Shown here in pieces: positions 1-64,000 of a stretch of 64,000 bases of DNA. The notes under the pieces were generated by a model. That model did no database searches, had not been told where the DNA came from, and saw only the letters and a list, made by a program, of their open reading frames with translations. A program made the translations under genes and the position numbers. How positions within the stretch are numbered: position 1 is the first letter of the stretch; the number at the start of each line of letters is the position of its first letter. This DNA is from Pelagibacteraceae bacterium AG-349-L17 (lineage in GTDB: Bacteria; Pseudomonadota; Alphaproteobacteria; Pelagibacterales; Pelagibacteraceae), in NCBI GenBank assembly GCA_003278805.1, contig QCDC01000008.1:1-64000 (forward strand), written 5' to 3'.

Positions 1-8
1 AATTTTTT

Positions 9-719
9 ATGTCAGAAAAATATGTAATTTTTGGTGCGACAGGTTCTATTGGGTCAAGTTTAGCAGAACAATTAAAAAACTCTGGAAACGATATTCATTT
101 AGTTGGAAGAAATGAAAGTGAACTTAGTTCTGTCTCTGAAAAATTTGAATGCTCACATACTGTTGCAGATGTTTTAGAGGATGGGTTTATAGAAAAAGTT
201 AAATCAGATATTTCTGAAATTAAAGGCCTAGCTTATTGTGTCGGTTCAATTGATTTAAAACCATTAAGAATGGTAAATGAACAAGACTTTCAGAAATGCA
301 TGAAGCTTAATCTTTATTCTGCTGTAGAAGCTATTAAGGGATATCAGGAAAGTTTAAAAAAAAACAAAGGTTCAATAGTATTATTTTCTACCGTTGCTGC
401 TCAAAGAGGTTTTACCAATCATGCAATTATAGCCTCAGCAAAAGCTGCTGTTGAAGGATTGACGGTTTCTCTTGCAGCAGAATTCGCTCCAAACATAAGA
501 GTAAATTGTGTGGCACCAAGTTTAACAAAATCTAAAATAGCAGAACCAATGTTAAAAAACACTGCTATAGCCGAAGGTATTGCAAAAGCACATCCCCTTA
601 AAAGATTAGGCGAAGGTAAAGACTCTGCTGCTCTTGCTAAATTCTTGCTAACAGAAGATAGTTCTTGGGTTACAGGCCAAATAATTGCTGTAGATGGTGG
701 TAGATCTAAACTTTCTTAA
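9..719 (+). CDS. SDR family oxidoreductase (atypical active site)
   Basis: 236 aa Rossmann-fold short-chain dehydrogenase/reductase. The dinucleotide-binding motif GATGSIG is at residues 9-15, the ADVLED acidic turn near 53-58, and the active-site Ser in VLFSTVA at 127. The YxxxK position reads IASAK (141-145): Lys145 is present but the catalytic Tyr is replaced by Ile. The fold is clear and the family usually performs NAD(P)-dependent oxidoreduction; the substrate is unknown, and the lost Tyr suggests altered chemistry or a non-catalytic role. The stop is followed one base later by a GTG start of a secreted sugar dehydrogenase, so the two are probably co-transcribed. The ATG lies close to the window edge; upstream context is not visible. 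Confidence 0.85.
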   Translation: MSEKYVIFGATGSIGSSLAEQLKNSGNDIHLVGRNESELSSVSEKFECSHTVADVLEDGFIEKVKSDISEIKGLAYCVGSIDLKPLRMVNEQDFQKCMKLNLYSAVEAIKGYQESLKKNKGSIVLFSTVAAQRGFTNHAIIASAKAAVEGLTVSLAAEFAPNIRVNCVAPSLTKSKIAEPMLKNTAIAEGIAKAHPLKRLGEGKDSAALAKFLLTEDSSWVTGQIIAVDGGRSKLS

Positions 720-720
720 A

Positions 721-1788
721 GTGATCAAATATTTTTTATCGATATTTTTCTTTTTACTATTTTCATCAAAAAGTTTTTCTGAAAATTTTACTTTTAAAAA
801 ATTGACAGATTTAAATGACCCATGGGGATCATCTTTTATAAATAATGAAGAGCTTATTATCACTGAAAAAACTGGAAAAATAAAAATAGTAAATATTATT
901 TCTGAAGAAGTTTATGAAGTTGAACATAACTTAAATTATTTTGTACATGGACAAGGAGGTTTATTAGATATTATTTACCAAGATAATTATTTATGGATTT
1001 CTTATTCAGAAAATAGAGGGGATTGGAAAACCAGTACATCAATTGCAAAAGCTAAATTAAATAAAAAAAATTTAGATTTTGAAAATATATTTCAAGCTGA
1101 ACCACCTATAGAATCTGGTTATCATTTCGGTTCAAGATTAGCTATTAAAGATAATTATCTTTTTGCGTCTACTGGAGAAAGAGGTGGGGGCATGATTGCT
1201 CAAGATCCAACAAACCATCCTGGAAGTATTATAAGAATTCACTTAGATGGTAGTATTCCAAAAGATAACCCTAAATTTGAGGGTAAATCAGATTGGTTAC
1301 CAGAAATTTATCAAATCGGTGTTCGAAATCCTCAAGGTCTAACTCATTCTTATTTTGATGGAAAAATTTATGCTAGCAACCATGGTGCAAAAGGTGGTGA
1401 TTGGTTTGGTGAAATAAAAAAAGGAGAAAATTATGGTTGGAAAATTTTAGGTTGGGGTGGAACAAATTATTCAGGGTCAAAGATTGGGCCTAAATGGAAA
1501 CCAGGTTTTACCAAAGCAATCCAATATTGGGTACCTTCAATAGCTGCAAGTGCCATAACTATTTATAAAGGAAAAGAATTTAATGAATGGAATGGCGAAG
1601 CGCTCATTACTTCTTTAAAAGATAAATCAATGAGAAAATTAAACTTTCAAAATTTATCTAACATTCAAGAAACAATTGTTTTTAAAGATAAAATTGGGAG
1701 AATAAGAGACATACAAGTTCACCCGGTTAATGGAAAAATATATTTTCTTGCGGGAAATAGCTTATGGTTGATGGAGAAGAAAAAATAA
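721..1788 (+). CDS. PQQ-dependent sugar dehydrogenase (soluble aldose dehydrogenase family), exported
   Basis: About 355 aa. The preferred start is GTG at 721, one base after the upstream stop, because it gives a compact signal peptide (MIKYF, then a hydrophobic FLSIFFFLLFSS core, cleavage near KSFS-EN). An ATG at 694 in the same frame would add nine residues and overlap the SDR gene. The body resembles the six-bladed beta-propeller of soluble PQQ glucose/sorbosone dehydrogenases: DPWGSSF near the first blade, GGLLDI, YHFGSRLAI (catalytic His position), GVRNPQGL (conserved Arg) and NHGAKGGDWFGEI. It probably oxidises aldoses in the periplasm. The true substrate, and whether PQQ is available to the cell, cannot be read here. 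Confidence 0.87.
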   Translation: MIKYFLSIFFFLLFSSKSFSENFTFKKLTDLNDPWGSSFINNEELIITEKTGKIKIVNIISEEVYEVEHNLNYFVHGQGGLLDIIYQDNYLWISYSENRGDWKTSTSIAKAKLNKKNLDFENIFQAEPPIESGYHFGSRLAIKDNYLFASTGERGGGMIAQDPTNHPGSIIRIHLDGSIPKDNPKFEGKSDWLPEIYQIGVRNPQGLTHSYFDGKIYASNHGAKGGDWFGEIKKGENYGWKILGWGGTNYSGSKIGPKWKPGFTKAIQYWVPSIAASAITIYKGKEFNEWNGEALITSLKDKSMRKLNFQNLSNIQETIVFKDKIGRIRDIQVHPVNGKIYFLAGNSLWLMEKKK

Positions 1789-1789
1789 T

Positions 1790-2773
1790 ATGAAAGAAAG
1801 ACCTTATCATCATTTACCTGATGGCACTTTCAGGAATCCAAAAGGATCTCCAGTAATAATATCTAGGTCAGGAAAATTTTCTTATAGAACTTTCAGTAAA
1901 TTGAGAAAAAAAGTTGATTTATCTTATCCAAAAGAACATGTGATTGAAAAAGAAAAAGTATTAGCTGATTTAGAAAAATATAAAGATGATGATTATATTG
2001 CTTGGATAGGTCACGCGACATACCTTATAAAATTAGGTGGAACTACAATTATAACAGATCCTGTATTTTCAAAGAACGCTGGACCACTAATCTTCGGTCC
2101 AAAGAGATTTACTAATCCTGCAGTAAAATTAAACGAGATACCTAAAACGGATATATTTTTACTCACTCATAATCATTACGATCATCAGGACATGTCAACA
2201 ATTAGAAATTTTCCTTTTAAGAGTGCAAAAGTATTAACTCCTCTAAATCTTGGTAAATATTTTAAAGGATATAGAGATGTAAATGAAATGGATTGGTATG
2301 ATCAAATAATTATAAATGAGAATTTGAAAATTTCTTTACTTCCTGCAGTTCATTGGTCAAAGAGAAGTTTAACAGACACTAATAAAACTTTATGGGGTAA
2401 TTTTCTTATAGAATATAAAAAAAAAAAAATTTTATTCGCATGTGACACTGGATATGGAGAAATCTACAAAAAACTAGGAGAAAAATACGGTCCTATAGAT
2501 CTGACAATGATTAATATTGGAGCTTATAACTTCAAACCAATGTTTGATAAAACAATTTATCATACTACACCAGAAGAAGCCTTGAATGTTGCACAGGACC
2601 TAAAAAGTAAAAAAGTATTAGGAATGCATTGGGGAACATTTGTTTTGTCATTGGAGCCAATTATGGAACCCCCAATTAGATTTAAAAGTAGTGCCGAAAA
2701 ATATGGTTTTAATAAAGAAGATGCAATTATTTTTAAAATTGGAGAAGTTAGTCCTCTAGATAAATTATTATAA
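1790..2773 (+). CDS. MBL-fold metallo-hydrolase, NAPE-PLD/UlaG-like
   Basis: 327 aa metallo-beta-lactamase-fold protein. It carries the metal-binding signature THNHYDHQD (HxHxDH), an upstream WIGHATYLIKLGG strand, ITDPVF, a later AVHWS histidine, FACDTGYG (bridging Asp) and MHWGTF (last His). The pattern fits the NAPE-phospholipase D / RomA-type branch that hydrolyses phosphodiesters or related esters. There is no signal peptide, so it is probably cytoplasmic. It starts two bases after the sugar dehydrogenase stop and is the third gene of a plus-strand run. Its stop meets the stop of the minus-strand AEC transporter with a 6-base overlap. The substrate is not inferable. Confidence 0.85.
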   Translation: MKERPYHHLPDGTFRNPKGSPVIISRSGKFSYRTFSKLRKKVDLSYPKEHVIEKEKVLADLEKYKDDDYIAWIGHATYLIKLGGTTIITDPVFSKNAGPLIFGPKRFTNPAVKLNEIPKTDIFLLTHNHYDHQDMSTIRNFPFKSAKVLTPLNLGKYFKGYRDVNEMDWYDQIIINENLKISLLPAVHWSKRSLTDTNKTLWGNFLIEYKKKKILFACDTGYGEIYKKLGEKYGPIDLTMINIGAYNFKPMFDKTIYHTTPEEALNVAQDLKSKKVLGMHWGTFVLSLEPIMEPPIRFKSSAEKYGFNKEDAIIFKIGEVSPLDKLL

Positions 2774-3694
2774 AGTTAAATACTCAATTGCAAAAAATAT
2801 AGTCCCTATAGATACAATAGTAGAAACAAAAATTGCTTTTATTATATTTTCGGGACTTACATTATAAGCAGCACATAAAACTATAGAAGTAACTCCACAA
2901 GGTGCAACACTCACAAAGAAAGCACCTGGTATTTCAGCAGGCAATCCTGCATTAAAAAAAACTAATCCGATCAACAGTAAAATAATCGGTGAAATAACTA
3001 ATTTTAAAACTGAAATAGAAACAGATAATTTGTTAATTACATTTTTAGTATAAAATGAGAGAGTTATGCCAATTGCAAACAATCCAACTGGTGAAACACA
3101 TGCTGCAAGTTTAGACAAAGTGTATTCAATCGGTGTTTGATCAATATTAAAATTTAATGATAAAAATAATAGACCTATAATTATTGAAAGAATAAATGGG
3201 TTTAAAAATAAATTTTTAATAAAATTAAATAAATTTACATTTTTTTTTGTAGATAATTCGAGAAAAAAAGCAATTACAGATAATAAAATTATCCCATCCA
3301 TTAATATGATACTTGCAACTTGTGTAATTACATCTTGTTGAAAATATATTTCTGTTATTGGCAAAAGCAAAGTCACATGGTTTGATAATGCAACTGTTAA
3401 AGCCCAAATAATTGACTCTGGGATTGATCTTTTAAAATATTTTGAAGTAATTAAGTAAGTGATAATTCCACATATCGATTGCATAATTAAATAAGAAAAA
3501 ATTTGTTTGAAATCTACTTGTCCAATTTCATTTTGTGCTATTAGTTTAATTATCAATGCCGGAACTGCAATATAGAACAAAAAAAGATTTAAAATTTTAG
3601 CATGACTAAGGTCTAAAACTTTTAACTTTCCAAATACAAACCCTAAAAAAGTAATGAATATAAATGGAGTTAGTCCTAAAAAAATTGTGAACAT
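2768..3694 (-). CDS. AEC family transporter (auxin efflux carrier-like permease)
   Basis: 308 aa, almost wholly hydrophobic with about ten predicted membrane segments split by a short polar centre near residue 150. The N-terminal half (FLGFVFGKLKVL, FYIAVPALIIKL) and the C-terminal half (GLPAEIPGAFFVSVAP, CAAYNVSPE) match the AEC/MdcF family of anion or organic-acid permeases. It is transcribed leftward, directly downstream (3 bases) of a TauD-type dioxygenase and a dehalogenase-like hydrolase. It could therefore carry the organic acid substrate or product of those enzymes; that link is inference from position only. Confidence 0.85.
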   Translation of the reverse strand: MFTIFLGLTPFIFITFLGFVFGKLKVLDLSHAKILNLFLFYIAVPALIIKLIAQNEIGQVDFKQIFSYLIMQSICGIITYLITSKYFKRSIPESIIWALTVALSNHVTLLLPITEIYFQQDVITQVASIILMDGIILLSVIAFFLELSTKKNVNLFNFIKNLFLNPFILSIIIGLLFLSLNFNIDQTPIEYTLSKLAACVSPVGLFAIGITLSFYTKNVINKLSVSISVLKLVISPIILLLIGLVFFNAGLPAEIPGAFFVSVAPCGVTSIVLCAAYNVSPENIIKAIFVSTIVSIGTIFFAIEYLTL

Positions 3695-3697
3695 AAA

Positions 3698-4489
3698 TTA
3701 TTTAATCGTTATTCTATGCATTATTCTATTTCCCTTAAAGGGTGTTGCCTGATGAAGCATAGATCTATTATCCCATATAGCCAATTGATTTTTTTCCCAA
3801 GGCAATGAAAATTGAAACTTCTTCTTAATTTGATGATTAAATAAAAATTTTTTAAACTTTTCTTGATTTTCTATCTTTGAACTAAAACCAACAAAATGTC
3901 CTGGACTGCAATAAATCGAATAATTTGTACCGATTTTCCTGATTATTTTATGTGAAGATTTAAGTTCTTTAATATTTTTTCCTTTTTCTTTTACTCTTTC
4001 TTTTGTTGTAACCGAAATCGGACCCTCAGAGGAATATTTACCTTTAATATTTTTAAATTTTTTTTTTATTGGATTTGGTAATTCTTTATAAGCAAGATAT
4101 TGAGAACAAAATTCTGTATTGGCCTTTCCTTTTTTTGGTACAAGTTTTGAAAACAACATTGTAAATCTTGGTGGCTTTTTTGTATAAATGGAGTCTGTAT
4201 GAAATTGTTCACCAAAACTTGGTCCTTTATCTGTTAATTTTCTTTGCACTACTGTAATTTGAGGAAATTTTTTATTTAAACCTTTTAGTCTTGGATAGTT
4301 GGCTAAATTTCCAAAATATTTTGCAAACTTAATGAAAAGTTTAGAAGTTAATCTTTGTCTCTTAAAATATAACATTCCATATTTATTCAGTGCTTTCTTA
4401 ATTTTTAAAATATCTTTATTGGTAATATCTTTTAAATTTACAATTATTTCTGCTCCAATATTTTTTTTATTTGGAATTATTTTTAACAT
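3698..4489 (-). CDS. TauD/TfdA family Fe(II)/2-oxoglutarate dioxygenase
   Basis: 263 aa. The iron ligands are visible as HTDSIY (HxD, about residue 98) and the distal His in MLHQATPF near residue 245; the 2-oxoglutarate-binding Arg follows in MHRITIK at the C-terminus. The N-terminal GMLYFKRQRLT resembles the family's first strand. Relatives oxidise taurine, 2,4-D, carnitine precursors or similar acids; the substrate here is unknown. The ATG lies 22 bases inside the 3' end of the upstream hydrolase gene, implying translational coupling, and the AEC permease follows after 3 bases. Confidence 0.85.
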   Translation of the reverse strand: MLKIIPNKKNIGAEIIVNLKDITNKDILKIKKALNKYGMLYFKRQRLTSKLFIKFAKYFGNLANYPRLKGLNKKFPQITVVQRKLTDKGPSFGEQFHTDSIYTKKPPRFTMLFSKLVPKKGKANTEFCSQYLAYKELPNPIKKKFKNIKGKYSSEGPISVTTKERVKEKGKNIKELKSSHKIIRKIGTNYSIYCSPGHFVGFSSKIENQEKFKKFLFNHQIKKKFQFSLPWEKNQLAIWDNRSMLHQATPFKGNRIMHRITIK

Positions 4490-5354
4490 TTTTTAGAAAA
4501 AATTTTTTTAGGTGATTTAAAGTTTGTTTAGGACTTTCCTCTGGAATGAAATGATCTGAATTAATTTCTGCACCATAGATTTTTTTATTTGTATATTTTT
4601 GCCAAATTTTAATTGAATTAAATTGCTTTCCAACTACTCCTTTTTTTCCCCACAAAACTTGAATAGGAATATTTAATTTTTTATTTCTATCTTTTTTATC
4701 GTGTTCTAAGTCTATAGTCGCCGCAGCTCTATAATCTTCACATGTTGCGTGAATTCTTTTTTTTTGTTTAAAGGTTCTGAAATATTCATCTTCAACCCTT
4801 CTAATCGCACGTTTAGATGACCTGTTAAAACGACTATGAAGCCATCTTTTAGGGTCTGCCATTATCATTTTCTCTGGCAAAGGTGCTGGCTGAATTAAAT
4901 AAAACCAATGAAAATATCCTTTTGCAAATTTCATATCTGTTTGTTCATACATATCTAACGTAGGACAAATATCTAATACGCTTATAGCCATGATTTTTCT
5001 CCTATAATCCCTAGCCATACGATGAGCAACTCTTCCACCTCGATCATGTCCTGCAACAAAAAATTTTTTAAAATTTAATTTACTCATCAACTGAACCATA
5101 TCTTTTGCCATTTCTCTTTTAGAGTAATTTTTATGATTAGTTCCACCGGGCAAAACTAAACTGTCCCCATATCCCCTAAGATCAGCGACTATTACTGTGA
5201 AATATTTACTTAATTCAGGGGCAGTCTTGTGCCACATTATATGTGATTGTGGATATCCGTGGAGTAGCAATAATGGAGGACCACTACCTTTAAATCTACA
5301 AAATATTTTACCCTTGTTTACTTTGACAAACTTTTTTTTAAAACACTTGAACAT
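4467..5354 (-). CDS. alpha/beta hydrolase, fluoroacetate (haloacetate) dehalogenase-like
   Basis: 295 aa alpha/beta hydrolase. The oxyanion region HGYPQSHIMWH is near residue 33 and the nucleophile elbow is GHDRGGR with Asp, as in haloalkane/haloacetate dehalogenases rather than Ser. Further matches to fluoroacetate dehalogenases as I know them are HWFYLIQPAPLPE (the His-Trp that contacts halide), CEDYRAAATIDLEHD (the Tyr) and SDHFIPEE (catalytic His). The family hydrolyses fluoroacetate or haloacetate to glycolate, although epoxide hydrolases share some features. It is the first gene of a three-gene minus-strand run with the TauD-type dioxygenase and AEC permease. Family assignment is strong; the actual substrate is not proven. 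Confidence 0.85.
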   Translation of the reverse strand: MFKCFKKKFVKVNKGKIFCRFKGSGPPLLLLHGYPQSHIMWHKTAPELSKYFTVIVADLRGYGDSLVLPGGTNHKNYSKREMAKDMVQLMSKLNFKKFFVAGHDRGGRVAHRMARDYRRKIMAISVLDICPTLDMYEQTDMKFAKGYFHWFYLIQPAPLPEKMIMADPKRWLHSRFNRSSKRAIRRVEDEYFRTFKQKKRIHATCEDYRAAATIDLEHDKKDRNKKLNIPIQVLWGKKGVVGKQFNSIKIWQKYTNKKIYGAEINSDHFIPEESPKQTLNHLKKFFLKNVKNNSK

Positions 5355-5365
5355 GATTAAACTAT

Positions 5366-5641
5366 TTAATTATTTAATAGTTTGTTTTTGGCCTTTTCAA
5401 ATTCTTCTTGTGAAATTATTCCCTTTTCTTTTAAATCATTTAATTTAGTAAGCTCATCACTTAAATTAATATTTTGTTCCGTATCAGTATCTGTTACATC
5501 ACCAGCCTCACTTTTAGCTTCCTCCTTTTCTGCTCTATTAGCTTCCTTAGATTTAAAACCATTCATAATTGCCATTCCACCTAAGTATAAAACATAAGCC
5601 ATAATGGGAATTACCAACCCAAAAAAAATTATTTTCTCCAT
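5366..5641 (-). CDS. small membrane protein with SHOCT domain
   Basis: 91 aa. There is one N-terminal membrane segment (about residues 4-27, IIFFGLVIPIMAYVLYLGG), an acidic/charged linker rich in Glu, Lys and Thr, then a C-terminal SHOCT motif (LTKLNDLKEKGIISQEEFE, about 62-82). SHOCT is a short helical pair thought to mediate oligomerisation or interaction. The function is unknown. It lies 3 bases downstream of another one-domain membrane protein and 11 bases upstream of the dehalogenase-like gene. Confidence 0.72.
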   Translation of the reverse strand: MEKIIFFGLVIPIMAYVLYLGGMAIMNGFKSKEANRAEKEEAKSEAGDVTDTDTEQNINLSDELTKLNDLKEKGIISQEEFEKAKNKLLNN

Positions 5642-5644
5642 AAT

Positions 5645-5848
5645 TTAATCTTCGTCCTCTTCGCGCCAATTTTTTTCATACATTAAGTATGCAGCGTATA
5701 TTACTGATATTGTACCTACAATCATACCATAGTCAAAACCAGTTTGCTTATCGTGCAAATACCAACCTAACTGTGTCGCTCCAATGGGTGGAACTGTAAG
5801 TAATAAAAAAATTATTCCAAATCTATAGGGTCTTTTAGGTTTTCTCAT
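5645..5848 (-). CDS. hypothetical small membrane protein
   Basis: 67 aa. A basic N-terminus (MRKPKRPYRFG) is followed by two predicted membrane helices (about residues 10-27 and 38-58) and an acidic tail NWREEDED. I do not recognise a family. It is placed 3 bases upstream of the SHOCT-domain membrane protein on the same strand, and the pair may work together. Basic-in, acidic-tail topology suggests both ends are cytoplasmic. Called as a gene because it is tightly packed with its neighbour and leaves no space otherwise. Confidence 0.6.
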   Translation of the reverse strand: MRKPKRPYRFGIIFLLLTVPPIGATQLGWYLHDKQTGFDYGMIVGTISVIYAAYLMYEKNWREEDED

Positions 5849-5878
5849 TATGTTAACTTATCAATATTATCTCGAAGA

Positions 5879-6556
5879 TTAAGATTTAGATTTAAAGATG
5901 TGACTAAATACACCTGACCAAACTAGCTCATAACTAAAATTACTCAAATATTTGTATATCTCGCTATTTTTTATATCTTTTTTATGAATCTCTACGCAAA
6001 TTAATTCTGGTTTAAATTTTTCAATAGTAAATCCTTTTAACACTCTCAAATCAGCGCCCTCAACATCTATATCTAGTAAGTCTATTTTTGTTTCAGTTAA
6101 ATTTGTTTTTTCCAAAATAGCATCTAATGATAAAGATTTTATTTTAGATTTTTTAATATTGCCCTGAAAAGACATTTGGGCTTGTTGCTCATCTATTGTG
6201 CTTAATTGGCTCAATTTTTTTTGATAAAACATTTCAACCATTCCGTTTTGATCTGATACTGCATAATTTAAATTAATATCGTTTGGTCTTAAAAAATTAA
6301 ACAAATCAATACTAAACTGATGAATATCTATATTAATACCTGACCATCCATTTTTATGTAAAAGATAAGTATTATTTCTATGTATTGGGTGATAACAGCC
6401 AACGTCTATATAAAAACCATTTTTTTTTTTTCTAAAATATTCGACTATAAAAATATCTTCCCCATCCATAGAATAAGATTTTTTTTTAATAAAATGTTTA
6501 TTTTTTAAATAAATATTATGAAAAATATGAATTTTTTTTTTTATTTTGTTTAACAT
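5879..6556 (-). CDS. FkbM family methyltransferase
   Basis: 225 aa. SAM-binding motif I is GFYIDVGCYHP (about residue 47), followed by the acidic GINIDIHQFS and, further on, IDLLDIDVEGADLRVLKGF, the typical FkbM LKIDVEG segment near 142. The C-terminal KPELICVEIH is also typical. FkbM enzymes O-methylate sugars, lipids or secondary metabolites; in marine bacteria they often sit with surface-glycan genes, but here the neighbours are folD and small membrane proteins. The N-terminal 30 residues are very Lys/Phe-rich. The coding strand includes long A runs that could be sites of slippage or sequencing error. Confidence 0.8.
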   Translation of the reverse strand: MLNKIKKKIHIFHNIYLKNKHFIKKKSYSMDGEDIFIVEYFRKKKNGFYIDVGCYHPIHRNNTYLLHKNGWSGINIDIHQFSIDLFNFLRPNDINLNYAVSDQNGMVEMFYQKKLSQLSTIDEQQAQMSFQGNIKKSKIKSLSLDAILEKTNLTETKIDLLDIDVEGADLRVLKGFTIEKFKPELICVEIHKKDIKNSEIYKYLSNFSYELVWSGVFSHIFKSKS

Positions 6557-6575
6557 TAAAAAATGTCAAATATTA

Positions 6576-7418
6576 TTATTGAGATCTTTTAAAACACTCA
6601 ATAGTATTTTTTAATAAACAAGCAATTGTCATTGGACCTACACCTCCTGGAACTGGTGTAAGTGCTTTTGCATTTTTTGAAACTTCATCAAAATGAACAT
6701 CACCTACTATACCATTATCGGTTTTATTTATGCCAACATCAATTACAATAGCATCTTTCTTAACCCAGTCTCCTCTAACAAGTTCAGGTATACCTACAGC
6801 TGCAACAATTATGTCTGCCTCAAGACATTCGGCTTTTAAATCTTCTGTTTTTGAATGAGTTATAGTTACAGTACAATTTTCCTTCAAAAGAAGTTGTGTC
6901 ATTGGTTTTCCATTTAAATTTGATCTGCCCACAACTACAGCTTTTTTACCGTTTAAATTAGGTTCAATTTTTTTTATCAATAAGTAACAGCCAAGTGGTG
7001 TACAAGGTACCGAACTTTCATAACCAGATGAAAGATTACCGACATTCATTGGATGAAATCCGTCTACATCTTTTAAAGGATCAATAGCCTCTATAACTTT
7101 TTGTTTATCAATATGCTTAGGTAAAGGAAGTTGAACTAAAATTCCTGAAACAGTTTCATCATTGTTTAATTCTTTAATTTTTTCTAAAACAGTCTTTTCC
7201 TCTACTGAGTCGGGATATCTAATAACTTCAGATTTTAATCCTACCTCATTTGCTGATTTCTCTTTATTTCTTACATAAATCTGGCTAGGTGTTAAATCAC
7301 CAATAAGAATAACAGTTAAACCTGGTACTTTGTTGTGTTTTGCTTTTAGCTCTGAAACTTCTTGCTTCAACTCCTCTCTTAGTTCCGCAGCTGCCTTTTT
7401 TCCATCAATTAAAATCAT
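6576..7418 (-). CDS. folD: bifunctional methylenetetrahydrofolate dehydrogenase / methenyltetrahydrofolate cyclohydrolase FolD
   Basis: 280 aa, full length for FolD. It interconverts 5,10-methylene-, methenyl- and 10-formyl-tetrahydrofolate with NADP. Visible signatures are YVRNKEKSANEVG with the catalytic Lys (about 50), GILVQLPLPKHI (about 94), the PVDGFHP-like KDVDGFHPMNVG, the Rossmann VVVGRSNLNGKP (about 162) and PVPGGVGPMT near the C-terminus. It is cytosolic and supplies one-carbon units for purines and formyl-Met. It follows yggT on the minus strand with a 10-base gap. Confidence 0.97.
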   Translation of the reverse strand: MILIDGKKAAAELREELKQEVSELKAKHNKVPGLTVILIGDLTPSQIYVRNKEKSANEVGLKSEVIRYPDSVEEKTVLEKIKELNNDETVSGILVQLPLPKHIDKQKVIEAIDPLKDVDGFHPMNVGNLSSGYESSVPCTPLGCYLLIKKIEPNLNGKKAVVVGRSNLNGKPMTQLLLKENCTVTITHSKTEDLKAECLEADIIVAAVGIPELVRGDWVKKDAIVIDVGINKTDNGIVGDVHFDEVSKNAKALTPVPGGVGPMTIACLLKNTIECFKRSQ

Positions 7419-7428
7419 ATTACTTTTT

Positions 7429-7719
7429 TTAAAAAATCATTGGTGCAATGTACAGCTTCATACACATTTCAATAAACCAAATCAATAAAAGAAGGATGAT
7501 TGGAGAAATATCTAATGAACCTAAATTTGGTAAAAAACGTCTTATTTTATTTAAGAAAGGTTCAGTTAATTTATAACTCAACTCTAAAATTGCATAAACA
7601 AATCTGTTTTGAGTATTTAGAACATTAAAAGCAATTAACCAACTTACAATAACATTGGCAATTACAACATAAGAGTACAATTTTAAAATTTGTAAAACTA
7701 AATAAAAAATAGCTATCAT
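7429..7719 (-). CDS. YggT family integral membrane protein
   Basis: 96 aa with two hydrophobic stretches (residues 1-35 and about 70-92) flanking the family signature LTEPFLNKIRRFLPNLGSLD, where the Pro-Arg-hydrophobic-Pro loop is characteristic. YggT proteins are conserved in bacteria and cyanobacteria (Ycf19 group), with suggested roles in membrane protein assembly, osmotic tolerance or division. Its start overlaps the stop of the upstream MscS channel by 4 bases, so they are translationally coupled. A second YggT-like protein is encoded at 16970-17320. Confidence 0.85.
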   Translation of the reverse strand: MIAIFYLVLQILKLYSYVVIANVIVSWLIAFNVLNTQNRFVYAILELSYKLTEPFLNKIRRFLPNLGSLDISPIILLLLIWFIEMCMKLYIAPMIF

Positions 7720-8801
7720 TTTTTCTCAACATAAATCGACTGGCTCGGGAACGCAAATGAAGCACCATTTTTCTCAACAATTTCTTTAATCGCGATTGCT
7801 AATCTTTCTTTAACATCTAGCCAATTATTCCAACTTCCTGATTTTGTAAAACACCTCACATACATATCTATTGAACTATCTGAAAATTTATCAACTCTTA
7901 CTGCAACCCCAATTGAAGTATTATAATCCTCACTTGAATTAATATAACTTTCGATCTCATCTCTAATCTTTTTCAACTGATCTACAGTAGTGTCATACTG
8001 AAGTGTGATAATCCAACTGATTAACCAATTTGAAGTTTCACTTACATTTACAACTGCATTTTCAGCAAATTGAAAGTTTGGAATAATAGCTAGAGATTTG
8101 TCAAACTTTCTAATTGTTGTTGACCTAAATCCAATCTTTTCTACTACACCTTCAATAATACCCTCGACAGCTATCCAGTCTCCAATTTTAAATCTCTTTT
8201 CAACTAAAACTAAAATTCCTGATATTAAATTTTTGAATAAATCTTGTGCCCCTAATGCTACAGCAACACCAAACAATCCAAGACCTGCAATGATTGGACC
8301 TATTTTAATTCCCCACAATTCTAAAACTGCTGCTAAACCTAAAATAAAAATTAAAATTTTTAGCGATTTAATTATCCAGCCAATAAGTTCCCTTGTTAAC
8401 AATTTGTCTAAACCACTAAGTATGTATGAGATTGGTTCTATGATTTGGTGAATTACCCAAAAAATTAAAATAGTGATCAACGTTCTATTAATTGTATCTA
8501 CCACTTCTCTTCCTTCTAGTGAGAAAGTCATATAGTAGCTTGCAATAAAAAATCCTAATACAATTGGTAAAAATCTTGCTGGACCTACAAGTGATTGAAC
8601 AAAAGTATCATCTAATTTATTCGTTGTTCTTTTCGAAATAATTTCTAATTTTTTTATAACTAATTTGCTTATAAGACCTCTAAAAATTAAGAATAGTAAA
8701 AATATTCCAATACCAATTAAGATTTGAAAAATATCAACACCAAGAATTCCTTTATTCCATACTGATAAAAATATCTTCGAAAAATTATTAATTAATTCCA
8801 T
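7716..8801 (-). CDS. MscS family mechanosensitive ion channel
   Basis: 361 aa. Several N-terminal membrane helices lead into the pore-lining segment GLGLFGVAVALGAQDLFKN (about 173-191), followed by the beta domain signature LVEKRFKIGDWIAVEG and IGFRSTTIRKFDKS. The C-terminal alpha/beta domain ends near the stop. These are the hallmarks of small-conductance mechanosensitive channels that release solutes upon hypo-osmotic shock. It lies between hemD (2 bases upstream) and yggT (4-base overlap downstream) on the minus strand. Confidence 0.92.
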   Translation of the reverse strand: MELINNFSKIFLSVWNKGILGVDIFQILIGIGIFLLFLIFRGLISKLVIKKLEIISKRTTNKLDDTFVQSLVGPARFLPIVLGFFIASYYMTFSLEGREVVDTINRTLITILIFWVIHQIIEPISYILSGLDKLLTRELIGWIIKSLKILIFILGLAAVLELWGIKIGPIIAGLGLFGVAVALGAQDLFKNLISGILVLVEKRFKIGDWIAVEGIIEGVVEKIGFRSTTIRKFDKSLAIIPNFQFAENAVVNVSETSNWLISWIITLQYDTTVDQLKKIRDEIESYINSSEDYNTSIGVAVRVDKFSDSSIDMYVRCFTKSGSWNNWLDVKERLAIAIKEIVEKNGASFAFPSQSIYVEKK

Positions 8802-8803
8802 TT

Positions 8804-9502
8804 CTAAATTTTATATAACAAAAACTCTTCTTCTCCAGGGTTAAAAAGAAAAATCTTTTTCCATTTAATTTCGTTCAGTATTGACGAGGTTTTTTCGCCT
8901 ATACACATCAAATTTGTATTCATCCATAAATTTTTAGTTTGGTAAATCTTTATAAAATTTAAGAAACTTGATGCACTATTTTGAGAGTAAACATAGACCA
9001 TATCAGGCATATTTAATTTTAATTCATTAACAAATTTCTCATGAAATTTTTCATTATGATCTGCTCTGTAATTAATAATTCTTTTTACCTTAAAACCTTC
9101 GCTTAATAACTGTTGATCTAAATCAACCGATATTGTTTCGCCACTAACGTAAAGTAATTCTTTATTTTTGGACTCATAACTTTGTATAATTAACTCCTTT
9201 AAGTTTGTAACATTTCCCTCAGCCGCAATTGTATTTTGAAAACCAACACTTCTTGCTTTGTTTTCAGTAGCGTTTCCAACACAAAAGCATTTAATATTTT
9301 TATCTAATTTTACTGTGTTTAAAAATTTTACTGCATTTGCACTAGTAAAAACAATTCCACCATATTCAGAAAAGTTAATTTCTTCATAATTAACCTTTTC
9401 AATTCTTATTAATGGAAGATGAGAAACTTGATGTCCTAATGATTGAAATTTTAATATCATTTCAGAACAATCCTCCAGTGGTCTAGTTAACAAAATATGC
9501 AT
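8804..9502 (-). CDS. hemD: uroporphyrinogen-III synthase HemD
   Basis: 232 aa. It cyclises hydroxymethylbilane to uroporphyrinogen III. The family is poorly conserved, but the N-terminal LLTRPLEDC and GHQVSHLPLIRIEK, the central GGIVFTSANAVKFL, and the late MVYVYSQNSASSFL and CIGEKTSS are typical. Its location one base downstream of hemC on the same strand supports the call, since the two enzymes act consecutively in tetrapyrrole synthesis. hemE, hemH and hemJ are separate, at 37.6-40.0 kb. Confidence 0.88.
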   Translation of the reverse strand: MHILLTRPLEDCSEMILKFQSLGHQVSHLPLIRIEKVNYEEINFSEYGGIVFTSANAVKFLNTVKLDKNIKCFCVGNATENKARSVGFQNTIAAEGNVTNLKELIIQSYESKNKELLYVSGETISVDLDQQLLSEGFKVKRIINYRADHNEKFHEKFVNELKLNMPDMVYVYSQNSASSFLNFIKIYQTKNLWMNTNLMCIGEKTSSILNEIKWKKIFLFNPGEEEFLLYKI

Positions 9503-9503
9503 A

Positions 9504-10421
9504 TTATCTTTTATATGAATTTTTTGATTTTGTTTTTAAAAGTATTCCAATCTCTTTACCAATTTCTTTAAACTCATTCAAATTACCAGCTTTTTTTTCA
9601 TAAAACCTTTGTTTACCATCTAAAGAAAAAAGTTCAGCCTCCACTATAATTTTTTCTCCATCAACCACTGAATGAGCACCAATTGCTGTTTCACAATCTC
9701 CATCTAAAACTTTTAAAATATTTCTCTCAAGGTGAGCTCTTTTATGTGTTTCCTCATGATTAATTTTGTTTAAAATAGAAATTGTCTCATCATCATTCTC
9801 CCTGCACTGAAGAGCAATTACGCCTTGTCCTGCACTAGGAATTATTTCTTCAGCCGAAAAAATTTCTGAGATTTCATTTTCAAATTTTAAAAATTTGATA
9901 CCAGCATAAGACAAAATAATTGCATCATACATCCCATCATTTAATTTTCTAATTCTAGTATCTACATTCCCTCTTATTAATTTGCAGTTTAAATCTTGTC
10001 TAATTTTTTTAATTTGAAATTCTCTTCTGTATGATGAGGTCCCAACAATCGACTCTTGATCTAAGTCTTTAAGTTTCTTTTTATCCTTTGAAATTAAAAT
10101 CTCTCTAGGATCATTTCTTTCAAGAAATGTATCTGTCCTTAATCCTTCTGTCTCATTAGCTGGCATATCTTTCAGTGCATGGACTGCAATATCAATATTT
10201 TTTAACTTAAGTTCTTTTTCAATATTACTAGAAAACAAACCCTTGCCACCAATTTCTGATAGTCTTGTATCCTGCACTTCGTCACCTTTAGTTGTAATTG
10301 ATTTAATTAAAATATCTTCATTACCAAGATCAGTATTTTCAATAATCTTATCTTTAGCTTGTTGAGCATAAAGTAAGGCAAGCTTACTACCCCTAGATCC
10401 AATTATTATTTTTTTTCTCAT
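9504..10421 (-). CDS. hemC: hydroxymethylbilane synthase (porphobilinogen deaminase) HemC
   Basis: 305 aa, normal length. It polymerises four porphobilinogens. The sequence shows GSRGSKLALLYAQ at the N-terminus, TKGDEVQDTRLSEIGGKGLFS, HALKDMPA, GTSSYRREFQIK, RGNVDTRIRKL, AGIKFL, PSAGQGVIALQCR and the dipyrromethane-cofactor Cys in LDGDCETAIGAH (about 240). It is cytosolic. It leads the minus-strand run hemC-hemD-mscS-yggT-folD and is divergent from tsaD across a 54-base AT-rich gap that must hold both promoters. Confidence 0.97.
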   Translation of the reverse strand: MRKKIIIGSRGSKLALLYAQQAKDKIIENTDLGNEDILIKSITTKGDEVQDTRLSEIGGKGLFSSNIEKELKLKNIDIAVHALKDMPANETEGLRTDTFLERNDPREILISKDKKKLKDLDQESIVGTSSYRREFQIKKIRQDLNCKLIRGNVDTRIRKLNDGMYDAIILSYAGIKFLKFENEISEIFSAEEIIPSAGQGVIALQCRENDDETISILNKINHEETHKRAHLERNILKVLDGDCETAIGAHSVVDGEKIIVEAELFSLDGKQRFYEKKAGNLNEFKEIGKEIGILLKTKSKNSYKR

Positions 10422-10475
10422 AAAAAATTATTTCTTACTTGTATAAAGATTGTACAATTATTAAAAACTATTTGA

Positions 10476-11549
10476 ATGAGCAAAAAACCCTTAATTCTTG
10501 GAATAGAGTCTAGTTGTGATGAGACAGCAGCTTCTTTAATAACTGAAAATGCAGAAGGATTCCCAGTAGTTTTGTCCAACATTGTTTCTAGCCAAGTGGA
10601 GGTTCATAAGGAGTTTGGTGGTGTAGTTCCTGAACTAGCAGCACGTTCACACATTGAAAAAATTGATTGGATTGTCAAAAAAGCTATTGATGAAAGTGGA
10701 AGAAAAATTGAAGAAATAGATGCGGTTGCTTCTACCGCTGGTCCTGGATTAATTGTTTGTTTATCAGTTGGGTTAAGTTTTGGTAAAGCTTTCGCAACGG
10801 CAATGAATAAACCTTTTATTGCTGTTAATCATTTAGAGGGACATGCTTTAAGTCCAAAAATAAATACAAATTTAAATTATCCATATTTACTTCTTTTAAT
10901 TTCAGGTGGGCACTCACAATATTTAAGTGTTAAGAACCTTGGTAAATATAAAAGATTAGGAACAACTATTGATGATGCGTTAGGTGAGGCGTTTGACAAA
11001 ACGGCAAAGCTTTTGGGAATAGAATTTCCAGGAGGACCTCAAATTGAAATTTTAGCTAAAAAAGGTGATCCAGAAAAATATGACTTACCAAAACCAATTT
11101 TCAGCAAAGGAGGATGCAATCTTTCTTTTGCAGGTCTAAAAACTGCCGTGTTGAAGATAAGCAAAACAATTAAATCAGAACAAGATAAATATGATCTTGC
11201 AGCATCTTTTCAAAAAACAATTGAGGAAATTTTATATAAAAAAACAAAGATTGCTTTTACTGAATTTGAAAAAATAAATGAATTAAGTGAAAAAATTTTC
11301 GTTGTTGCTGGCGGAGTTGCAGCAAATAAAAAAATTAGATCTATGTTAATTAATCTATGTGAAGAAAATAATTATAAAAGTATTTTTCCACCTATAGAGT
11401 TTTGTGGAGATAATGCAGCAATGATTGCAATGGTAGGTTTGGAAAAATTTAAAATAAATCAATTTGATGATTTAGATTATCCAGCAAAACCTAGATGGCC
11501 TTTAGATGAAGATGCAGCTTTTCTCAAAGGTGCTGGAGTTCAATTATAA
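10476..11549 (+). CDS. tsaD: tRNA N6-adenosine threonylcarbamoyltransferase TsaD
   Basis: 357 aa. It transfers threonylcarbamoyl to A37 of ANN-decoding tRNAs. The ASKHA-fold signatures are GIESSCDETAASL (N-terminus), GVVPELAARSHIE, the metal-binding NHLEGHALSP (HxEGH), LISGGHSQYL, GEAFDKTAKLLG, FPGGPQIE, SFAGLKTAV and VAGGVAANKKIR. Length and motifs are complete. The stop overlaps the ATG of the EVE-domain protein by one base (TAATG), indicating coupling. Confidence 0.97.
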   Translation: MSKKPLILGIESSCDETAASLITENAEGFPVVLSNIVSSQVEVHKEFGGVVPELAARSHIEKIDWIVKKAIDESGRKIEEIDAVASTAGPGLIVCLSVGLSFGKAFATAMNKPFIAVNHLEGHALSPKINTNLNYPYLLLLISGGHSQYLSVKNLGKYKRLGTTIDDALGEAFDKTAKLLGIEFPGGPQIEILAKKGDPEKYDLPKPIFSKGGCNLSFAGLKTAVLKISKTIKSEQDKYDLAASFQKTIEEILYKKTKIAFTEFEKINELSEKIFVVAGGVAANKKIRSMLINLCEENNYKSIFPPIEFCGDNAAMIAMVGLEKFKINQFDDLDYPAKPRWPLDEDAAFLKGAGVQL

Positions 11550-11962
11550 TGAAATATTGGTTGATGAAATCTGAACCAGATGTTTGGTCAATTGACCAAC
11601 AAAAAAAAGCTGGAATTAAAGGTGCACCTTGGGATGGTGTCAGAAATTATCAAGCTGCAAAAAATTTAAAAAGTATGAGTAAAGGAGATCTATGTTTTTT
11701 TTATCATTCAAACATAGGAAAAGAGATAGTTGGGATAGTAAAAGTTATTAAAGAATCGTATATAGATAAAACAGACAAAACAGGGAGATTTGTTGCCGTT
11801 ACTGTTCAATTTAAGTCTAAATTTTCAAAGCCTATAACGCTCGAAAGTATTAAAAAAAATAAGGATTTAAGCCATTTAGCTCTAATAAAGCAAAGTAGGC
11901 TTTCTGTAATGCCTGTTGATTATAAAAGCTGGAAAATTATAAATAACATGAGTAGAATTTAA
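11549..11962 (+). CDS. EVE domain-containing protein
   Basis: 137 aa single-domain protein with the EVE/PUA-like fold signatures: YWLMKSEPDVWSIDQ at the N-terminus, WDGVRNYQAAKNLKSMSKGD, FYHSN, GIVKVIKESY and a C-terminal LSVMPVDYKSWKII. EVE proteins bind modified bases in nucleic acids. Many alphaproteobacteria carry one of this size near tsaD or housekeeping genes. The TAATG junction with tsaD suggests an operon. The exact role is unknown. Confidence 0.88.
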   Translation: MKYWLMKSEPDVWSIDQQKKAGIKGAPWDGVRNYQAAKNLKSMSKGDLCFFYHSNIGKEIVGIVKVIKESYIDKTDKTGRFVAVTVQFKSKFSKPITLESIKKNKDLSHLALIKQSRLSVMPVDYKSWKIINNMSRI

Positions 11963-11977
11963 AAAAAAAATTGTCCT

Positions 11978-14074
11978 ATGCCAAAAAAAAAGAAGAAGAA
12001 AAGCAAGGTAAGAAAAAAAAAGTCTAAAGTTAGAAAAAAAACCTCAAAAAAGGTGAAAAGAAGATCTAAAGTTAGAAAAAAATCTTCTAAAAAACAAAAA
12101 AAAAGAATTAAAGTAAAAAAGGAAAACGGAAATACACCTCCTGAAGTTGTTATTAAAACAAAACCAGAATGGGTTAAAAGTGGCTTGGCAAATAAAAGTA
12201 AATACCAACAAAAATATTCTCAATCTATAAAAAGCAATGACGAATTTTGGAGGAAAGAAGGAAAAAGAATTACTTGGATAAAACCATATAAAAAAATTAA
12301 AGACGTAAAATACAGTACAAAAGAAGTAAAAATTAAATGGTTTGAAGATGGCACTTTAAATGCTTCTGCAAATTGCATTGATAGACATTTAAAGGATAAA
12401 AAAGATAAAACTGCTATTATTTGGGTTGGAGATGATCCAAAAGATAGTCAAAAAATTTCTTATAAACAACTTCATCAAAAAGTTTCTAAAGCAGCAAATG
12501 GTTTAAAAAAATTAGGAATTAAAAAAGGTGACCGTGTAACAATTTATTTAACCATGATACCAGAGTTAGCAATTTTAATGCTGGCCTGTGTGAGAATTGG
12601 TGCAGTTCATTCGATTATTTTTGGAGGTTTTTCAGCAGACTCTATCTCTGGGAGAGTAAATGATTGCGAATCTGAATATATCATTACTGCAGATGAAGGA
12701 GTGCGAGGTGGAAAAACTATTCCACTAAAATATACAGTAGATGAAGCTCTAATGAGTTGTCCAAATGTTAAGAAATGTATTGTTGTTAAACGAACAGGTA
12801 ATTATATCAACTGGGATCAAAATAGAGATGTTTGGTATCATGATTTAATTAAAGATGTCCCTAATCATTGTGAACCTGAAGAAATGAATGCAGAGGATCC
12901 GTTATTTATTTTATATACTTCTGGTTCGACAGGTAAACCTAAAGGAGTTCTTCATACTACTGGAGGATACATGGTTTATGCATCAATGACACATCAATAT
13001 ATTTTTAACTACAAACCTAAAGATATTTATTGGTGTACAGCTGATATTGGTTGGGTAACTGGACATAGTTATATTATTTATGGACCGCTTTCGAATGGTG
13101 CAACGACTATCATGTTTGAAGGAATTCCAAATTATCCCGATAGTTCTAGATGGTGGCAAATAGTTGATAAATATAAAGTGAATACTTTTTATACAGCCCC
13201 AACTGCAATTAGAGCTTTAATGCGTGAAGGTGATAAGCCTGTTAAAAAAACATCTAGAAAATCACTTAAACTTTTAGGAACAGTCGGGGAACCAATAAAT
13301 CCAGAGGCTTGGATGTGGTATTATAAAATAGTAGGCAATTCTAAATGCCCAATTGTAGATACTTGGTGGCAAACAGAAACCGGAGGTATAATGATCGCTC
13401 CTCAAACAGGTGCAATTCCTCTTAAACCCGGATCTGCAACAAAACCTTTCTATGGAATTAAACCAGTCCTTGTAGATAAAAACGGTAAAGAAGTTAAAGG
13501 CGCTGGAGAAGGAAGATTATGCATAGCTCAATCATGGCCTGGACAAATGAGAACTGTTTATGGTGATCATCAAAGATTTATAGATACATACTTTTCTCAA
13601 TTTAATGGCAAATATTTTACAGGCGATGGATGTCGAAGAGATAAAGATGGATATTACTGGATCACTGGTAGAGTAGATGATGTAATTATTGTTTCGGGAC
13701 ATAATCTTGGAACAGCTGAAATTGAAAGTGCGTTTGTTGCTCATCCAAAAGTAGCTGAAGCTGCTGTAGTTGGTTACCCTCATGATATTAAAGGTAATGG
13801 TTTGTATTGTTATGTAACCTTGAATGCAGGAGAAAGCGAAACTGGTGAACTAGAAAGAGATCTAAAACTTTGGGTTAGAAAACAAATTGGTCCTTTGGCA
13901 ACTCCAGATCTAATTCATTTTACTCCAGGTCTTCCTAAAACAAGATCAGGAAAAATAATGAGAAGGATTTTAAGAAAAATTGCTGCTAACGAGCACGGTC
14001 AATTAGGAGACACCACTACTCTAGCGGATCCAAGTGTTGTAGATAGTTTAGTAGATAATAGAAAAAATATTTAA
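11978..14074 (+). CDS. acs: acetyl-CoA synthetase with Lys/Arg-rich N-terminal extension
   Basis: 698 aa AMP-forming acetate-CoA ligase: acetate + ATP + CoA to acetyl-CoA. The catalytic body begins near residue 70 ([16 protein letters not shown], then [19 protein letters not shown]). It shows the P-loop-like [39 protein letters not shown], and the acetylation-regulated Lys in [14 protein letters not shown] near 665. The canonical enzyme is about 650 aa. The extra first ~50-60 residues are low-complexity [10 protein letters not shown]-type repeats resembling histone H1 or AlgP tails. No ATG/GTG start closer to the domain was evident; a TTG (in SGLANKS) exists. It sits just upstream of the DUF4212/symporter pair on the same strand, with one minus-strand gene between. 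Confidence 0.96.
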
Positions 14075-14694
14075 AACTGAATTAAATCTTTAAACTCTTG
14101 TTTAACAACATCCCATTTTAAAATCATCGAATTTAAAACAATCTTTCGATCTAAAGTTTTTAATTCCTCTGCAATCGGAGCCCACTTATATAAAGAAAGA
14201 GCACTAGGGTTAAAAGGTAAATCCTGATAATAACCATCCCAATTAATTTTCTCTGATCGTTCATCAAAACTTTTTCTTGCTTCATCAACAATGTCTAATG
14301 GCATCTTATTAGAAATTTCATCATCTAAGATTTTATTAAAAATTTCGTTTGCATTATGAATATCCTTATAATTGAAATTAGCTTTCAAATATGAAAAAGT
14401 AAAAAAAGTTAAATCTTGTAATGCAACTGAATAAATATTCCATTTAGCAAGATTTACTGATGACATAAATTCATCATTATCAAAATGAAGAACGTATCTT
14501 GTTCCCATTCTAGTTTTAAGATAATTATATAAAGTAACCTGAGTAGCCCAGGCAGATTTTGTTTGAATAAACTGCTCTAACTCATCCAAAGTTTTTATTT
14601 TTTTTTTGGGAATAAACGCCTTAAACATGGCGAATAAATATGTTTTAAAATCTTCAAGTTTTATGTCTCTCCAAGTTAATTTGTATTTTCCCAT
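14071..14694 (-). CDS. conserved hypothetical protein
   Basis: About 207 aa from the ATG at 14694 ([17 protein letters not shown]). A TTG at 14715 is possible upstream but less likely. It is a soluble, mixed-charge, Trp/Tyr-rich protein without signal peptide or membrane helices. I do not recognise a named domain. Notable segments are [37 protein letters not shown] and [21 protein letters not shown]. It is inserted between acs and the acetate-type symporter on the opposite strand, its stop overlapping the acs stop by 4 bases, so convergent transcription may separate the two acetate genes. Function unknown. Confidence 0.7.
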
Positions 14695-14792
14695 GTTAAT
14701 TTGTAAGTGCGCCAATTATATCTTAAAAAAGCAAGTAAATAAGTACCTTATATGGTGAATTTTAGGTCTTTTCAAAACCTTCATAATGGTTA

Positions 14793-14804
14793 TGGTTTCA
14801 ACCA
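14793..14804. promoter_or_regulatory. short palindrome upstream of DUF4212/symporter operon
   Basis: TGGTTTCAACCA has perfect 5-bp arms around a 2-base centre, 25 bases before the DUF4212 ATG. Its position between a likely promoter region and the ribosome binding site would suit an operator or small hairpin. The arms are short, so chance occurrence is possible in this AT-rich leader. Confidence 0.3.
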
Positions 14805-14817
14805 GTTATAACTAAAT

Positions 14818-14824
14818 AGAGAGG
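14818..14824 (+). promoter_or_regulatory. strong Shine-Dalgarno of DUF4212 gene
   Basis: AGAGAGG is followed by a 5-base spacer TATAA and the ATG at 14830. Most starts in this window have no recognisable purine-rich site, so this one stands out and fixes the start of the DUF4212 gene. It suggests strong translation of the symporter operon. Confidence 0.7.
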
Positions 14825-14829
14825 TATAA

Positions 14830-15090
14830 ATGTCAAATCAACAAAAACACTGGGAAAAAACCAGGGGGTTGTTATTTATAACACTGGCAATCTGGTTTGT
14901 TTTCTCAATTGGCATCTTTCTCTTTGGAGCTGAAATGAACGAGGTCACAGGACCTTTCGGTTATCCGTGGACATACTGGTTTACATGTCAGGGATCTCTT
15001 GGTGCTTTCGTAATCTTGATTTTCTGGTTTGCGAATAGACAAGAAAAAATCGATGAAGAGTTCGGCTTTAGCGAAAGAGAGGACGAATAA
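14830..15090 (+). CDS. DUF4212 protein, small subunit of sodium:solute symporter
   Basis: 86 aa with two membrane helices (about 13-32 and 46-66) and the family pattern HWEKTRGLLFITLAIWF near the N-terminus and GPFGYPWTYWFTCQG in the loop. DUF4212 proteins are encoded almost always immediately upstream of an SSS-family symporter and are taken to be its small partner. Here the stop and the next ATG share one base (TAATG). It is preceded by a strong ribosome binding site. Confidence 0.92.
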   Translation: MSNQQKHWEKTRGLLFITLAIWFVFSIGIFLFGAEMNEVTGPFGYPWTYWFTCQGSLGAFVILIFWFANRQEKIDEEFGFSEREDE

Positions 15091-16901
15091 TGAAAGGTAA
15101 TTTCATAGATAATTTGCCTAAGATTTACGGAATCTATACAGGAGGATTTGTAGGTTTCATAATCATTATGGCAATTGCTGAACAGATGGGTATGACAGCT
15201 AAAACGATAGGTATCGCTTTCGTTGCATTTACTGTATTCATCTATGCATTAATCGGTTATCTATCAAGAACAGCCCAAGCAGATGCATATTATGTAGCTG
15301 GAAGGCAAGTACCAACAGTCTTCAACGGAATGGCGACGGCAGCAGACTGGATGTCTGGTGCATCATTCGTTGCTATGGCAGGTGGTATTTACTTTAAAGG
15401 TTACGGTTATATGGCTCTACTTGTTGGTTGGACTGGTGGATACGTGCTTGTTGCATCTTTATTAGCACCATACCTAAGAAAATTTGGCTGTTATACAGTT
15501 CCAGATTTTATAGGTACAAGATACGGTGGTAATTTAGCAAGATTTAGCGCAGTGGTCGTTTTAACTGTTGCTTCATTTACTTATGTGACTGCACAAATTA
15601 ACGCTACAGGTACTATTGCATCTGTTGCACTAGATATCCCATTCCAATACGCAGTTTATGTTGGACTAATAAGTATTTTATTATGTTCAATGTTAGGTGG
15701 TATGAGAGGGGTAACTTGGACACAGGTTGCACAATATATCGTACTAATTATAGCATACCTACTTCCAGTATTCTGGATCAGTAACAAAATGGGTGCGGGT
15801 TTCTTCCCTCACTTTATGTTAGCTGATGAGGTTGCTAGAATTGGTGAATTAGAACAACAGTTCGGTTTTGTTAAAAACGCAGCTGCTGATCTAAAAACAG
15901 TACCTAAAGGCTTAGCAGGAATAACTAAAGCTCACTCTGCAGTTAACGCTACACCTTGGGCATTTATTTCATTAGCATTAGCGATGATGATGGGAACAGC
16001 TTCATTACCGCACGTGATGATGAGATACTTTACTACTCCAAGTGTAAAAGCAGCTAGAAAATCAGTAGGTTGGTCATTATTCTTTATCTTCCTACTTTAT
16101 TCTTCTGCTCCAATGTTAGCTACATTATCTAAGTTATCATTGATCGACCCGAATTTACCAACTGGTATTATCGGTAAGACATTTGCAGAAGTGGAAGCGA
16201 TAGATTGGTACCAAAACTGGAACCAAGCAAACCTTATGTTTATCAGCGACTTTAACGGAAATGGAACTCTTGAATTAAATGAGTTTTTCATGGGTGGTAA
16301 AGCCGTTGTATTAGCAACACCAGAGATAGCTGGATTACCATATGTAATTTCAGGTCTAGTTGCTGCAGGAGGTATGGCAGCTGCCATGTCTACTGCCGAT
16401 GGTTTGATTCTAGCGATTGCAAACGCTATATCACATGATGTTTACTATAAGATCATTGATCCAAAAGCGGAAACTGCAAAAAGACTACTTGTTGCAAGGG
16501 TATTACTTGTAATAATTGGTTTTGCTGGAGCAACTATTGCAGCAATGGAGATACAAGGAATCTTAGGTTCAGTTATCTGGGCTTTTGATTTTGCGATGTC
16601 TGGATTGTTCTTCCCACTTGTACTTGGTGTATGGTGGAAGAGAGCTAATAGACAAGGTGCGATTGCTGGTATGCTAGGTGGTCTAATCGCCGGTGCGTGG
16701 TACTTAGTTTGGGTACGAACTGGTGGAAGTGGATTCCTAGGAATTACACAGTTAACATTTGGTATCTTCGGATCAGCTGTTAGTTTAGTTTTAATGGTAG
16801 TAGTTAGTTTAATGACTGCAGAACCAGATAAAGCTACTCAAAAAATGGTTGATGATGTGCGTGTACCGAGTGGTAAATCAATTCTTGGTAAATCACACTA
16901 A
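15090..16901 (+). CDS. sodium:solute symporter (SSSF), acetate/short-acid permease-like
   Basis: 603 aa with about 13 membrane helices. SSSF signatures include AYYVAGRQVPTVFNGMATAA near residue 65, ADWMSGASFVAMAG, MMRYFTTPSVKAARKS and the ISHDVYYKI segment. The family includes acetate permease ActP; pairing with DUF4212 places it in the VC_2705-like branch. With acs nearby, uptake of acetate or a related short acid is the simplest role, but this is inferred from context. A polar loop at residues 387-398 (DFNGNGTLELNE) matches the 12-position EF-hand calcium loop. The codon use and strong flanking signals suggest high expression. Confidence 0.93.
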   Translation: MKGNFIDNLPKIYGIYTGGFVGFIIIMAIAEQMGMTAKTIGIAFVAFTVFIYALIGYLSRTAQADAYYVAGRQVPTVFNGMATAADWMSGASFVAMAGGIYFKGYGYMALLVGWTGGYVLVASLLAPYLRKFGCYTVPDFIGTRYGGNLARFSAVVVLTVASFTYVTAQINATGTIASVALDIPFQYAVYVGLISILLCSMLGGMRGVTWTQVAQYIVLIIAYLLPVFWISNKMGAGFFPHFMLADEVARIGELEQQFGFVKNAAADLKTVPKGLAGITKAHSAVNATPWAFISLALAMMMGTASLPHVMMRYFTTPSVKAARKSVGWSLFFIFLLYSSAPMLATLSKLSLIDPNLPTGIIGKTFAEVEAIDWYQNWNQANLMFISDFNGNGTLELNEFFMGGKAVVLATPEIAGLPYVISGLVAAGGMAAAMSTADGLILAIANAISHDVYYKIIDPKAETAKRLLVARVLLVIIGFAGATIAAMEIQGILGSVIWAFDFAMSGLFFPLVLGVWWKRANRQGAIAGMLGGLIAGAWYLVWVRTGGSGFLGITQLTFGIFGSAVSLVLMVVVSLMTAEPDKATQKMVDDVRVPSGKSILGKSH

Positions 16902-16911
16902 ATAATCTTTT

Positions 16912-16942
16912 AAAGGGGCGATTAATTTCGCCCCTTTTATTT
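16912..16942 (+). terminator. Rho-independent terminator after the symporter gene
   Basis: A perfect 10-bp stem, AAAGGGGCGA (16912-16921) with TCGCCCCTTT (16928-16937), encloses a 6-base loop and is followed by TATTT. It begins 10 bases after the symporter stop. This is one of only two GC-rich hairpin terminators I see in the window. Confidence 0.92.
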
Positions 16943-16969
16943 CAATAAATTTTCCAATATAAATTTTGT

Positions 16970-17320
16970 ATGTCAGCGAATTTTCATCCTTTAATATATT
17001 TTATTGATTATTTGCTTGGGATCATCATGTGGACTCTTATTGGAAGAGTAGCCATGAATATTTTTCAAAGAGAAGACTCACAGTTTTTTTTCATGAGAGT
17101 ATTTGTGAAATACACCAATCCTCTAATAAAATTATTTAAACCAATAACACCCTCATTTATCATTGGGCCATTGGTTCCCTTATATGTTGCTTGGTTTTTC
17201 TACATGATTAGATTTTATCTAATGCCTTGGATCTTGGGGTATTCGGTGATGGGAATGTTGTCATTTCCTTTAGAGAGTGAAATTTCTAGACAAATTTATC
17301 AATTTTTTAATTCATTTTAA
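16970..17320 (+). CDS. YggT-like integral membrane protein
   Basis: 116 aa. The first hydrophobic stretch is about residues 9-30 and others about 60-95. Between them YTNPLIKLFKPITPSFIIGP resembles the YggT loop (T-P-hydrophobic-K/R-hydrophobic-P-P). The architecture and length are close to the smaller YggT protein at 7429-7719, but identity is low, so this is a probable divergent paralogue. It stands between the symporter terminator and rpe on the plus strand. The function is unknown. Confidence 0.65.
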   Translation: MSANFHPLIYFIDYLLGIIMWTLIGRVAMNIFQREDSQFFFMRVFVKYTNPLIKLFKPITPSFIIGPLVPLYVAWFFYMIRFYLMPWILGYSVMGMLSFPLESEISRQIYQFFNSF

Positions 17321-17354
17321 TTTTTAAAATTGATACTAGTTAATCTGGCAATCA

Positions 17355-18014
17355 ATGAAAAATATACAAATTTCACCATCAATTTTATCAGCTGACTTTA
17401 GTAAATTAGGTTCAGAAATTAAAAGACTCGAAGAAGGTGGAGCTGATATGATTCATGTGGATGTGATGGACGGTCATTTTGTTCCTAATTTAACAATAGG
17501 TCCACCTGTAATTAAAGCTCTTCGAAAGCATTGTTCATTAAAATTTGATGTTCATTTGATGATATCACCAGTCCATAAATACATAGAAGCTTACGCTGAT
17601 GCAGGTGCAGACATAATTACTATTCACCCTGAAGCAACCGATAATTTAGAAAATTCTATTAAAAAAATAAGAGAAAAAAATAAAAAAGTTGGAGTTTCAC
17701 TTAATCCTGAAACCAAAATTGATTTAATTATAAATTTATTAGACCAAATAGATTTAATTTTAATTATGAGTGTAAATCCTGGGTTTGGAGGTCAAAAATT
17801 TATGCCAGAAGTTTTAAATAAAATTAAAGATCTAAAAAAAATAAGAGAGCAAAAAAAGATAGATTTTGACATAGAAATTGATGGTGGGATTAATTTTGAT
17901 AATTGCAAAAGTGCAATTGAGGCTGGTGCAAACATTCTTGTTTCAGGTACTACGGTATTCAAAAGTAATGATGGAGATATAAAAAAAAATATTAATTTAT
18001 TAAAATTAAAATAA
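17355..18014 (+). CDS. rpe: ribulose-phosphate 3-epimerase
   Basis: 219 aa TIM-barrel enzyme interconverting ribulose 5-phosphate and xylulose 5-phosphate. Signatures: ISPSILSADFSKLGSE, MIHVDVMDGHFVPNLTIGP (metal His/Asp), FDVHLM, IITIHPEA, MSVNPGFGGQKF, IEIDGGIN and LVSGTTVFK. Complete length. It heads a plus-strand run rpe-heparinase-like-purH with tiny gaps, an arrangement I recall from other alphaproteobacteria. Confidence 0.97.
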   Translation: MKNIQISPSILSADFSKLGSEIKRLEEGGADMIHVDVMDGHFVPNLTIGPPVIKALRKHCSLKFDVHLMISPVHKYIEAYADAGADIITIHPEATDNLENSIKKIREKNKKVGVSLNPETKIDLIINLLDQIDLILIMSVNPGFGGQKFMPEVLNKIKDLKKIREQKKIDFDIEIDGGINFDNCKSAIEAGANILVSGTTVFKSNDGDIKKNINLLKLK

Positions 18015-18018
18015 GTTA

Positions 18019-19644
18019 ATGATTAATACAAATTCCTTAGGCATCTTAGGTCAATTTTATTTTAATATAAAAGAAAGTTTTAAATCAATTTATCAAAATT
18101 CAAATTTTTACGAAAAAAAAATATCAAAAACTTTTGAAAATAGTTTTGAATACAAACCTAGTCCTCATTTACTTTCATCTATAATTAAATACCAAAGTAA
18201 AAAATATAAAATTGAAGATTTTGCTATAGAGTCAATTTGGCAAAACAAATTAAGTCCTAAAGATTATGAAAAATTAAATAATTTTTTTTGGTTCTTTAGT
18301 TTAGATTTAAAATCCTCCAAAAAAATTACACAAACAGTTATAAAAAATTGGATTTCAAATAACTCTAAATATCAAAAAAGAAGTTGGGAATTTGATTTAA
18401 CAGCAAAAAGAATTATTTCATGGTTATCAAATCATCAACTAACATATGAAGATAGTGATCAAGAATACAGAACTACTTTTGATCACATGATACAAAAGCA
18501 AACTAATCATTTATTAAATGAAATAAAAAATTCAAAAGAAGTAGAAAATAAGATGATTGGGTGTGCTGCAATAATTTTGACTGGTTTAGCTTATAAGAAT
18601 GAAAGACAATATCTTACTTACGGATTAAATTTATTAAAAAATATAATTAAATCCTCAATTGATAATCAGGGTTTTACAAAATCAAGAAATATCAGACAAT
18701 TAATATTTTATTTAAAATATTTTATAATAATTAGAGAGTGGTTTAAAGAATCTCAGAGTTTAATTCCTGAATATATTGATGAAACTATCTACTATTTAGG
18801 CTCAAGTTACGCTTTCATTTGGCAAAATATTAAACAAGATATTTTTTTTAATGGTAACTATTCTTCTGATAATAACGAATTTGATCAATACTTGAAAAGG
18901 TTTGGTTACACTTTTAAAAATCAAATTAATGAACTAGGCGGTTATTCAATACTAAAAAATAAAAAAATAATTCTTACTGCCGATATTGGATCTAGCCCTA
19001 ACAAAATATTTTCTGACAACTATCAAGCAGGAGCTTTATCATTTGAAATATTTTCTAATGATAAAAAATTAATTTCTAATGCTGGTTACTATCCAGACAA
19101 AAATAATAAATTTAACAAATTATCAAAAAGCACAGCTTTACATTGTACATTAAGCATTGAGGATTATTCCTCTTGTAATTTTATTAATCATCAAAAAAAT
19201 TTAATTGTTGATAAAGGACTAAAAGTAACAAAAAAAAATGTAGTTTTTGAAAATAATTATTGGAAAATATCAGGTACACATGATGGATATTTAATTAAAT
19301 TTGGGGCCATTTATGAGAGGGAAATTGAGTTCTACCCAGAACAAATGAAATTTATTGGTTATGATAAGTTGTTTAGAAAAAATCCAAGTAAAGAAATTAA
19401 ATTTGATATTAGATTTCATCTTGATCCAAACTCAAAAGTAATGAAAACACAAGATAACAAATCAATACTAATTGAATTAGATGAAGAAGGTTGGAAATTT
19501 AGTTGCGATAACTTTGATATTAATATTGATAATGGTTTATATTTCGGTAATAAAAATTCATATAAAGAAAACCAAAATATTTTTATCTCAGGTATGAACA
19601 ATGAAAAAGAACAGGTAATAAAATGGGAGATAAGTAAATTGTAA
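18019..19644 (+). CDS. heparinase II/III family protein
   Basis: 541 aa. The N-terminal half is alpha-helical (toroid-like, WQNKLSPKDYEKLNNFFWF, RSWEFDLTAKRIISW), and the C-terminal half, from about residue 300, is beta-rich with LGGYSILKNKKIILTADIG, AGALSFEIFSNDKKLISN and STALHCTLSIEDYSSC. This matches the heparinase II/III-like family often encoded immediately upstream of purH in alphaproteobacteria. Known members are polysaccharide lyases, but in this genomic position the role is not established. There is no obvious signal peptide. The final A of its TAA is the first base of the purH ATG. Confidence 0.85.
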   Translation: MINTNSLGILGQFYFNIKESFKSIYQNSNFYEKKISKTFENSFEYKPSPHLLSSIIKYQSKKYKIEDFAIESIWQNKLSPKDYEKLNNFFWFFSLDLKSSKKITQTVIKNWISNNSKYQKRSWEFDLTAKRIISWLSNHQLTYEDSDQEYRTTFDHMIQKQTNHLLNEIKNSKEVENKMIGCAAIILTGLAYKNERQYLTYGLNLLKNIIKSSIDNQGFTKSRNIRQLIFYLKYFIIIREWFKESQSLIPEYIDETIYYLGSSYAFIWQNIKQDIFFNGNYSSDNNEFDQYLKRFGYTFKNQINELGGYSILKNKKIILTADIGSSPNKIFSDNYQAGALSFEIFSNDKKLISNAGYYPDKNNKFNKLSKSTALHCTLSIEDYSSCNFINHQKNLIVDKGLKVTKKNVVFENNYWKISGTHDGYLIKFGAIYEREIEFYPEQMKFIGYDKLFRKNPSKEIKFDIRFHLDPNSKVMKTQDNKSILIELDEEGWKFSCDNFDINIDNGLYFGNKNSYKENQNIFISGMNNEKEQVIKWEISKL

Positions 19645-21182
19645 TGATGAAAAAAATTAAAACAGCTCTCATCTCTGTATCTGATAAGAATAACTTAAAA
19701 CCATTATTAAATATTTTAAAAAAGAACAAAATTAAAATAATTAGCTCGGGTGGTACTTATAAAGAGATTAAAAGATTAAAATTTAATTGTTTAGAAGTGT
19801 CTGATTTTACTAATTCCCCTGAAATTTTAGAGGGTAGAGTAAAAACTCTTCATCCAAAAATACATGCAGGGATTTTAAATAAAAGAGAAAAAAAATCTCA
19901 CTTAAAAGATCTTAAAGATAATAATTTTGAGAATATTGATTTAGTCATAGTTAATTTTTATCCATTTGAGAACACTCTTAAAAAAACGAATAATCATCAA
20001 AAAATTATAGAAAATATAGATGTAGGTGGTCCTACTATGGTTAGATCTGCGGCAAAAAACTATAATGATGTAGCTGTAATAACTTCTTCAAATCAGTATG
20101 AGGAATTAATTCAAGAACTAAAAAAATTCAAGGGATCTACTACTTTAAATTTTAGAGAAAAACTATCAAAAATAGCGTTTGCTGAGACGGCGTATTATGA
20201 CTCTGTGATTTCAAACTATTTTAACAAAAAAACAAATACTATTTTCCCTAGGAAAAAAATTTTTCATGGAAATCTAATAGGGCAACTTAGATACGGTGAA
20301 AATCCTCACCAATTAAGTGCAATTTATTCAAGTGGTTCAAATATTAACTTGAAACAAATTCATGGAAAACAGCTTAGTTATAACAATTATAATGACATAT
20401 TTAGCGCTCTAACTATTTCAAGATCTTTACCAAAAGGGAAAGGAACAGTCATAGTTAAGCACGCAAACCCATGTGGAGTTTCTGCTAAAAATGATCATTT
20501 AGAGAGTTATAAGTCCGCTCTTTCTTGCGACCCTGTAAGTGCTTTTGGTGGAATAGTTTCTTGTAATTTTAAAATTACGACTAATTTGGCTATTGAATTA
20601 AATAAGTTATTTTTAGAGGTAATAATTGCAAATGGTTTCGATAGCAATGCAATTAAAATATTAAAAGCTAAAAAAAACTTAAGATTGATTGATGGAACAA
20701 ATTACACATCAAGAGAACTTTTTAAGTTTATATCATTTAATCAAGTTATAATGATACAATCAGAGGATTTAAATATATTTAATAAAAAAAATTTTAAAGT
20801 TGTATCAAAACGAAAACCAACATCTAAACAATTTAAAGATCTTATTTTTGCTTTTAATGTATGCAGGTATGTAAAATCAAATGCAATAGTATTAGCATCT
20901 AATGAAGCTACTGTTGGTATTGGTTCTGGTCAACCAAGTAGACTAGATAGTTGCAAAATAGCAATAAATAAAATGAAAAAATTTAATCTTCAGACTGATA
21001 ATTTAGTAGCAGCCTCAGACGCATTTTTTCCTTTTGTAGATGGTATCGAAAAATTAGTTCAATCAGGTGTTAGAGCTGTTGTTCAGCCATCCGGATCATT
21101 AAGGGATAAAGAAATAATAAACTTCGCAAATAAAACTGATACGGTGCTTGTTTTTTCAAAAACAAGACACTTTAGACATTAG
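19644..21182 (+). CDS. purH: bifunctional AICAR formyltransferase / IMP cyclohydrolase PurH
   Basis: 512 aa, performing the last two steps of de novo IMP synthesis. The IMP cyclohydrolase (MGS-like) domain comes first: TALISVSDKNNLKPLL, SSGGTYKEI, EILEGRVKTLHPKIHAGIL, NFYPFE and NIDVGGPTMVRSAAKN. The transformylase domain begins near 200: GQLRYGENPHQ, KHANPCGVS, SAFGGIVS, GIGSGQPSRLDS, ASDAFFPFVDG and RHFRH at the C-terminus. ATG at 19644 overlaps the previous TAA; a second ATG follows directly. It overlaps the convergent phhB stop by 11 bases. Confidence 0.97.
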   Translation: MMKKIKTALISVSDKNNLKPLLNILKKNKIKIISSGGTYKEIKRLKFNCLEVSDFTNSPEILEGRVKTLHPKIHAGILNKREKKSHLKDLKDNNFENIDLVIVNFYPFENTLKKTNNHQKIIENIDVGGPTMVRSAAKNYNDVAVITSSNQYEELIQELKKFKGSTTLNFREKLSKIAFAETAYYDSVISNYFNKKTNTIFPRKKIFHGNLIGQLRYGENPHQLSAIYSSGSNINLKQIHGKQLSYNNYNDIFSALTISRSLPKGKGTVIVKHANPCGVSAKNDHLESYKSALSCDPVSAFGGIVSCNFKITTNLAIELNKLFLEVIIANGFDSNAIKILKAKKNLRLIDGTNYTSRELFKFISFNQVIMIQSEDLNIFNKKNFKVVSKRKPTSKQFKDLIFAFNVCRYVKSNAIVLASNEATVGIGSGQPSRLDSCKIAINKMKKFNLQTDNLVAASDAFFPFVDGIEKLVQSGVRAVVQPSGSLRDKEIINFANKTDTVLVFSKTRHFRH

Positions 21183-21516
21183 ATATTTTATCTATTTTTG
21201 CAGCAAGAATAAAATCACTCTCAGCCAGACCTTTTATCGCATGCGTAAATATTTTAATTCTCGCATAACCCCATCCAAACCATAGATCAGGATGATGACC
21301 TTCGGCCTCAGCTATCTCTCCAACTTTATTGACAAATTCCTGACTTTTAGAAAAATTATCAAATTTAAAATTCTTGATCAAATGAAAGCCGTCAATTTTA
21401 TCCTCTAAAACTTCCCAGCCATCAACTTTTTTAAGATATTTATGTATCTCCTCAGCATTAAATGGGGGGATATTTCCTTCACAAGGAACACACTTTTTAT
21501 TAGCTAAATCACTCAT
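21172..21516 (-). CDS. phhB: 4a-hydroxytetrahydrobiopterin dehydratase (pterin carbinolamine dehydratase)
   Basis: 114 aa. It recycles the 4a-hydroxy pterin cofactor after aromatic hydroxylation. Signatures: CVPCEGNIPPFNAEEI at the N-terminus, WEVLEDK, FKFDNFSKSQEFVNKVGEIAE, EGHHPDLWFGWGYARI (catalytic His-His-Pro) and KIFTHAIKGLAESD. Length is typical. It is convergent with purH, sharing 11 bases at the 3' ends, and is next to tRNA-Gly. Whether a phenylalanine hydroxylase exists elsewhere cannot be seen. Confidence 0.93.
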   Translation of the reverse strand: MSDLANKKCVPCEGNIPPFNAEEIHKYLKKVDGWEVLEDKIDGFHLIKNFKFDNFSKSQEFVNKVGEIAEAEGHHPDLWFGWGYARIKIFTHAIKGLAESDFILAAKIDKISNV

Positions 21517-21526
21517 AATTTTTTTT

Positions 21527-21601
21527 TGGAGCGGGCAAAGGGGGTCGAACCCTCGACCTTCTCGTTGGCAACGAGACGCTCTACCACTGAGCTATGCCCG
21601 C
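21527..21601 (-). tRNA. tRNA-Gly (anticodon GCC)
   Basis: Read on the minus strand, the gene folds into a cloverleaf: acceptor GCGGGCA/TGCCCGC (7 bp), D-arm GCTC...GAGC with AGTGGTA loop, anticodon arm TCTCG-TTGCCAA-CGAGA giving anticodon GCC at 21567-21569, and T-arm GAGGG-TTCGACC-CCCTT with one G-T wobble. The discriminator T is followed by an encoded CCA. Only 10 bases separate it from the phhB start on the same strand. Confidence 0.97.
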
Positions 21602-21739
21602 TTGTTCTATAAGTATTAAAACTATTGCCTTTTTTAGTATTAAGCAAGAGACAAAATAATCAGAAGATAAATTTATTATTTTGGGTTTGTGACAAACTTC
21701 AATACTATTAAAAAAATTTAATATGGTATATTTTGAAAT

Positions 21740-22384
21740 ATGAAAAAAGAAGATCTTCCAAATAAAATACCAGTATTTCCCCTGAGCAATTTTATAATAT
21801 TTCCAAAAACTACTGTGCCATTAAATATATTCGAACCACGTTATATAGATATGATAAATGATAGTATGAAATCGAATAAATTGATTGGAATGATTCAACC
21901 AAAAACTTCGAATATTAAACAAACTAAACCTGAATTACATGAAGTTGGTTGTCTAGGAAAAATCACCAGTTTTAGAGAAACTGAAGATGGGAGGTTTTTA
22001 ATTGAAATTAAAGGTTTAATTAGGTTTAGAAAAATTACAGAGTTGAGTACAGAAAATAAATACAGAGTTTTAGAAGTAGATTTTAAAAATTTCTATCAAG
22101 ACCTAGAAGACAAAAAAGAGAATTTAAAATTTTCTGATCTTGAGTTGATTTTTAAAGATTTGAAATCATTATTTGAAAAAAGAGGATTTATAATTAATTG
22201 GAAAGCCCTAGAAAAGCAAAGTCTAGATGAAACAATTAATGCACTTGCTATGGCATCACCGTTTTCTTTAGAGGAAAAACAAGTTCTGCTAGAAGCGCAA
22301 AATTTAGATAATAGAAAAGAAAAAATTTCTCAGATTTTAAGCACTTATACTTTTGATAATTTTGATAACACAACGATTCAATAA
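21740..22384 (+). CDS. LON substrate-binding domain protein (orphan Lon N-domain)
   Basis: 214 aa. The N-terminal IPVFPLSNFIIFPKTTVPLNIFEPRYIDMINDSM is split by residue count but clearly matches the first strands of the Lon N-domain. GCLGKITSFRETEDGRFLIEIKG follows, then a helical C-terminal part. There is no AAA+ or protease domain, so it is not Lon itself. Stand-alone members are common in alphaproteobacteria and may bind unfolded or damaged proteins. It lies on its own after the 138-base gap beyond tRNA-Gly and runs convergently into the UbiH-like gene, one base apart. Confidence 0.87.
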   Translation: MKKEDLPNKIPVFPLSNFIIFPKTTVPLNIFEPRYIDMINDSMKSNKLIGMIQPKTSNIKQTKPELHEVGCLGKITSFRETEDGRFLIEIKGLIRFRKITELSTENKYRVLEVDFKNFYQDLEDKKENLKFSDLELIFKDLKSLFEKRGFIINWKALEKQSLDETINALAMASPFSLEEKQVLLEAQNLDNRKEKISQILSTYTFDNFDNTTIQ

Positions 22385-22385
22385 T

Positions 22386-23462
22386 TTAAAAGTTTATCCC
22401 CTTATCAGCCACTTTGGTAAATAATTTATTTATATAACTGTTTTTACCTAAAATTTTCAAAGATTTGCTTAAAAGATTATTATTTAATTTTCTCTCAAAA
22501 TTAAAAAATTCTTGAACAAAATCAATACTATTTGAAAAAATATAATTTTTATGTTTCAAATTTTTTTCAAATTCATAATTTACAGAACTATCAATAGGCA
22601 AGCCTAAATCTATTTTATTTTTAATAATATTGATAAAAACATTTATATCTCTAATTGTCATATTAAAACCCTGACCGGCAAGTGGATGAATTCTATGTAA
22701 CAAATCACCAAAAGCTAAAATATTATTATGATAATAAGATCTTAAATTAAAAGATTTAAGTGCAAAATTTTCTATCTTCTCAATTTTTGTTATTTTGTAT
22801 TTAATATTATGTTGATTTATAAGATGGATTATTTTTTTCCTATCAACATGCTTTGAATTATGTATTGAATACACAATTGAAGTTTTATTTTTTGATAATG
22901 GTAAAAAAGCAAGTGGCCCAATTTTAGAAAATATTTGAACAGCAATTTGGTTTGAAATAGTTTCATGATTAATGACAGTTGTGTAAGCAGAACTATTATA
23001 AACTTTTTCAATTTTTTTGCTAAAATATTTTTTTGTGAAAATATTATTATATTCAGTATTAACTATTAAATTATATTTTTCTGGTTTTATTGATTTTTTT
23101 TTTGATTTTATTTTTTTAAAATATTTATTTTTAAATAAATTTTTATCTAAAACTTCCAATAATTGGTGATTTTTTATTATTGAAAAAAGTTGTTCATCAC
23201 TATTTTCAAAATTTAATATTTTTTCATTTTTATTTTTATCAGTAAAAATTTCTATTTTTTTTAATTTCCAGCTGATTTTTTCTATATTTGTTATATTCCT
23301 ATTAAAATAATTAAAGTTACTCTTTGAAATACCTATCGTTCTAGAATGATTAATTTTATGATTTTTATTCGATGAAATTAAATCAACAAAAATATTTTGA
23401 TTAACTAAAGCTTTCGCTAAAGTTAAAGCGGTTAAACCGGAGCCAAGTATACAAACCCTCAT
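22386..23462 (-). CDS. UbiH/UbiF-type FAD-dependent hydroxylase, divergent
   Basis: About 358 aa from the ATG at 23462 (MRVCILGSGLTALTLAKAL); an in-frame start 13 codons upstream is unlikely. The N-terminal FAD motif reads GSGLTA rather than GxGxxG. The C-terminal FAD segment LAFGDLLHRIHPLAGQGFNM fits ubiquinone hydroxylases well (GD, HP, AGQG). The middle DG motif is hard to find: YNLIVNTEYNN sits where ADG is expected. The function is probably a ring hydroxylation in ubiquinone synthesis, but the protein is unusually diverged and Lys/Asn-rich. It is divergent from ftsK. Confidence 0.75.
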   Translation of the reverse strand: MRVCILGSGLTALTLAKALVNQNIFVDLISSNKNHKINHSRTIGISKSNFNYFNRNITNIEKISWKLKKIEIFTDKNKNEKILNFENSDEQLFSIIKNHQLLEVLDKNLFKNKYFKKIKSKKKSIKPEKYNLIVNTEYNNIFTKKYFSKKIEKVYNSSAYTTVINHETISNQIAVQIFSKIGPLAFLPLSKNKTSIVYSIHNSKHVDRKKIIHLINQHNIKYKITKIEKIENFALKSFNLRSYYHNNILAFGDLLHRIHPLAGQGFNMTIRDINVFINIIKNKIDLGLPIDSSVNYEFEKNLKHKNYIFSNSIDFVQEFFNFERKLNNNLLSKSLKILGKNSYINKLFTKVADKGINF

Positions 23463-23524
23463 ATTATTTTTAATTTTAACAACAAAAATTAGATGATACA
23501 AAGTGGTAAAATTGATTCATAAAT

Positions 23525-25609
23525 ATGAATATAAAAAAAACAGCTAATTTGTTTGCTAATTTCACAATTAAAAGAATAGCAGAAATTTTAGGGATAACAG
23601 TTTTGAGCGCTGGAGTTTTGTTATTATTGGCATTATTAACCTATTCACCAGAAGATCCAAATTTCATTTTTCCAGAAAACACAAAAATTACAAATATTTT
23701 GGGTTTCCATGGAAGTTTTGTTTCGGATTTATTTTTTCAATCAATAGGCCTTGTTTCATACTTATTCTCATTTACTTTGATTGTAACTGGTATCAACATT
23801 ATTAGAAATAAAGAATTTTTTTTAATAATTGAAAATATATTCTTTGCGATAGTTTATTCTTTACTGGGAACTTTATTTTTTGCACATTTTTATTCGGAAG
23901 CTTTTGCTCTTTATATAAATGGTAATGGAGGCTTTGTTGGTAATTATTTAAATCAAACATTTTTAAATTCAATAATTTTATTCAACGAGGTAATTTTTTA
24001 TTATTTTTTAATCATTTCAAATATTTTTTTATTTTTGATAAGTATAAATTTTCATCCAATAAAATTTTATAAATCAATCAAAAGTTTAAATAAATTTTTT
24101 ACAAAAGAAAAAAGAAAAAATTATACTGATAAAAGTGAATTAATCAGTGAATATATCCCTCAAGAAGAAATAAAAAATCTTATTCAAGAGGATTTACCAT
24201 TTATAAAAGCTGAGAACAAAAGCAAAAATACAACTAGATTTAAATTACCTGAATTAAATTTATTGAAAACTCCTTCTAAAAAAGAGAAAGAAAATTCTGA
24301 AAAAAGTGAAACACAAGATCCTGAATTTTTAGAAAAAATTCTGTTAGACTTTGGCGTTAATGGCAATATCAAGAAAGTAAGCCATGGACCTGTAGTAACT
24401 TTAAATGAATTTGAGCCAGCAGCTGGTGTTAAAGTCTCAAAAATAATTAATTTATCTGATGACATTGCGAGAAATACTAGTTCAGAATCTGCGAGAATAG
24501 CTACAATACCGGGAAGCAACACTGTTGGCATTGAACTGCCAAACAATGTAAGAGAAAATGTTTATTTGGGTGAAATTTTAAACAATCCTGATTTTAAAAA
24601 AAAGGACATTAAATTGCCGATCGCATTAGGAAAAAGTATTTCTGGTAAACCTATAGTCGGAGATTTATCATCAATGCCTCATCTACTGATCGCAGGTACT
24701 ACAGGATCAGGTAAATCTGTCTGCATCAATACTATTATTTTATCTCTTCTCTATCGACATACTCCTGAAAAATGTAAATTTATTTTAATAGATCCAAAAA
24801 TGCTTGAGCTCTCAACATATGAAGGAATTCCACATTTATTGTGTCCAGTAATAACAGAGGCTAAAAAAGCTGCGTCTGTTCTTGGTTGGGTAGTTAAGGA
24901 AATGGAGAGTAGATATAGACTTATGACTAAAGAAGGAGTCAGAAATATCGATAGCTATAATACAAAACACAAACTTCCAATGCCCTATATAGTTGTTGTT
25001 GTTGATGAAATGTCGGATTTAATGTTGGTAGCAGGTAAAGAAATTGAGAACTATATCCAAAAATTATCACAAATGGCTAGAGCAGCAGGGATCCACATCA
25101 TTATGGCTACTCAAAGACCTAGTGTTGATGTAATTACTGGAACAATTAAAGCAAATTTTCCAACTAGGATATCATTTCAAGTCACTTCAAAAATAGATAG
25201 TAGAACAATTTTGGGTGAACAAGGAGCAGAACAATTATTAGGAAAAGGAGATATGCTATATATGTCTTCTGCTAATCGAATAGTAAGAATTCATGCTCCT
25301 TTCGTTTCAGACGGTGAAATTGAACAAATAAACAATTTTTTAAGATCACAGGCTGAGCCTGATTATGTCGATGAAATTTTAAATTTTGCAGATGAAAAGG
25401 AAATAGGTGATAACCAAAATCTAGGTGATAAAGACGAACTCTATCAAAAAGCTTTAGAAATTATAAGATCAGAGGGAAAAGCTTCTACTTCTTTTTTACA
25501 AAGGAAACTCCAAATTGGTTACAACAGAGCTGCGAGAATAATTGATATGATGGAAGCAGATGGAATTGTTAGTAAGGCCAATCACGTTGGTAAAAGAGAT
25601 GTTTTGTGA
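23525..25609 (+). CDS. ftsK: DNA translocase FtsK
   Basis: 694 aa. The N-terminal ~185 residues hold about four membrane helices that tether it at the septum, then a short charged linker (~190-270, shorter than in E. coli). The RecA-like motor follows with GTTGSGKSVCINTI (Walker A, about 398), VVVVDEMSDLM (Walker B), TQRPSVDVITG and GEQGAEQLLGKGDML. The C-terminal winged-helix gamma domain (SFLQRKLQIGYNRAARIID) recognises KOPS. It aligns chromosome dimers for XerCD resolution. The TGATG junction couples it to lolA. Confidence 0.97.
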   Translation: MNIKKTANLFANFTIKRIAEILGITVLSAGVLLLLALLTYSPEDPNFIFPENTKITNILGFHGSFVSDLFFQSIGLVSYLFSFTLIVTGINIIRNKEFFLIIENIFFAIVYSLLGTLFFAHFYSEAFALYINGNGGFVGNYLNQTFLNSIILFNEVIFYYFLIISNIFLFLISINFHPIKFYKSIKSLNKFFTKEKRKNYTDKSELISEYIPQEEIKNLIQEDLPFIKAENKSKNTTRFKLPELNLLKTPSKKEKENSEKSETQDPEFLEKILLDFGVNGNIKKVSHGPVVTLNEFEPAAGVKVSKIINLSDDIARNTSSESARIATIPGSNTVGIELPNNVRENVYLGEILNNPDFKKKDIKLPIALGKSISGKPIVGDLSSMPHLLIAGTTGSGKSVCINTIILSLLYRHTPEKCKFILIDPKMLELSTYEGIPHLLCPVITEAKKAASVLGWVVKEMESRYRLMTKEGVRNIDSYNTKHKLPMPYIVVVVDEMSDLMLVAGKEIENYIQKLSQMARAAGIHIIMATQRPSVDVITGTIKANFPTRISFQVTSKIDSRTILGEQGAEQLLGKGDMLYMSSANRIVRIHAPFVSDGEIEQINNFLRSQAEPDYVDEILNFADEKEIGDNQNLGDKDELYQKALEIIRSEGKASTSFLQRKLQIGYNRAARIIDMMEADGIVSKANHVGKRDVL

Positions 25610-26157
25610 TGTTAAAATTGTATTTAATTATAATTTTCTTTGTTTTAACATTTAATTCAAATGCAGAAATAAAAGAGAAAATTATTCAAAACCTTAAGAA
25701 TACAAAAAATTTAGATTTTAAATTTGAACAAAATGTTAATGGAAAAATAGAGAATGGTAATTGTACGATAGAATATCCAAAAAAAATATTTTGTGAATAT
25801 GCAAGAAGTAATAATAAAATTTTAGTTTCAAATGGAAAATCTTTAGTTATTAAAACTATTTCGAGTTATTATCGGTATCCTTTAGAAAAAACACCCTTAA
25901 ATGTTATTTTAGATAAAAATATACTAATCAACAAAATTAAATTTTTAAAGGGACGAACAATCGATAATAATCTAATTAATTTTACAATTTTAGAAAATAA
26001 TAACGAGATAAATATTTTTTTTGACAAACAAACATACGATTTAATTGGTTGGCAAAACAAAGACATGTACCAAAATTTTAATATTATCTTTCTTTCATCT
26101 ATAAGAAAAAATAGAGTGCTGTCTAAGAATTTATTTAATATACCTGCTCAAAATTAA
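25609..26157 (+). CDS. lolA: outer-membrane lipoprotein carrier protein LolA
   Basis: 182 aa. The start is the ATG at 25609, overlapping the ftsK TGA (TGATG); a GTG one codon earlier is less likely. The signal peptide (LKLYLIIIFFVLTFNSNA) is followed by a beta-rich periplasmic body: NLKNTKNLDFKFEQNVNGK, YPKKIFCEYA, LVSNGKSLVIK and LDKNILINKI match LolA of alphaproteobacteria, which ferries lipoproteins from LolCDE to the outer membrane. The ftsK-lolA order is also typical of alphaproteobacteria. It converges with a GNAT gene, overlapping by 4 bases. Confidence 0.88.
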   Translation: MLKLYLIIIFFVLTFNSNAEIKEKIIQNLKNTKNLDFKFEQNVNGKIENGNCTIEYPKKIFCEYARSNNKILVSNGKSLVIKTISSYYRYPLEKTPLNVILDKNILINKIKFLKGRTIDNNLINFTILENNNEINIFFDKQTYDLIGWQNKDMYQNFNIIFLSSIRKNRVLSKNLFNIPAQN

Positions 26158-26657
26158 ATGTTTAATATTTCAGTCTTAAATATTTTCATGCCCCTTGAAA
26201 TATAATTATTTAAAGCATTTTTGTGATCTAGAGAACAAGTATGTACCCAAACTCGTTTGGCATTCTTAGTAAAGGATTTTTTAATAGCTTCTGATAATAA
26301 AAAAGATCCTAATTTTTTATTTTGATATTCTTCTAAAATTCCAAAATATGCGATTTCTATTTCATTATTTTCTGGATGAAAAATTAATTCAAAAAATCCT
26401 ACCAAATCATCTTTATATTTAAAAACGAATGAATTAACATTTTTCGATGAAACATAATTAATCCATTTTTCTTCTGACCAAGTAAGTCTATCTACCCACT
26501 TGTGTTTTTTACCAATATTTTTATAAAAAAATTTATTAAGTTGAAAATTAATTGGATTTATTAAACTTAAAGTATAATCTTTAGAGGGTTTGTTTCCTTC
26601 GATTAGATCTTGAAGTGAATTAATTTCTAAGTAATTTCTTTTAACTACTTCTGTCAC
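26154..26657 (-). CDS. GNAT family N-acetyltransferase
   Basis: 167 aa. The acetyl-CoA-binding motif A region is FGILEEYQNKKLGSFLLSEA (about 103-122), preceded by FVFKYKDDLVGFFELIFHPE (strands 2-4) and followed by VWVHTCSLDHKNALNNYISR and GMKIFKTE (motif B). The acceptor substrate is unknown. It is the last gene of the his/HIT run on the minus strand, with a 4-base overlap to the HIT gene. Confidence 0.83.
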   Translation of the reverse strand: MTEVVKRNYLEINSLQDLIEGNKPSKDYTLSLINPINFQLNKFFYKNIGKKHKWVDRLTWSEEKWINYVSSKNVNSFVFKYKDDLVGFFELIFHPENNEIEIAYFGILEEYQNKKLGSFLLSEAIKKSFTKNAKRVWVHTCSLDHKNALNNYISRGMKIFKTEILNI

Positions 26658-27019
26658 TCCACCATTTTCCCAACTCGTTCTCCTCCAAATAAATGAAAAT
26701 GTAAATGAGGCACTTCTTGACCACCGTGATCACTAATGTTTGCTAAAGCTCTATAGCCTTTGCCTACTTCTGTTGAAATACCAAGCTTTTTAGCAACTAT
26801 ATTAATACCTTTTATCAAACCAACCATTTCTTCAGAAGAAGCATTTAAACTAAAATCATCCAAGTCAACATATTTTCCTTTGGGAATAACTAGTGCATGA
26901 ATTTTTTTTTGTGGATTAATGTCATGAAATGACAAAACAAAATCGTCCTCATAAATTTTATTACAAGGAATCTCACCACGTAAAATTTTTGCAAATATAT
27001 TATTGTCGTCGTAACTCAT
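26654..27019 (-). CDS. HIT family (histidine triad) protein
   Basis: 121 aa. The signature HGGQEVPHLHFHLFGGER (HxHxH triad, about 97-114) together with the N-terminal IFAKILRGEIPCNKIYEDD and FHDINPQKKIHALVIPK identifies an HinT-type purine nucleoside phosphoramidase. Length is complete. It lies directly downstream of hisE with a 4-base overlap, as in several alphaproteobacterial his clusters. Cytosolic. Confidence 0.95.
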   Translation of the reverse strand: MSYDDNNIFAKILRGEIPCNKIYEDDFVLSFHDINPQKKIHALVIPKGKYVDLDDFSLNASSEEMVGLIKGINIVAKKLGISTEVGKGYRALANISDHGGQEVPHLHFHLFGGERVGKMVE

Positions 27020-27288
27020 TTTTTTCTTTTTTCTAGCTCTGACATTACTTCTTCAATTTTTACATCATTAGCCTCTAAATATATAAGCAAATGGTAAAAT
27101 ACATCTGCAGCTTCATGAATTTTATTAGAATTTTTCTCTACAGCTTCAATTAATTCATCAACTTCCTCTAAAACTTTTGCTTTACTTAATGATTTGTCTG
27201 CAAGCAACTTATTAGTGTACGAATCTTCAACAGGTGAAGATTTTCTCTCTCGTGCAAGTTTGATTAAGTTTTCTAATGTGTTAAGCAT
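27016..27288 (-). CDS. hisE: phosphoribosyl-ATP pyrophosphatase HisE
   Basis: 90 aa all-alpha pyrophosphatase, second step of histidine synthesis. The family pattern is SYTNKLLADKSLSKAKVLEE, followed by VDELIEA (metal-binding Glu residues) and HEAADVFYHLLIYLEAND (second Glu/Asp helix). Length is normal for the stand-alone enzyme; no HisI fusion. It is one base downstream of hisF and overlaps the HIT gene by 4 bases. Confidence 0.95.
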   Translation of the reverse strand: MLNTLENLIKLARERKSSPVEDSYTNKLLADKSLSKAKVLEEVDELIEAVEKNSNKIHEAADVFYHLLIYLEANDVKIEEVMSELEKRKK

Positions 27289-27289
27289 A

Positions 27290-28045
27290 TTAAATTCTAA
27301 CAGGAATTCCTTTTGAATCCAAATACTCCTTAGCCTCTTTTACAGAATGTTTGCCATAGTGAAATATTGATGCCGCAAGAACTGCGCTGGCATTTCCTAA
27401 TTTAATTCCATCTACCAAATGATCTAAGTTTCCTACTCCACCAGATGCAATAACTGGAATATTTACCATAGAAGATATCTTAGACATAAGCTCTATATCA
27501 TAACCAACTTGGGTACCATCCCGATCCATAGAAGTAACTAGAAGTTCGCCTGCTCCACTATCTTCCATTTTTTTTGCAAATTCTGTGGCATCAATTCCAG
27601 TATTATTTCTTCCACCATGAGTAAATATTTCCCATTTGTCACCATTTTTTTTAGCATCTATTGCTACCACAATACATTGTGAGCCAAATTTTTTAGAACT
27701 TTCTTCTACTACTTCTGGATTTTGAACTGCAGCAGTATTGATTGATACTTTATCTGCACCACAATTCAGTAGTTTATTGATATCCTCAACACTTCTAACA
27801 CCACCTCCAACTGTCAGAGGAACAAAGCATTTCTTTGAGGTTTTCTCTACAACATCATAAATTGTATCTCTATTTTCATTTGAAGCTGTAATATCTAAAA
27901 AACAAATTTCATCCGCTCCACCATCAGAATAAATTTTTGCTTGTTCAACAGGATCACCAGCGTCTTTTAAATCAACAAAATTAATACCCTTAACTACACG
28001 TCCATTTTTAACATCTAAACAAGGTATTATTCTTTTTTTAAGCAT
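27290..28045 (-). CDS. hisF: imidazole glycerol phosphate synthase cyclase subunit HisF
   Basis: 251 aa TIM barrel. [15 protein letters not shown] (catalytic Asp near residue 10), [42 protein letters not shown] (second catalytic Asp near 130), [23 protein letters not shown] and [11 protein letters not shown] are all present. Together with HisH it converts PRFAR and glutamine-derived ammonia to IGP and AICAR. It overlaps hisA by 8 bases. Confidence 0.98.
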
Positions 28046-28763
28046 CTAATTCCCTCACTAATTCCTCTAACTTGATATCACCATCATAGATAGCTTTTCC
28101 AACTATAATGCCTTCAATGTTATTATTATTTAATTCTTTAGCCTTTTTAATGTCATCAATTGAAGAAACTCCACCAGATATAATTACCGGACAATTAGAA
28201 GTATTTGCAACCTTTGTTGTCTCATCGAAATTGGGACTTTGCTTCATCCCATCTCTATTTATATCGGTGTAAATTAATCTGCTTGCACCATAATCATTTA
28301 CTTCTTTTAAGTAATCTAGAGTTAGTTGATTAGAATTTTCTTTCCAACCAGAAACAGATAAATAACCGTCTTTAGCATCTAAACCTAAAGCAATTTTATT
28401 TGGAAATTTTTCACAAGCTTCTTTTAAAAAATTTTTATCTTTTATAGCAGCACTTCCTAAAATAACTTTTTCGGCACCAGCATCAGTATATTTCTGAATG
28501 CTTTCGAAGTTTCTTAATCCTCCTCCAACTTCAATTTTAAGATCAAATTTAGTAACTATTTCTTGAATAATATCCAAATTAACTGTTTCGCCAGTTAAAG
28601 CTCCATCTAAATCAACTATGTGTAAGTTTTGGAAACCATGATCCTTGTATTTGCCCGCTTGTTCAACAGGAGACATTTCATATTCAGTTTTATTATCAAA
28701 GTCTCCTTTGACTAACCTCACACATTTTTTATCTTTAATATCTATTGCTGGAAATATTTTCAT
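28038..28763 (-). CDS. hisA: ProFAR isomerase HisA
   Basis: 241 aa TIM barrel homologous to His[20 protein letters not shown] (catalytic Asp near 8), [44 protein letters not shown] (second Asp), YTDINRDGM and [12 protein letters not shown] confirm the call. It isomerises ProFAR to PRFAR. It sits between hisH (4-base overlap) and hisF (8-base overlap). Confidence 0.98.
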
Positions 28764-29428
28764 AAAGTAAGAAAATTTTGAATCATTAATAATCCATCAT
28801 TTCCACTTTTTTCAGGGTGGAATTGTGTACCTATAATATTTTCTTTTATAGCAGCACTCATAAATTTTTGACCTGCATAATAAGTTTCACCTAAAAGATT
28901 ATCAGAATCTTTAGGATGAAAAATATAACTATGAACAAAATAAAAATGTTTATCTTCAGCTTTAAATCCATTTGTAAATTTGTCTGCGATAGCTCCTCTT
29001 ACTACATAAAAACCTGCACCATTCCATCCTATATGTGGTAACTTACAGTTTTCCTGAAATTCTGATGGTACTTTAATTTTTTTAACTGTTCCTCCAATCC
29101 ATCCTAGGCCCTCACTCCCACCATCTTCTTCTCCATAATCAGCAAACATTTGCATTCCTACACAAATTCCTAGAATAAATTTTTTCTTAACTAGTACTTG
29201 CTCTTTTAGAGTTTCCTCCAAGCCATCAATACCCTTTAAAGAATTAATACAATTTTTAAACGAACCTTGACCAGGCAAGACTAATTTATCTGCATTTTTG
29301 ATATCCTCTAATTTATTAGATAGTTTAATATTAATATTTAAATCTAGTTTATATTTAGCTACCTCTTTAAATGAATTTAGTACAGATGATATATTTCCGG
29401 AATAATAATCAACAATTGTGACGTTCAT
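28760..29428 (-). CDS. hisH: imidazole glycerol phosphate synthase glutaminase subunit HisH
   Basis: 222 aa class I glutamine amidotransferase. The nucleophile Cys lies in LGICVGMQMFADYGEE, the oxyanion region in LVLPGQGSF, and the His-Glu pair in IGTQFHPEKSG near the C-terminus. VDYYSGNISSVLNSF opens the protein. It supplies ammonia to HisF. Encoded between hisB (5-base gap) and hisA (4-base overlap). Confidence 0.97.
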   Translation of the reverse strand: MNVTIVDYYSGNISSVLNSFKEVAKYKLDLNINIKLSNKLEDIKNADKLVLPGQGSFKNCINSLKGIDGLEETLKEQVLVKKKFILGICVGMQMFADYGEEDGGSEGLGWIGGTVKKIKVPSEFQENCKLPHIGWNGAGFYVVRGAIADKFTNGFKAEDKHFYFVHSYIFHPKDSDNLLGETYYAGQKFMSAAIKENIIGTQFHPEKSGNDGLLMIQNFLTL

Positions 29429-29433
29429 TAAAC

Positions 29434-30024
29434 TTATAATGAGCCTTTAGTGGATGGAACGCTCTTTTTGTTTCTTGGATCCATCTCTAGCGCAGCTCTT
29501 AATGATCTTGCTAATGCTTTATAACAAGACTCAATTATGTGGTGACTATTATCACCATAAATATTTTCAACATGCAATGTGATGCCAGCTGATTGAGAAA
29601 ATGCTTGGAACCATTCTTTAAATAACTCAGTATCCATTTCTCCAAGTTTCTCGACTTTCAATTTTACTTTCCATATCAAATAAGGTCTATTTGAAACATC
29701 TATTGCAACTCTGGTTAACGTTTCATCCATTGGAATAATTGTGTGCGCATATCTTTTTATTCCTACAGATTTTTTTGCAGCTTTCTTTAAAGCCTCACCA
29801 ATTGCAATACCTGTGTCTTCTGTTGTGTGGTGAAGATCTATATGAGTGTCCCCTTTTGCTTTAACTTTTAAATCGATTAAGGAATGCTTTGATAGTTGCT
29901 CAAGCATATGATCTAGAAAACCTATGCCAGTGTCAATTTGGTACTTACCTTTGCCATCAATATTTACTTCAACATTGATACTGGTTTCTTTTGTTTTTCG
30001 AGATACTTTTCCTTTTCTAGCCAT
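29434..30024 (-). CDS. hisB: imidazoleglycerol-phosphate dehydratase HisB
   Basis: 196 aa monofunctional enzyme with duplicated metal-binding halves: [35 protein letters not shown], then [20 protein letters not shown] and [18 protein letters not shown]. Length fits the dehydratase without the phosphatase domain. It leads the minus-strand run hisB-hisH-hisA-hisF-hisE-HIT-GNAT and is divergent from hslV across an 89-base gap. Confidence 0.97.
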
Positions 30025-30082
30025 ATATTTTTAATGGTATACATACATAATCACACTATATCAATATCAGTCTGAACACTTG

Positions 30083-30099
30083 AACTATCAAAAATAGTT
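30083..30099. promoter_or_regulatory. inverted repeat in hisB-hslV divergent promoter region
   Basis: AACTAT-CAAAA-ATAGTT: perfect 6-bp arms around 5 bases, 14 bases before the hslV ATG. It could be an operator or an RNA hairpin covering the hslV leader. It does not resemble the CIRCE heat-shock element. Arms are AT-rich and short, so chance is possible. Confidence 0.25.
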
Positions 30100-30113
30100 A
30101 CCATTTATTAGGT

Positions 30114-30629
30114 ATGACAACAATTGTTCTAGTTAGAAAAAATAAAGAAGTAGTAGTTGCTGGTGATGGACAAGTCAGTATGGGAAATACTGTTGTTAAA
30201 AGCACAGCTTCAAAAGTCAGAAAGATTGAAAAAAGAGATGTAGTAGCTGGGTTTGCAGGATCAACTGCTGATGCACTAACTTTATTCGAAAGATTAGAAG
30301 GTAAATTGGAAAAACATGCAGGTAATTTATCTAGAGCTGCCGTTGAATTAGCAAAGGACTGGCGAACTGATAAATATTTAAGAAGATTAGAAGCGTTAAT
30401 GGCAGTTGGAGACAAAAGTAATAGTTATATTATTTCTGGGACTGGTGATGTTTTAGAGCCTGAGGGAGACGTAATTGGAATTGGCTCAGGGGGAAATTAC
30501 GCTTTAGCCGCTGGAAAAGTTTTAATGGAAGGTGATATGTCTGCTGAGGAAGTTGCAAAAAAAGCGATAAGGGTAGCAGCAGATATATGTGTTTTCACAA
30601 ATGATAATGTAAAAATTGAGAAAATTTAA
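30114..30629 (+). CDS. hslV: ATP-dependent protease peptidase subunit HslV
   Basis: 171 aa proteasome-like peptidase. After Met removal the N-terminal Thr (MTTIVLVRK) is the nucleophile. [60 protein letters not shown] and [18 protein letters not shown] are diagnostic. It forms the HslUV heat-shock protease with the next gene, with which it shares a TAATGG junction. Start context lacks a clear Shine-Dalgarno. Confidence 0.98.
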
Positions 30630-32002
30630 TGGATAAATCAAACGTAACACAGCTTCATCCAAAAGATAAAAACCAAAAAGAAGAAGCGTCCTTAGTTAGT
30701 TCTTTATCTCCAAGAGAAATAGTTTCGGAATTAGACAGATTTGTTGTTGGACAAGACAAGGCGAAAAGAGCTGTTGCTGTTGCTCTTAGGAATAGATGGA
30801 GACGTCAGGCTCTTAAAGGTGAAATGAAAAATGAAGTTTTACCCAAAAATATTCTAATGATTGGGCCAACTGGTGTTGGAAAAACTGAGATCTCTAGAAG
30901 ATTATCAAAATTAGCAGAAGCCCCCTTCGTAAAAGTTGAAGCTACAAGATTTACTGAGGTAGGATATGTAGGAAGAGATGTTGAACAAATCGTAAGAGAT
31001 TTAATTGAAATTGCCATCTCAATGGAAAAAGTAAAAAAAAGAAAAGAAGTTTTTGCGCAAGCTCAAAAAGCTGCTGAGGAAAAGGTTTTAGATGCTTTGG
31101 TTGGAAAAAAAGCAAGTTTAGCAACCAGAGAAAGTTTTAGGAAAAGATTAAGAAACGGTGATTTAGATGATAATGAAATTGAAATAGCTGTAAATGACAC
31201 TGGATCTGGTGGAACTTCTTTTGAAATCCCTGGAATGCCTGGTGGTAATGTTGGTATGATCAATATTGGTGAAATGATTGGTAAATCAATGGGAAATAAA
31301 GAAAAAAAGAAAAAAATGACAGTAAAAGAATCTCATGAGATTTTGATAAATGATGAGTCAGATAAATTAATTGAACAAGATAAAATTATTAAAACAGCAA
31401 AACTTTCAACCGAAAATAATGGAATAGTTTTCTTGGACGAAATAGACAAAATTTCAGCAAGAACTGACAGGGTTGGAGGAGATGTTTCAAGAGAAGGTGT
31501 TCAAAGAGACTTGCTACCTTTAATTGAAGGAACAACTGTAAATACAAAACATGGTCCAATAAAAACAGATCATATTTTATTTATAGCATCTGGAGCATTT
31601 CAACTTGCAAAACCATCTGATTTATTACCAGAGCTTCAAGGAAGATTGCCTATTAGAGTTGAGTTAGAAGCATTGACAAGTGAAGATTTTAAAAGAATTT
31701 TAAGGGAGCCTGATTTTAGTTTGATAAAACAATATGTTGCCCTTTTGAAAACTGAAAATGTTGATCTTGAATTTTCTGATGATGGTATTGATGCCATTGC
31801 CAATATAGCTTCAGAGGTAAATGCTACTGTTGAAAATATTGGAGCTAGAAGATTGCATACTATAATTGAAAAAATTTTAGATGAAATAAGTTTTACTGCT
31901 ACTGATAGGGCAGGAGAAAAGATAGTTATCAATAAAGACTATATTAATAAAAATTTAGATACCTTAGTAAAAGATACTGATCTTTCAAAATTTATTTTAT
32001 AA
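30629..32002 (+). CDS. hslU: ATP-dependent protease ATPase subunit HslU
   Basis: 457 aa AAA+ unfoldase. [20 protein letters not shown] opens the conserved part, Walker A is [16 protein letters not shown], then [20 protein letters not shown], an I-domain (about 125-260), Walker [12 protein letters not shown], sensor region [20 protein letters not shown] and the C-terminal DLSKFIL that docks into HslV. The stop overlaps the convergent Smr gene by 6 bases. Confidence 0.98.
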
Positions 32003-32413
32003 TTTTCTTTTTTTAAGAAAAATATAAAAAGCTCCACTTCCGCCATCCTCTATTTTAGCATCAGTTATGTCGTTTATCATACTCATTAAATTAGTATTAT
32101 TTGAAATAAACTCCGGAACTGAATATTTTAAAATACCAAGATCTTTTGAAACGTATGGATCTTTCTCGTTTTCTGAATGAAGCCCCTTTCCAGTAACAAC
32201 AATTAGTTTGTTAACATTTTCCAAAAATGCTTTATTTATAAAGCTTTCGATAGCCTTATTAGCTTTATCTAAAGAGTAACCATGTAAATCTATTGATCTT
32301 GTTTTGATTATTTTTTTAATTTGAGTTTTTGAGTCTTTATCGGGTAATTTTTCATTACTTTTTAAAAAATTTTCCCAATCTTGTTTATTTTTATTTGAAA
32401 TATTATCGTTCAA
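31997..32413 (-). CDS. Smr/MutS2 domain protein
   Basis: 138 aa. The C-terminal Smr domain begins with [20 protein letters not shown] (LDLHG motif, about 43) and includes [11 protein letters not shown] (TGxG motif), YSVPEFIS and [14 protein letters not shown]. Smr proteins are endonuclease-like and nucleic-acid-binding; stand-alone alphaproteobacterial members next to a Tim44-like gene are common. It abuts the Tim44-like gene directly (no gap) on the minus strand. Confidence 0.88.
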
Positions 32414-33010
32414 TTATGTTAAAATATTAACAAGCTGCCAATTTGGGTTTGAAGATGTCGTATCTCTCGAGAATACCCATGTGTCATAAATTTTCTTTAT
32501 TTTTTCTGGATCGCCAGACACAATTTTTTTGTCTTTATCCCTAATACAAGTAATCACTTCTGCTATAAAATCGACGGTTACATTTAAAATCTTTCCAATT
32601 TTTTTATGTTCTTTTATTATTGCAGAATTTACCCCAATGAATGTAATTTCAGCATAGTGTCCTCTTGAACTTCTTTCTTTAAGAGCTTGATTAAACTGAT
32701 TGTAGATTTCATTATTCAAGAGTGATCTGCTAGTGGTTATTTTATTATCATTATCACTAAAATCGGTAATAACTGTTTCATATGCGATCTTAGCTCCTTT
32801 TAAAAACTCATTCTGAGCTTTATCATCGAATTTTTCATTAATTTTTTTCGATTGTTCTTGATTTACTTTTTTTAGCACTTCTTTTAACTGGGAAGGAGCC
32901 TTGCCTTCAAAACCCGTTCTTTTACCAAGTATTCCCCTTAGTCTCAAAAAAATAAAGCCAGCAATCATAGCTAACAAAATAATATCTATGTATTCAAAAC
33001 TATAACTCAT
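32414..33010 (-). CDS. Tim44-like (TimA) domain membrane protein
   Basis: 198 aa. A single N-terminal membrane helix with the typical FEYIDIILLAMIAGFIFLRL, then LRGILGKRTGFEG; the charged linker is followed by the Tim44/NTF2-like C-terminal domain (FLKGAKIAYETVITDFSDND, TFIGVNSAIIKEHKKIG, VTVDFIAEVITCIRD, DTWVFSRDTTSSNPNW). Bacterial Tim44 relatives are thought to be inner-membrane proteins of the envelope. It is divergent from fxsA/secB, and neighbourhood with secB is typical of alphaproteobacteria. Confidence 0.9.
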   Translation of the reverse strand: MSYSFEYIDIILLAMIAGFIFLRLRGILGKRTGFEGKAPSQLKEVLKKVNQEQSKKINEKFDDKAQNEFLKGAKIAYETVITDFSDNDNKITTSRSLLNNEIYNQFNQALKERSSRGHYAEITFIGVNSAIIKEHKKIGKILNVTVDFIAEVITCIRDKDKKIVSGDPEKIKKIYDTWVFSRDTTSSNPNWQLVNILT

Positions 33011-33070
33011 AGATTTTGATAGTAATTACTCTGTTGATTAATTTCAACCAGCAATTTAGATTAAGGACAA

Positions 33071-33496
33071 ATGAACTCATTTTTTTTAGCAGTAATATTA
33101 GTTCCAATTATAGAAATTTATCTTTTAATTAAGATTGGGTCAAAAATAGGTGCTTTATCTACAATTTTGTTAATTTTTACTACTGCAGTTGTTGGTGTTT
33201 ATTACGCTAAATATGAAGGTCTGAATACTCTTAAATCAGGTTTTGCTCAATTGAGTAAAAATGAAACTCCTGCATATGAAGTTTTATCGGGTGCAGCAAT
33301 CGCCTTTGCGGCCTTGCTATTAATAATTCCAGGATTTGCAACTGATGTTATAGGCTTTCTACTTATTTTTCCTTTTAGCAGAAAAATTATTTTTGAAAAA
33401 TTTTCAAAAAAAATTCCTTCAAAAAAACAGGAAAAAAATAATTTTATTGATGGAGAATTTGAAGATATAGAAGACGATAATGACAAAAAAATATAA
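33071..33496 (+). CDS. FxsA family membrane protein
   Basis: 141 aa with three or four predicted membrane helices (FLAVILVPIIEIYLLIKIGS at the N-terminus, IGALSTILLIFTTAVVGVYY, and the central IAFAALLLIIPGFATDVIGF) and an acidic cytosolic tail. PIIEIYLLIKIGSKIG and PGFATDVIGFLL are family signatures. FxsA alters phage exclusion in E. coli when overproduced; its normal role is unclear. It overlaps secB by 17 bases. Confidence 0.9.
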   Translation: MNSFFLAVILVPIIEIYLLIKIGSKIGALSTILLIFTTAVVGVYYAKYEGLNTLKSGFAQLSKNETPAYEVLSGAAIAFAALLLIIPGFATDVIGFLLIFPFSRKIIFEKFSKKIPSKKQEKNNFIDGEFEDIEDDNDKKI

Positions 33497-33902
33497 TATT
33501 TTAGGAAAATATATTAAAGATTTATCTAGTGAAACAAAAGACACTGAAACTTACTTATTTGTAAAAGAATATATTTCAAAATATCAGTTAAGTATTGATA
33601 TAAATTCACGTCCACTAAAAAACAAACTTATAGAAATAAACACTACTCTAAAGTTTGAGGATAAAAGTGAAAATGAAAAGAAATCGTATTTTGAAATCAT
33701 CTTTGCAACAATAGTTCAAACAACTGAAGAAATAAAAGAAAAAAATGAAATGGAAAAAATTATTCTATGTGATGTGCAAATAGAAATATATCCAGACTTG
33801 GAAAAGGCTTTACTAAACCTTCTTCATAATTCAGGTTATCCTAATATAAAGTTTGAAAAGAAAGTAGACTTCGAAAAATTGTACAATGAAAGATTAAATT
33901 AA
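33480..33902 (+). CDS. secB: protein-export chaperone SecB
   Basis: 140 aa. It is divergent but recognisable: ILGKYIKDLSSETKDTETYL at the N-terminus, a strand with LKFEDKS, FEIIFATIVQ, and the C-terminal LHNSGYPNIKFEKKVDFEKL typical of SecB. It keeps preproteins unfolded for SecA. Its location next to Tim44-like, dnaQ, coaE and aroE near the origin agrees with alphaproteobacterial synteny and raises confidence. Confidence 0.87.
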   Translation: MTKKYNILGKYIKDLSSETKDTETYLFVKEYISKYQLSIDINSRPLKNKLIEINTTLKFEDKSENEKKSYFEIIFATIVQTTEEIKEKNEMEKIILCDVQIEIYPDLEKALLNLLHNSGYPNIKFEKKVDFEKLYNERLN

Positions 33903-34561
33903 AAATAATTTTTTTTTAATTTACTTTTCAAATATTCTCTATGATTACTAAGTTCTTTTGTATTTGGTTTAATAATTTTTTTATAATACGATTTATTTCC
34001 AGAACTTATATTAATAATATTTTCATTTTGGGTTTGAAAATTTAAAGTTGGTTCTTTTTGATCAATTAAATTAATATAAACTTTTGATAATAAATCACAA
34101 TCCATCAAGGCCGTATGATTTTTTCTCCTTGAATTATCAACCCCGTATCTTTTGCACAAAGCATCGAGACTTACCGATGAACCAGGAAATTTATTTCTCG
34201 CTAAAACGAGCGTATCTATTATTTCATTTTCTAGTTTTTTTTTTCCAATTAAATCAAGCTCATTATTCAGGTGTGCAATATCAAATTCAGCATTATGAAT
34301 GATTAATCTTTTATTCTTTATAAAATTTAAAAATTCTTCTTTGATTTCGTTAAATTTTTTTTTATCTGACAAAAACTCATCGGTGTAACCATGAATTGAT
34401 AAAGCTTTTTCTGAGACTTTTCTGCCTGGATTTAAGTAACAATGAAATTTATTTTGGGTTGGGACCAAGTTATCTAGCTCTATACAGCCTATTTCAACAA
34501 TTCTGTGCCCTTCTTTTACAGATATGCCGGTAGTTTCGGTATCTAAAACAATTTCTTTCAT
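33899..34561 (-). CDS. dnaQ: DNA polymerase III epsilon subunit (3'-5' exonuclease)
   Basis: 220 aa DEDDh proofreading exonuclease. Exo I is VLDTETTGIS (Asp/Glu), Exo II HNAEFDIAHLN, and the Exo III region RRKNHTALMDCDLLSKVY carries the catalytic His/Asp. The C-terminal Lys-rich tail likely contacts the alpha subunit. The stop overlaps the secB stop by 4 bases (convergent). It overlaps coaE by 4 bases on the same strand. Confidence 0.96.
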   Translation of the reverse strand: MKEIVLDTETTGISVKEGHRIVEIGCIELDNLVPTQNKFHCYLNPGRKVSEKALSIHGYTDEFLSDKKKFNEIKEEFLNFIKNKRLIIHNAEFDIAHLNNELDLIGKKKLENEIIDTLVLARNKFPGSSVSLDALCKRYGVDNSRRKNHTALMDCDLLSKVYINLIDQKEPTLNFQTQNENIINISSGNKSYYKKIIKPNTKELSNHREYLKSKLKKNYF

Positions 34562-35130
34562 TTGTTAATTTCTTTTAAAATTTTTTTTATACCTATTTTA
34601 ACAGATGTTTTTGTAAAATTGTTTTTAATTATAAAATGTGCCTTTCTTTTTTTATAATCAATTGATAGTTGAATTTTTTTAAATTTTTTAAAAAGCTTGC
34701 TGTTGAAATGTAATCTTTTTTTTAATCTTTTTTCTATCTTTGATTTTTGCGCATCTACAAAAACTAGAAAGTCTTTTTTATTGTTTATTTTATTTTCTAG
34801 AAGAAGAGGTATGTCTAAAATTATAACTTTTTTATTCTTATTTTTTTTCAAAAATAAATTCATTTTTTTTTTTATCTCTTTGTGAACAATTTTAATTATT
34901 TTTTTTAAATTTACTTGATTAGCAAGAATAGCATTAGAAATTTCTTTTTTATCTATGGGGAAAGAAACAATATATTTGGGTATTAATTTATTTAAGCTTT
35001 TAAAAATTTTTTTATTATTTTTATATAACTTTGAAACTTCTTGATCGGCATTAAAAACAGGATAGCCAAAACTTTTTGCCACGTAACTTTTGCCTGAACC
35101 TATATCTCCTATAATACCAATCCTAATCAT
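34558..35130 (-). CDS. coaE: dephospho-CoA kinase
   Basis: 190 aa. It phosphorylates the 3'-hydroxyl of dephospho-CoA. P-loop GIIGDIGSGKSYVAKSFG at the N-terminus, FNADQEVSKLY (substrate Asp), VIILDIPLLLENK and a LID region KKRLHFNSKLFKKFKKIQL. It is very Lys-rich but intact. It overlaps aroE by 8 bases and dnaQ by 4. Confidence 0.94.
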   Translation of the reverse strand: MIRIGIIGDIGSGKSYVAKSFGYPVFNADQEVSKLYKNNKKIFKSLNKLIPKYIVSFPIDKKEISNAILANQVNLKKIIKIVHKEIKKKMNLFLKKNKNKKVIILDIPLLLENKINNKKDFLVFVDAQKSKIEKRLKKRLHFNSKLFKKFKKIQLSIDYKKRKAHFIIKNNFTKTSVKIGIKKILKEINK

Positions 35131-35917
35131 TTACCAATAACCCTAATGTTTCTTGATTAATTTTAGGACTAATTCCGTGCCATAATTTAAATGCTTCAGA
35201 AGCCTGATACACAAACATGGTTCTGCCATTTTCTACCATGTTTCCTAGTTCTTTACCTTTCTTTAAAAAATTAGTTTCAACTGGATTATAAATTACATCA
35301 TAGAACAATTTGTTTTTTCCTGATTTTGAAAAATCTAAATTCATAATTTCATTATTTAATCCTATGCTTGTAGCATTTATGATTACATCAAAATCTGGTA
35401 TGTCACCCCACTCGACAACTTTTAAATCTTTAAATAAAATCTTTAAATCTTCTGCTTTTTGTTTAGTTCTATTACTTATCTTGATTTCTGAAACATCCAT
35501 CTTTTTTAAAGCAAAAATTATTGAAGAAACCACTCCTCCAGCGCCCAATATCAAAATATTCTTATTCCGCATGCTGAAATTTAAACTTTCGATTGCTTTT
35601 CTAAACCCAACGATGTCCGTATTGTGACCTACTAAATTGTTACCATCAAATGTGATTGTGTTTACTGACTGAGTTTTTTCAGCTTCTGGGCTTAACCTAT
35701 CTAGGTAAGGAATTACTGTTTTTTTAAATGGTACAGTAACATTACAACCAACTATTTTTTGCTGTTTGATACTATCAACGAAACTCTCAATCTCATCTAT
35801 ATTAAGTTTAACTTTATCATATGACGCTTCTATATTATTTTCTTTTAACCAGCTGTTATGAAGTTTGGGCGACAAGGAATGAGCAATTGGGTTTCCTATT
35901 ACTAAATATTTTTTCAT
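35123..35917 (-). CDS. aroE: shikimate dehydrogenase AroE
   Basis: 264 aa, NADP-dependent reduction of 3-dehydroshikimate. GNPIAHSLSPKLHNSWL binds shikimate; GCNVTVPFKKTV contains the catalytic Lys; VNTITFDGNNLVGHNTDIVG follows; the Rossmann loop is LGAGGVVSSIIFALKK, then NRTKQKAE, NATSIGL and the C-terminal FVYQASEAFKLWHG. Complete. One base separates it from the upstream maf gene. Confidence 0.97.
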   Translation of the reverse strand: MKKYLVIGNPIAHSLSPKLHNSWLKENNIEASYDKVKLNIDEIESFVDSIKQQKIVGCNVTVPFKKTVIPYLDRLSPEAEKTQSVNTITFDGNNLVGHNTDIVGFRKAIESLNFSMRNKNILILGAGGVVSSIIFALKKMDVSEIKISNRTKQKAEDLKILFKDLKVVEWGDIPDFDVIINATSIGLNNEIMNLDFSKSGKNKLFYDVIYNPVETNFLKKGKELGNMVENGRTMFVYQASEAFKLWHGISPKINQETLGLLVND

Positions 35918-35918
35918 T

Positions 35919-36509
35919 TTAGTTTTTATAATTTTTTAAATAATCCTTAATTTTTTTAATTGGCAGGCCCATTATAGTGTTTTCATCACCACTTATATTT
36001 GCAAATAAATTTCTGCCCTCTCCTTCAATTTGATAAACATTATAAGCATAGAGAGCCTCGTCTGAAATTTTAGACAAATATTGTTTAAGCTCATCCTCAG
36101 AAAAGTTTTTCATGATAAGTTTAGCTTTATCGGTATAGTTCCAAATCATGTTTCCATTCTTTGATATACAAACAGAGCTTATTAAAAAGTGTGATTTATT
36201 ATTTAGTTTCTTTAAAATCATCAGTGCTTCTTCTCTATTTTCAGGCTTAGAAATTAATTCCCCATCTAAATCTATCACACTATCAGCCCCTAAAACAATT
36301 TGATCTATTTTCTTAGCGCTAACCTTATTTGCTTTTAATTCAGCTAAATTTTTTGAAATTATCTCGGGTGATGCTTGCTCTTTAATTAAACTTGATTTTA
36401 CAACATCCTCATCAACATTAGATGGCACGACAATACTATCAATGTTATATTTATCTAAAATTTCTTTTCTGACTTTGCTTTTTGAAGCAAGAACAATTTT
36501 ATTTTGCAT
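35919..36509 (-). CDS. maf: Maf family nucleotide pyrophosphatase
   Basis: 196 aa. LASKSKVRKEILDKYNID matches the N-terminal S-x-R-R/K motif, QIVLGADSVIDLDGELISKP holds the catalytic Asp/Ser segment, and YNVYQIEGEGRNLFANISGD with MGLPIKKI completes the family. Maf enzymes hydrolyse non-canonical or pyrimidine nucleoside triphosphates and affect septation. It overlaps ppsR by 11 bases. Confidence 0.93.
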   Translation of the reverse strand: MQNKIVLASKSKVRKEILDKYNIDSIVVPSNVDEDVVKSSLIKEQASPEIISKNLAELKANKVSAKKIDQIVLGADSVIDLDGELISKPENREEALMILKKLNNKSHFLISSVCISKNGNMIWNYTDKAKLIMKNFSEDELKQYLSKISDEALYAYNVYQIEGEGRNLFANISGDENTIMGLPIKKIKDYLKNYKN

Positions 36510-37326
36510 TATTTAAATATATTTCGTGAATTTTAATTATAGATGCTGCGGTTTCTTCTACCGACTTTCTTGTTACATCTATTACTGGCCATTTATATTT
36601 TTGAAAAGTTTTTTTTGCATCTAAAACTTCTCTTTTAATATTCTCTAAATCTATATATTTTATATTTTCTCTTTCTTTTAAAGAATTCATTCTATTTTTC
36701 CTTAAATCAGCTAATCTTTCTGGTTCTGTACTTAGTCCCACTACACAGGTCATTTGGGGGTTTTGTTTGAGCTTTTCCGGAAGAGAGTTTTCATTTACCA
36801 AAGGAATATTTGAAGTTTTAAAACCTTTGTTGGCAAGATAAATTGAAGTTGGTGTTTTACTTGTTCTGCTTACGCCAACAAGGATAATGTCTGATTTATC
36901 TATTTCTTTGATTAGATTTCCATCATCATGATTCATAGTAAATTGAATTGCCTCAATTCTATCGTAATATTCTTCGTTTAATATATGCTGACCGCTTGGT
37001 TCGTGAGTCGCTTTTTGGTTTAAAATTTTTGAAAAATTTAAAATTAAGTTCCCCAAAACACCAAAACACGGAATACTTTTGTCTTCACTCACATTCGCTA
37101 AATATTTGGCTAAATTATTATCAACAATTGTATATAAAATAATTGAATTCGTATCTTTTTGAGCATCTTCAAGGATTTTTAAAATTTGATTTTCTGTTCT
37201 TGTAAAAGAGTAAGAATGAACTTTATATTCTATATTTAAAAATTGAGCCTTCAGAGCTAAAAATATTCTATCTAAAGTCTCACCCGTTGAGTCAGAGATT
37301 AAATATATTTGATATGTATTACTCAT
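36499..37326 (-). CDS. ppsR: pyruvate phosphate dikinase/PEP synthase regulatory protein (DUF299)
   Basis: 275 aa. IYLISDSTGETLDRIFLAL at the N-terminus and the P-loop-like VGVSRTSKTPTSIYLANKG (about 152) identify the bifunctional kinase/pyrophosphorylase that phosphorylates and dephosphorylates PEP synthase or pyruvate phosphate dikinase. VGLSTEPERLADLRKNRM and the final YKWPVIDVTRKSVEETAASI are also typical. It corresponds to the gene that flanks the replication origin in Caulobacter and Rickettsia, and it is divergent from hemE here. Confidence 0.95.
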   Translation of the reverse strand: MSNTYQIYLISDSTGETLDRIFLALKAQFLNIEYKVHSYSFTRTENQILKILEDAQKDTNSIILYTIVDNNLAKYLANVSEDKSIPCFGVLGNLILNFSKILNQKATHEPSGQHILNEEYYDRIEAIQFTMNHDDGNLIKEIDKSDIILVGVSRTSKTPTSIYLANKGFKTSNIPLVNENSLPEKLKQNPQMTCVVGLSTEPERLADLRKNRMNSLKERENIKYIDLENIKREVLDAKKTFQKYKWPVIDVTRKSVEETAASIIKIHEIYLNNAK

Positions 37327-37593
37327 GAATAAATTGTTAATAAATTTGTAATATTTTAATTAAATTACACAATTTAAAATTTTTTAAATTAACCTTGTAA
37401 AAATTGCTATTTATTAACATTAATAATAAATAGGGCAAAACAATCCACAAAAATTAATATGGTTAAAAAAGCTTCATTTTAAACAATTTTATTCAAATAG
37501 CTTGATGGTAAATTGTGAATATAATGTTTATAAAAATTAATCACCTTTATTCACAAGATATATTACAACTACAATAATTAATAATACTTATTT
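37327..37593. other. putative chromosomal replication origin (oriC)
   Basis: A 267-base, extremely AT-rich gap between divergent ppsR and hemE, the position of the origin in Caulobacter and Rickettsia. A perfect DnaA box TTATTCACA lies at 37547-37555. One-mismatch boxes to TTATNCACA lie at 37335-37343 (reverse), 37411-37419 and 37514-37522 (reverse); a weaker CAATCCACA is at 37441-37449. A/T tracts around 37355-37395 could unwind. Genes diverge from this point on both sides for several kilobases. It must also contain the promoters of ppsR and hemE. I found no clear CtrA box (TTAA-N7-TTAA). Confidence 0.72.
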
Positions 37594-38598
37594 ATGAAAC
37601 CTTTAAACAAAGTAATAACTAACAAAGATACTTCTTTCAATCCTATATGGATTATGAGACAGGCTGGCAGATATCTACCAGAATTTAGAGAAATAAGAAA
37701 AGAAAATCCTAATTTTATTAATTTGTGTTTAAATGACGATTTATCTTCAGAAATAACTCTACAACCATTAAAAAGATTTGATCTGGATGCTGCAATAATA
37801 TTTTCAGACATCTTAATGCTTCCTTATGGATTGGGCCAAAAAGTAGAATTTGAAAAAAACTTTGGACCAAAATTAGGGGAACTAAATCTAAATGAAATTG
37901 CTAAGACAGATGAAATTGACTTTGTAGAGAAAATACATCGTGTATATAAAGCATTAAAAAAAGTTAGCTCAGACTCCTCTTTAAAAAATAAAAATACTAT
38001 CGGATTTACTGGTGCTCCATGGACATTATTAGTTTATATGATTAATCAACAATCACCTAAAAAAAATTTAAAAAAAGATTTTTTTAAAGATGAGTTTTTA
38101 ATAAACAGAATATTATTAATTATTGAAAAATTTTTAAAAGTTCATATAAAAAATCAAATTGATAACGGTGCCAATATAATTCAAATTTTTGATAGTTGGG
38201 CAGGTTTATTAGAGGAAAAAGATTTACCCAATTATGTTTATTCTCCAACTTTAAATTTAGTAAATTACGTAAAGTCTTTAAATGTGCCAGTTATATGCTT
38301 TCCTAGAGAAATTAAAAATTATAAAGAGTTTTGTGATATTGTTAAACCTGATGCTGTTAATATCGACTATAATGTTGATCCAAAAAAAATACTTAGAGAT
38401 ATAAGCATACCTATACAAGGAGGCTTAGACCCAAAAATTTTGTTAACAGATAAAGAAACATTAAAAAAAGAAGCCTTTAATTATTTAGAAATTTTTCGGG
38501 ATCATCCGTATATATTTAATCTTGGTCATGGTATTCTACCTGAAACAAATCCAGAAATGGTAGAAAATTTAATTAAAATTGTAAAAGATTTCAAATGA
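37594..38598 (+). CDS. hemE: uroporphyrinogen decarboxylase HemE
   Basis: 334 aa. NPIWIMRQAGRYLPEFREI (the MRQAGRYLPE signature), FSDILMLPYGLGQKVEF, GFTGAPWTLLVYMI, FDSWAGLLEE, INIDYNVD-like VNIDYNVDPKKI, IQGGLDP and NLGHGILPETNPEMV are all present. It converts uroporphyrinogen III to coproporphyrinogen III. It is the first gene right of the putative origin and overlaps hemH by 4 bases. Confidence 0.98.
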   Translation: MKPLNKVITNKDTSFNPIWIMRQAGRYLPEFREIRKENPNFINLCLNDDLSSEITLQPLKRFDLDAAIIFSDILMLPYGLGQKVEFEKNFGPKLGELNLNEIAKTDEIDFVEKIHRVYKALKKVSSDSSLKNKNTIGFTGAPWTLLVYMINQQSPKKNLKKDFFKDEFLINRILLIIEKFLKVHIKNQIDNGANIIQIFDSWAGLLEEKDLPNYVYSPTLNLVNYVKSLNVPVICFPREIKNYKEFCDIVKPDAVNIDYNVDPKKILRDISIPIQGGLDPKILLTDKETLKKEAFNYLEIFRDHPYIFNLGHGILPETNPEMVENLIKIVKDFK

Positions 38599-39590
38599 TC
38601 GAAAGCAACCACCCACCCATAAAACATGGTAAAATAGGTGTGCTTATAATCAATTTGGGCACACCCGATTCGACCAAATGGTTTGATATAAGAAAATACT
38701 TAAAAGAGTTTCTTTCTGACAGAAGAGTTATCGAAGTAAACCCATTGGTTTGGCAAATAATTTTAAATTTGTTTATTCTAAATTTTAGACCTTCTAAAAC
38801 TGCCAAAGCTTATAAGGAGATCTGGATGAAAGATGAAAATATATCGCCACTTCTTTATTATACAAAAAAACAAAGCGAGAAAATATCTGGTCTATTATCA
38901 AAAGAAAATATCATTATAGATTTTGCGATGAGATACGGAAATCCTAGCATCAAAAGCAAAATTCATTATTTGCATGAAATGGGTTGTGAAAATTTAGTTA
39001 TATTGCCACTTTACCCTCAATATGCAGCAGCCACAACGGCAACTGTTTGTGATGAGGTATACAGAACTTTAATGAAAATGAGATGGCAACCTTCTTTAAA
39101 AATAATTCCTCACTATGAATCTGATCCGCTTTACATTGATGCACTTGTTAATTCTATTAATAAAAAAATAAATGAAATCAGCTGGAAACCAGATCTTATC
39201 ATTGCATCTTATCATGGAATACCAAAAAAATATTTCGACAAAGGCGACCCTTATCATTGCTATTGTCATAAAACGACAAGGTTGATTTCAGAAAAATTTA
39301 ATTCAATTAAAATTAAAACTACATTTCAGTCAAGATTTGGTCCACAAGAATGGCTTCAACCATATACTGATAAGACTTTAGAAAGTTTGCCCAAGGAGGG
39401 TATTAAAAATGTCCTCACAATCTGTCCAGGGTTTGCATCTGATTGTGTGGAGACTTTAGAGGAAATACAAATTCAAGCTAAAGAAAGCTTTTTAAATTCA
39501 GGAGGAGAAAATTTCGATATGACTCCTTGTTTAAATGATAATAATGATCATATCATTTTACTAAAATCCTTAATTGAAAGAAACATTTGA
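38595..39590 (+). CDS. hemH: ferrochelatase HemH
   Basis: 331 aa. KIGVLIINLGTPDSTKWFDI opens the domain; AMRYGNPSIKSKI, LPLYPQYAAATTATVCDEV, ASYHGIPKKYFDKGDPYHCY (catalytic His) and TFQSRFGPQEWLQPYTD, CPGFASDCVETLEEI follow. It inserts Fe2+ into protoporphyrin IX. The start overlaps the hemE stop (ATGA) and hemJ begins 3 bases after its stop: a three-gene haem operon. Confidence 0.98.
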   Translation: MIESNHPPIKHGKIGVLIINLGTPDSTKWFDIRKYLKEFLSDRRVIEVNPLVWQIILNLFILNFRPSKTAKAYKEIWMKDENISPLLYYTKKQSEKISGLLSKENIIIDFAMRYGNPSIKSKIHYLHEMGCENLVILPLYPQYAAATTATVCDEVYRTLMKMRWQPSLKIIPHYESDPLYIDALVNSINKKINEISWKPDLIIASYHGIPKKYFDKGDPYHCYCHKTTRLISEKFNSIKIKTTFQSRFGPQEWLQPYTDKTLESLPKEGIKNVLTICPGFASDCVETLEEIQIQAKESFLNSGGENFDMTPCLNDNNDHIILLKSLIERNI

Positions 39591-39593
39591 TAT

Positions 39594-40028
39594 ATGAATT
39601 CTTATTTATTATTTAAATCTTTACATTTAATTGCTGTTGTTTCTTGGATGGCTGGTCTCTTATACCTTCCTAGAATTTTTGTTTACCATGTTGAAAATAA
39701 AGAGAAAGAAGAAGCAACCAACATATTTGAGGTGATGGAAAAAAGATTATTTTTTTACATTATGCGACCCGCAATGATTTTTACTTGGGTTTTTGGATTA
39801 GCTTTAATTTATTTGAATGGAATAGACATTTTCTCTCAACTATGGTTTCAGATAAAGATTGTCTTGGTGATATTGTTATCAGCATATAACGACTATTTAG
39901 GAAGATGTCTTGTTGCCTTAAAAAATTCTTCAAATACAAGATCTCCAAAATTCTTTAGAATTATTAATGAAATACCAACGGTTATCTTAATTATCGTTGT
40001 ATTTTTAGCTATTTTTAAGCCAATCTAG
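39594..40028 (+). CDS. hemJ: protoporphyrinogen IX oxidase HemJ
   Basis: 144 aa, four predicted membrane helices. [20 protein letters not shown] contains the conserved haem-ligand His, [10 protein letters not shown] and [17 protein letters not shown] follow, and [20 protein letters not shown] holds the conserved Lys. These are features of the HemJ (UPF0093) oxidase used by many bacteria in place of HemG/HemY. Its location directly after hemH supports the role in the penultimate step of haem synthesis. Confidence 0.93.
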
Positions 40029-40067
40029 GGTTGAAATAACAACAGTAGTATATATATTATTATTATC

Positions 40068-40083
40068 TGATAAGTCCTTATCA
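40068..40083. promoter_or_regulatory. palindrome in the rho leader
   Basis: TGATAAG-TC-CTTATCA has perfect 7-bp arms around a 2-base centre and ends 12 bases before the rho ATG, followed by an A run. As RNA it would form a hairpin overlapping the ribosome-loading area; as DNA it could be an operator. Rho synthesis is autoregulated in E. coli, but by a different leader. Confidence 0.45.
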
Positions 40084-40095
40084 AAAAAATTAATC

Positions 40096-41364
40096 ATGAA
40101 CATTCAAGAACTAAAACTAAAATCATCTGAACAGCTCATTACCCAAGCAGAAGAACTTGGTATAGAAAATGCTAGTACCCTAAGAAAACAAGAAATACTT
40201 TTTGCCATTCTTAAAAAAGTTGCCGAAAAAGAGGAAATAACTGGCGTAGGTGTTTTGCAGTTGCTACAAGACGGTTTTGGTTTTCTAAGAGCAATGGAGT
40301 CGAATTATCTGCCGGGACCTGATGATATTTATGTAAGCCCGAGTCAAATTAGAAAATTTGGTTTAAGAACGGGAGATACAGTCGAAGGACCAGTAAGAGC
40401 CCCTAAAGAGGGAGAAAGATATTTTGCATTATTACAAGTTAGCAAGATAAATTTTGAAGAACCAGAAAAGGCTAGACATAAAATTGCATTCGATAACTTA
40501 ACACCGTTGTATCCAGACAAACAATTGGTAATGGAAGTTGAAAGTACAAAAGTTGAAAAAAAACAAGATTTAACTCCAAGACTAATTGATCTAGTTAGTC
40601 CAATAGGTAAAGGACAAAGATCGATAATTATTTCTCCACCCAAAGCTGGAAAAACAATGATTTTGCAAAGCATCGCAAACTCGATAGCTAAAAATTATCC
40701 AGAGTGTTACCTCATGGTATTGTTGATTGATGAGCGACCAGAAGAAGTAACCGATATGCAAAGAACTGTAAAAGGCGAGGTAATCAGCTCTACTTTTGAT
40801 GAACCAGCACAAAGGCACGTAGCAGTAGCCGAAATGGTTATTGAAAAGGCTAAAAGATTAACCGAACATAAAAAAGATGTTATTATATTATTAGACTCAA
40901 TAACAAGATTAGGAAGAGCATATAACGCGGTTATACCAAGCTCAGGTAAGGTTTTAACGGGAGGTGTTGATGCTAATGCATTGCAGAGACCCAAAAGATT
41001 TTTTGGTGCAGCAAGAAATATTGAAGAAGGCGGTTCATTAACAATTATTTCTACGGCCTTGATTGATACAGGAAGCAGAATGGATGAAGTAATTTTTGAA
41101 GAATTTAAGGGAACAGGTAATAGCGAAACAATTCTAGATAGGAAAATTGCAGATAAAAGAATATACCCAGCAATTGATATAACAAAATCAGGAACCAGAA
41201 GAGAAGAATTGTTATTTGATAAAAATGATTTACAAAAAATGAACGTACTTAGAAGAATAATTGCCCCAATGGGAACTATGGACGCCATTGAATTTATAAA
41301 CTCTAAATTAAAAGATACTAAAAATAACGCTGAATTTTTTAATTCAATGAATAAACCATCTTAG
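40096..41364 (+). CDS. rho: transcription termination factor Rho
   Basis: 422 aa hexameric RNA helicase. The N-terminal helical part is followed by the OB-fold with RNP-like [20 protein letters not shown], then Walker A in [33 protein letters not shown] (Walker B region), [32 protein letters not shown] and [20 protein letters not shown]. Complete. It follows the haem operon and precedes the TPR/sulfotransferase gene on the plus strand. Confidence 0.98.
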
Positions 41365-41393
41365 AATGAGTTTGAAGTTCAAAAAAATATTTC

Positions 41394-42983
41394 ATGGATT
41401 TAGTAGAAAAAATTAAAATACTACAAAATCATCTTAAAGTTAGAAATTTTAAAAAAGTCATTGAGGGCTCAAAAGTACTTTTAAATAAGATGCCAAATAA
41501 TGATTATTTATTAAACATCACAGGAATGGCATACCAAGGGCTGTCTCAACATGACAATTCTATTAAATGTTTTAATCGAGCGTTAGAACATTCTCCCAAT
41601 AATCTAGCTGCTATGAATAACCTGGCAAATTCTTTGAAAGCAATTGGAAAATTAGTAGAGTCAAAAGATTTATATGAAAATATTCTTAAAATTAATCCAA
41701 ATTATATTAATGCTTACAATAATTATGCAAACTTAAAAACATTGGTTAATGATTATGATGGTGCGATTCAATTATATAAAAAAGCATATTCTATAATTGA
41801 AAAAATGGATAACGTTCCTAACGCAACCATCACTGGAATTTTATTCTCTCTCGCGGCCGCTTATCAAAGTGCAAATAAAGCACAGGAAACACAAGAAATT
41901 GTTAAGAAAATACTTTCTATAGATTCAGCACACGTAGGTGCTCACAAATTAACTGGTTCTCTAATCAAATATTCAAATGATAATGAAGAGTCTATGAAAC
42001 ACATAAAAGAGATGGAAGAAGTCGACAAACAAATAAATGATCAAGACCTTCTTAAAAAAGTTGATATATCATATGCTCTTGGAAAATCTTATGAAGATCT
42101 AAAAAATTATGAAAAAGCTTTTCATTATTTAAGTAAAGCAAATCAACTAAAATTTAATAAAAAAGGCTCTAATTTAGAGGCGGAAAAAAAAGCTATCAGA
42201 AATATTATTAAAATCTTTGGGGGTATCGATTTAAATAATTCAAACAAAGATCCACAAGAAAAAAAAATTATATTTATTCTTGGTATGCCAAGATCTGGAA
42301 CAACATTAATGGAACAAATTGTTTCTTCTCACAGCAAGGTTTATGGGGCTGGTGAATTAATATATTTACAACAAGTTTTGAAAAAAAACTTTGTAAATGA
42401 TTCTAAATATGAAAAGCAGAGAATTATTGATTTTCAAAATTTATCAAAAAATATAATTTTTGAGGAATATCTTAATTATTTTAATTTGTATAATTTTAAA
42501 GAAAAAATAATTACAGATAAAGCTCCGCAAAATTTTAGATTAATTGGTTTTATAAAATTGTTTTTTCCCAATTCTAAAGTCTTGCATTGTTTTAGAAATC
42601 CCAAAGATAATTGCCTATCTTTATATAAAAATACGTTTGCATCTGACATGATGAATTGGACTAATAAGCAAGAGGATATTGCTGAATATTACAATCTTTA
42701 TTCCGAAATCATGAGTTTTTGGAAAAGTAAAATTCCAGATTTTATTCATGATGTTGAATATGAAAAACTTGTTGAAAACAAAGAAGAAGAAATAAAGAAA
42801 ATCCTAAAATTTTGTGATTTAGATTGGGATGAAAAATGTTTAAGTCCAGAAAAAAATAGTAAGACACCTATTAAAACTGTGAGTATAGCACAAGCAAGAC
42901 AACCAATTTATAAATCTTCTCTAAATAATAGTACTAATTTTGATAAACATTTAAGTAAAATGTTTAATATTTTAAAATCATAA
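41394..42983 (+). CDS. TPR-repeat sulfotransferase
   Basis: 529 aa fusion. Residues ~1-260 form TPR repeats (for example YLLNITGMAYQGLSQHDNSI, LAAMNNLANSLKAIGKLVES, YINAYNNYANLKTLVNDYDG). The C-terminal ~250 residues are a PAPS-dependent sulfotransferase: IIFILGMPRSGTTLMEQIVS is the 5'-phosphosulfate loop, DKAPQNFRLIGFIKLFFPNS follows, and LHCFRNPKDNCLSLYKN is the 3'-phosphate Arg/Ser motif. The family sulfates proteins, peptides or small acceptors; the acceptor is unknown. It is convergent with a TPR-OGT gene, 8 bases away. The pair is interposed between rho and mnmE. Confidence 0.88.
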   Translation: MDLVEKIKILQNHLKVRNFKKVIEGSKVLLNKMPNNDYLLNITGMAYQGLSQHDNSIKCFNRALEHSPNNLAAMNNLANSLKAIGKLVESKDLYENILKINPNYINAYNNYANLKTLVNDYDGAIQLYKKAYSIIEKMDNVPNATITGILFSLAAAYQSANKAQETQEIVKKILSIDSAHVGAHKLTGSLIKYSNDNEESMKHIKEMEEVDKQINDQDLLKKVDISYALGKSYEDLKNYEKAFHYLSKANQLKFNKKGSNLEAEKKAIRNIIKIFGGIDLNNSNKDPQEKKIIFILGMPRSGTTLMEQIVSSHSKVYGAGELIYLQQVLKKNFVNDSKYEKQRIIDFQNLSKNIIFEEYLNYFNLYNFKEKIITDKAPQNFRLIGFIKLFFPNSKVLHCFRNPKDNCLSLYKNTFASDMMNWTNKQEDIAEYYNLYSEIMSFWKSKIPDFIHDVEYEKLVENKEEEIKKILKFCDLDWDEKCLSPEKNSKTPIKTVSIAQARQPIYKSSLNNSTNFDKHLSKMFNILKS

Positions 42984-42991
42984 TTTTTTAA

Positions 42992-44941
42992 TTAATGAAT
43001 TATTATATCTTCAGTCTTTAATTTATTTTTCTTTACTTGGTATATTTGGCTGAAAGCTTTTTCTAAATTTTTAGTATAAGATTTAGAATTAAATAGTGGA
43101 CTATGAATAACATTTTTTCTTATTTTTTTCTTAATGTTTAAAAGTTTGCTTGGATTTATTCCAAGATCAATAGCTTTATTTTTATATTCATCAAAATTTT
43201 GAGAAATTAATTCTTCCATATCAAGTGATTTCAACAAGCTTGCACATACATTATTTGCAAATGATTTTCCTAAAACTGTAATAATCGGTACACCTGCCCA
43301 CAAAGACCCACATCCAGTTGAATGTGCTGAAAAAGGATTTGTATCTAAAAATATATCCGCTAATTGATGTTTTGATAAATATTCTGGATAACTTATTGAT
43401 CTTTTTGTGAAGAATATTTTTTTTGGATCTAATCCCCTCTCTTTCGAATAATCAAAAATATTTTTTTTGGTATCTTCTTCAGCGCTATTTAGCCATAGAA
43501 TGCTATTTTCAACGTTTTTTAATATATCAACCCAAATATCAAATATTTTTGGTGTTATCTTGTAATGCTTGTTAAAACAGCAATATACAACTGAATTTTC
43601 TGGTAGGCCTTCATATGCTTTTGTATATTTTTTCTCAGATATATTTTGATTTTCGTTATTTGGCATAAATGAGTTAGGCAAATAAATAATTTTTTCTGAG
43701 TAATATTGTCTATAATTATTATTTATTACGTTTTCATCAGCTATTAAGTAATCCATATTTTTTAAACCCGTGGTTCCTGCAAAACCCAGGAAGGATACCT
43801 GAATTGGTGCACATCTATTACTAAATATTTTATATCTGTTAGATCTTGTAAATCCCATTAAATCAACAGCAATATCTATTTTTAAATCTTTAATTAAATA
43901 AATAACTTTTTCAGTTGAGGTTTGAGATATATCAATAAAATTATCAAAACTATTTTTAATTTCTTCAAGCTTGTCATCAATTTTTGTTCCTAGATAAAAT
44001 CCAAACGTATTAAATTTATTTTTATCGTGATTTTTAAATATTTCACTTATCTGGTTTGATACAGCGTGCTCACAAAAATTAGCAGAAATATATGCTAAAT
44101 TAATTTTTTTGTTTGAATTGACTTCATATGAGTTTTTTACTTGGTGTTGAGTAAATAAAACTGTATTTTTTAATTGAATAGAGGGTGACGCAAATAAAGA
44201 AAGCCCTTGCCAGGGTGTAGTAACCTTTTTTTTATTTTTGATATCGTTCTCTAATTCCTTTAATTCTTCCTCATAATTATCCCATTCACATAAGGTATTT
44301 TTGATAAATCTAATGGCACCTTTAAGAAATGGATACTCAGGATTTAATTTAAATGCTTCCAAAAAATATTTTTTTGATAAGTTAAATTTTTTTATCTCTC
44401 TATAAGTAACTCCAAGTGAATAAAAAGCATCTGTATATTTTGGATTAATTTCAATCGCTTTTATTAAATACTCAATAGCTTCATTTTTTTTATTAAGGTT
44501 ATTTAAAACAATACCTAGGTTATAATATGTGGGAGCAAAGATATTATTATAATTTTTAGATTTGTTAAAAAAATCATAAGCTTTTTTCAATTCATTTTTT
44601 TTCATGAATAAAAAACCTAATTGATAATAAATTTTAAAGTTTTCTGGCTGACAACTGGCTGCTTTTGAATAATACATTTCAGCATCATCATAATTTTGTT
44701 CGTCCATAAATGAATTCCCTAAATTAAAATAAGGATCATAGTATTTGTCATTAATTTTTGAGGCATTTATCCAATTCTGCCTAGCTTCATCTGGTCTATT
44801 AAGGAGTTGTAATATGACGCCCTTTAAATTTAATTTTTCAACTGAACTTGGTTCAATTATTAATATTTTGTCTAACTCTTCGAGCGCTTCTATATAATTC
44901 TTGTTTTTAAAATTTTTTAAAACATTTTCTATATTTGTCAT
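42992..44941 (-). CDS. TPR-repeat O-GlcNAc transferase (SPINDLY-like) glycosyltransferase
   Basis: 649 aa. The N-terminal ~210 residues carry about six TPRs (PYFNLGNSFMDEQNYDDAEM, APTYYNLGIVLNNLNKKNEA, DAFYSLGVTYREIKKFNLSK). The C-terminal GT41 domain shows ISANFCEHAVSNQISEIFKN (catalytic His), DIAVDLMGFTRSNR, APIQVSFLGFAGTTGLKNMD, YLPNSFMPN, CCFNKHYKITPKIFDIW (UDP-phosphate Lys) and HSTGCGSLWAGVPIITVLGK. These enzymes glycosylate proteins at Ser/Thr. Targets are unknown; the sulfotransferase with the same TPR design next door may act in the same pathway. Confidence 0.9.
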   Translation of the reverse strand: MTNIENVLKNFKNKNYIEALEELDKILIIEPSSVEKLNLKGVILQLLNRPDEARQNWINASKINDKYYDPYFNLGNSFMDEQNYDDAEMYYSKAASCQPENFKIYYQLGFLFMKKNELKKAYDFFNKSKNYNNIFAPTYYNLGIVLNNLNKKNEAIEYLIKAIEINPKYTDAFYSLGVTYREIKKFNLSKKYFLEAFKLNPEYPFLKGAIRFIKNTLCEWDNYEEELKELENDIKNKKKVTTPWQGLSLFASPSIQLKNTVLFTQHQVKNSYEVNSNKKINLAYISANFCEHAVSNQISEIFKNHDKNKFNTFGFYLGTKIDDKLEEIKNSFDNFIDISQTSTEKVIYLIKDLKIDIAVDLMGFTRSNRYKIFSNRCAPIQVSFLGFAGTTGLKNMDYLIADENVINNNYRQYYSEKIIYLPNSFMPNNENQNISEKKYTKAYEGLPENSVVYCCFNKHYKITPKIFDIWVDILKNVENSILWLNSAEEDTKKNIFDYSKERGLDPKKIFFTKRSISYPEYLSKHQLADIFLDTNPFSAHSTGCGSLWAGVPIITVLGKSFANNVCASLLKSLDMEELISQNFDEYKNKAIDLGINPSKLLNIKKKIRKNVIHSPLFNSKSYTKNLEKAFSQIYQVKKNKLKTEDIIIH

Positions 44942-44998
44942 TTCATTTAAATAGTACGATTAATATTTATAAATTTATTTTTCAAGGTATATTAGGTT

Positions 44999-46330
44999 AT
45001 GACAATTTATGCTCTTTCATCAGGACCAGGAACCTCGGGAATTGCTGTAATAAGAATATCCGGTGAACAAACTTCAAAAATAATTAACTTATTAACTGGG
45101 AAGACAATCCCAAAGCCAAGAGTAGCAACTTTAAGAAAAATCAATAAAATCAACACTTCTGAGTTGATTGATGAGGGATTAATTCTTTGGTTTCCTGGCC
45201 CTGAGAGTTACACAGGGGAAGATATGGCTGAGATTCAGGTTCATGGCAGCAAAGCCGTAGTGGAAGCTCTCCACTCTACCCTTTCCGATATAGAAAATTG
45301 CAGATTAGCTGAACCAGGTGAGTTTACAAAACTAGCATTTCAAAATGGAAAAATAAATTTACTTAAAGCTGAAAGTATTGCTGACCTAATTTCGTCTGAA
45401 ACTGAAATTCAAAGACAGCAAGCAATAAAAATCATGAATGGAAAATCGGCAGATCAATTCAATTATCTTAGAGACAAACTTTTAAAAATTTTATCTCATG
45501 TCGAAGCGAAAATTGATTTTCCGGAAGAAGATTTACCAAATAATATTTTAGATAAAATTAAAAATAGTTCAGACGAAGTCATAATTAAAATTAAAAAAAT
45601 ATTAAACGATCAGAAAGTCGGAGAAAGAATAAGAGAAGGTTTTAAGATTGCAATCCTTGGACCTCCTAATGCTGGCAAATCTAGCCTGATGAATCATTTA
45701 TCTAATAGAGATGTTGCAATTGTTTCAGAGATAGCTGGTACTACTAGAGACGTCATTGAAACTCATCTTAATTTAGATGGTTATCCAGTAAAAATATCTG
45801 ATACTGCTGGAATAAGAGATTCAAAAGATGAGATAGAAAAAAAAGGTATTAAATTATCCCTAAATAGAGCTGAAGAAGCAGATTTGAAGCTTGTTGTAGT
45901 AGAGGCTAAAAACCTTGAATTTACTGACGTTCTGAAGGGTCTGTTAGACGATAATTCAATTTTAGTTGTAAATAAGTCAGATCTTTTAGAAAAAGATGTT
46001 GATCCACAAATTAAAAAAATAAATCATGTTTTAATTTCAATTAAAGAAAATAAAAACGTTGAGGAATTAATTTCAAAAATAAAAAATAATTTAAAAAATA
46101 AATTTATTTCAAGTGATGATATTTTAATTACCAGGGAAAGACATCGACAACATTTGCAACAATGTTTAGATCATATAAATAACTTTAATCAAAAAAAAGA
46201 AATTGAAGATTTTGACAAAGCAGCTGAAGATTTAAGATTAGCTACTAGACATTTAGGTATGATAGTTGGAAAAGTCGATGTAGAGGAGATATTAGGTAGT
46301 ATTTTCAACGATTTTTGCATTGGCAAATAA
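44999..46330 (+). CDS. mnmE: tRNA-modification GTPase MnmE
   Basis: 443 aa. The N-terminal domain binds formyl-THF (IYALSSGPGTSGIAVIRISG, ESYTGEDMAEIQVHGSKAVV, EPGEFTKLAFQNGKINL). The G domain is inserted in a helical domain: ILGPPNAGKSSLMNHLSNRD (P-loop), EIAGTTRDVIE, SDTAGIR, NKSD. The C-terminal end FCIGK carries the conserved CIGK Cys. With MnmG it makes the cmnm5 modification of U34. Divergent from the TPR-OGT gene. Confidence 0.98.
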   Translation: MTIYALSSGPGTSGIAVIRISGEQTSKIINLLTGKTIPKPRVATLRKINKINTSELIDEGLILWFPGPESYTGEDMAEIQVHGSKAVVEALHSTLSDIENCRLAEPGEFTKLAFQNGKINLLKAESIADLISSETEIQRQQAIKIMNGKSADQFNYLRDKLLKILSHVEAKIDFPEEDLPNNILDKIKNSSDEVIIKIKKILNDQKVGERIREGFKIAILGPPNAGKSSLMNHLSNRDVAIVSEIAGTTRDVIETHLNLDGYPVKISDTAGIRDSKDEIEKKGIKLSLNRAEEADLKLVVVEAKNLEFTDVLKGLLDDNSILVVNKSDLLEKDVDPQIKKINHVLISIKENKNVEELISKIKNNLKNKFISSDDILITRERHRQHLQQCLDHINNFNQKKEIEDFDKAAEDLRLATRHLGMIVGKVDVEEILGSIFNDFCIGK

Positions 46331-46378
46331 ATACCTCTTTTGCTGGTTTTTTGACCCTTTTTTATTGAAAAACGTTGA

Positions 46379-46407
46379 TAATCCACACTTATTTGTAAAA
46401 AAATAAG
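46379..46407. promoter_or_regulatory. DnaA-like box and inverted repeat in mnmE-mnmG gap
   Basis: TAATCCACA (46379-46387) is one mismatch from the DnaA box TTATCCACA. Immediately after it, CTTATTT (46388-46394) and AAATAAG (46401-46407) form a perfect 7-bp inverted repeat with a 6-base loop. The 117-base gap must also hold the mnmG promoter. It may be a DnaA-regulated promoter or a secondary binding site; the hairpin is AT-only and too weak to be a convincing terminator. Confidence 0.35.
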
Positions 46408-46447
46408 CCTATCTTGTAAATTATATAATCACATATAAATTTGGTTT

Positions 46448-48319
46448 ATGAAAAATGATTTGTCATTTGATGTAGTGGTAATTGGAGGTGGTCATGCTGG
46501 ATGTGAAGCTGCAGCAGCAGCAGCACGTCTTGGAGTGAATACTGCCCTATTTACTCACAAAATAGAAACTATTGGTGAGATGTCGTGTAACCCTGCAATA
46601 GGTGGTTTGGGCAAAGGTCACTTAGTTAGAGAAATAGATGCTCTTGATGGTGTCATGGGAGATGTAGCAGACAAATCAGGTATACAATTTAGATTGTTAA
46701 ATAGAAGTAGAGGGCCAGCAGTCAGAGGACCAAGAACTCAATCTGATAGATCACTTTATCGTAAATATATGCAAGAAAAACTGTTAAACTATTGTAATTT
46801 AAGAATTTTTTCTGATACTGTAGTAAAGTTTATTTTCAACGAAAATTCAATAAATGGGTTTGAAACCAATGAAGGTAAGAAAGTTCTATCTAACAAGATA
46901 ATACTCACAACAGGGACTTTTTTAAATGGTTTGATACATATAGGCGATGAAAGAACACCTGCAGGAAGATATGATGAAAAACCTTCAACAGGTTTGAGTG
47001 AACAATTAGCAAAATATAATTTTAAAATAGGAAGGTTAAAAACTGGAACACCACCAAGGTTAGATTCAAGGACAATTAATTTTGAAAACTTAGAAGAACA
47101 ATTTGCAGATGAAGATCCTTATTTTTTTTCATTCTTAACTAAAAAAAATTTAAACAAACAAATATCTTGTCGAATGACTTATACAAATGAAAAGGTTCAT
47201 AACATTATAGAAAAGAATTTATCTAAGAGTGCTATGTACTCGGGCAGCATAAAAGGGGTAGGCCCAAGATATTGCCCATCTATAGAAGATAAGATAGTAA
47301 AATTTGCAGATAAAGTTCGTCACCAGATATTTTTAGAACCAGAAGGTCTAAATGATCACACAATTTACCCAAATGGTATCTCGACATCACTTCCAGCTAA
47401 TGTTCAACAAGAAATATGTAATAATATCAGTGGTTTAGAGAATGTCACTATATTAAGGCCAGGATATGCAATAGAATATGACTATATAGATCCACGTGAA
47501 CTATTTTTAACTCTTGAAACAAAAAAGATAAGCAATCTGTATCTGGCTGGTCAAATTAACGGAACAACAGGATATGAGGAAGCTGCTGCACAGGGTCTTA
47601 TAGCAGGAATAAATGCTGCCTTGTCTGTTAAAAAATTGGAACCATTCATACTTGATAGATCTGACGCTTATATTGGAGTAATGATCGATGATTTGGTGAC
47701 CAAAGGTGTAGCTGAGCCATACCGCATGTTTACATCAAGAGCGGAATATCGATTGAGCTTGAGATCTGATAATGCCGATCAAAGATTAACCCCAAAGGGA
47801 ATAGAAATTGGCTTAATAGGTAATGAGAGAAAAGCCATATATTTGAGTAAATTTGAGCAAATTAGTCAAATAAGTGTAAAAATGAGAAACTCCATGATTT
47901 CACCATCTAAAGCAGAGAAATTTGGAATAAAAATTGCAAAAGATGGAATATTTAGATCATCTAATGAAATATTAACCCAAAAAGGGGTAAATATGAGCAT
48001 AATTAGAGAAATTTGGACTGATATACCTTTTTTTAGTAAAGAAATTGATGAACAAGTGGAAATCAACGCCCATTACAGAGGATATTTAAAGAAGCAAAAG
48101 GCTGATATTTTAGCATTCAAGAGGGACGAAAACCTAATTATCCCTGATAAAATTAATTATGACGCTCTCTCAGGTTTATCAAATGAAGTTAAAGCTAAAT
48201 TTAAGGAAATAAGACCAAAAACTATGGGTCAAGCACTGAGAATCGATGGAATAACTCCTGCAGCCGTATATATTTTGTTGTCACATGTCAAAAGAAAGTC
48301 TATTAAGCATATAGCTTAA
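46448..48319 (+). CDS. mnmG: tRNA uridine-5-carboxymethylaminomethyl synthesis enzyme MnmG (GidA)
   Basis: 623 aa FAD enzyme. [20 protein letters not shown] binds [41 protein letters not shown] (Cys/Arg motif), [60 protein letters not shown] and a C-terminal helical domain ([20 protein letters not shown]). Complete and in the alphaproteobacterial order mnmE-mnmG-rsmG-parA-parB. The last stop base overlaps the rsmG ATG. Confidence 0.98.
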
Positions 48320-48963
48320 TGGACCAAGAAATTTTAAATTCTTATTCTAGAATCAACAACTTAATTGTTTCACGTGAAACATTTTTTGATTTTGAAAACT
48401 ATATATCTATGATTCTTGAAAAAAATGAAAAAATCAACATAATTAGCAAAAATACAGCATCAAAAAAAGCAATAATTGACCGCCATATTATAGATTCTGC
48501 ACAAATTATTGATTTTGTTGACTTAAATAGTAATACAACCACAGATATAGGCTCAGGAGGGGGAATGCCTGGCATAATCGTAGCAATTATACTAAAAAAT
48601 ATGAAAAATAATATGACTGTGCACCTTTACGAAAAAAGCTACCATAAAAGCTGTTTTTTAAAGGAAGTTTCAAAAAAATTAAATTTAAACACAGAAGTTA
48701 ATCACAAAAACATATTTGAAATAAAAAATTTAGAAACAGGGACGATAATGTCGAGAGCATTTAAACCAATGCCAATTGTATTAGATTTAGTTTATGAAAA
48801 CTTTTCAAAATATAAAAATGTAATTTTTTTTATGGGGAAGAGTGGAAAAAAAATATTTGAAAATTCAAAAAATAATTGGGAACTGGACTATATAGAAAAA
48901 AAAAGTTTAACAAACGAAGATTCATTTTTGGTAAATATTAAAAAAATTAAAAAAAAAAATTAA
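48319..48963 (+). CDS. rsmG: 16S rRNA (guanine-N7)-methyltransferase RsmG
   Basis: 214 aa. SAM motif TTDIGSGGGMPGIIVAII (about 74), the upstream NIISKNTASKKAIIDRHIID and the later IMSRAFKPMP are diagnostic of GidB/RsmG, which methylates G527 of 16S rRNA. The segment LIVSRETF near residue 16 is encoded by the parS palindrome embedded in the gene. It starts on the last base of the mnmG stop and is followed by parA after 20 bases. Confidence 0.96.
   Translation: MDQEILNSYSRINNLIVSRETFFDFENYISMILEKNEKINIISKNTASKKAIIDRHIIDSAQIIDFVDLNSNTTTDIGSGGGMPGIIVAIILKNMKNNMTVHLYEKSYHKSCFLKEVSKKLNLNTEVNHKNIFEIKNLETGTIMSRAFKPMPIVLDLVYENFSKYKNVIFFMGKSGKKIFENSKNNWELDYIEKKSLTNEDSFLVNIKKIKKKN
48366..48381. other. 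parS centromere site inside rsmG
   Basis: TGTTTCACGTGAAACA is a perfect 16-bp palindrome identical to the chromosomal parS consensus known from Bacillus and Caulobacter. It lies in the 5' part of rsmG, about 0.6 kb upstream of parA and 10.8 kb from the putative oriC. ParB, encoded at 49778-50620, should nucleate here. I saw no second perfect copy in the window. Confidence 0.95.
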
Positions 48964-48983
48964 AATTGTAATAAAAATATTAA

Positions 48984-49778
48984 ATGCAAATTATTTCTGT
49001 GATAAATCAAAAGGGTGGGGTAGGTAAAACTACAACAGTCATAAATCTTGCAGCCGGACTATCGCAATCGAATAAAAAAATTTTAGTTATTGATTTAGAT
49101 CCTCAAGGAAATGCAACAACAGGTCTAGGATTATCTAATATGGATAGCTCAAGCGATACAATTTATGGAGTATTGAATGGGACTAAAGAAATTAGCGATG
49201 TAATTAAGAGGACACAATTTAATAATTTAGATATTATCACTTCTAATGTCGATTTATCAGGATTAGAAGTCGAGACAGCTCATGATAGTAACAGGGCGTT
49301 TATATTAAAGTCTAAATTAACCGCATATTTAAACAATTCTAGAGGATCATATGACTATGTTCTTATTGATTGCCCGCCTTCATTGAGCCTATTAACGGTA
49401 ATGGCTCTGGTGAGTTCTAATTCACTGCTAGTTCCATTGCAAACTGAATTTTTTGCTCTTGAGGGCTTAACTCAACTAATGAAGACGATTGAACGAATAA
49501 AAGTAAATTTAAATCCAGCTTTACAAATAAGAGGCATACTTTTAACAATGTATGATAAAAGAAATAAGCTTTCATCACAAGTTGAGAAAGAAGCTAGAGA
49601 TTATTTTACTGAAAAAGTTTACTCAACAGTGATACCAAGGAACGTGAGATTGTCCGAAGCACCTTCACATGGTATGCCAGTGTTAATTTATGACAAATCC
49701 TGTCCAGGCAGTAAATCGTATTTTAGTTTTACTGATGAATTTATCAACCAGGAGTCAACAGTGGGAAGTGCAGCTTAA
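48984..49778 (+). CDS. parA: chromosome partitioning ATPase ParA
   Basis: 264 aa deviant-Walker ATPase. VINQKGGVGKTTTVINLAAG (KGGVGKTT), LVIDLDPQGNATTGLG, YDYVLIDCPPSLSLLTVMAL, VPLQTEFFALEGLTQLMKTI and VIPRNVRLSEAPSHGMPV are all present. No N-terminal helix-turn-helix, so it is the chromosomal (Soj) type. It binds the nucleoid and segregates ParB-parS. The final stop base overlaps the parB ATG. Confidence 0.98.
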   Translation: MQIISVINQKGGVGKTTTVINLAAGLSQSNKKILVIDLDPQGNATTGLGLSNMDSSSDTIYGVLNGTKEISDVIKRTQFNNLDIITSNVDLSGLEVETAHDSNRAFILKSKLTAYLNNSRGSYDYVLIDCPPSLSLLTVMALVSSNSLLVPLQTEFFALEGLTQLMKTIERIKVNLNPALQIRGILLTMYDKRNKLSSQVEKEARDYFTEKVYSTVIPRNVRLSEAPSHGMPVLIYDKSCPGSKSYFSFTDEFINQESTVGSAA

Positions 49779-50620
49779 TGGATAAAATTAAAAAGGGACT
49801 TGGCAGAGGATTATCTTCCTTAATAGGAGAAACAAAATTAGAGCCTCAAAAAAATCATTTAGCAATAAGTGATTTAACTCCAAACAAATTTCAACCAAGA
49901 AAAATTTTTGATGAAAGTAATTTAGAAGATTTAACTAAATCTATTAAAGAAAGAGGAATGATCCAGCCAATTATTGTCAGAGAGTCTAATGACGATAAAT
50001 CGAAATTTGAAATTATTGCGGGTGAAAGAAGATGGCTTGCAGCTCAACGTGCTGGACTTCACAATGTTCCTGTTGTTGTTACAGAGGCAGATGATTTGAA
50101 ATCTTTAGAATTTGCAATTGTAGAAAATGTCCAAAGACACGACTTGAATCCTCTTGAAGAAGCTCAAGGTTATAAAAGATTAATAGATGAATTCTCATAT
50201 GATCAAGAAAAAGTATCAAAATTTATTGGTAAAAGTAGAAGTCATATTACAAATTCTTTGAGACTTCTAACTTTGCCAGATGAAGTTATAAAATTAATTG
50301 AAACTCAGAAATTAACTGCTGGTCATGCTAAAATCTTAGTAGGTCTTGAAAATGCTAGCTTTGTAGCATCGAAAATTATTGAAAAAAAACTTTCCGTTAG
50401 ACAAGCAGAAAATTTAGTTAAAATTTTTAAAAACAAAAGACAAAAATCAACTTCATCTAAAGATTCAAATATTGTTGCCTTAGAGTTGTCTGTCTCTAAT
50501 AAAATAGGTTTAAATGTAGATATACAGAATAATAAACGCAACAAAGGTAAGATATCTTTTGAATATAAAAATTTAGAGCAGTTAAATAAAATTATAGAAA
50601 TTGTAAAAAAAAATTATTAA
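49778..50620 (+). CDS. parB: chromosome partitioning protein ParB
   Basis: 280 aa. KKGLGRGLSSLIGE at the N-terminus is the ParA-stimulating Arg region; the CTP-binding domain shows IQPIIVRES, IIAGERRWLAAQRAGL and VENVQRHDLNPLEEAQGYKR; the HTH that reads parS is SYDQEKVSKFIGKSRSHITN; GHAKILVGL and a C-terminal dimer domain follow. It loads at parS (48366-48381) and spreads as a CTP-dependent clamp. It converges with holA, one base between stops. Confidence 0.98.
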   Translation: MDKIKKGLGRGLSSLIGETKLEPQKNHLAISDLTPNKFQPRKIFDESNLEDLTKSIKERGMIQPIIVRESNDDKSKFEIIAGERRWLAAQRAGLHNVPVVVTEADDLKSLEFAIVENVQRHDLNPLEEAQGYKRLIDEFSYDQEKVSKFIGKSRSHITNSLRLLTLPDEVIKLIETQKLTAGHAKILVGLENASFVASKIIEKKLSVRQAENLVKIFKNKRQKSTSSKDSNIVALELSVSNKIGLNVDIQNNKRNKGKISFEYKNLEQLNKIIEIVKKNY

Positions 50621-50621
50621 T

Positions 50622-51605
50622 TTAGTTTCTATTTAAGATAAAATCTGTTGTAACATTAATTGAAAGATATGGATTTTTCTTAATTATTAACTCAATTTCA
50701 TTCGTTCTAGAAATAAGGTCTAACATTTCATTATATTGCACTGATTTAACTTGATTTTTTACTATCTCTTTTTCTTTCCAAAATATTGGTGGTTTGTGAG
50801 TTTCAACTGCAGAATCTATATCTAAATTTTCGTTCTTTACTCTTTCATGAATTTTTAAGAGTCTTTTCAATTTTGATAAAAAAGTTCTTAGTATTACAAT
50901 ACAGTCTTCATTAGCAAAATTATTTTCATTAAGAATTTTATTAATTTTGTTCTTATTTTTTGACAACGATGAATCGACAAGTTCTGAAATATCGTAATTT
51001 TCAGACAAATTTGTAATTTTTAAAACTTTTTCTAGAGTAATTTTTTTCCCATTCTGTGAAAAATTTTCAATTTTTTCTAGTTCATTTTTAAGGTTATTTC
51101 TGTCACCTTTTGAACGTTGTACTAAAATATTTACCATTTCTTGCGAGAAAGAAATTTTTCTCTTGTAAAAATAATTTTTTACAATTTGACTAAGAGTTTG
51201 ATTATTATCTTCATAGAAAGCTATGCATAAAGTTTCTTTATTTTTTTCAAAAAGATTTCTTATTTTTGATTTTTTTTCTAGTGCACCTGACAAAAGAATA
51301 ATTTGTAAATCTTTAGAATTTTCTAAAATTATTTCTTCTATAATACTATAAAGTTTGTCAGTGACTCTATTGATTATTATTAGTTTATCGTTTTCGAAAA
51401 ACGATTTGGTGTAAATATTTTCTTTAAAATTGTATATATTTTTTATTATTTCATCCTCTTCATATTTAAAAATATTTTTTGAAAGGATTGGCTTTAGATT
51501 CTCATCAATTACTTCTTCTATATGCCCTTTATTCTTTCCATAAAGTAAAAAAAATTTTTTATTTTCAATACTTTTTTTTTTTAATTCGAAAAATTTTATA
51601 ATCAT
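50622..51605 (-). CDS. holA: DNA polymerase III delta subunit HolA
   Basis: 327 aa. A divergent AAA+-like clamp-loader subunit: FFLLYGKNKGHIEEVIDENL near the N-terminus, LIIINRVTDKLY, IILLSGALEKKSKIRNLFEK, LVQRSKGDRNNLKNELEKIE (about 165-184) and the C-terminal helical collar (AVETHKPPIFWKEKEIVKNQ). The order leuS-lptE-holA on the minus strand is conserved in alphaproteobacteria, which supports the call. Directly abuts lptE. Confidence 0.9.
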   Translation of the reverse strand: MIIKFFELKKKSIENKKFFLLYGKNKGHIEEVIDENLKPILSKNIFKYEEDEIIKNIYNFKENIYTKSFFENDKLIIINRVTDKLYSIIEEIILENSKDLQIILLSGALEKKSKIRNLFEKNKETLCIAFYEDNNQTLSQIVKNYFYKRKISFSQEMVNILVQRSKGDRNNLKNELEKIENFSQNGKKITLEKVLKITNLSENYDISELVDSSLSKNKNKINKILNENNFANEDCIVILRTFLSKLKRLLKIHERVKNENLDIDSAVETHKPPIFWKEKEIVKNQVKSVQYNEMLDLISRTNEIELIIKKNPYLSINVTTDFILNRN

Positions 51606-52064
51606 CTAGTAATTAAAATTAGTAATTATATCCTCAATAATTTCATCTATTAAGTCTCTCTCGACTTTATCTTGAAATTGTTTGAATTTGAATTTATTTT
51701 CGTCTGTATTGTAGGAGTTATCTTTAACTATCTTTTTTCTATTAATAATTTCATCACTTTTATTTTTTAATATAAATTCTAAAGTAATTTTTGTTCTATA
51801 TGATGTTACTTGACCTTTCGAGTTTTTTGAGGTTTCAATAATTTCCTTAAAACTTTCAAAAATAATTTTATTTAATTGTTCATCATTTTTAATTAATTGA
51901 AATGGAAGTTTAGAATAGACCTTATTACCAATTTCTCTATCTCCTTTAAATTCTACATTGCTAATTTTAAAAAAATTAGAATTGTTATTGATTTTGTATA
52001 AAGGTTGGTATCCACAAGCAGCAACAAAAAACAAAAAAAGTATAAATATTTTTTTCATTATCAT
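51606..52064 (-). CDS. lptE: LPS-assembly lipoprotein LptE
   Basis: 152 aa. The lipoprotein signal peptide ([20 protein letters not shown], lipobox AAC, Cys near 17) is followed by a small alpha/beta domain: [20 protein letters not shown] and [20 protein letters not shown]. Sequence conservation in the family is weak; location between leuS and holA decides the name. With LptD it inserts LPS in the outer membrane. It overlaps leuS by 4 bases. Confidence 0.85.
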
Positions 52065-54598
52065 TTTATGATTAGATTGATAATTCTATCTTTAATATAA
52101 ATTGATTTAAATATTTTTTTTCCTAATAGATACTTATCAAGTGACTTTTCTTTTTTTAACATTTCTAAAATTGAGTTTTCATCAGAGTTACCCTCAACAG
52201 TTATAACTGATCTTTTTTTACCGTTTATCTGAACTACAATATTATTTTTGTTGTTTTGAATATATTTGTTTTCAATTTTTGGCCAATTTATTAACTCATC
52301 TCCATATAAATTTTTATAGCATTCACTAGCTATATGGGGAGCGATAGGCATCATTGTAATTAATATTTTTTTATAATTTTCATTCAAGTTATCAAAGTTT
52401 AACCCTTCATTTACTTGTTTGTTAAAAAATGAGTAAACTTCGTGAAATACTGCAATAATTACATTGTATCTAAAATTTTCTAAAGCGATGTTTATTTTAT
52501 TAATTGATTGATTTGTAAAAAAATCAATCTCAGAGTTTATTTTTGCTTTATCTTTTTTTAATATTTGTGAAATTTTTTCATTTAGTTGCCAAAACTTTTG
52601 TATATATTTGTATGAAGATGCCATTCCAGTGTCTGACCATTGAACATCTTTTTCTGGAGGGCTATCAGATAAAATAAAGAATCTTACTGCATCAGCCCCA
52701 TATTGACTTATCATTTTTTCTGGATCAATAGTATTCTTCTTTGATTTAGACATTGATTCTGATGGACCAACTTTTACAATCTCATTAGGTCTATCTTTAA
52801 TAAAATAATCTTTTCCATTTTCAGAAACAACTTCTTCAGGGTTTAACCAGTTATTATTTTTATCTTTATATGTTTGATGACAAACCATTCCTTGAGTAAA
52901 CAATCCCTTAAAAGGTTCTTTTAGATTAAATATTTTATTATCAAGCTGAATAGCTCTTACAAAAAATCTAGAATATAATAGATGTAATATTGCGTGTTCA
53001 ACACCTCCAATATATTGGTCTACTGGCATCCAATAATTAATATCTTCCTGTTTAAATGGAATGTCATCATTTTTGGGCGAACAAAACCTTAAAAAATACC
53101 ATGAGGAATCAACAAATGTATCAAGGGTATCTGTTTCCCTAATGCAGTTTTTTCCATCGATTGTTATAGTTTTCCATTTTAATTCATTGTCAAGAGGGTT
53201 GCCATCATTGCTTAGCTTCTCAATTTCTGGAAGAGCAACAGGAAGATTTTCTTCTGGGATTTTTATAACGTTGTTATCTTCATCATAGGCGACTGGTATT
53301 GGGCATCCCCAATACCTTTGTCTAGAAATACCCCAATCTTTTAACCTATAATTTGTTTTTCTTTTCCCCAAATTATTTTTTTCAAGATAATTTATTGTTT
53401 TTGAAATTGACTCCTCAGGAACTGTTAGACCATTTAAAAATTTCGAATTAATCATTATTCCAGGACCAGTATATGGTTCTGTATCAGCTACATAATCATC
53501 ATCTTTATCTGAGGGTTTCACTACTGTGCTAATTTTCAAATTATATTTTTTTGCAAAATCAAAATCTCTTTGATCATGACCGGGGCATCCAAATACAGCT
53601 CCAAATCCATAGTCCATTAGAACAAAATTTGCAAAATATACTGGAACTTTATTATTATTGTCCAAGGGATTTATTGCTAATAGATCAGTTTTAAATCCAA
53701 TTTTTTCAGCTTGGGCAATTGATTCTTCGGTTGTGCCTGTTTTAGAGCAAGTTTCTTTAAATTTAACAAATTTAGGATCATTTTCGTAAAATTTTGATAA
53801 AGGGTGATCAACCGAAACAGCTAAAAATGAAAATCCAAAAAGCGTATCTGGCCTAGTTGTATAACACTTGATCGATTTTATTTGATCTGATCCTTCAATT
53901 TCAAAATCAATTTCACAACCATAGGATTTCCCAATCCAATTTTTTTGCATAGTTTTAACTTTATCTGGCCAATGATTTAGCTCTTCTAAATCTTTTAACA
54001 AATCTTCTGAAAAATGAGATATTTTGAAAAACCATTGGTTGAGTTTTTTTCTTTCAACAATGGCACCAGATCTCCAACCTTTTCCATCTACGACTTGTTC
54101 ATTTGCTAGTACAGTTTTATCTATAGGATCCCAATTTACATAACTTTCTTTCCTATAAACTAATCCTTTATCATAAAGATCCAAAAAAAGTTTTTGTTGG
54201 TGTCTATAATATTCAGGGGAACAAGTTGAAATTTCTCTATCCCAATCAATTGAGAGACCTAGTTGTTTTAATTGATTTTTCATTGTCTTAATATTTTCTT
54301 CTGTCCATGTTTTTGGATTTAAATTATTTTGTCTTGCTGCATTTTCTGCCGGCATTCCAAAAGAGTCCCATCCCATTGGATGTAGAACATTAAAACCTTG
54401 AAGTGATTTGTATCTAGCCAGAACATCTCCAATTGTATAATTTCTTACATGGCCCATATGAATTTTCCCTGATGGATAAGGAAACATCTCTAGACAATAA
54501 AACTTCTTATCTTTTTTGACTGAGGATTTAAAACTGTTATTTTCTTCCCAATATTTCTGCCATCTATTTTCAATAATCTTGAAATTATATCTTTCCAC
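52061..54598 (-). CDS. leuS: leucyl-tRNA synthetase
   Basis: About 845 aa from the GTG at 54598 (read as [17 protein letters not shown]); a TTG 13 codons upstream would overlap the preceding gene and is less likely. Class I signatures: [20 protein letters not shown] (HMGH), the CP1 editing domain with [12 protein letters not shown] and [45 protein letters not shown], and [18 protein letters not shown] (KMSKS). Complete. It is followed by lptE and holA. Confidence 0.97.
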
Positions 54599-54614
54599 AA
54601 AAAATTCTTTAAGA

Positions 54615-55184
54615 TTAATTTTTCTCGCTTGGTGCAAGTATTGAATTTAGATCTCTTTTTGGATTAGAATCAATCATATCTTTTTTATACTTTGTAGCTC
54701 TTTTTAATATTGCAATTTTTAATTCGCTCTCTATTTCGGAGTTACTTTGTGAAACTTTACAATTAATTGTTTTTTCGCATTGTTTACTAAATACTTTGAT
54801 ATTAAGAGCATCAGCTCTAATTTCATTTGATAAAAATCTAATTGATATTTTAATCGAATCATTTGCATTGCTTCCGTCACTATACCAATCAGTTATTATT
54901 AAGCCTCCCCCATAATCAGCTGAAGTAAGTGGCATAAAATCTAAAATATCCAAACTTGCCCTCCACATTTCATTGGATGTCGCAAAATTAAAATTACCAT
55001 CACCTTTTTTATTTACACCCATTAGAGTGAAACCTTTACCTTCCTGAAGGTTTTTTTGGATTCTTTTCTCTGGTTCTGGAGGATAGTCTTTTGCGCTTAC
55101 TGGTCGATAAATCCCACATGAATTAAGATTTATTAAAATGATGAAAAGACCTGTTAACTTGAATAAAATAAGTTTTATTTTCAT
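54615..55184 (-). CDS. DUF3576 domain lipoprotein
   Basis: 189 aa. The signal peptide ends in a lipobox ([13 protein letters not shown], Cys near residue 23). The mature part, [49 protein letters not shown] and [17 protein letters not shown], corresponds to the DUF3576 family found upstream of leuS in alphaproteobacteria. The function is unknown; an outer-membrane lipoprotein is likely. It is the first gene of the DUF3576-leuS-lptE-holA run, divergent from the porin. Confidence 0.87.
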
Positions 55185-55406
55185 AAAGATGACATATAAG
55201 ACAATTCATATATAACAAGAATTGTGCAAAGAGTAATATATAGTTTAAAAAATCGTAAAAAAGTCTTAATTTTAAAGTCTTTATTTGTTGCAAAAATACC
55301 ACAAAAGCTAAAAAAAAATCAAATAACTGATAATTTAAGCATTATTCAGAGGCAAAAGTGATAATTATTGCATGTTTATAATTATAAATAACAAATAGGA
55401 GTAAAT
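55185..55406 (+). promoter_or_regulatory. porin upstream region with TATAAT and strong Shine-Dalgarno
   Basis: A 222-base AT-rich gap separates the divergent DUF3576 and porin genes. A TATAAT is at 55377-55382 but I find no clear -35 box at the usual distance. AGGAG (55397-55401) with a 5-base spacer precedes the porin ATG. The size of the gap, large for this genome, suggests a regulated or strong promoter. I see no ORF or RNA gene in it. Confidence 0.5.
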
Positions 55407-56315
55407 ATGAACAAATTAGCAAAAATTGGATTAACTGCATTAGCAGGTTCTCTAGTTGCTACATCAGCTTTTGCTGGAGCTATGAGTGTAAGTGGTTCTG
55501 CAAAAGTATCTTACGTAGGTGGTAAGGGTGATAGTGCAGCGAACCCAGCAAGTAATTCAAAAGGAATTACATTTTCTGGTTCAGGTGAATTAGATAATGG
55601 AATGACTGTAAGCACTGGTTACACAATGACTAATGCTGCGTTTTCATCTACATATGTATCTTTAGATATGGGTGACAGTGGTACACTTCACTTCATGAAT
55701 GGTACAAGTAAAGCTGGTATCCAAAAGTATCAAGACAAAATGCCAACTGCTGGTGAGCAAGTTTGGGATGATGTTGACACTAACGACTATGGTGTAGTTG
55801 GTACTGGTAACGCGAATGTTTTCGGTTACGAAGTTTCAGCTATGGGTCTGACATTTTCAGCTTCAATGGGTAGAGAAGCACAAGGAACAGATACTTCATT
55901 AGTAGTAGTTGCTAATGACTTAATGGACGGTTTAGAAGTCGGATACGGTTTCGGTTCAAACAGTATATCTGCTACTCAAGAAGATGATCATACTACAGCA
56001 TACGCAACATACACATCTGGTATGGCTACTGTTGGTGTTCAAAAATCAAAAATTGATAAAGCATCTGCAGATGAAGATAGATTAGCTGCAGCTGTATCAT
56101 TAGCTATCAATGAAAACATGAGTATATCATACGGTGTATCAACAGTTGACTTTGAAACAGCATCAAAAAATGATGAAGAAAGTTCTGGTGTTTCTGCTTC
56201 TTACACAGTAGGTGGTATTACAATAGCCGGAGTATTTAACTCTACAGATACTGTAGGCGGTACTGCTGGAACTGATAAAGAGTTCAAAGAAGTATCAGTT
56301 GCATTTGCGTTTTAA
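55407..56315 (+). CDS. outer-membrane porin
   Basis: 302 aa. Signal peptide MNKLAKIGLTALAGSLVATS with cleavage near SAFA-GAM; the mature part alternates hydrophobic and polar residues (GITFSGSGELDNGMTVSTGY, SMGREAQGTDTS, VEVGYGFGSN-like LEVGYGFGSN, AVSLAINENMSISYGVS) and ends in VAFAF, the terminal Phe typical of beta-barrel insertion signals. It is Gly/Ser/Thr/Asp-rich with few Lys/Asn runs, unlike its neighbours. The strong Shine-Dalgarno and GC-rich terminator suggest an abundant diffusion pore for nutrients. Confidence 0.9.
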   Translation: MNKLAKIGLTALAGSLVATSAFAGAMSVSGSAKVSYVGGKGDSAANPASNSKGITFSGSGELDNGMTVSTGYTMTNAAFSSTYVSLDMGDSGTLHFMNGTSKAGIQKYQDKMPTAGEQVWDDVDTNDYGVVGTGNANVFGYEVSAMGLTFSASMGREAQGTDTSLVVVANDLMDGLEVGYGFGSNSISATQEDDHTTAYATYTSGMATVGVQKSKIDKASADEDRLAAAVSLAINENMSISYGVSTVDFETASKNDEESSGVSASYTVGGITIAGVFNSTDTVGGTAGTDKEFKEVSVAFAF

Positions 56316-56336
56316 TTAAAACGTAAAATCAATTAT

Positions 56337-56891
56337 TTAACGGCCCCTTTTAGGGGCCGTTTTTTTTTGGAAAACAGAAATACCTGCAAAACCCTCACAA
56401 TTAACAAGCTTTAGTTTTTTAAGATTTTCCTTTGATATACCACCAAGGGCTATTGTTTTTTTTTTTGTTAAATTTGCTAATAATTTAAATTTATTTAACC
56501 CCAAATAATTTTTATTTTTTTTAAATATTGAAGACAAGAATATCAAATTTACACCCTGTTTCTCTTTAATTTTAATTTCTTTATTATTATGAGCAGATCC
56601 TATTAATAAAAAATTTTTTCTTTTTGAAAATGAAAGATGTTCTACACTTTTGCTGAAGGACGGGATATAAGCCCCGTCTAAATTCATATTTATTGCTAAT
56701 TTAACATTATTTGATAATAAGAATTTGAAACCTTTTTTTTTACAATATTTTTTAAGTTTAATAATAGTTTTTAAATTATAATTTGAATCATAATTTCTAT
56801 AGATAATGTAAGTATTTTGTGTTTGTTTATCTATATTTTTTGTATCAAATTTATTAATAAAGTAATATTTTCTTAAATTATTTATATGCAT
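56337..56891 (-). CDS. thiamine-phosphate synthase/TenI-like protein
   Basis: 184 aa. It resembles a reduced ThiE/TenI TIM barrel: FKFLLSNNVKLAINMNLDGA, YIPSFSK, LLIGSAHNNKEIKIKEKQGV, NLIFLSSIFKKN, IALGGISKENLKKLK (phosphate-binding GGI) and CEGFAGISVF. Substrate residues are not all evident, so activity is uncertain. The last nine codons (KKTAPKRGR) are encoded by the porin terminator hairpin. Its ATG is the reverse half of ATGCAT (56886-56891), whose other half starts yggS. No Shine-Dalgarno. Confidence 0.75.
   Translation of the reverse strand: MHINNLRKYYFINKFDTKNIDKQTQNTYIIYRNYDSNYNLKTIIKLKKYCKKKGFKFLLSNNVKLAINMNLDGAYIPSFSKSVEHLSFSKRKNFLLIGSAHNNKEIKIKEKQGVNLIFLSSIFKKNKNYLGLNKFKLLANLTKKKTIALGGISKENLKKLKLVNCEGFAGISVFQKKTAPKRGR
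56339..56368 (+). terminator. Rho-independent terminator after the porin gene
   Basis: AACGGCCCCT (56339-56348) pairs perfectly with AGGGGCCGTT (56352-56361) around a 3-base loop, followed by a run of T to 56368. It begins 24 bases after the porin stop. The same bases encode the C-terminus of the minus-strand TenI-like gene. Confidence 0.95.
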
Positions 56892-57545
56892 AACACAGTT
56901 AAAAAATTGTTAGATATACAAGACACTATAAAAGTTAAGTTAAACGAAATAAATATTAATAATTATCCAAAAATTATAGCAGTTTCTAAGACATTTAAAA
57001 TTGATCAAATATCACCTTTGATTGATTATGGGCATATAGATTTTGGTGAAAATAAAGTTCAGGAAGCCATTGAAAAATGGACAGAAGTAAAAAAAATAAA
57101 TCCAAAAATAAAACTTCATATGATCGGAAAATTACAAACTAATAAAGTTAAATTTGCTGTAAAATTATTTGACTATATTCATTCGGTTGATACCGAAAAA
57201 CTTGCAAAAAAAATTGCTGATGAACAAAATAAAATAAATAAAAATATTAAAATATTCTTGCAAGTTAATATTGGTGATGAAAATCAAAAATCAGGGATTA
57301 ATAAAAATGAGCTCAAACAGCTGGTTTCTTATTGCAAAGAAATTAATTTAGATTTAATTGGCCTGATGTGTATTCCACCTGCAAATATAAATCCAGAGAT
57401 TTATTTTGATGAAATGAAAAATTTAAATAAAGCACTTGGTTTTGAAGAGCTTAGCATGGGGATGTCCTCAGACTTTCTTATAGCTGCCAAGCATGAATCA
57501 ACATTTATCAGAGTAGGATCTAGTATTTTTGGTCAAAGATCTTAA
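56886..57545 (+). CDS. YggS family PLP homeostasis protein
   Basis: 219 aa single-domain PLP-binding TIM barrel. PKIIAVSKTFKIDQISPLID carries the PLP Lys (about 34), DFGENKVQEAIEKWTEV, LHMIGKLQTNKVKFAV, HSVDTEKLAKKIADEQ, VNIGDENQKSGI, LIGLMCIPPA, LSMGMSSDFLIAAKHESTFI and RVGSSIFGQR are characteristic. YggS/PLPBP proteins buffer pyridoxal phosphate. Its ATG shares the palindromic hexamer ATGCAT with the opposite-strand TenI-like gene, so the two start head to head with no spacer. Confidence 0.96.
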   Translation: MHNTVKKLLDIQDTIKVKLNEININNYPKIIAVSKTFKIDQISPLIDYGHIDFGENKVQEAIEKWTEVKKINPKIKLHMIGKLQTNKVKFAVKLFDYIHSVDTEKLAKKIADEQNKINKNIKIFLQVNIGDENQKSGINKNELKQLVSYCKEINLDLIGLMCIPPANINPEIYFDEMKNLNKALGFEELSMGMSSDFLIAAKHESTFIRVGSSIFGQRS

Positions 57546-58036
57546 AAAATTTTTATTTTTGATTTTTTTTTAATCAATTTAACCATAATTAAAAAATCCT
57601 TTTTTTTTAAAGCTATGCATCCTACTGTAGGCTGATAATTTTTTGTAAGATGAATAAAGATACAACTACCCTTTCCAGTGGTAGGTTTACTAAAGTTATA
57701 TTTAATTGGAATTAACAAATCATATTTGTTATCTTTTCTTTTTAATTTTTCATGGCCAATTTTTTTTTCAATTTTAATAAGTTTATTATATTTTTCTGGA
57801 AAACCAATATCATCACACCAACCCATATCTTTTTTAATTTTGATACACTTTAGTAAAGTTAGAGGTTTTTTAATGCGATCTTCTCTAAAATAAAGATTTT
57901 CAATTTCAAAAGTGCCTTTCGGTGTTTTTTTATCACCTTCTTTTTTGTTACTGGTTGAACCTTTTTTTCCAATACAGCACTTAAATTTAAATTCATCTAT
58001 TTGAAGAGTGTGTTTATTTTTTACAAAAATTGTCAT
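57542..58036 (-). CDS. L,D-transpeptidase (YkuD) family protein
   Basis: 164 aa. The catalytic pattern is SCIFIHLTKNYQPTVGCIAL (about 131-150), with the His and Cys of the YkuD active site, although the usual S/T-x-G-C is TVGC and the Arg after Cys-Ile is replaced. Upstream CIGKKGSTSNKKEGDKKTPK and GTFEIENLYFRED match the L,D-transpeptidase-like DUF group. No signal peptide is apparent, which is odd for a peptidoglycan enzyme. Its stop overlaps yggS by 4 bases. Confidence 0.8.
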   Translation of the reverse strand: MTIFVKNKHTLQIDEFKFKCCIGKKGSTSNKKEGDKKTPKGTFEIENLYFREDRIKKPLTLLKCIKIKKDMGWCDDIGFPEKYNKLIKIEKKIGHEKLKRKDNKYDLLIPIKYNFSKPTTGKGSCIFIHLTKNYQPTVGCIALKKKDFLIMVKLIKKKSKIKIF

Positions 58037-58048
58037 ATTCTACTTCTA

Positions 58049-58612
58049 GTGAGTAGTCAGAATATAATAATATATAAGTTTACTGAATTATATCAAATTC
58101 TTGAAGAACTTGGGACAGATTTAAATATTAATGTTGCATTTGAAGATAGAGAGGATCATTTAAATGAAAGAGTAAAAAATTTGAACAAATATTTAATTAT
58201 ATCAAATAAAAATTATCTAGATATTCAAAATCAATTTATTTTGGATAATTTACCAATTAATTTATTTAAATTTATTGAAAAGATAAATATTGAATTTTTA
58301 AAATTGCAATTTAGCAACCAATCTGAAGTGAAAGTAAATAGTTATATTATTGATCTAAATTCTAGAGAGATGTTATCAAAAAATATAAAGCTTAAGTTGA
58401 CCGAAAAAGAAGTAAATACAATTACTTATTTATCAAAATCGGACAAACCAGTCGGTGTTGATGAGTTACAAGAAAAAGTTTGGAGTTATCAATCTGATAT
58501 AGAAACTCATACAGTCGAAACTCACATTTATCGACTAAGAAAAAAAATTTTAAATACATTTAATGATAACAATTTCATAATCAGTAAAAAAAATGGCTAT
58601 CAAATCAAATAA
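58049..58612 (+). CDS. OmpR-type winged-helix regulator with degenerate receiver-like N-terminus
   Basis: About 187 aa from the GTG at 58049; an in-frame ATG at 58001 would overlap the divergent YkuD gene by 36 bases. The C-terminal Trans_reg_C domain is clear: LKLTEKEVNTITYLSKSDKP, VGVDELQEKVWSY, HTVETHIYRLRKKIL and ISKKNGYQI. The N-terminal ~100 residues look like a degraded receiver (EELGTDLNINVAFEDRED, LNKYLIISNK), but I see no clear phospho-acceptor Asp. It is an orphan without a kinase nearby. The 3' end overlaps the arfA-like gene. Confidence 0.75.
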   Translation: MSSQNIIIYKFTELYQILEELGTDLNINVAFEDREDHLNERVKNLNKYLIISNKNYLDIQNQFILDNLPINLFKFIEKINIEFLKLQFSNQSEVKVNSYIIDLNSREMLSKNIKLKLTEKEVNTITYLSKSDKPVGVDELQEKVWSYQSDIETHTVETHIYRLRKKILNTFNDNNFIISKKNGYQIK

Positions 58613-58712
58613 GAAAAATCCAATGGCTAAAGATTTGTTTACTAAAAAGTATAAACCAAAAATAGTTAAACCTAAAAAAGGCAAGGGAAGTTTTAAAAGA
58701 AAGAAAATTTAA
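58593..58712 (+). CDS. arfA: minimal ArfA-like alternative ribosome-rescue factor
   Basis: 39 aa from ATG 58593; an in-frame ATG at 58623 would give 29 aa. The C-terminal core VKPKKGKGSFKRKK matches the ArfA signature KKGKGSYxRK. Against E. coli ArfA as I remember it, an ungapped alignment also matches the Asn 20 residues before KGKGS, a Leu at -14, an aromatic at -9 (Tyr for Phe), basic residues at -8 and -6, and Ile for Val at -5. ArfA recruits RF2 to ribosomes stalled without a stop codon. It overlaps the regulator gene by 20 bases and the pfkB stop by 4. It lacks the long C-terminal tail of E. coli ArfA. Confidence 0.72.
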   Translation: MAIKSNKKNPMAKDLFTKKYKPKIVKPKKGKGSFKRKKI

Positions 58713-59644
58713 ACATAAAGTCTTGCTCCAATTTGCTGAATTACTTTTGATGACATTTCAGTCCCTTTTTCAAGACACTCTTTTGTAGATAATTTGTTGA
58801 TGTATCCGTGTAAAAATCCAGCAGCAAAAAGATCACCTGCGCCAGTGAGGTCAACAATTTTCAAATTTTTTTGTATATCACTTTCAACGACTTCATTACC
58901 ATTAATTGCAACCGCACCTTTTTCCCCTCTAGTTACAATTACTAATTTATTGAGTTGTTTTGAAAAGTTTATAACCTCCTCAAAATTTTTTGCCTCAATT
59001 AATGAGGTAATTTCTTGTTCATTAGCAAAAGTTACATCAAGATTGTTTTTAACTAAGTTTAAAAAATGAGGCTTATGTCTATCTACACAAAATACGTCTG
59101 AAAGTGACATGGCAACTTTGTTGGCATTATTTATAGCTTTATCGAAAGCTTTCTTGGGTTCTCCCTCATCCCATAAGTAACCTTCTAAAAATATTATTTC
59201 ACTTTCTTTAATTGCACCAGAGCTAACATCGTTTTCATTAATTTTTCCTGCTGTTCCTAGGAAAGTACACATCGTCCTTTCTGAGTCTGGAGTTACTAAA
59301 ATTAAACATGTACCAGTTGGTAATTCTTCTTTTTTTTTAGAATAAAAATATTCTACATTTTCATTTTTTAAACCTTCCTCGTATTTACTACCAAATTCAT
59401 CATCAGAAACTTTACCTATGAAACCAACATTATCGCCAAGTTGCGATAATCCAACTATAGAGTTTGCTACAGAACCCCCAGAAACAGTTTTTTCGATTTT
59501 AAGATTAGTTAACAAACTTTTGAATTCTTTTTCATCAAAAAACAACTTCATTGTACTTTTTGTAAGATTATTTTGAACGATAAAACTGTCATCAACTTTG
59601 CAAATAACATCCACTATAGCGTTTCCAATTCCTAAAATTTTCAT
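58709..59644 (-). CDS. PfkB family carbohydrate/nucleoside kinase (adenosine kinase-like)
   Basis: 311 aa ribokinase-fold protein. ILGIGNAIVDVICKVDDSFI opens it, TVSGGSVANSIVGLSQLGDN is the substrate-binding GG segment, GFIGKVSDDEFG and CLILVTPDSERTMCTFLGTA follow, and VDLTGAGDLFAAGFLHGYIN is the anion hole with catalytic Asp. The overall pattern is nearest to the adenosine kinase branch (GNxxxD, DSERTM), so adenosine or a sugar could be the substrate. One base separates it from nth. Confidence 0.93.
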   Translation of the reverse strand: MKILGIGNAIVDVICKVDDSFIVQNNLTKSTMKLFFDEKEFKSLLTNLKIEKTVSGGSVANSIVGLSQLGDNVGFIGKVSDDEFGSKYEEGLKNENVEYFYSKKKEELPTGTCLILVTPDSERTMCTFLGTAGKINENDVSSGAIKESEIIFLEGYLWDEGEPKKAFDKAINNANKVAMSLSDVFCVDRHKPHFLNLVKNNLDVTFANEQEITSLIEAKNFEEVINFSKQLNKLVIVTRGEKGAVAINGNEVVESDIQKNLKIVDLTGAGDLFAAGFLHGYINKLSTKECLEKGTEMSSKVIQQIGARLYV

Positions 59645-59645
59645 A

Positions 59646-60299
59646 TTAAGCTTTTTTTGTATTAACAGGTTTTTTTCTATTTGGATAGCAAGTAGTACAT
59701 ATTTTACAACTTAAACCATAACAATCTCTTGCTTTACAATATTCTCTGCCATAAAAAATTATTTGTAAATGAAGTTTAGACCATGTTTTTTTAGGAAATA
59801 TTCTCTTCAAATCTTTTTCAGTTTGAATTACATTTTTTCCATTGGTTAAACCCCACCGTTGTGCAAGTCTGTGAATATGTGTGTCGACAGCAAAAGCTGG
59901 ATATCCAAAACCTTGAGACATTACTACACTTGCTGTTTTATGGCCTACGCCAGGTAATTTTTCAAGTTCTTCAAACGTTTTAGGCACTTTACCTTTGTGT
60001 TTAGCTAAGACTTGTTTCGACATCAAATAGATACTTTTTGCTTTAATTCTGAAAATTCCAATTTTTTGAATTAATTTTTCAATTCTTTTTCTTCCTAATT
60101 TTACAAAGTGTTCTGGTTTATAGTATTTTGGATAAATATCTTTTGTTACATTATTAACGTTTACATCAGTGCATTGTGCAGAAAGCAGTACAGAAATTAA
60201 TAGTGTGAAAGTATTTTTGCTTTTTAAAGGAACAGGCGCTTTAGGGTAAATTTTATTTAGGGTTTTAATGATGATTTTTGCTTTTTGTTTTTCATTCAT
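59646..60299 (-). CDS. nth: endonuclease III (Nth)
   Basis: 217 aa DNA glycosylase/AP lyase for oxidised pyrimidines. The helix-hairpin-helix LEKLPGVGHKTASVVMSQGF contains the catalytic Lys and FAVDTHIHRLAQRWGL the catalytic Asp. LLSAQCTDVNVNNVTKDIY is also typical. The iron-sulfur loop at the C-terminus has Cys at 188, 193, 198, 201 and 204, not the usual Cx6Cx2Cx5C spacing. It overlaps dapB by one base. Confidence 0.95.
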   Translation of the reverse strand: MNEKQKAKIIIKTLNKIYPKAPVPLKSKNTFTLLISVLLSAQCTDVNVNNVTKDIYPKYYKPEHFVKLGRKRIEKLIQKIGIFRIKAKSIYLMSKQVLAKHKGKVPKTFEELEKLPGVGHKTASVVMSQGFGYPAFAVDTHIHRLAQRWGLTNGKNVIQTEKDLKRIFPKKTWSKLHLQIIFYGREYCKARDCYGLSCKICTTCYPNRKKPVNTKKA

Positions 60300-61075
60300 T
60301 ATGAAAAGTTAAGCAAATCTCTCATAGAATATAAACCTGGTTTTTTTCTCATTAACCATTTAGAGGCAGTTAAAGCTCCATCTGAGTAAAGTGCTCTATC
60401 AAAAGCTTCGTGGTTTAATGTAATTATTTCTTTACCACTAGAGAATTTTACTTCGTGTTCACCAATAATTTCACCTTTCCTAATTGAGTTAAAATTAATC
60501 TTTTTTCCGTAAGGAAATGTTTTTTTATTTAAGAATTTTTTGCCAATTAGATTATATAAATTTTTATTTTTTCCATCTGCAATCCCCTTACCAAGCATCA
60601 GTGCAGTACCAGATGGATAGTCTTTTTTATGTTTGTGATGTACTTCAAATATCTTACATAAGTATTCGTCATTTAATGATTTCGATGCAATTTCAGTTAA
60701 ATACATTAATAAATTTACACCTAAACTCATATTTCCAGCTTTTAAAATAGATATTTTTTTTGAATATTTCTTAATTTGATTTTCTTGGCTCCTATTAAAC
60801 CCAGTAGTACCAATTACTACTTTTTTCTTAAGTTTTGATGCTATTTTTAATATTTCGAGGGTGCACTTAGGAACAGTAAAATCAATAATTACGTCAGCTT
60901 TTCTAAAAGCTTTTTCAGAATTTAACTCAGGTTTAACTCCATTAAACTTTTTATTTATTAGTCTATTTTCTGTAAGTGTAATTAGTTTAAAGTTTTTATT
61001 TTTCTTTGAAGATTTGATGAGTTGCTGACCCATCCTACCCATGCAACCCGAAATTGCTAAATTAATTTTTTTCAT
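60299..61075 (-). CDS. dapB: 4-hydroxy-tetrahydrodipicolinate reductase DapB
   Basis: 258 aa. The nucleotide loop AISGCMGRMGQQLIKSSKK, DVIIDFTVPKCTLEILKIA, VIGTTGFN, the catalytic EVHHKHKKDYPSGTALMLG, RKGEIIGEHEVKFSSG and AFDRALYSDGALTASKWL identify it. It makes tetrahydrodipicolinate for lysine and peptidoglycan. It lies 36 bases downstream of dnaJ; a weak CTCTT/AAGAG repeat lies in that gap. Confidence 0.97.
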   Translation of the reverse strand: MKKINLAISGCMGRMGQQLIKSSKKNKNFKLITLTENRLINKKFNGVKPELNSEKAFRKADVIIDFTVPKCTLEILKIASKLKKKVVIGTTGFNRSQENQIKKYSKKISILKAGNMSLGVNLLMYLTEIASKSLNDEYLCKIFEVHHKHKKDYPSGTALMLGKGIADGKNKNLYNLIGKKFLNKKTFPYGKKINFNSIRKGEIIGEHEVKFSSGKEIITLNHEAFDRALYSDGALTASKWLMRKKPGLYSMRDLLNFS

Positions 61076-61111
61076 TTAGATAATATTAACTCTTTTTAAG
61101 AGATTAGTCTT

Positions 61112-62239
61112 TTAGTTTTTCCAAAAATCTTTTGCCTTTTGAAAAAATTTTCTAATACTTGGATTTGATTTATCGTTTTCAATTTCTCTAAATTGATCTA
61201 ATAATTCTTTTTGTTTTTTATTTAAATATACAGGTACTTCTGTTTTTACTTGAACATATAAATCACCGAAATCACCTCTTCTCATGAATGGCATTCCTTT
61301 ACCTTTTAATCTGAATTGTTTTCCATTTTGAGTACCATCAGGAATCTTTATTTTTGCTTTTCCACCATCTATCGTTGGTATTTCAATAGTTGTTCCTAAA
61401 GCAGCGTCTGCAAAAGAAAGTGGAAATTCAAAAAATAAATTTTCGTCTGATCTTTTAAACAAGTTATGTGAATTAACATTGATAAACAAATAAAGATCTC
61501 CTGTTGCTCCGCCTCTAGTTCCAGCCTCACCTTTTCCTGCTAATCTAATTCTTGTTCCATCATCAACACCTTTTGGAATTGTTACAGATATTCTTTTGGA
61601 TGCTTGTTTTTTACCTTGACCATTGCAATCACTACAAGGGTTGGTAATTTCCTCACCATTTCCATTACATTGAGGACAGGTTTGTTGAACAGTAAAGAAA
61701 CCTTGGTTAGACCTTATTCTTCCATTACCCCCACAGTATGAACATCTATCTGGCGAATAACCTGGTTTAGATCCGTTACCTTTACAAGTTACACATTGTT
61801 CAGATGTAGAAAATTTAATGTCTTGTTTTTTTCCGTGATAAGCCTCTTCTAGAGAAATTGATAAATCATACCTTAAATCTGAACCTCTATTATTTGATTT
61901 TCTGCTTCTCGATCTTCCACCTCCTCCAAAATCACCAAAGAAATCTTCAAAAATATCTGAAAAATCTGCACCACTAAATCCACCAAAACCCCCACCTGGT
62001 CTGCCACCACCATTTTCAAATGCAGCGTGACCAAAGTTATCGTAATTCTGTTTTTTTTCTTTGTCTGAAAGTATACCGTATGCTTCGCTAGCTTCTTTAA
62101 ATTTTTCCTCTGCTTTTGAGTTCCCTGGATTTTTATCAGGATGATATTTAACGGCTAACTTTCTGTATGCAGATTTTAACTCTTCAGGGCTTGCGCTTTT
62201 ATTAACGCCTAGGATATCGTAATAGTCTCTTTTAGCCAT
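61112..62239 (-). CDS. dnaJ: chaperone protein DnaJ
   Basis: 375 aa from ATG 62239 ([12 protein letters not shown]); a TTG one codon upstream is not needed. J domain with [20 protein letters not shown] (HPD), a G/F-rich linker ([14 protein letters not shown]), four CxxCxGxG zinc motifs ([32 protein letters not shown]) and the C-terminal substrate domain. Type I DnaJ, complete. It stimulates DnaK, encoded just upstream. Confidence 0.98.
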
Positions 62240-62268
62240 CAAATTACCCCAGACAATTAAATGTCAGT

Positions 62269-64000
62269 TTAAGCGCTTTTTTCTTTATTCTCGTCTTTTA
62301 CTTCTTCGAAATCAGCATCAACAACATTCTCGTCTTTTTTACCTGCATCATCCCCACCATCATCTTTTCCAGACTCAGGTTTTGCACTTTGTTGTGATTT
62401 ATAGATTGCTTCTCCAAGTTTCATTGAAGCTTGAACTAAAGCTTCTGTTTTTTTCTTAATATCTTCAATATCTTCACCTTTTAAAGCTTCTTTTACAGCA
62501 GAGGAAGCATTTTCGATTGCTTTTTTCTCTTCATCAGAAATCTTTGATCCATGCTCTTTTAAATTCTTTTCAGTAGAGTGAACCAGAGTATCTGCTTGGT
62601 TTCTAACATCAACAGACTCTCTTTTCTTTTTATCAGCCTCTTTATTAGCTTCTGCATCTTTAACCATTTTTTCAATTTCTTCATCACTTAGTCCACCTGA
62701 AGCTTGTATTTGAATTTTTTGTTCTTTACCGGTTCCCTTATCTTTTGCTGAAACATTTACGATACCATTAGCATCAATATCAAATGTGACTTCAATTTGA
62801 GGAACTCCTCTTGGAGCTGGTGCAATACCTACTAACTCAAAATTTCCTAAAGCTTTATTATCAGCAGCCATTTCTCTTTCACCCTGTAGAACTCTAATAG
62901 ATACAGCTGGCTGATTGTCTTCTGCAGTTGAAAATACCTGACTTTTTTTCGTTGGTATTGTTGTATTTTTATCGATCAGTTTTGTGGAAACTCCACCAAG
63001 TGTTTCAATACCAAGTGATAGTGGAGTTACATCTAGTAAAAGTACATCTTTAACATCACCTTGTAAAACACCTGCCTGAATAGCAGCACCCATTGCAACT
63101 ACTTCATCAGGGTTTACACTTTTGTTAGGATCTTTTCCAAAAAAGTTTTTTACCTCTTCAATTACTTTAGGCATTCTAGTCATACCACCAACCATGACTA
63201 CTTCATCAATTTCACTTGCAGAAATTCCAGCATCTTTAAGAGCTGTCTTGCATGGAGGCATCGTTTTAGCAATTAAATCCTCAACTAAAGCTTCGAGTTT
63301 TGCTCTAGTCATTTTTAAATTAATATGTTTTGGACCTGTTTTATCTGCAGTAATAAATGGCAAGTTTATATCTGTTTGCTCTGCAGAAGATAATTCTATT
63401 TTTGCTTTTTCTGCAGCCTCTTTTAATCTTTGTAAAGCAAGTTTATCTGACTTAAGATCAATTCCATTATCCTTTTTAAATTCAGAAATTAAGTAATTAA
63501 CAATAGCATTATCAAAATCTTCACCACCTAAAAAAGTATCACCATTAGTTGATTTAACTTCAAATACACCATCACCTAATTCTAAGATAGAAACATCAAA
63601 TGTTCCTCCACCCAAGTCATATACAGCAATTTTTTTATTTTGTTTTTTATCTAAACCATAAGCTAGTGAAGCAGCTGTTGGTTCATTAATAATTCTTAAA
63701 ACTTCTAGTCCAGCAATTTTTCCTGCATCTTTTGTTGCTTGTCTTTGTGCATCATTAAAGTATGCAGGAACTGTAATCACAGCTTTTGTTACAGCTTGGC
63801 CTAAATATTTTTCTGCTGTTTCTTTCATTTTTTGTAAAATGAAAGCAGATATTTGAGAAGGTGAATATTTTTCACCCTTTGCCTCTATCCAAGCATCACC
63901 TTTTTCAGAATTAACTATTTTAAAAGGTGCAGCTTCTACATCTTTTTTTACCGTTGGGTCGTCAAAATTTCTTCCGATTAATCTTTTTACCGCGAAGATA
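62269..64000 (-). CDS. dnaK: chaperone protein DnaK (5' end cut by window edge)
   Basis: 576 codons visible; the N-terminal ~65-70 residues lie beyond 64000. The reading frame runs open to the edge ([14 protein letters not shown] is the first readable part), so the internal ATG at 63828 is not the start. It shows [19 protein letters not shown]-like [61 protein letters not shown], the [14 protein letters not shown] linker region and the lid ending in an acidic tail. Followed after 29 bases by dnaJ. Confidence 0.98.

Follow-up and report, generated by a model that had tools for sequence, protein, structure and literature searches.

Do the SAR11 bacteria, termed the most abundant marine microorganisms (PMC12753301), encode the ribosome-rescue factor ArfA? 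The factor has been placed only in some beta- and gamma-Proteobacteria by a review (PMC8874680), and a 2024 survey reported none in 2,376 Alphaproteobacteria (PMC11633108). Our literature searches, chiefly of open-access papers and with bioRxiv outside their scope, found no paper naming an ArfA in the SAR11 host. The question is raised by a stretch of 64,000 nucleotides of Pelagibacteraceae bacterium AG-349-L17 (contig QCDC01000008.1, positions 1 to 64,000; hereafter the window), in which an initial annotation had proposed a compact ArfA-like gene at the end of an orphan regulator.

A 39-codon ORF with a TAA stop lies at positions 58593–58712 on the forward strand and encodes MAIKSNKKNPMAKDLFTKKYKPKIVKPKKGKGSFKRKKI (39 aa). 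As the initial annotation had described, it overlaps both neighbours: its first 20 nt are shared with the 3′ end of the regulator ORF, and its last 4 nt, at the stop, with the convergent pfkB-like ORF at 58709–59644. A family scan of the regulator (58001–58612) gave no match to a receiver domain. The regulator is the usual upstream neighbour of arfA, is less conserved than arfA, and is kept at 10/10 same-genus loci that lack arfA. The features of the locus are:

58593..58712, forward strand: arfA-like gene, 39 codons plus TAA (ORF, PF03889 match, conservation, synteny and pN/pS)
58617..58670, forward strand: codons N9 to K26, counterpart of the RF2-facing half of E. coli ArfA (placed by alignment; role as reported in PMC5378476 and PMC6299226)
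58674..58700, forward strand: codons K28 to R36, KKGKGSFKR, counterpart of the E. coli mRNA-channel segment (placed with profile A1, see below; role as reported in PMC5378476 and PMC6299226)
58001..58612, forward strand: orphan winged-helix regulator (Trans_reg_C, PF00486, residues 130–201)
58709..59644, reverse strand: convergent sugar-kinase-like ORF (ORF list), for which the name pfkB is that of the initial annotation

The initial annotation had suggested a search with the ArfA HMM. In Pfam, ArfA (PF03889) is the sole family matched by the 39-residue product at E ≤ 10, with E = 4e-6 and 26.6 bits, above the gathering cut-off of 25.5. The same search gave no match to DUF7230 (PF23876) and, unlike for ArfB, none to the RF-1 (GGQ) domain (PF00472); NCBIfam returned no match. 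A phmmer search of the PDB with the single sequence gave five matches, all ArfA, at E-values of 0.29–0.55. We then built a profile of 29 SAR11 orthologues (31 proteins minus two duplicates), termed A1, which at E ≤ 10 matched six sequences of the PDB. Each is an ArfA, aligned without gaps across 32 positions, and the E-values run from 2.3e-6 to 6.9e-6. The gapless match to the E. coli ArfA core noted initially is real, being weak for the single sequence and clear by profile. The ORF is a genuine gene and a homologue of ArfA.

In the register between A1 and ArfA, E. coli N14, L20, F25, K33–S38 and R41 correspond to N9, L15, Y20, K28–S33 and R36 of the SAR11 protein; for E. coli residues outside the displayed alignments, the numbers used here are those we take to be correct. 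As in ArfA, a KGKGS motif is followed by a basic segment. Residues K28, K29, G30, K31, G32, S33 and R36 are invariant across the 29 rows of A1, as are N9, K13 and L15, and the F25 position is occupied by Tyr in 56 and Phe in 4 of the 60 distinct host cores. The hydrophobic patch by which E. coli ArfA binds RF2 has been described as L19, L24 and F25 (PMC5378476). The Leu and aromatic matches claimed initially stand at L20 (L15, invariant in A1) and F25 (Y20, aromatic in 60/60 cores); the places of L19 and L24 are taken by the polar residues D14 and K19, so that the E. coli patch is kept only in part. Conservation of KGKGS is no proof of mechanism, since single residues of the motif have been reported as non-essential in ArfA (PMC6299226).

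Among 101 relatives, PF03889 matched 55 at E ≤ 10, of which 48 belong to the genus of the window, and 29 scored above the cut-off. As the loose search also gave matches in 8 of 14 control genomes (above the cut-off in one), only strong matches count. At the 30 same-genus loci fetched via the PF03889 family search, the ORF is open in all 30, and an in-frame stop is present in 31/31 loci. Searching 397 genomes from the order with A1 at E ≤ 0.01 gave a match in 301, including 120 of 151 high-quality genomes, and in 11 of 13 genera; genomes whose rows built A1 match it by construction. In 281 of the 301 genomes the match reaches E ≤ 1.2e-7. The 20 weak matches come from family f2 (16) and genus g6 (4), and those examined (6 of f2, 4 of g6) all lack KGKGS. 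Among named genomes, at least 436 stretches encode a relative; 80 were retained, all labelled SAR11.

We analysed selection on 111 loci picked by PF03889 or a KPKKGK pattern. A fixed pattern missed 22 of these; the remaining 89 entered the pN/pS calculation and supplied the 60 distinct host cores. Over codons that overlap neither neighbour in the window, pooled pN/pS is 0.174 (89/111 orthologues) and median dN/dS is 0.109 (1,395 of 3,916 pairs in range), dN/dS being a test that the initial annotation had put forward. The five other frames gave pN/pS of 1.20, 1.80, 1.55, 0.34 and 1.73, the value of 0.34 belonging to an antisense frame. The initial annotation had also named what would speak against the gene: an unconserved ORF, frameshifts or stops, or lack of an ArfA match. 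We found a conserved ORF, intact in the 30 fetched orthologues, and a PF03889 match. The 111 loci cannot reveal how often KGKGS is lost, because of the way in which they were picked; one diverged same-genus member (L226) reads KKGRGS.

Orthologues occur at the same locus in other SAR11 genomes, where the initial annotation had suggested aligning them. The regulator and pfkB are the usual flanks. Counting the window, 24 of 31 same-genus loci have both close to arfA, as do 59 of 80 named loci; one flank alone is close in 7/31 and 19/80, respectively, and neither in 2/80 named loci. Among 12 loci from genera g5, g7, g8 and g9, eight have both flanks close by: six of g8 and one each of g7 and g9. 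Two further g7 loci have the regulator close to arfA and pfkB 1–2 kb off. At the two g5 loci the regulator is found 1.5 kb upstream; pfkB lies 1.6 kb downstream at the first, and at the second is absent or beyond the fetched stretch. For one g7 locus (L290), the position of arfA was taken from the A1 match listing.

Of 12 same-genus genomes without arfA, 10 yielded the pfkB locus, and in 10/10 the site is empty, with the matches to the regulator and pfkB ending 6–42 bp apart; a diverged arfA remaining in this gap was not seen in any of the 10. The A1 match is missing from G102, G103, G106 and G107, one-contig, 99%-complete genomes of the genus, and the gene is therefore dispensable in some lineages. 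Owing to the shared synteny and the empty sites, we read arfA as having probably been inherited in place in the SAR11 family and lost cleanly in some lineages. Separately, three loci of arfA-less genomes (L242, L244 and L245) carry a short ArfA-like remnant (WKKxLFSR...) that precedes a beta-ketoacyl-synthase-like gene; its E-values are 0.07–0.24 and it may be a chance match.

E. coli ArfA is reported to be 72 aa at full length, with a stem-loop in its gene that yields a nonstop mRNA (PMC8012679). Its mature form has been given as 52–55 aa (PMC6299226), and a protein lacking the last 17 residues serves as the active form (PMC4245945). The absence of the C-terminal tail, claimed initially for the window, is borne out across the 111 loci (chosen for KGKGS), in which the protein stops 5–11 residues past the motif. 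In the 72-residue E. coli protein, KGKGS is presumably followed by 34 residues, as counted on the sequence we take to be that of ArfA. About four in five arfA genes carry a hairpin in the 3′ coding region, which is usual and not universal; nonstop expression from such a hairpin is a regulatory trait of the gene and not a definition of the ArfA family. Folding of the last 75 nt, the stop and 42 nt downstream gave no conserved 3′ hairpin, with a mean z of +0.12 against dinucleotide shuffles and 1 of 31 sequences below −2. Because the protein ends just past the channel segment, the ORF has a normal stop and there is no conserved hairpin, expression without a nonstop switch is probable, and a SAR11 arfA free of nonstop autoregulation is plausible.

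The window's genome encodes SmpB and an alpha-type tmRNA (3.2e-67); overall, the tmRNA was found in 52 of 61 genomes searched and in 19/19 of high quality. Its two PF00472 proteins are RF1 and RF2. RF2, a 351-aa frame in L031, contains ISPF and the switch-loop Trp in GWG. At the places of the pocket residues V198 and F217 it has Ile and Phe; these places were assigned by motif on an E. coli RF2 sequence and numbering that are in part presumed. In E. coli, V198 and F217 of RF2 are reported to hold F25 of ArfA (PMC6299226). Among the matches listed, 98 of 101 genomes have one to three PF00472 matches, with three only in G007, where one falls in a frame of 151 aa. In a set of 33 chosen genomes, three occur only in G312, the third being partial. 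No clear ArfB was found among the PF00472 matches listed for the window's genome or its relatives, some of which are incomplete genomes. Compensation by ArfB where arfA is absent was not seen either, as each of the 20 genomes in this set that belong to the genus and lack arfA has one or two PF00472 matches.

We consider it likely, with good confidence, that the locus holds a genuine SAR11 arfA, encoding a minimal, RF2-dependent ArfA that acts as a backup to trans-translation and is probably expressed without a nonstop switch. For rescue activity, RF2 dependence and switch-free expression we infer this from the sequence. When a ribosome stalls at the 3′ end of a broken mRNA, the 39-residue protein would bind it, its basic KKGKGSFKRKK end sitting in the vacant mRNA channel. 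Recruitment of RF2 would fall to the N-terminal half, which contains the aromatic Y20, and the GGQ domain of RF2 would release the nascent chain. SAR11 ArfA would thereby serve as the backup to tmRNA–SmpB, a role held by ArfB in other Alphaproteobacteria, and would probably not be subject to the nonstop-mRNA switch by which E. coli ArfA is kept off.

Other small proteins resemble the product in part. Across 385 genomes of the class, A1 at E ≤ 0.01 matched 18, three of them SAR11. The 15 non-SAR11 matches are mixed: a KGKGS-like end is present in L259, L262, L263, L264 and L266, and the rest end in KKxYxRK or are intermediate. These five carry KGKGS, KGRGS, KGKAS or KGKGA and belong to other Alphaproteobacteria with genomes of 4.3–6.4 Mb, of which G663 is 10% contaminated; they may stem from prophages or contamination. 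Within SAR11, a second small protein, NPMAKLLSS...NKKKIYNRKK, was found away from the arfA site in 5 of 13 arfA-less genomes, while 8 of 13 have neither. Its profile (A2) gave weak or no matches in 15 same-genus arfA carriers, some of the searched rows having built A2; A1 and A2 are related across 26 columns (HHalign, 96.3%). One small protein of genus g6 matches DUF7230 exactly at the cut-off. NPxAKxL...NKKK proteins, with or without the YNRKK end, occur in SAR11 genomes without a KGKGS ArfA (L239, L249–L253, L255; L228, L230, L231, L233; L229, L232, L234–L237) and are possibly a diverged rescue factor.

Relatives are also encoded by phages, at least 180 IMG/VR contigs carrying one, and 10/10 phage representatives score above the Pfam ArfA cut-off. 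None of the window's neighbour genes occurs in the 80 viral loci fetched (up to 5 kb on each side), so host contamination was rejected as the source of the viral matches. The core lies inside a longer, fused ORF in 23 of the 80 loci (L168, L170–L173, L177, L180, L185–L189, L193, L194, L197, L198, L201–L204, L210, L213 and L215); 22 of these encode 121–142 aa, and L177 is cut at the contig end. The one fused protein searched in PHROGs has phrog_2423 ahead of its core and phrog_17747 behind, with a weak match to a head-maturation protease (E 0.017); otherwise the four phage proteins searched hit only families of unknown function. In L148 (4968–5102), L162 (1544–1759) and L224 (4968–5129), arfA lies between a clamp loader gene and the gene of the RegA translational repressor, with other ORFs interposed, an arrangement that is a T4-like replication module; the clamp loader was identified by family scan in L148 and by eye in L162 and L224.

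Among cultured phages, tblastn with the 39-aa protein found nothing. Longer phage queries did match, most of the 86 records having E near 5 and being taken for chance, and 0 of 137 records covered 80% of the fused protein. HTVC027P gp30, named as an ArfA in print (PMC12753301), overlaps the terminase small subunit gene and scores 20.2 bits against PF03889, below the cut-off of 25.5. HTVC034P gp63 carries a hypothetical annotation; it is found close to the gene for the large terminase subunit and scores 25.7 bits, just over the cut-off. The phage side is a wider extension of the host finding that has in part already been reported.

These relatives bear on how the host gene is to be explained. 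The product could be a conserved small basic protein that binds RNA or ribosomes through the ArfA channel motif and recruits no release factor, such as a stalling sensor, a hibernation factor or an assembly factor, similar to the YNRKK/DUF7230-type proteins of the order. The polar residues at L19 and L24 in the RF2-facing half, the related family without KGKGS in the same order and its g6 member at the DUF7230 cut-off fit this explanation, but KKGKGS, R36 and the aromatic residue are all retained in ArfA spacing and the RF2 pocket is kept, and we regard it as unlikely. A chance lysine-rich ORF in an AT-rich genome would suit a frame of merely 39 codons that overlaps both neighbours, and weak PF03889 matches mean little, given those in control genomes; it is ruled out, for practical purposes, by the PF03889 match above the cut-off, the 30/30 open frames, the conserved locus and pN/pS.

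Derivation from a phage, with recent fixation in the host and perhaps continuing mobility, would be consistent with the viral relatives and with the empty sites within the genus. A tree built from 60 host cores and 41 phage cores, which is weak at 28 columns, interleaves the two groups, with 5 label changes, at least 3 of them forced by well supported branches. For 1 of 60 host cores, the nearest other core is that of a phage. However, the gene occupies the same locus in genera g7, g8 and g9 and, more loosely, in g5, the window's neighbours are found in 0/80 viral loci, no identical core is shared by host and phage, and for 0 of 41 phage cores is the nearest other core that of a host. We give recent phage origin only a slim chance, and continue to favour a genuine, RF2-dependent SAR11 ArfA. 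A broader proposal that we put forward tentatively, with more doubt than conviction, is that a distinct ArfA branch, tail-less and without a nonstop switch, is common to SAR11 and marine phages. In the host it would replace ArfB beside trans-translation; several phage lineages would carry ArfA independently (with clamp loader and RegA, with terminase, or fused in proteins of 121–142 aa), which may keep ribosomes free during destruction of host mRNA.

Set against known systems, the SAR11 protein shares with E. coli ArfA (YhdL) a gapless core, KGKGS, the basic end, an aromatic residue at F25, Leu at L20, Asn at N14 and an accompanying RF2 gene; it differs in stopping 5–11 residues past KGKGS, in lacking the 3′ hairpin, in its polar L19/L24 places and in belonging to another class. 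HTVC027P gp30 shares this core and ranked first in a search with a phage ArfA query (68.6% identity, 7e-16), but is a phage gene of 58 aa with an N-terminal extension. RXM g10, also a phage gene, is likened here by its published name alone, ArfA (PMC8953757). ArfT resembles the SAR11 protein in its length of ~40 aa, in regulation reported as not ArfA-like and in its role as a tmRNA backup (PMC6299226, PMC6514570); unlike the SAR11 protein, with KKGKGS and Y20, it is described as having KKGGSTNKK, no hydrophobic residue at the F25 place and the ability to activate both RF1 and RF2. PMC6514570 does not mention phage, SAR11 or Pelagibacter. DUF7230 (PF23876) comprises small NPxAKxL...KYNRKK proteins whose profile is related to that of SAR11 ArfA across 26 columns, yet these lack KGKGS. 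ArfB (YaeJ) has a comparable backup role in Caulobacter (PMC11633108) but is itself a GGQ hydrolase, and none was found in the window's genome.

The SAR11 gene encodes a variant of an established factor, ArfA without its tail, in a clade assumed to lack it. Structural studies could draw on it as a naturally near-minimal ArfA, and it illustrates how short proteins escape searches. Thanks to the phage copies, the idea that phages bring rescue factors into an infection can be put to the test. A minimal ArfA in SAR11, where no ArfB was found, alters the map of ribosome rescue.
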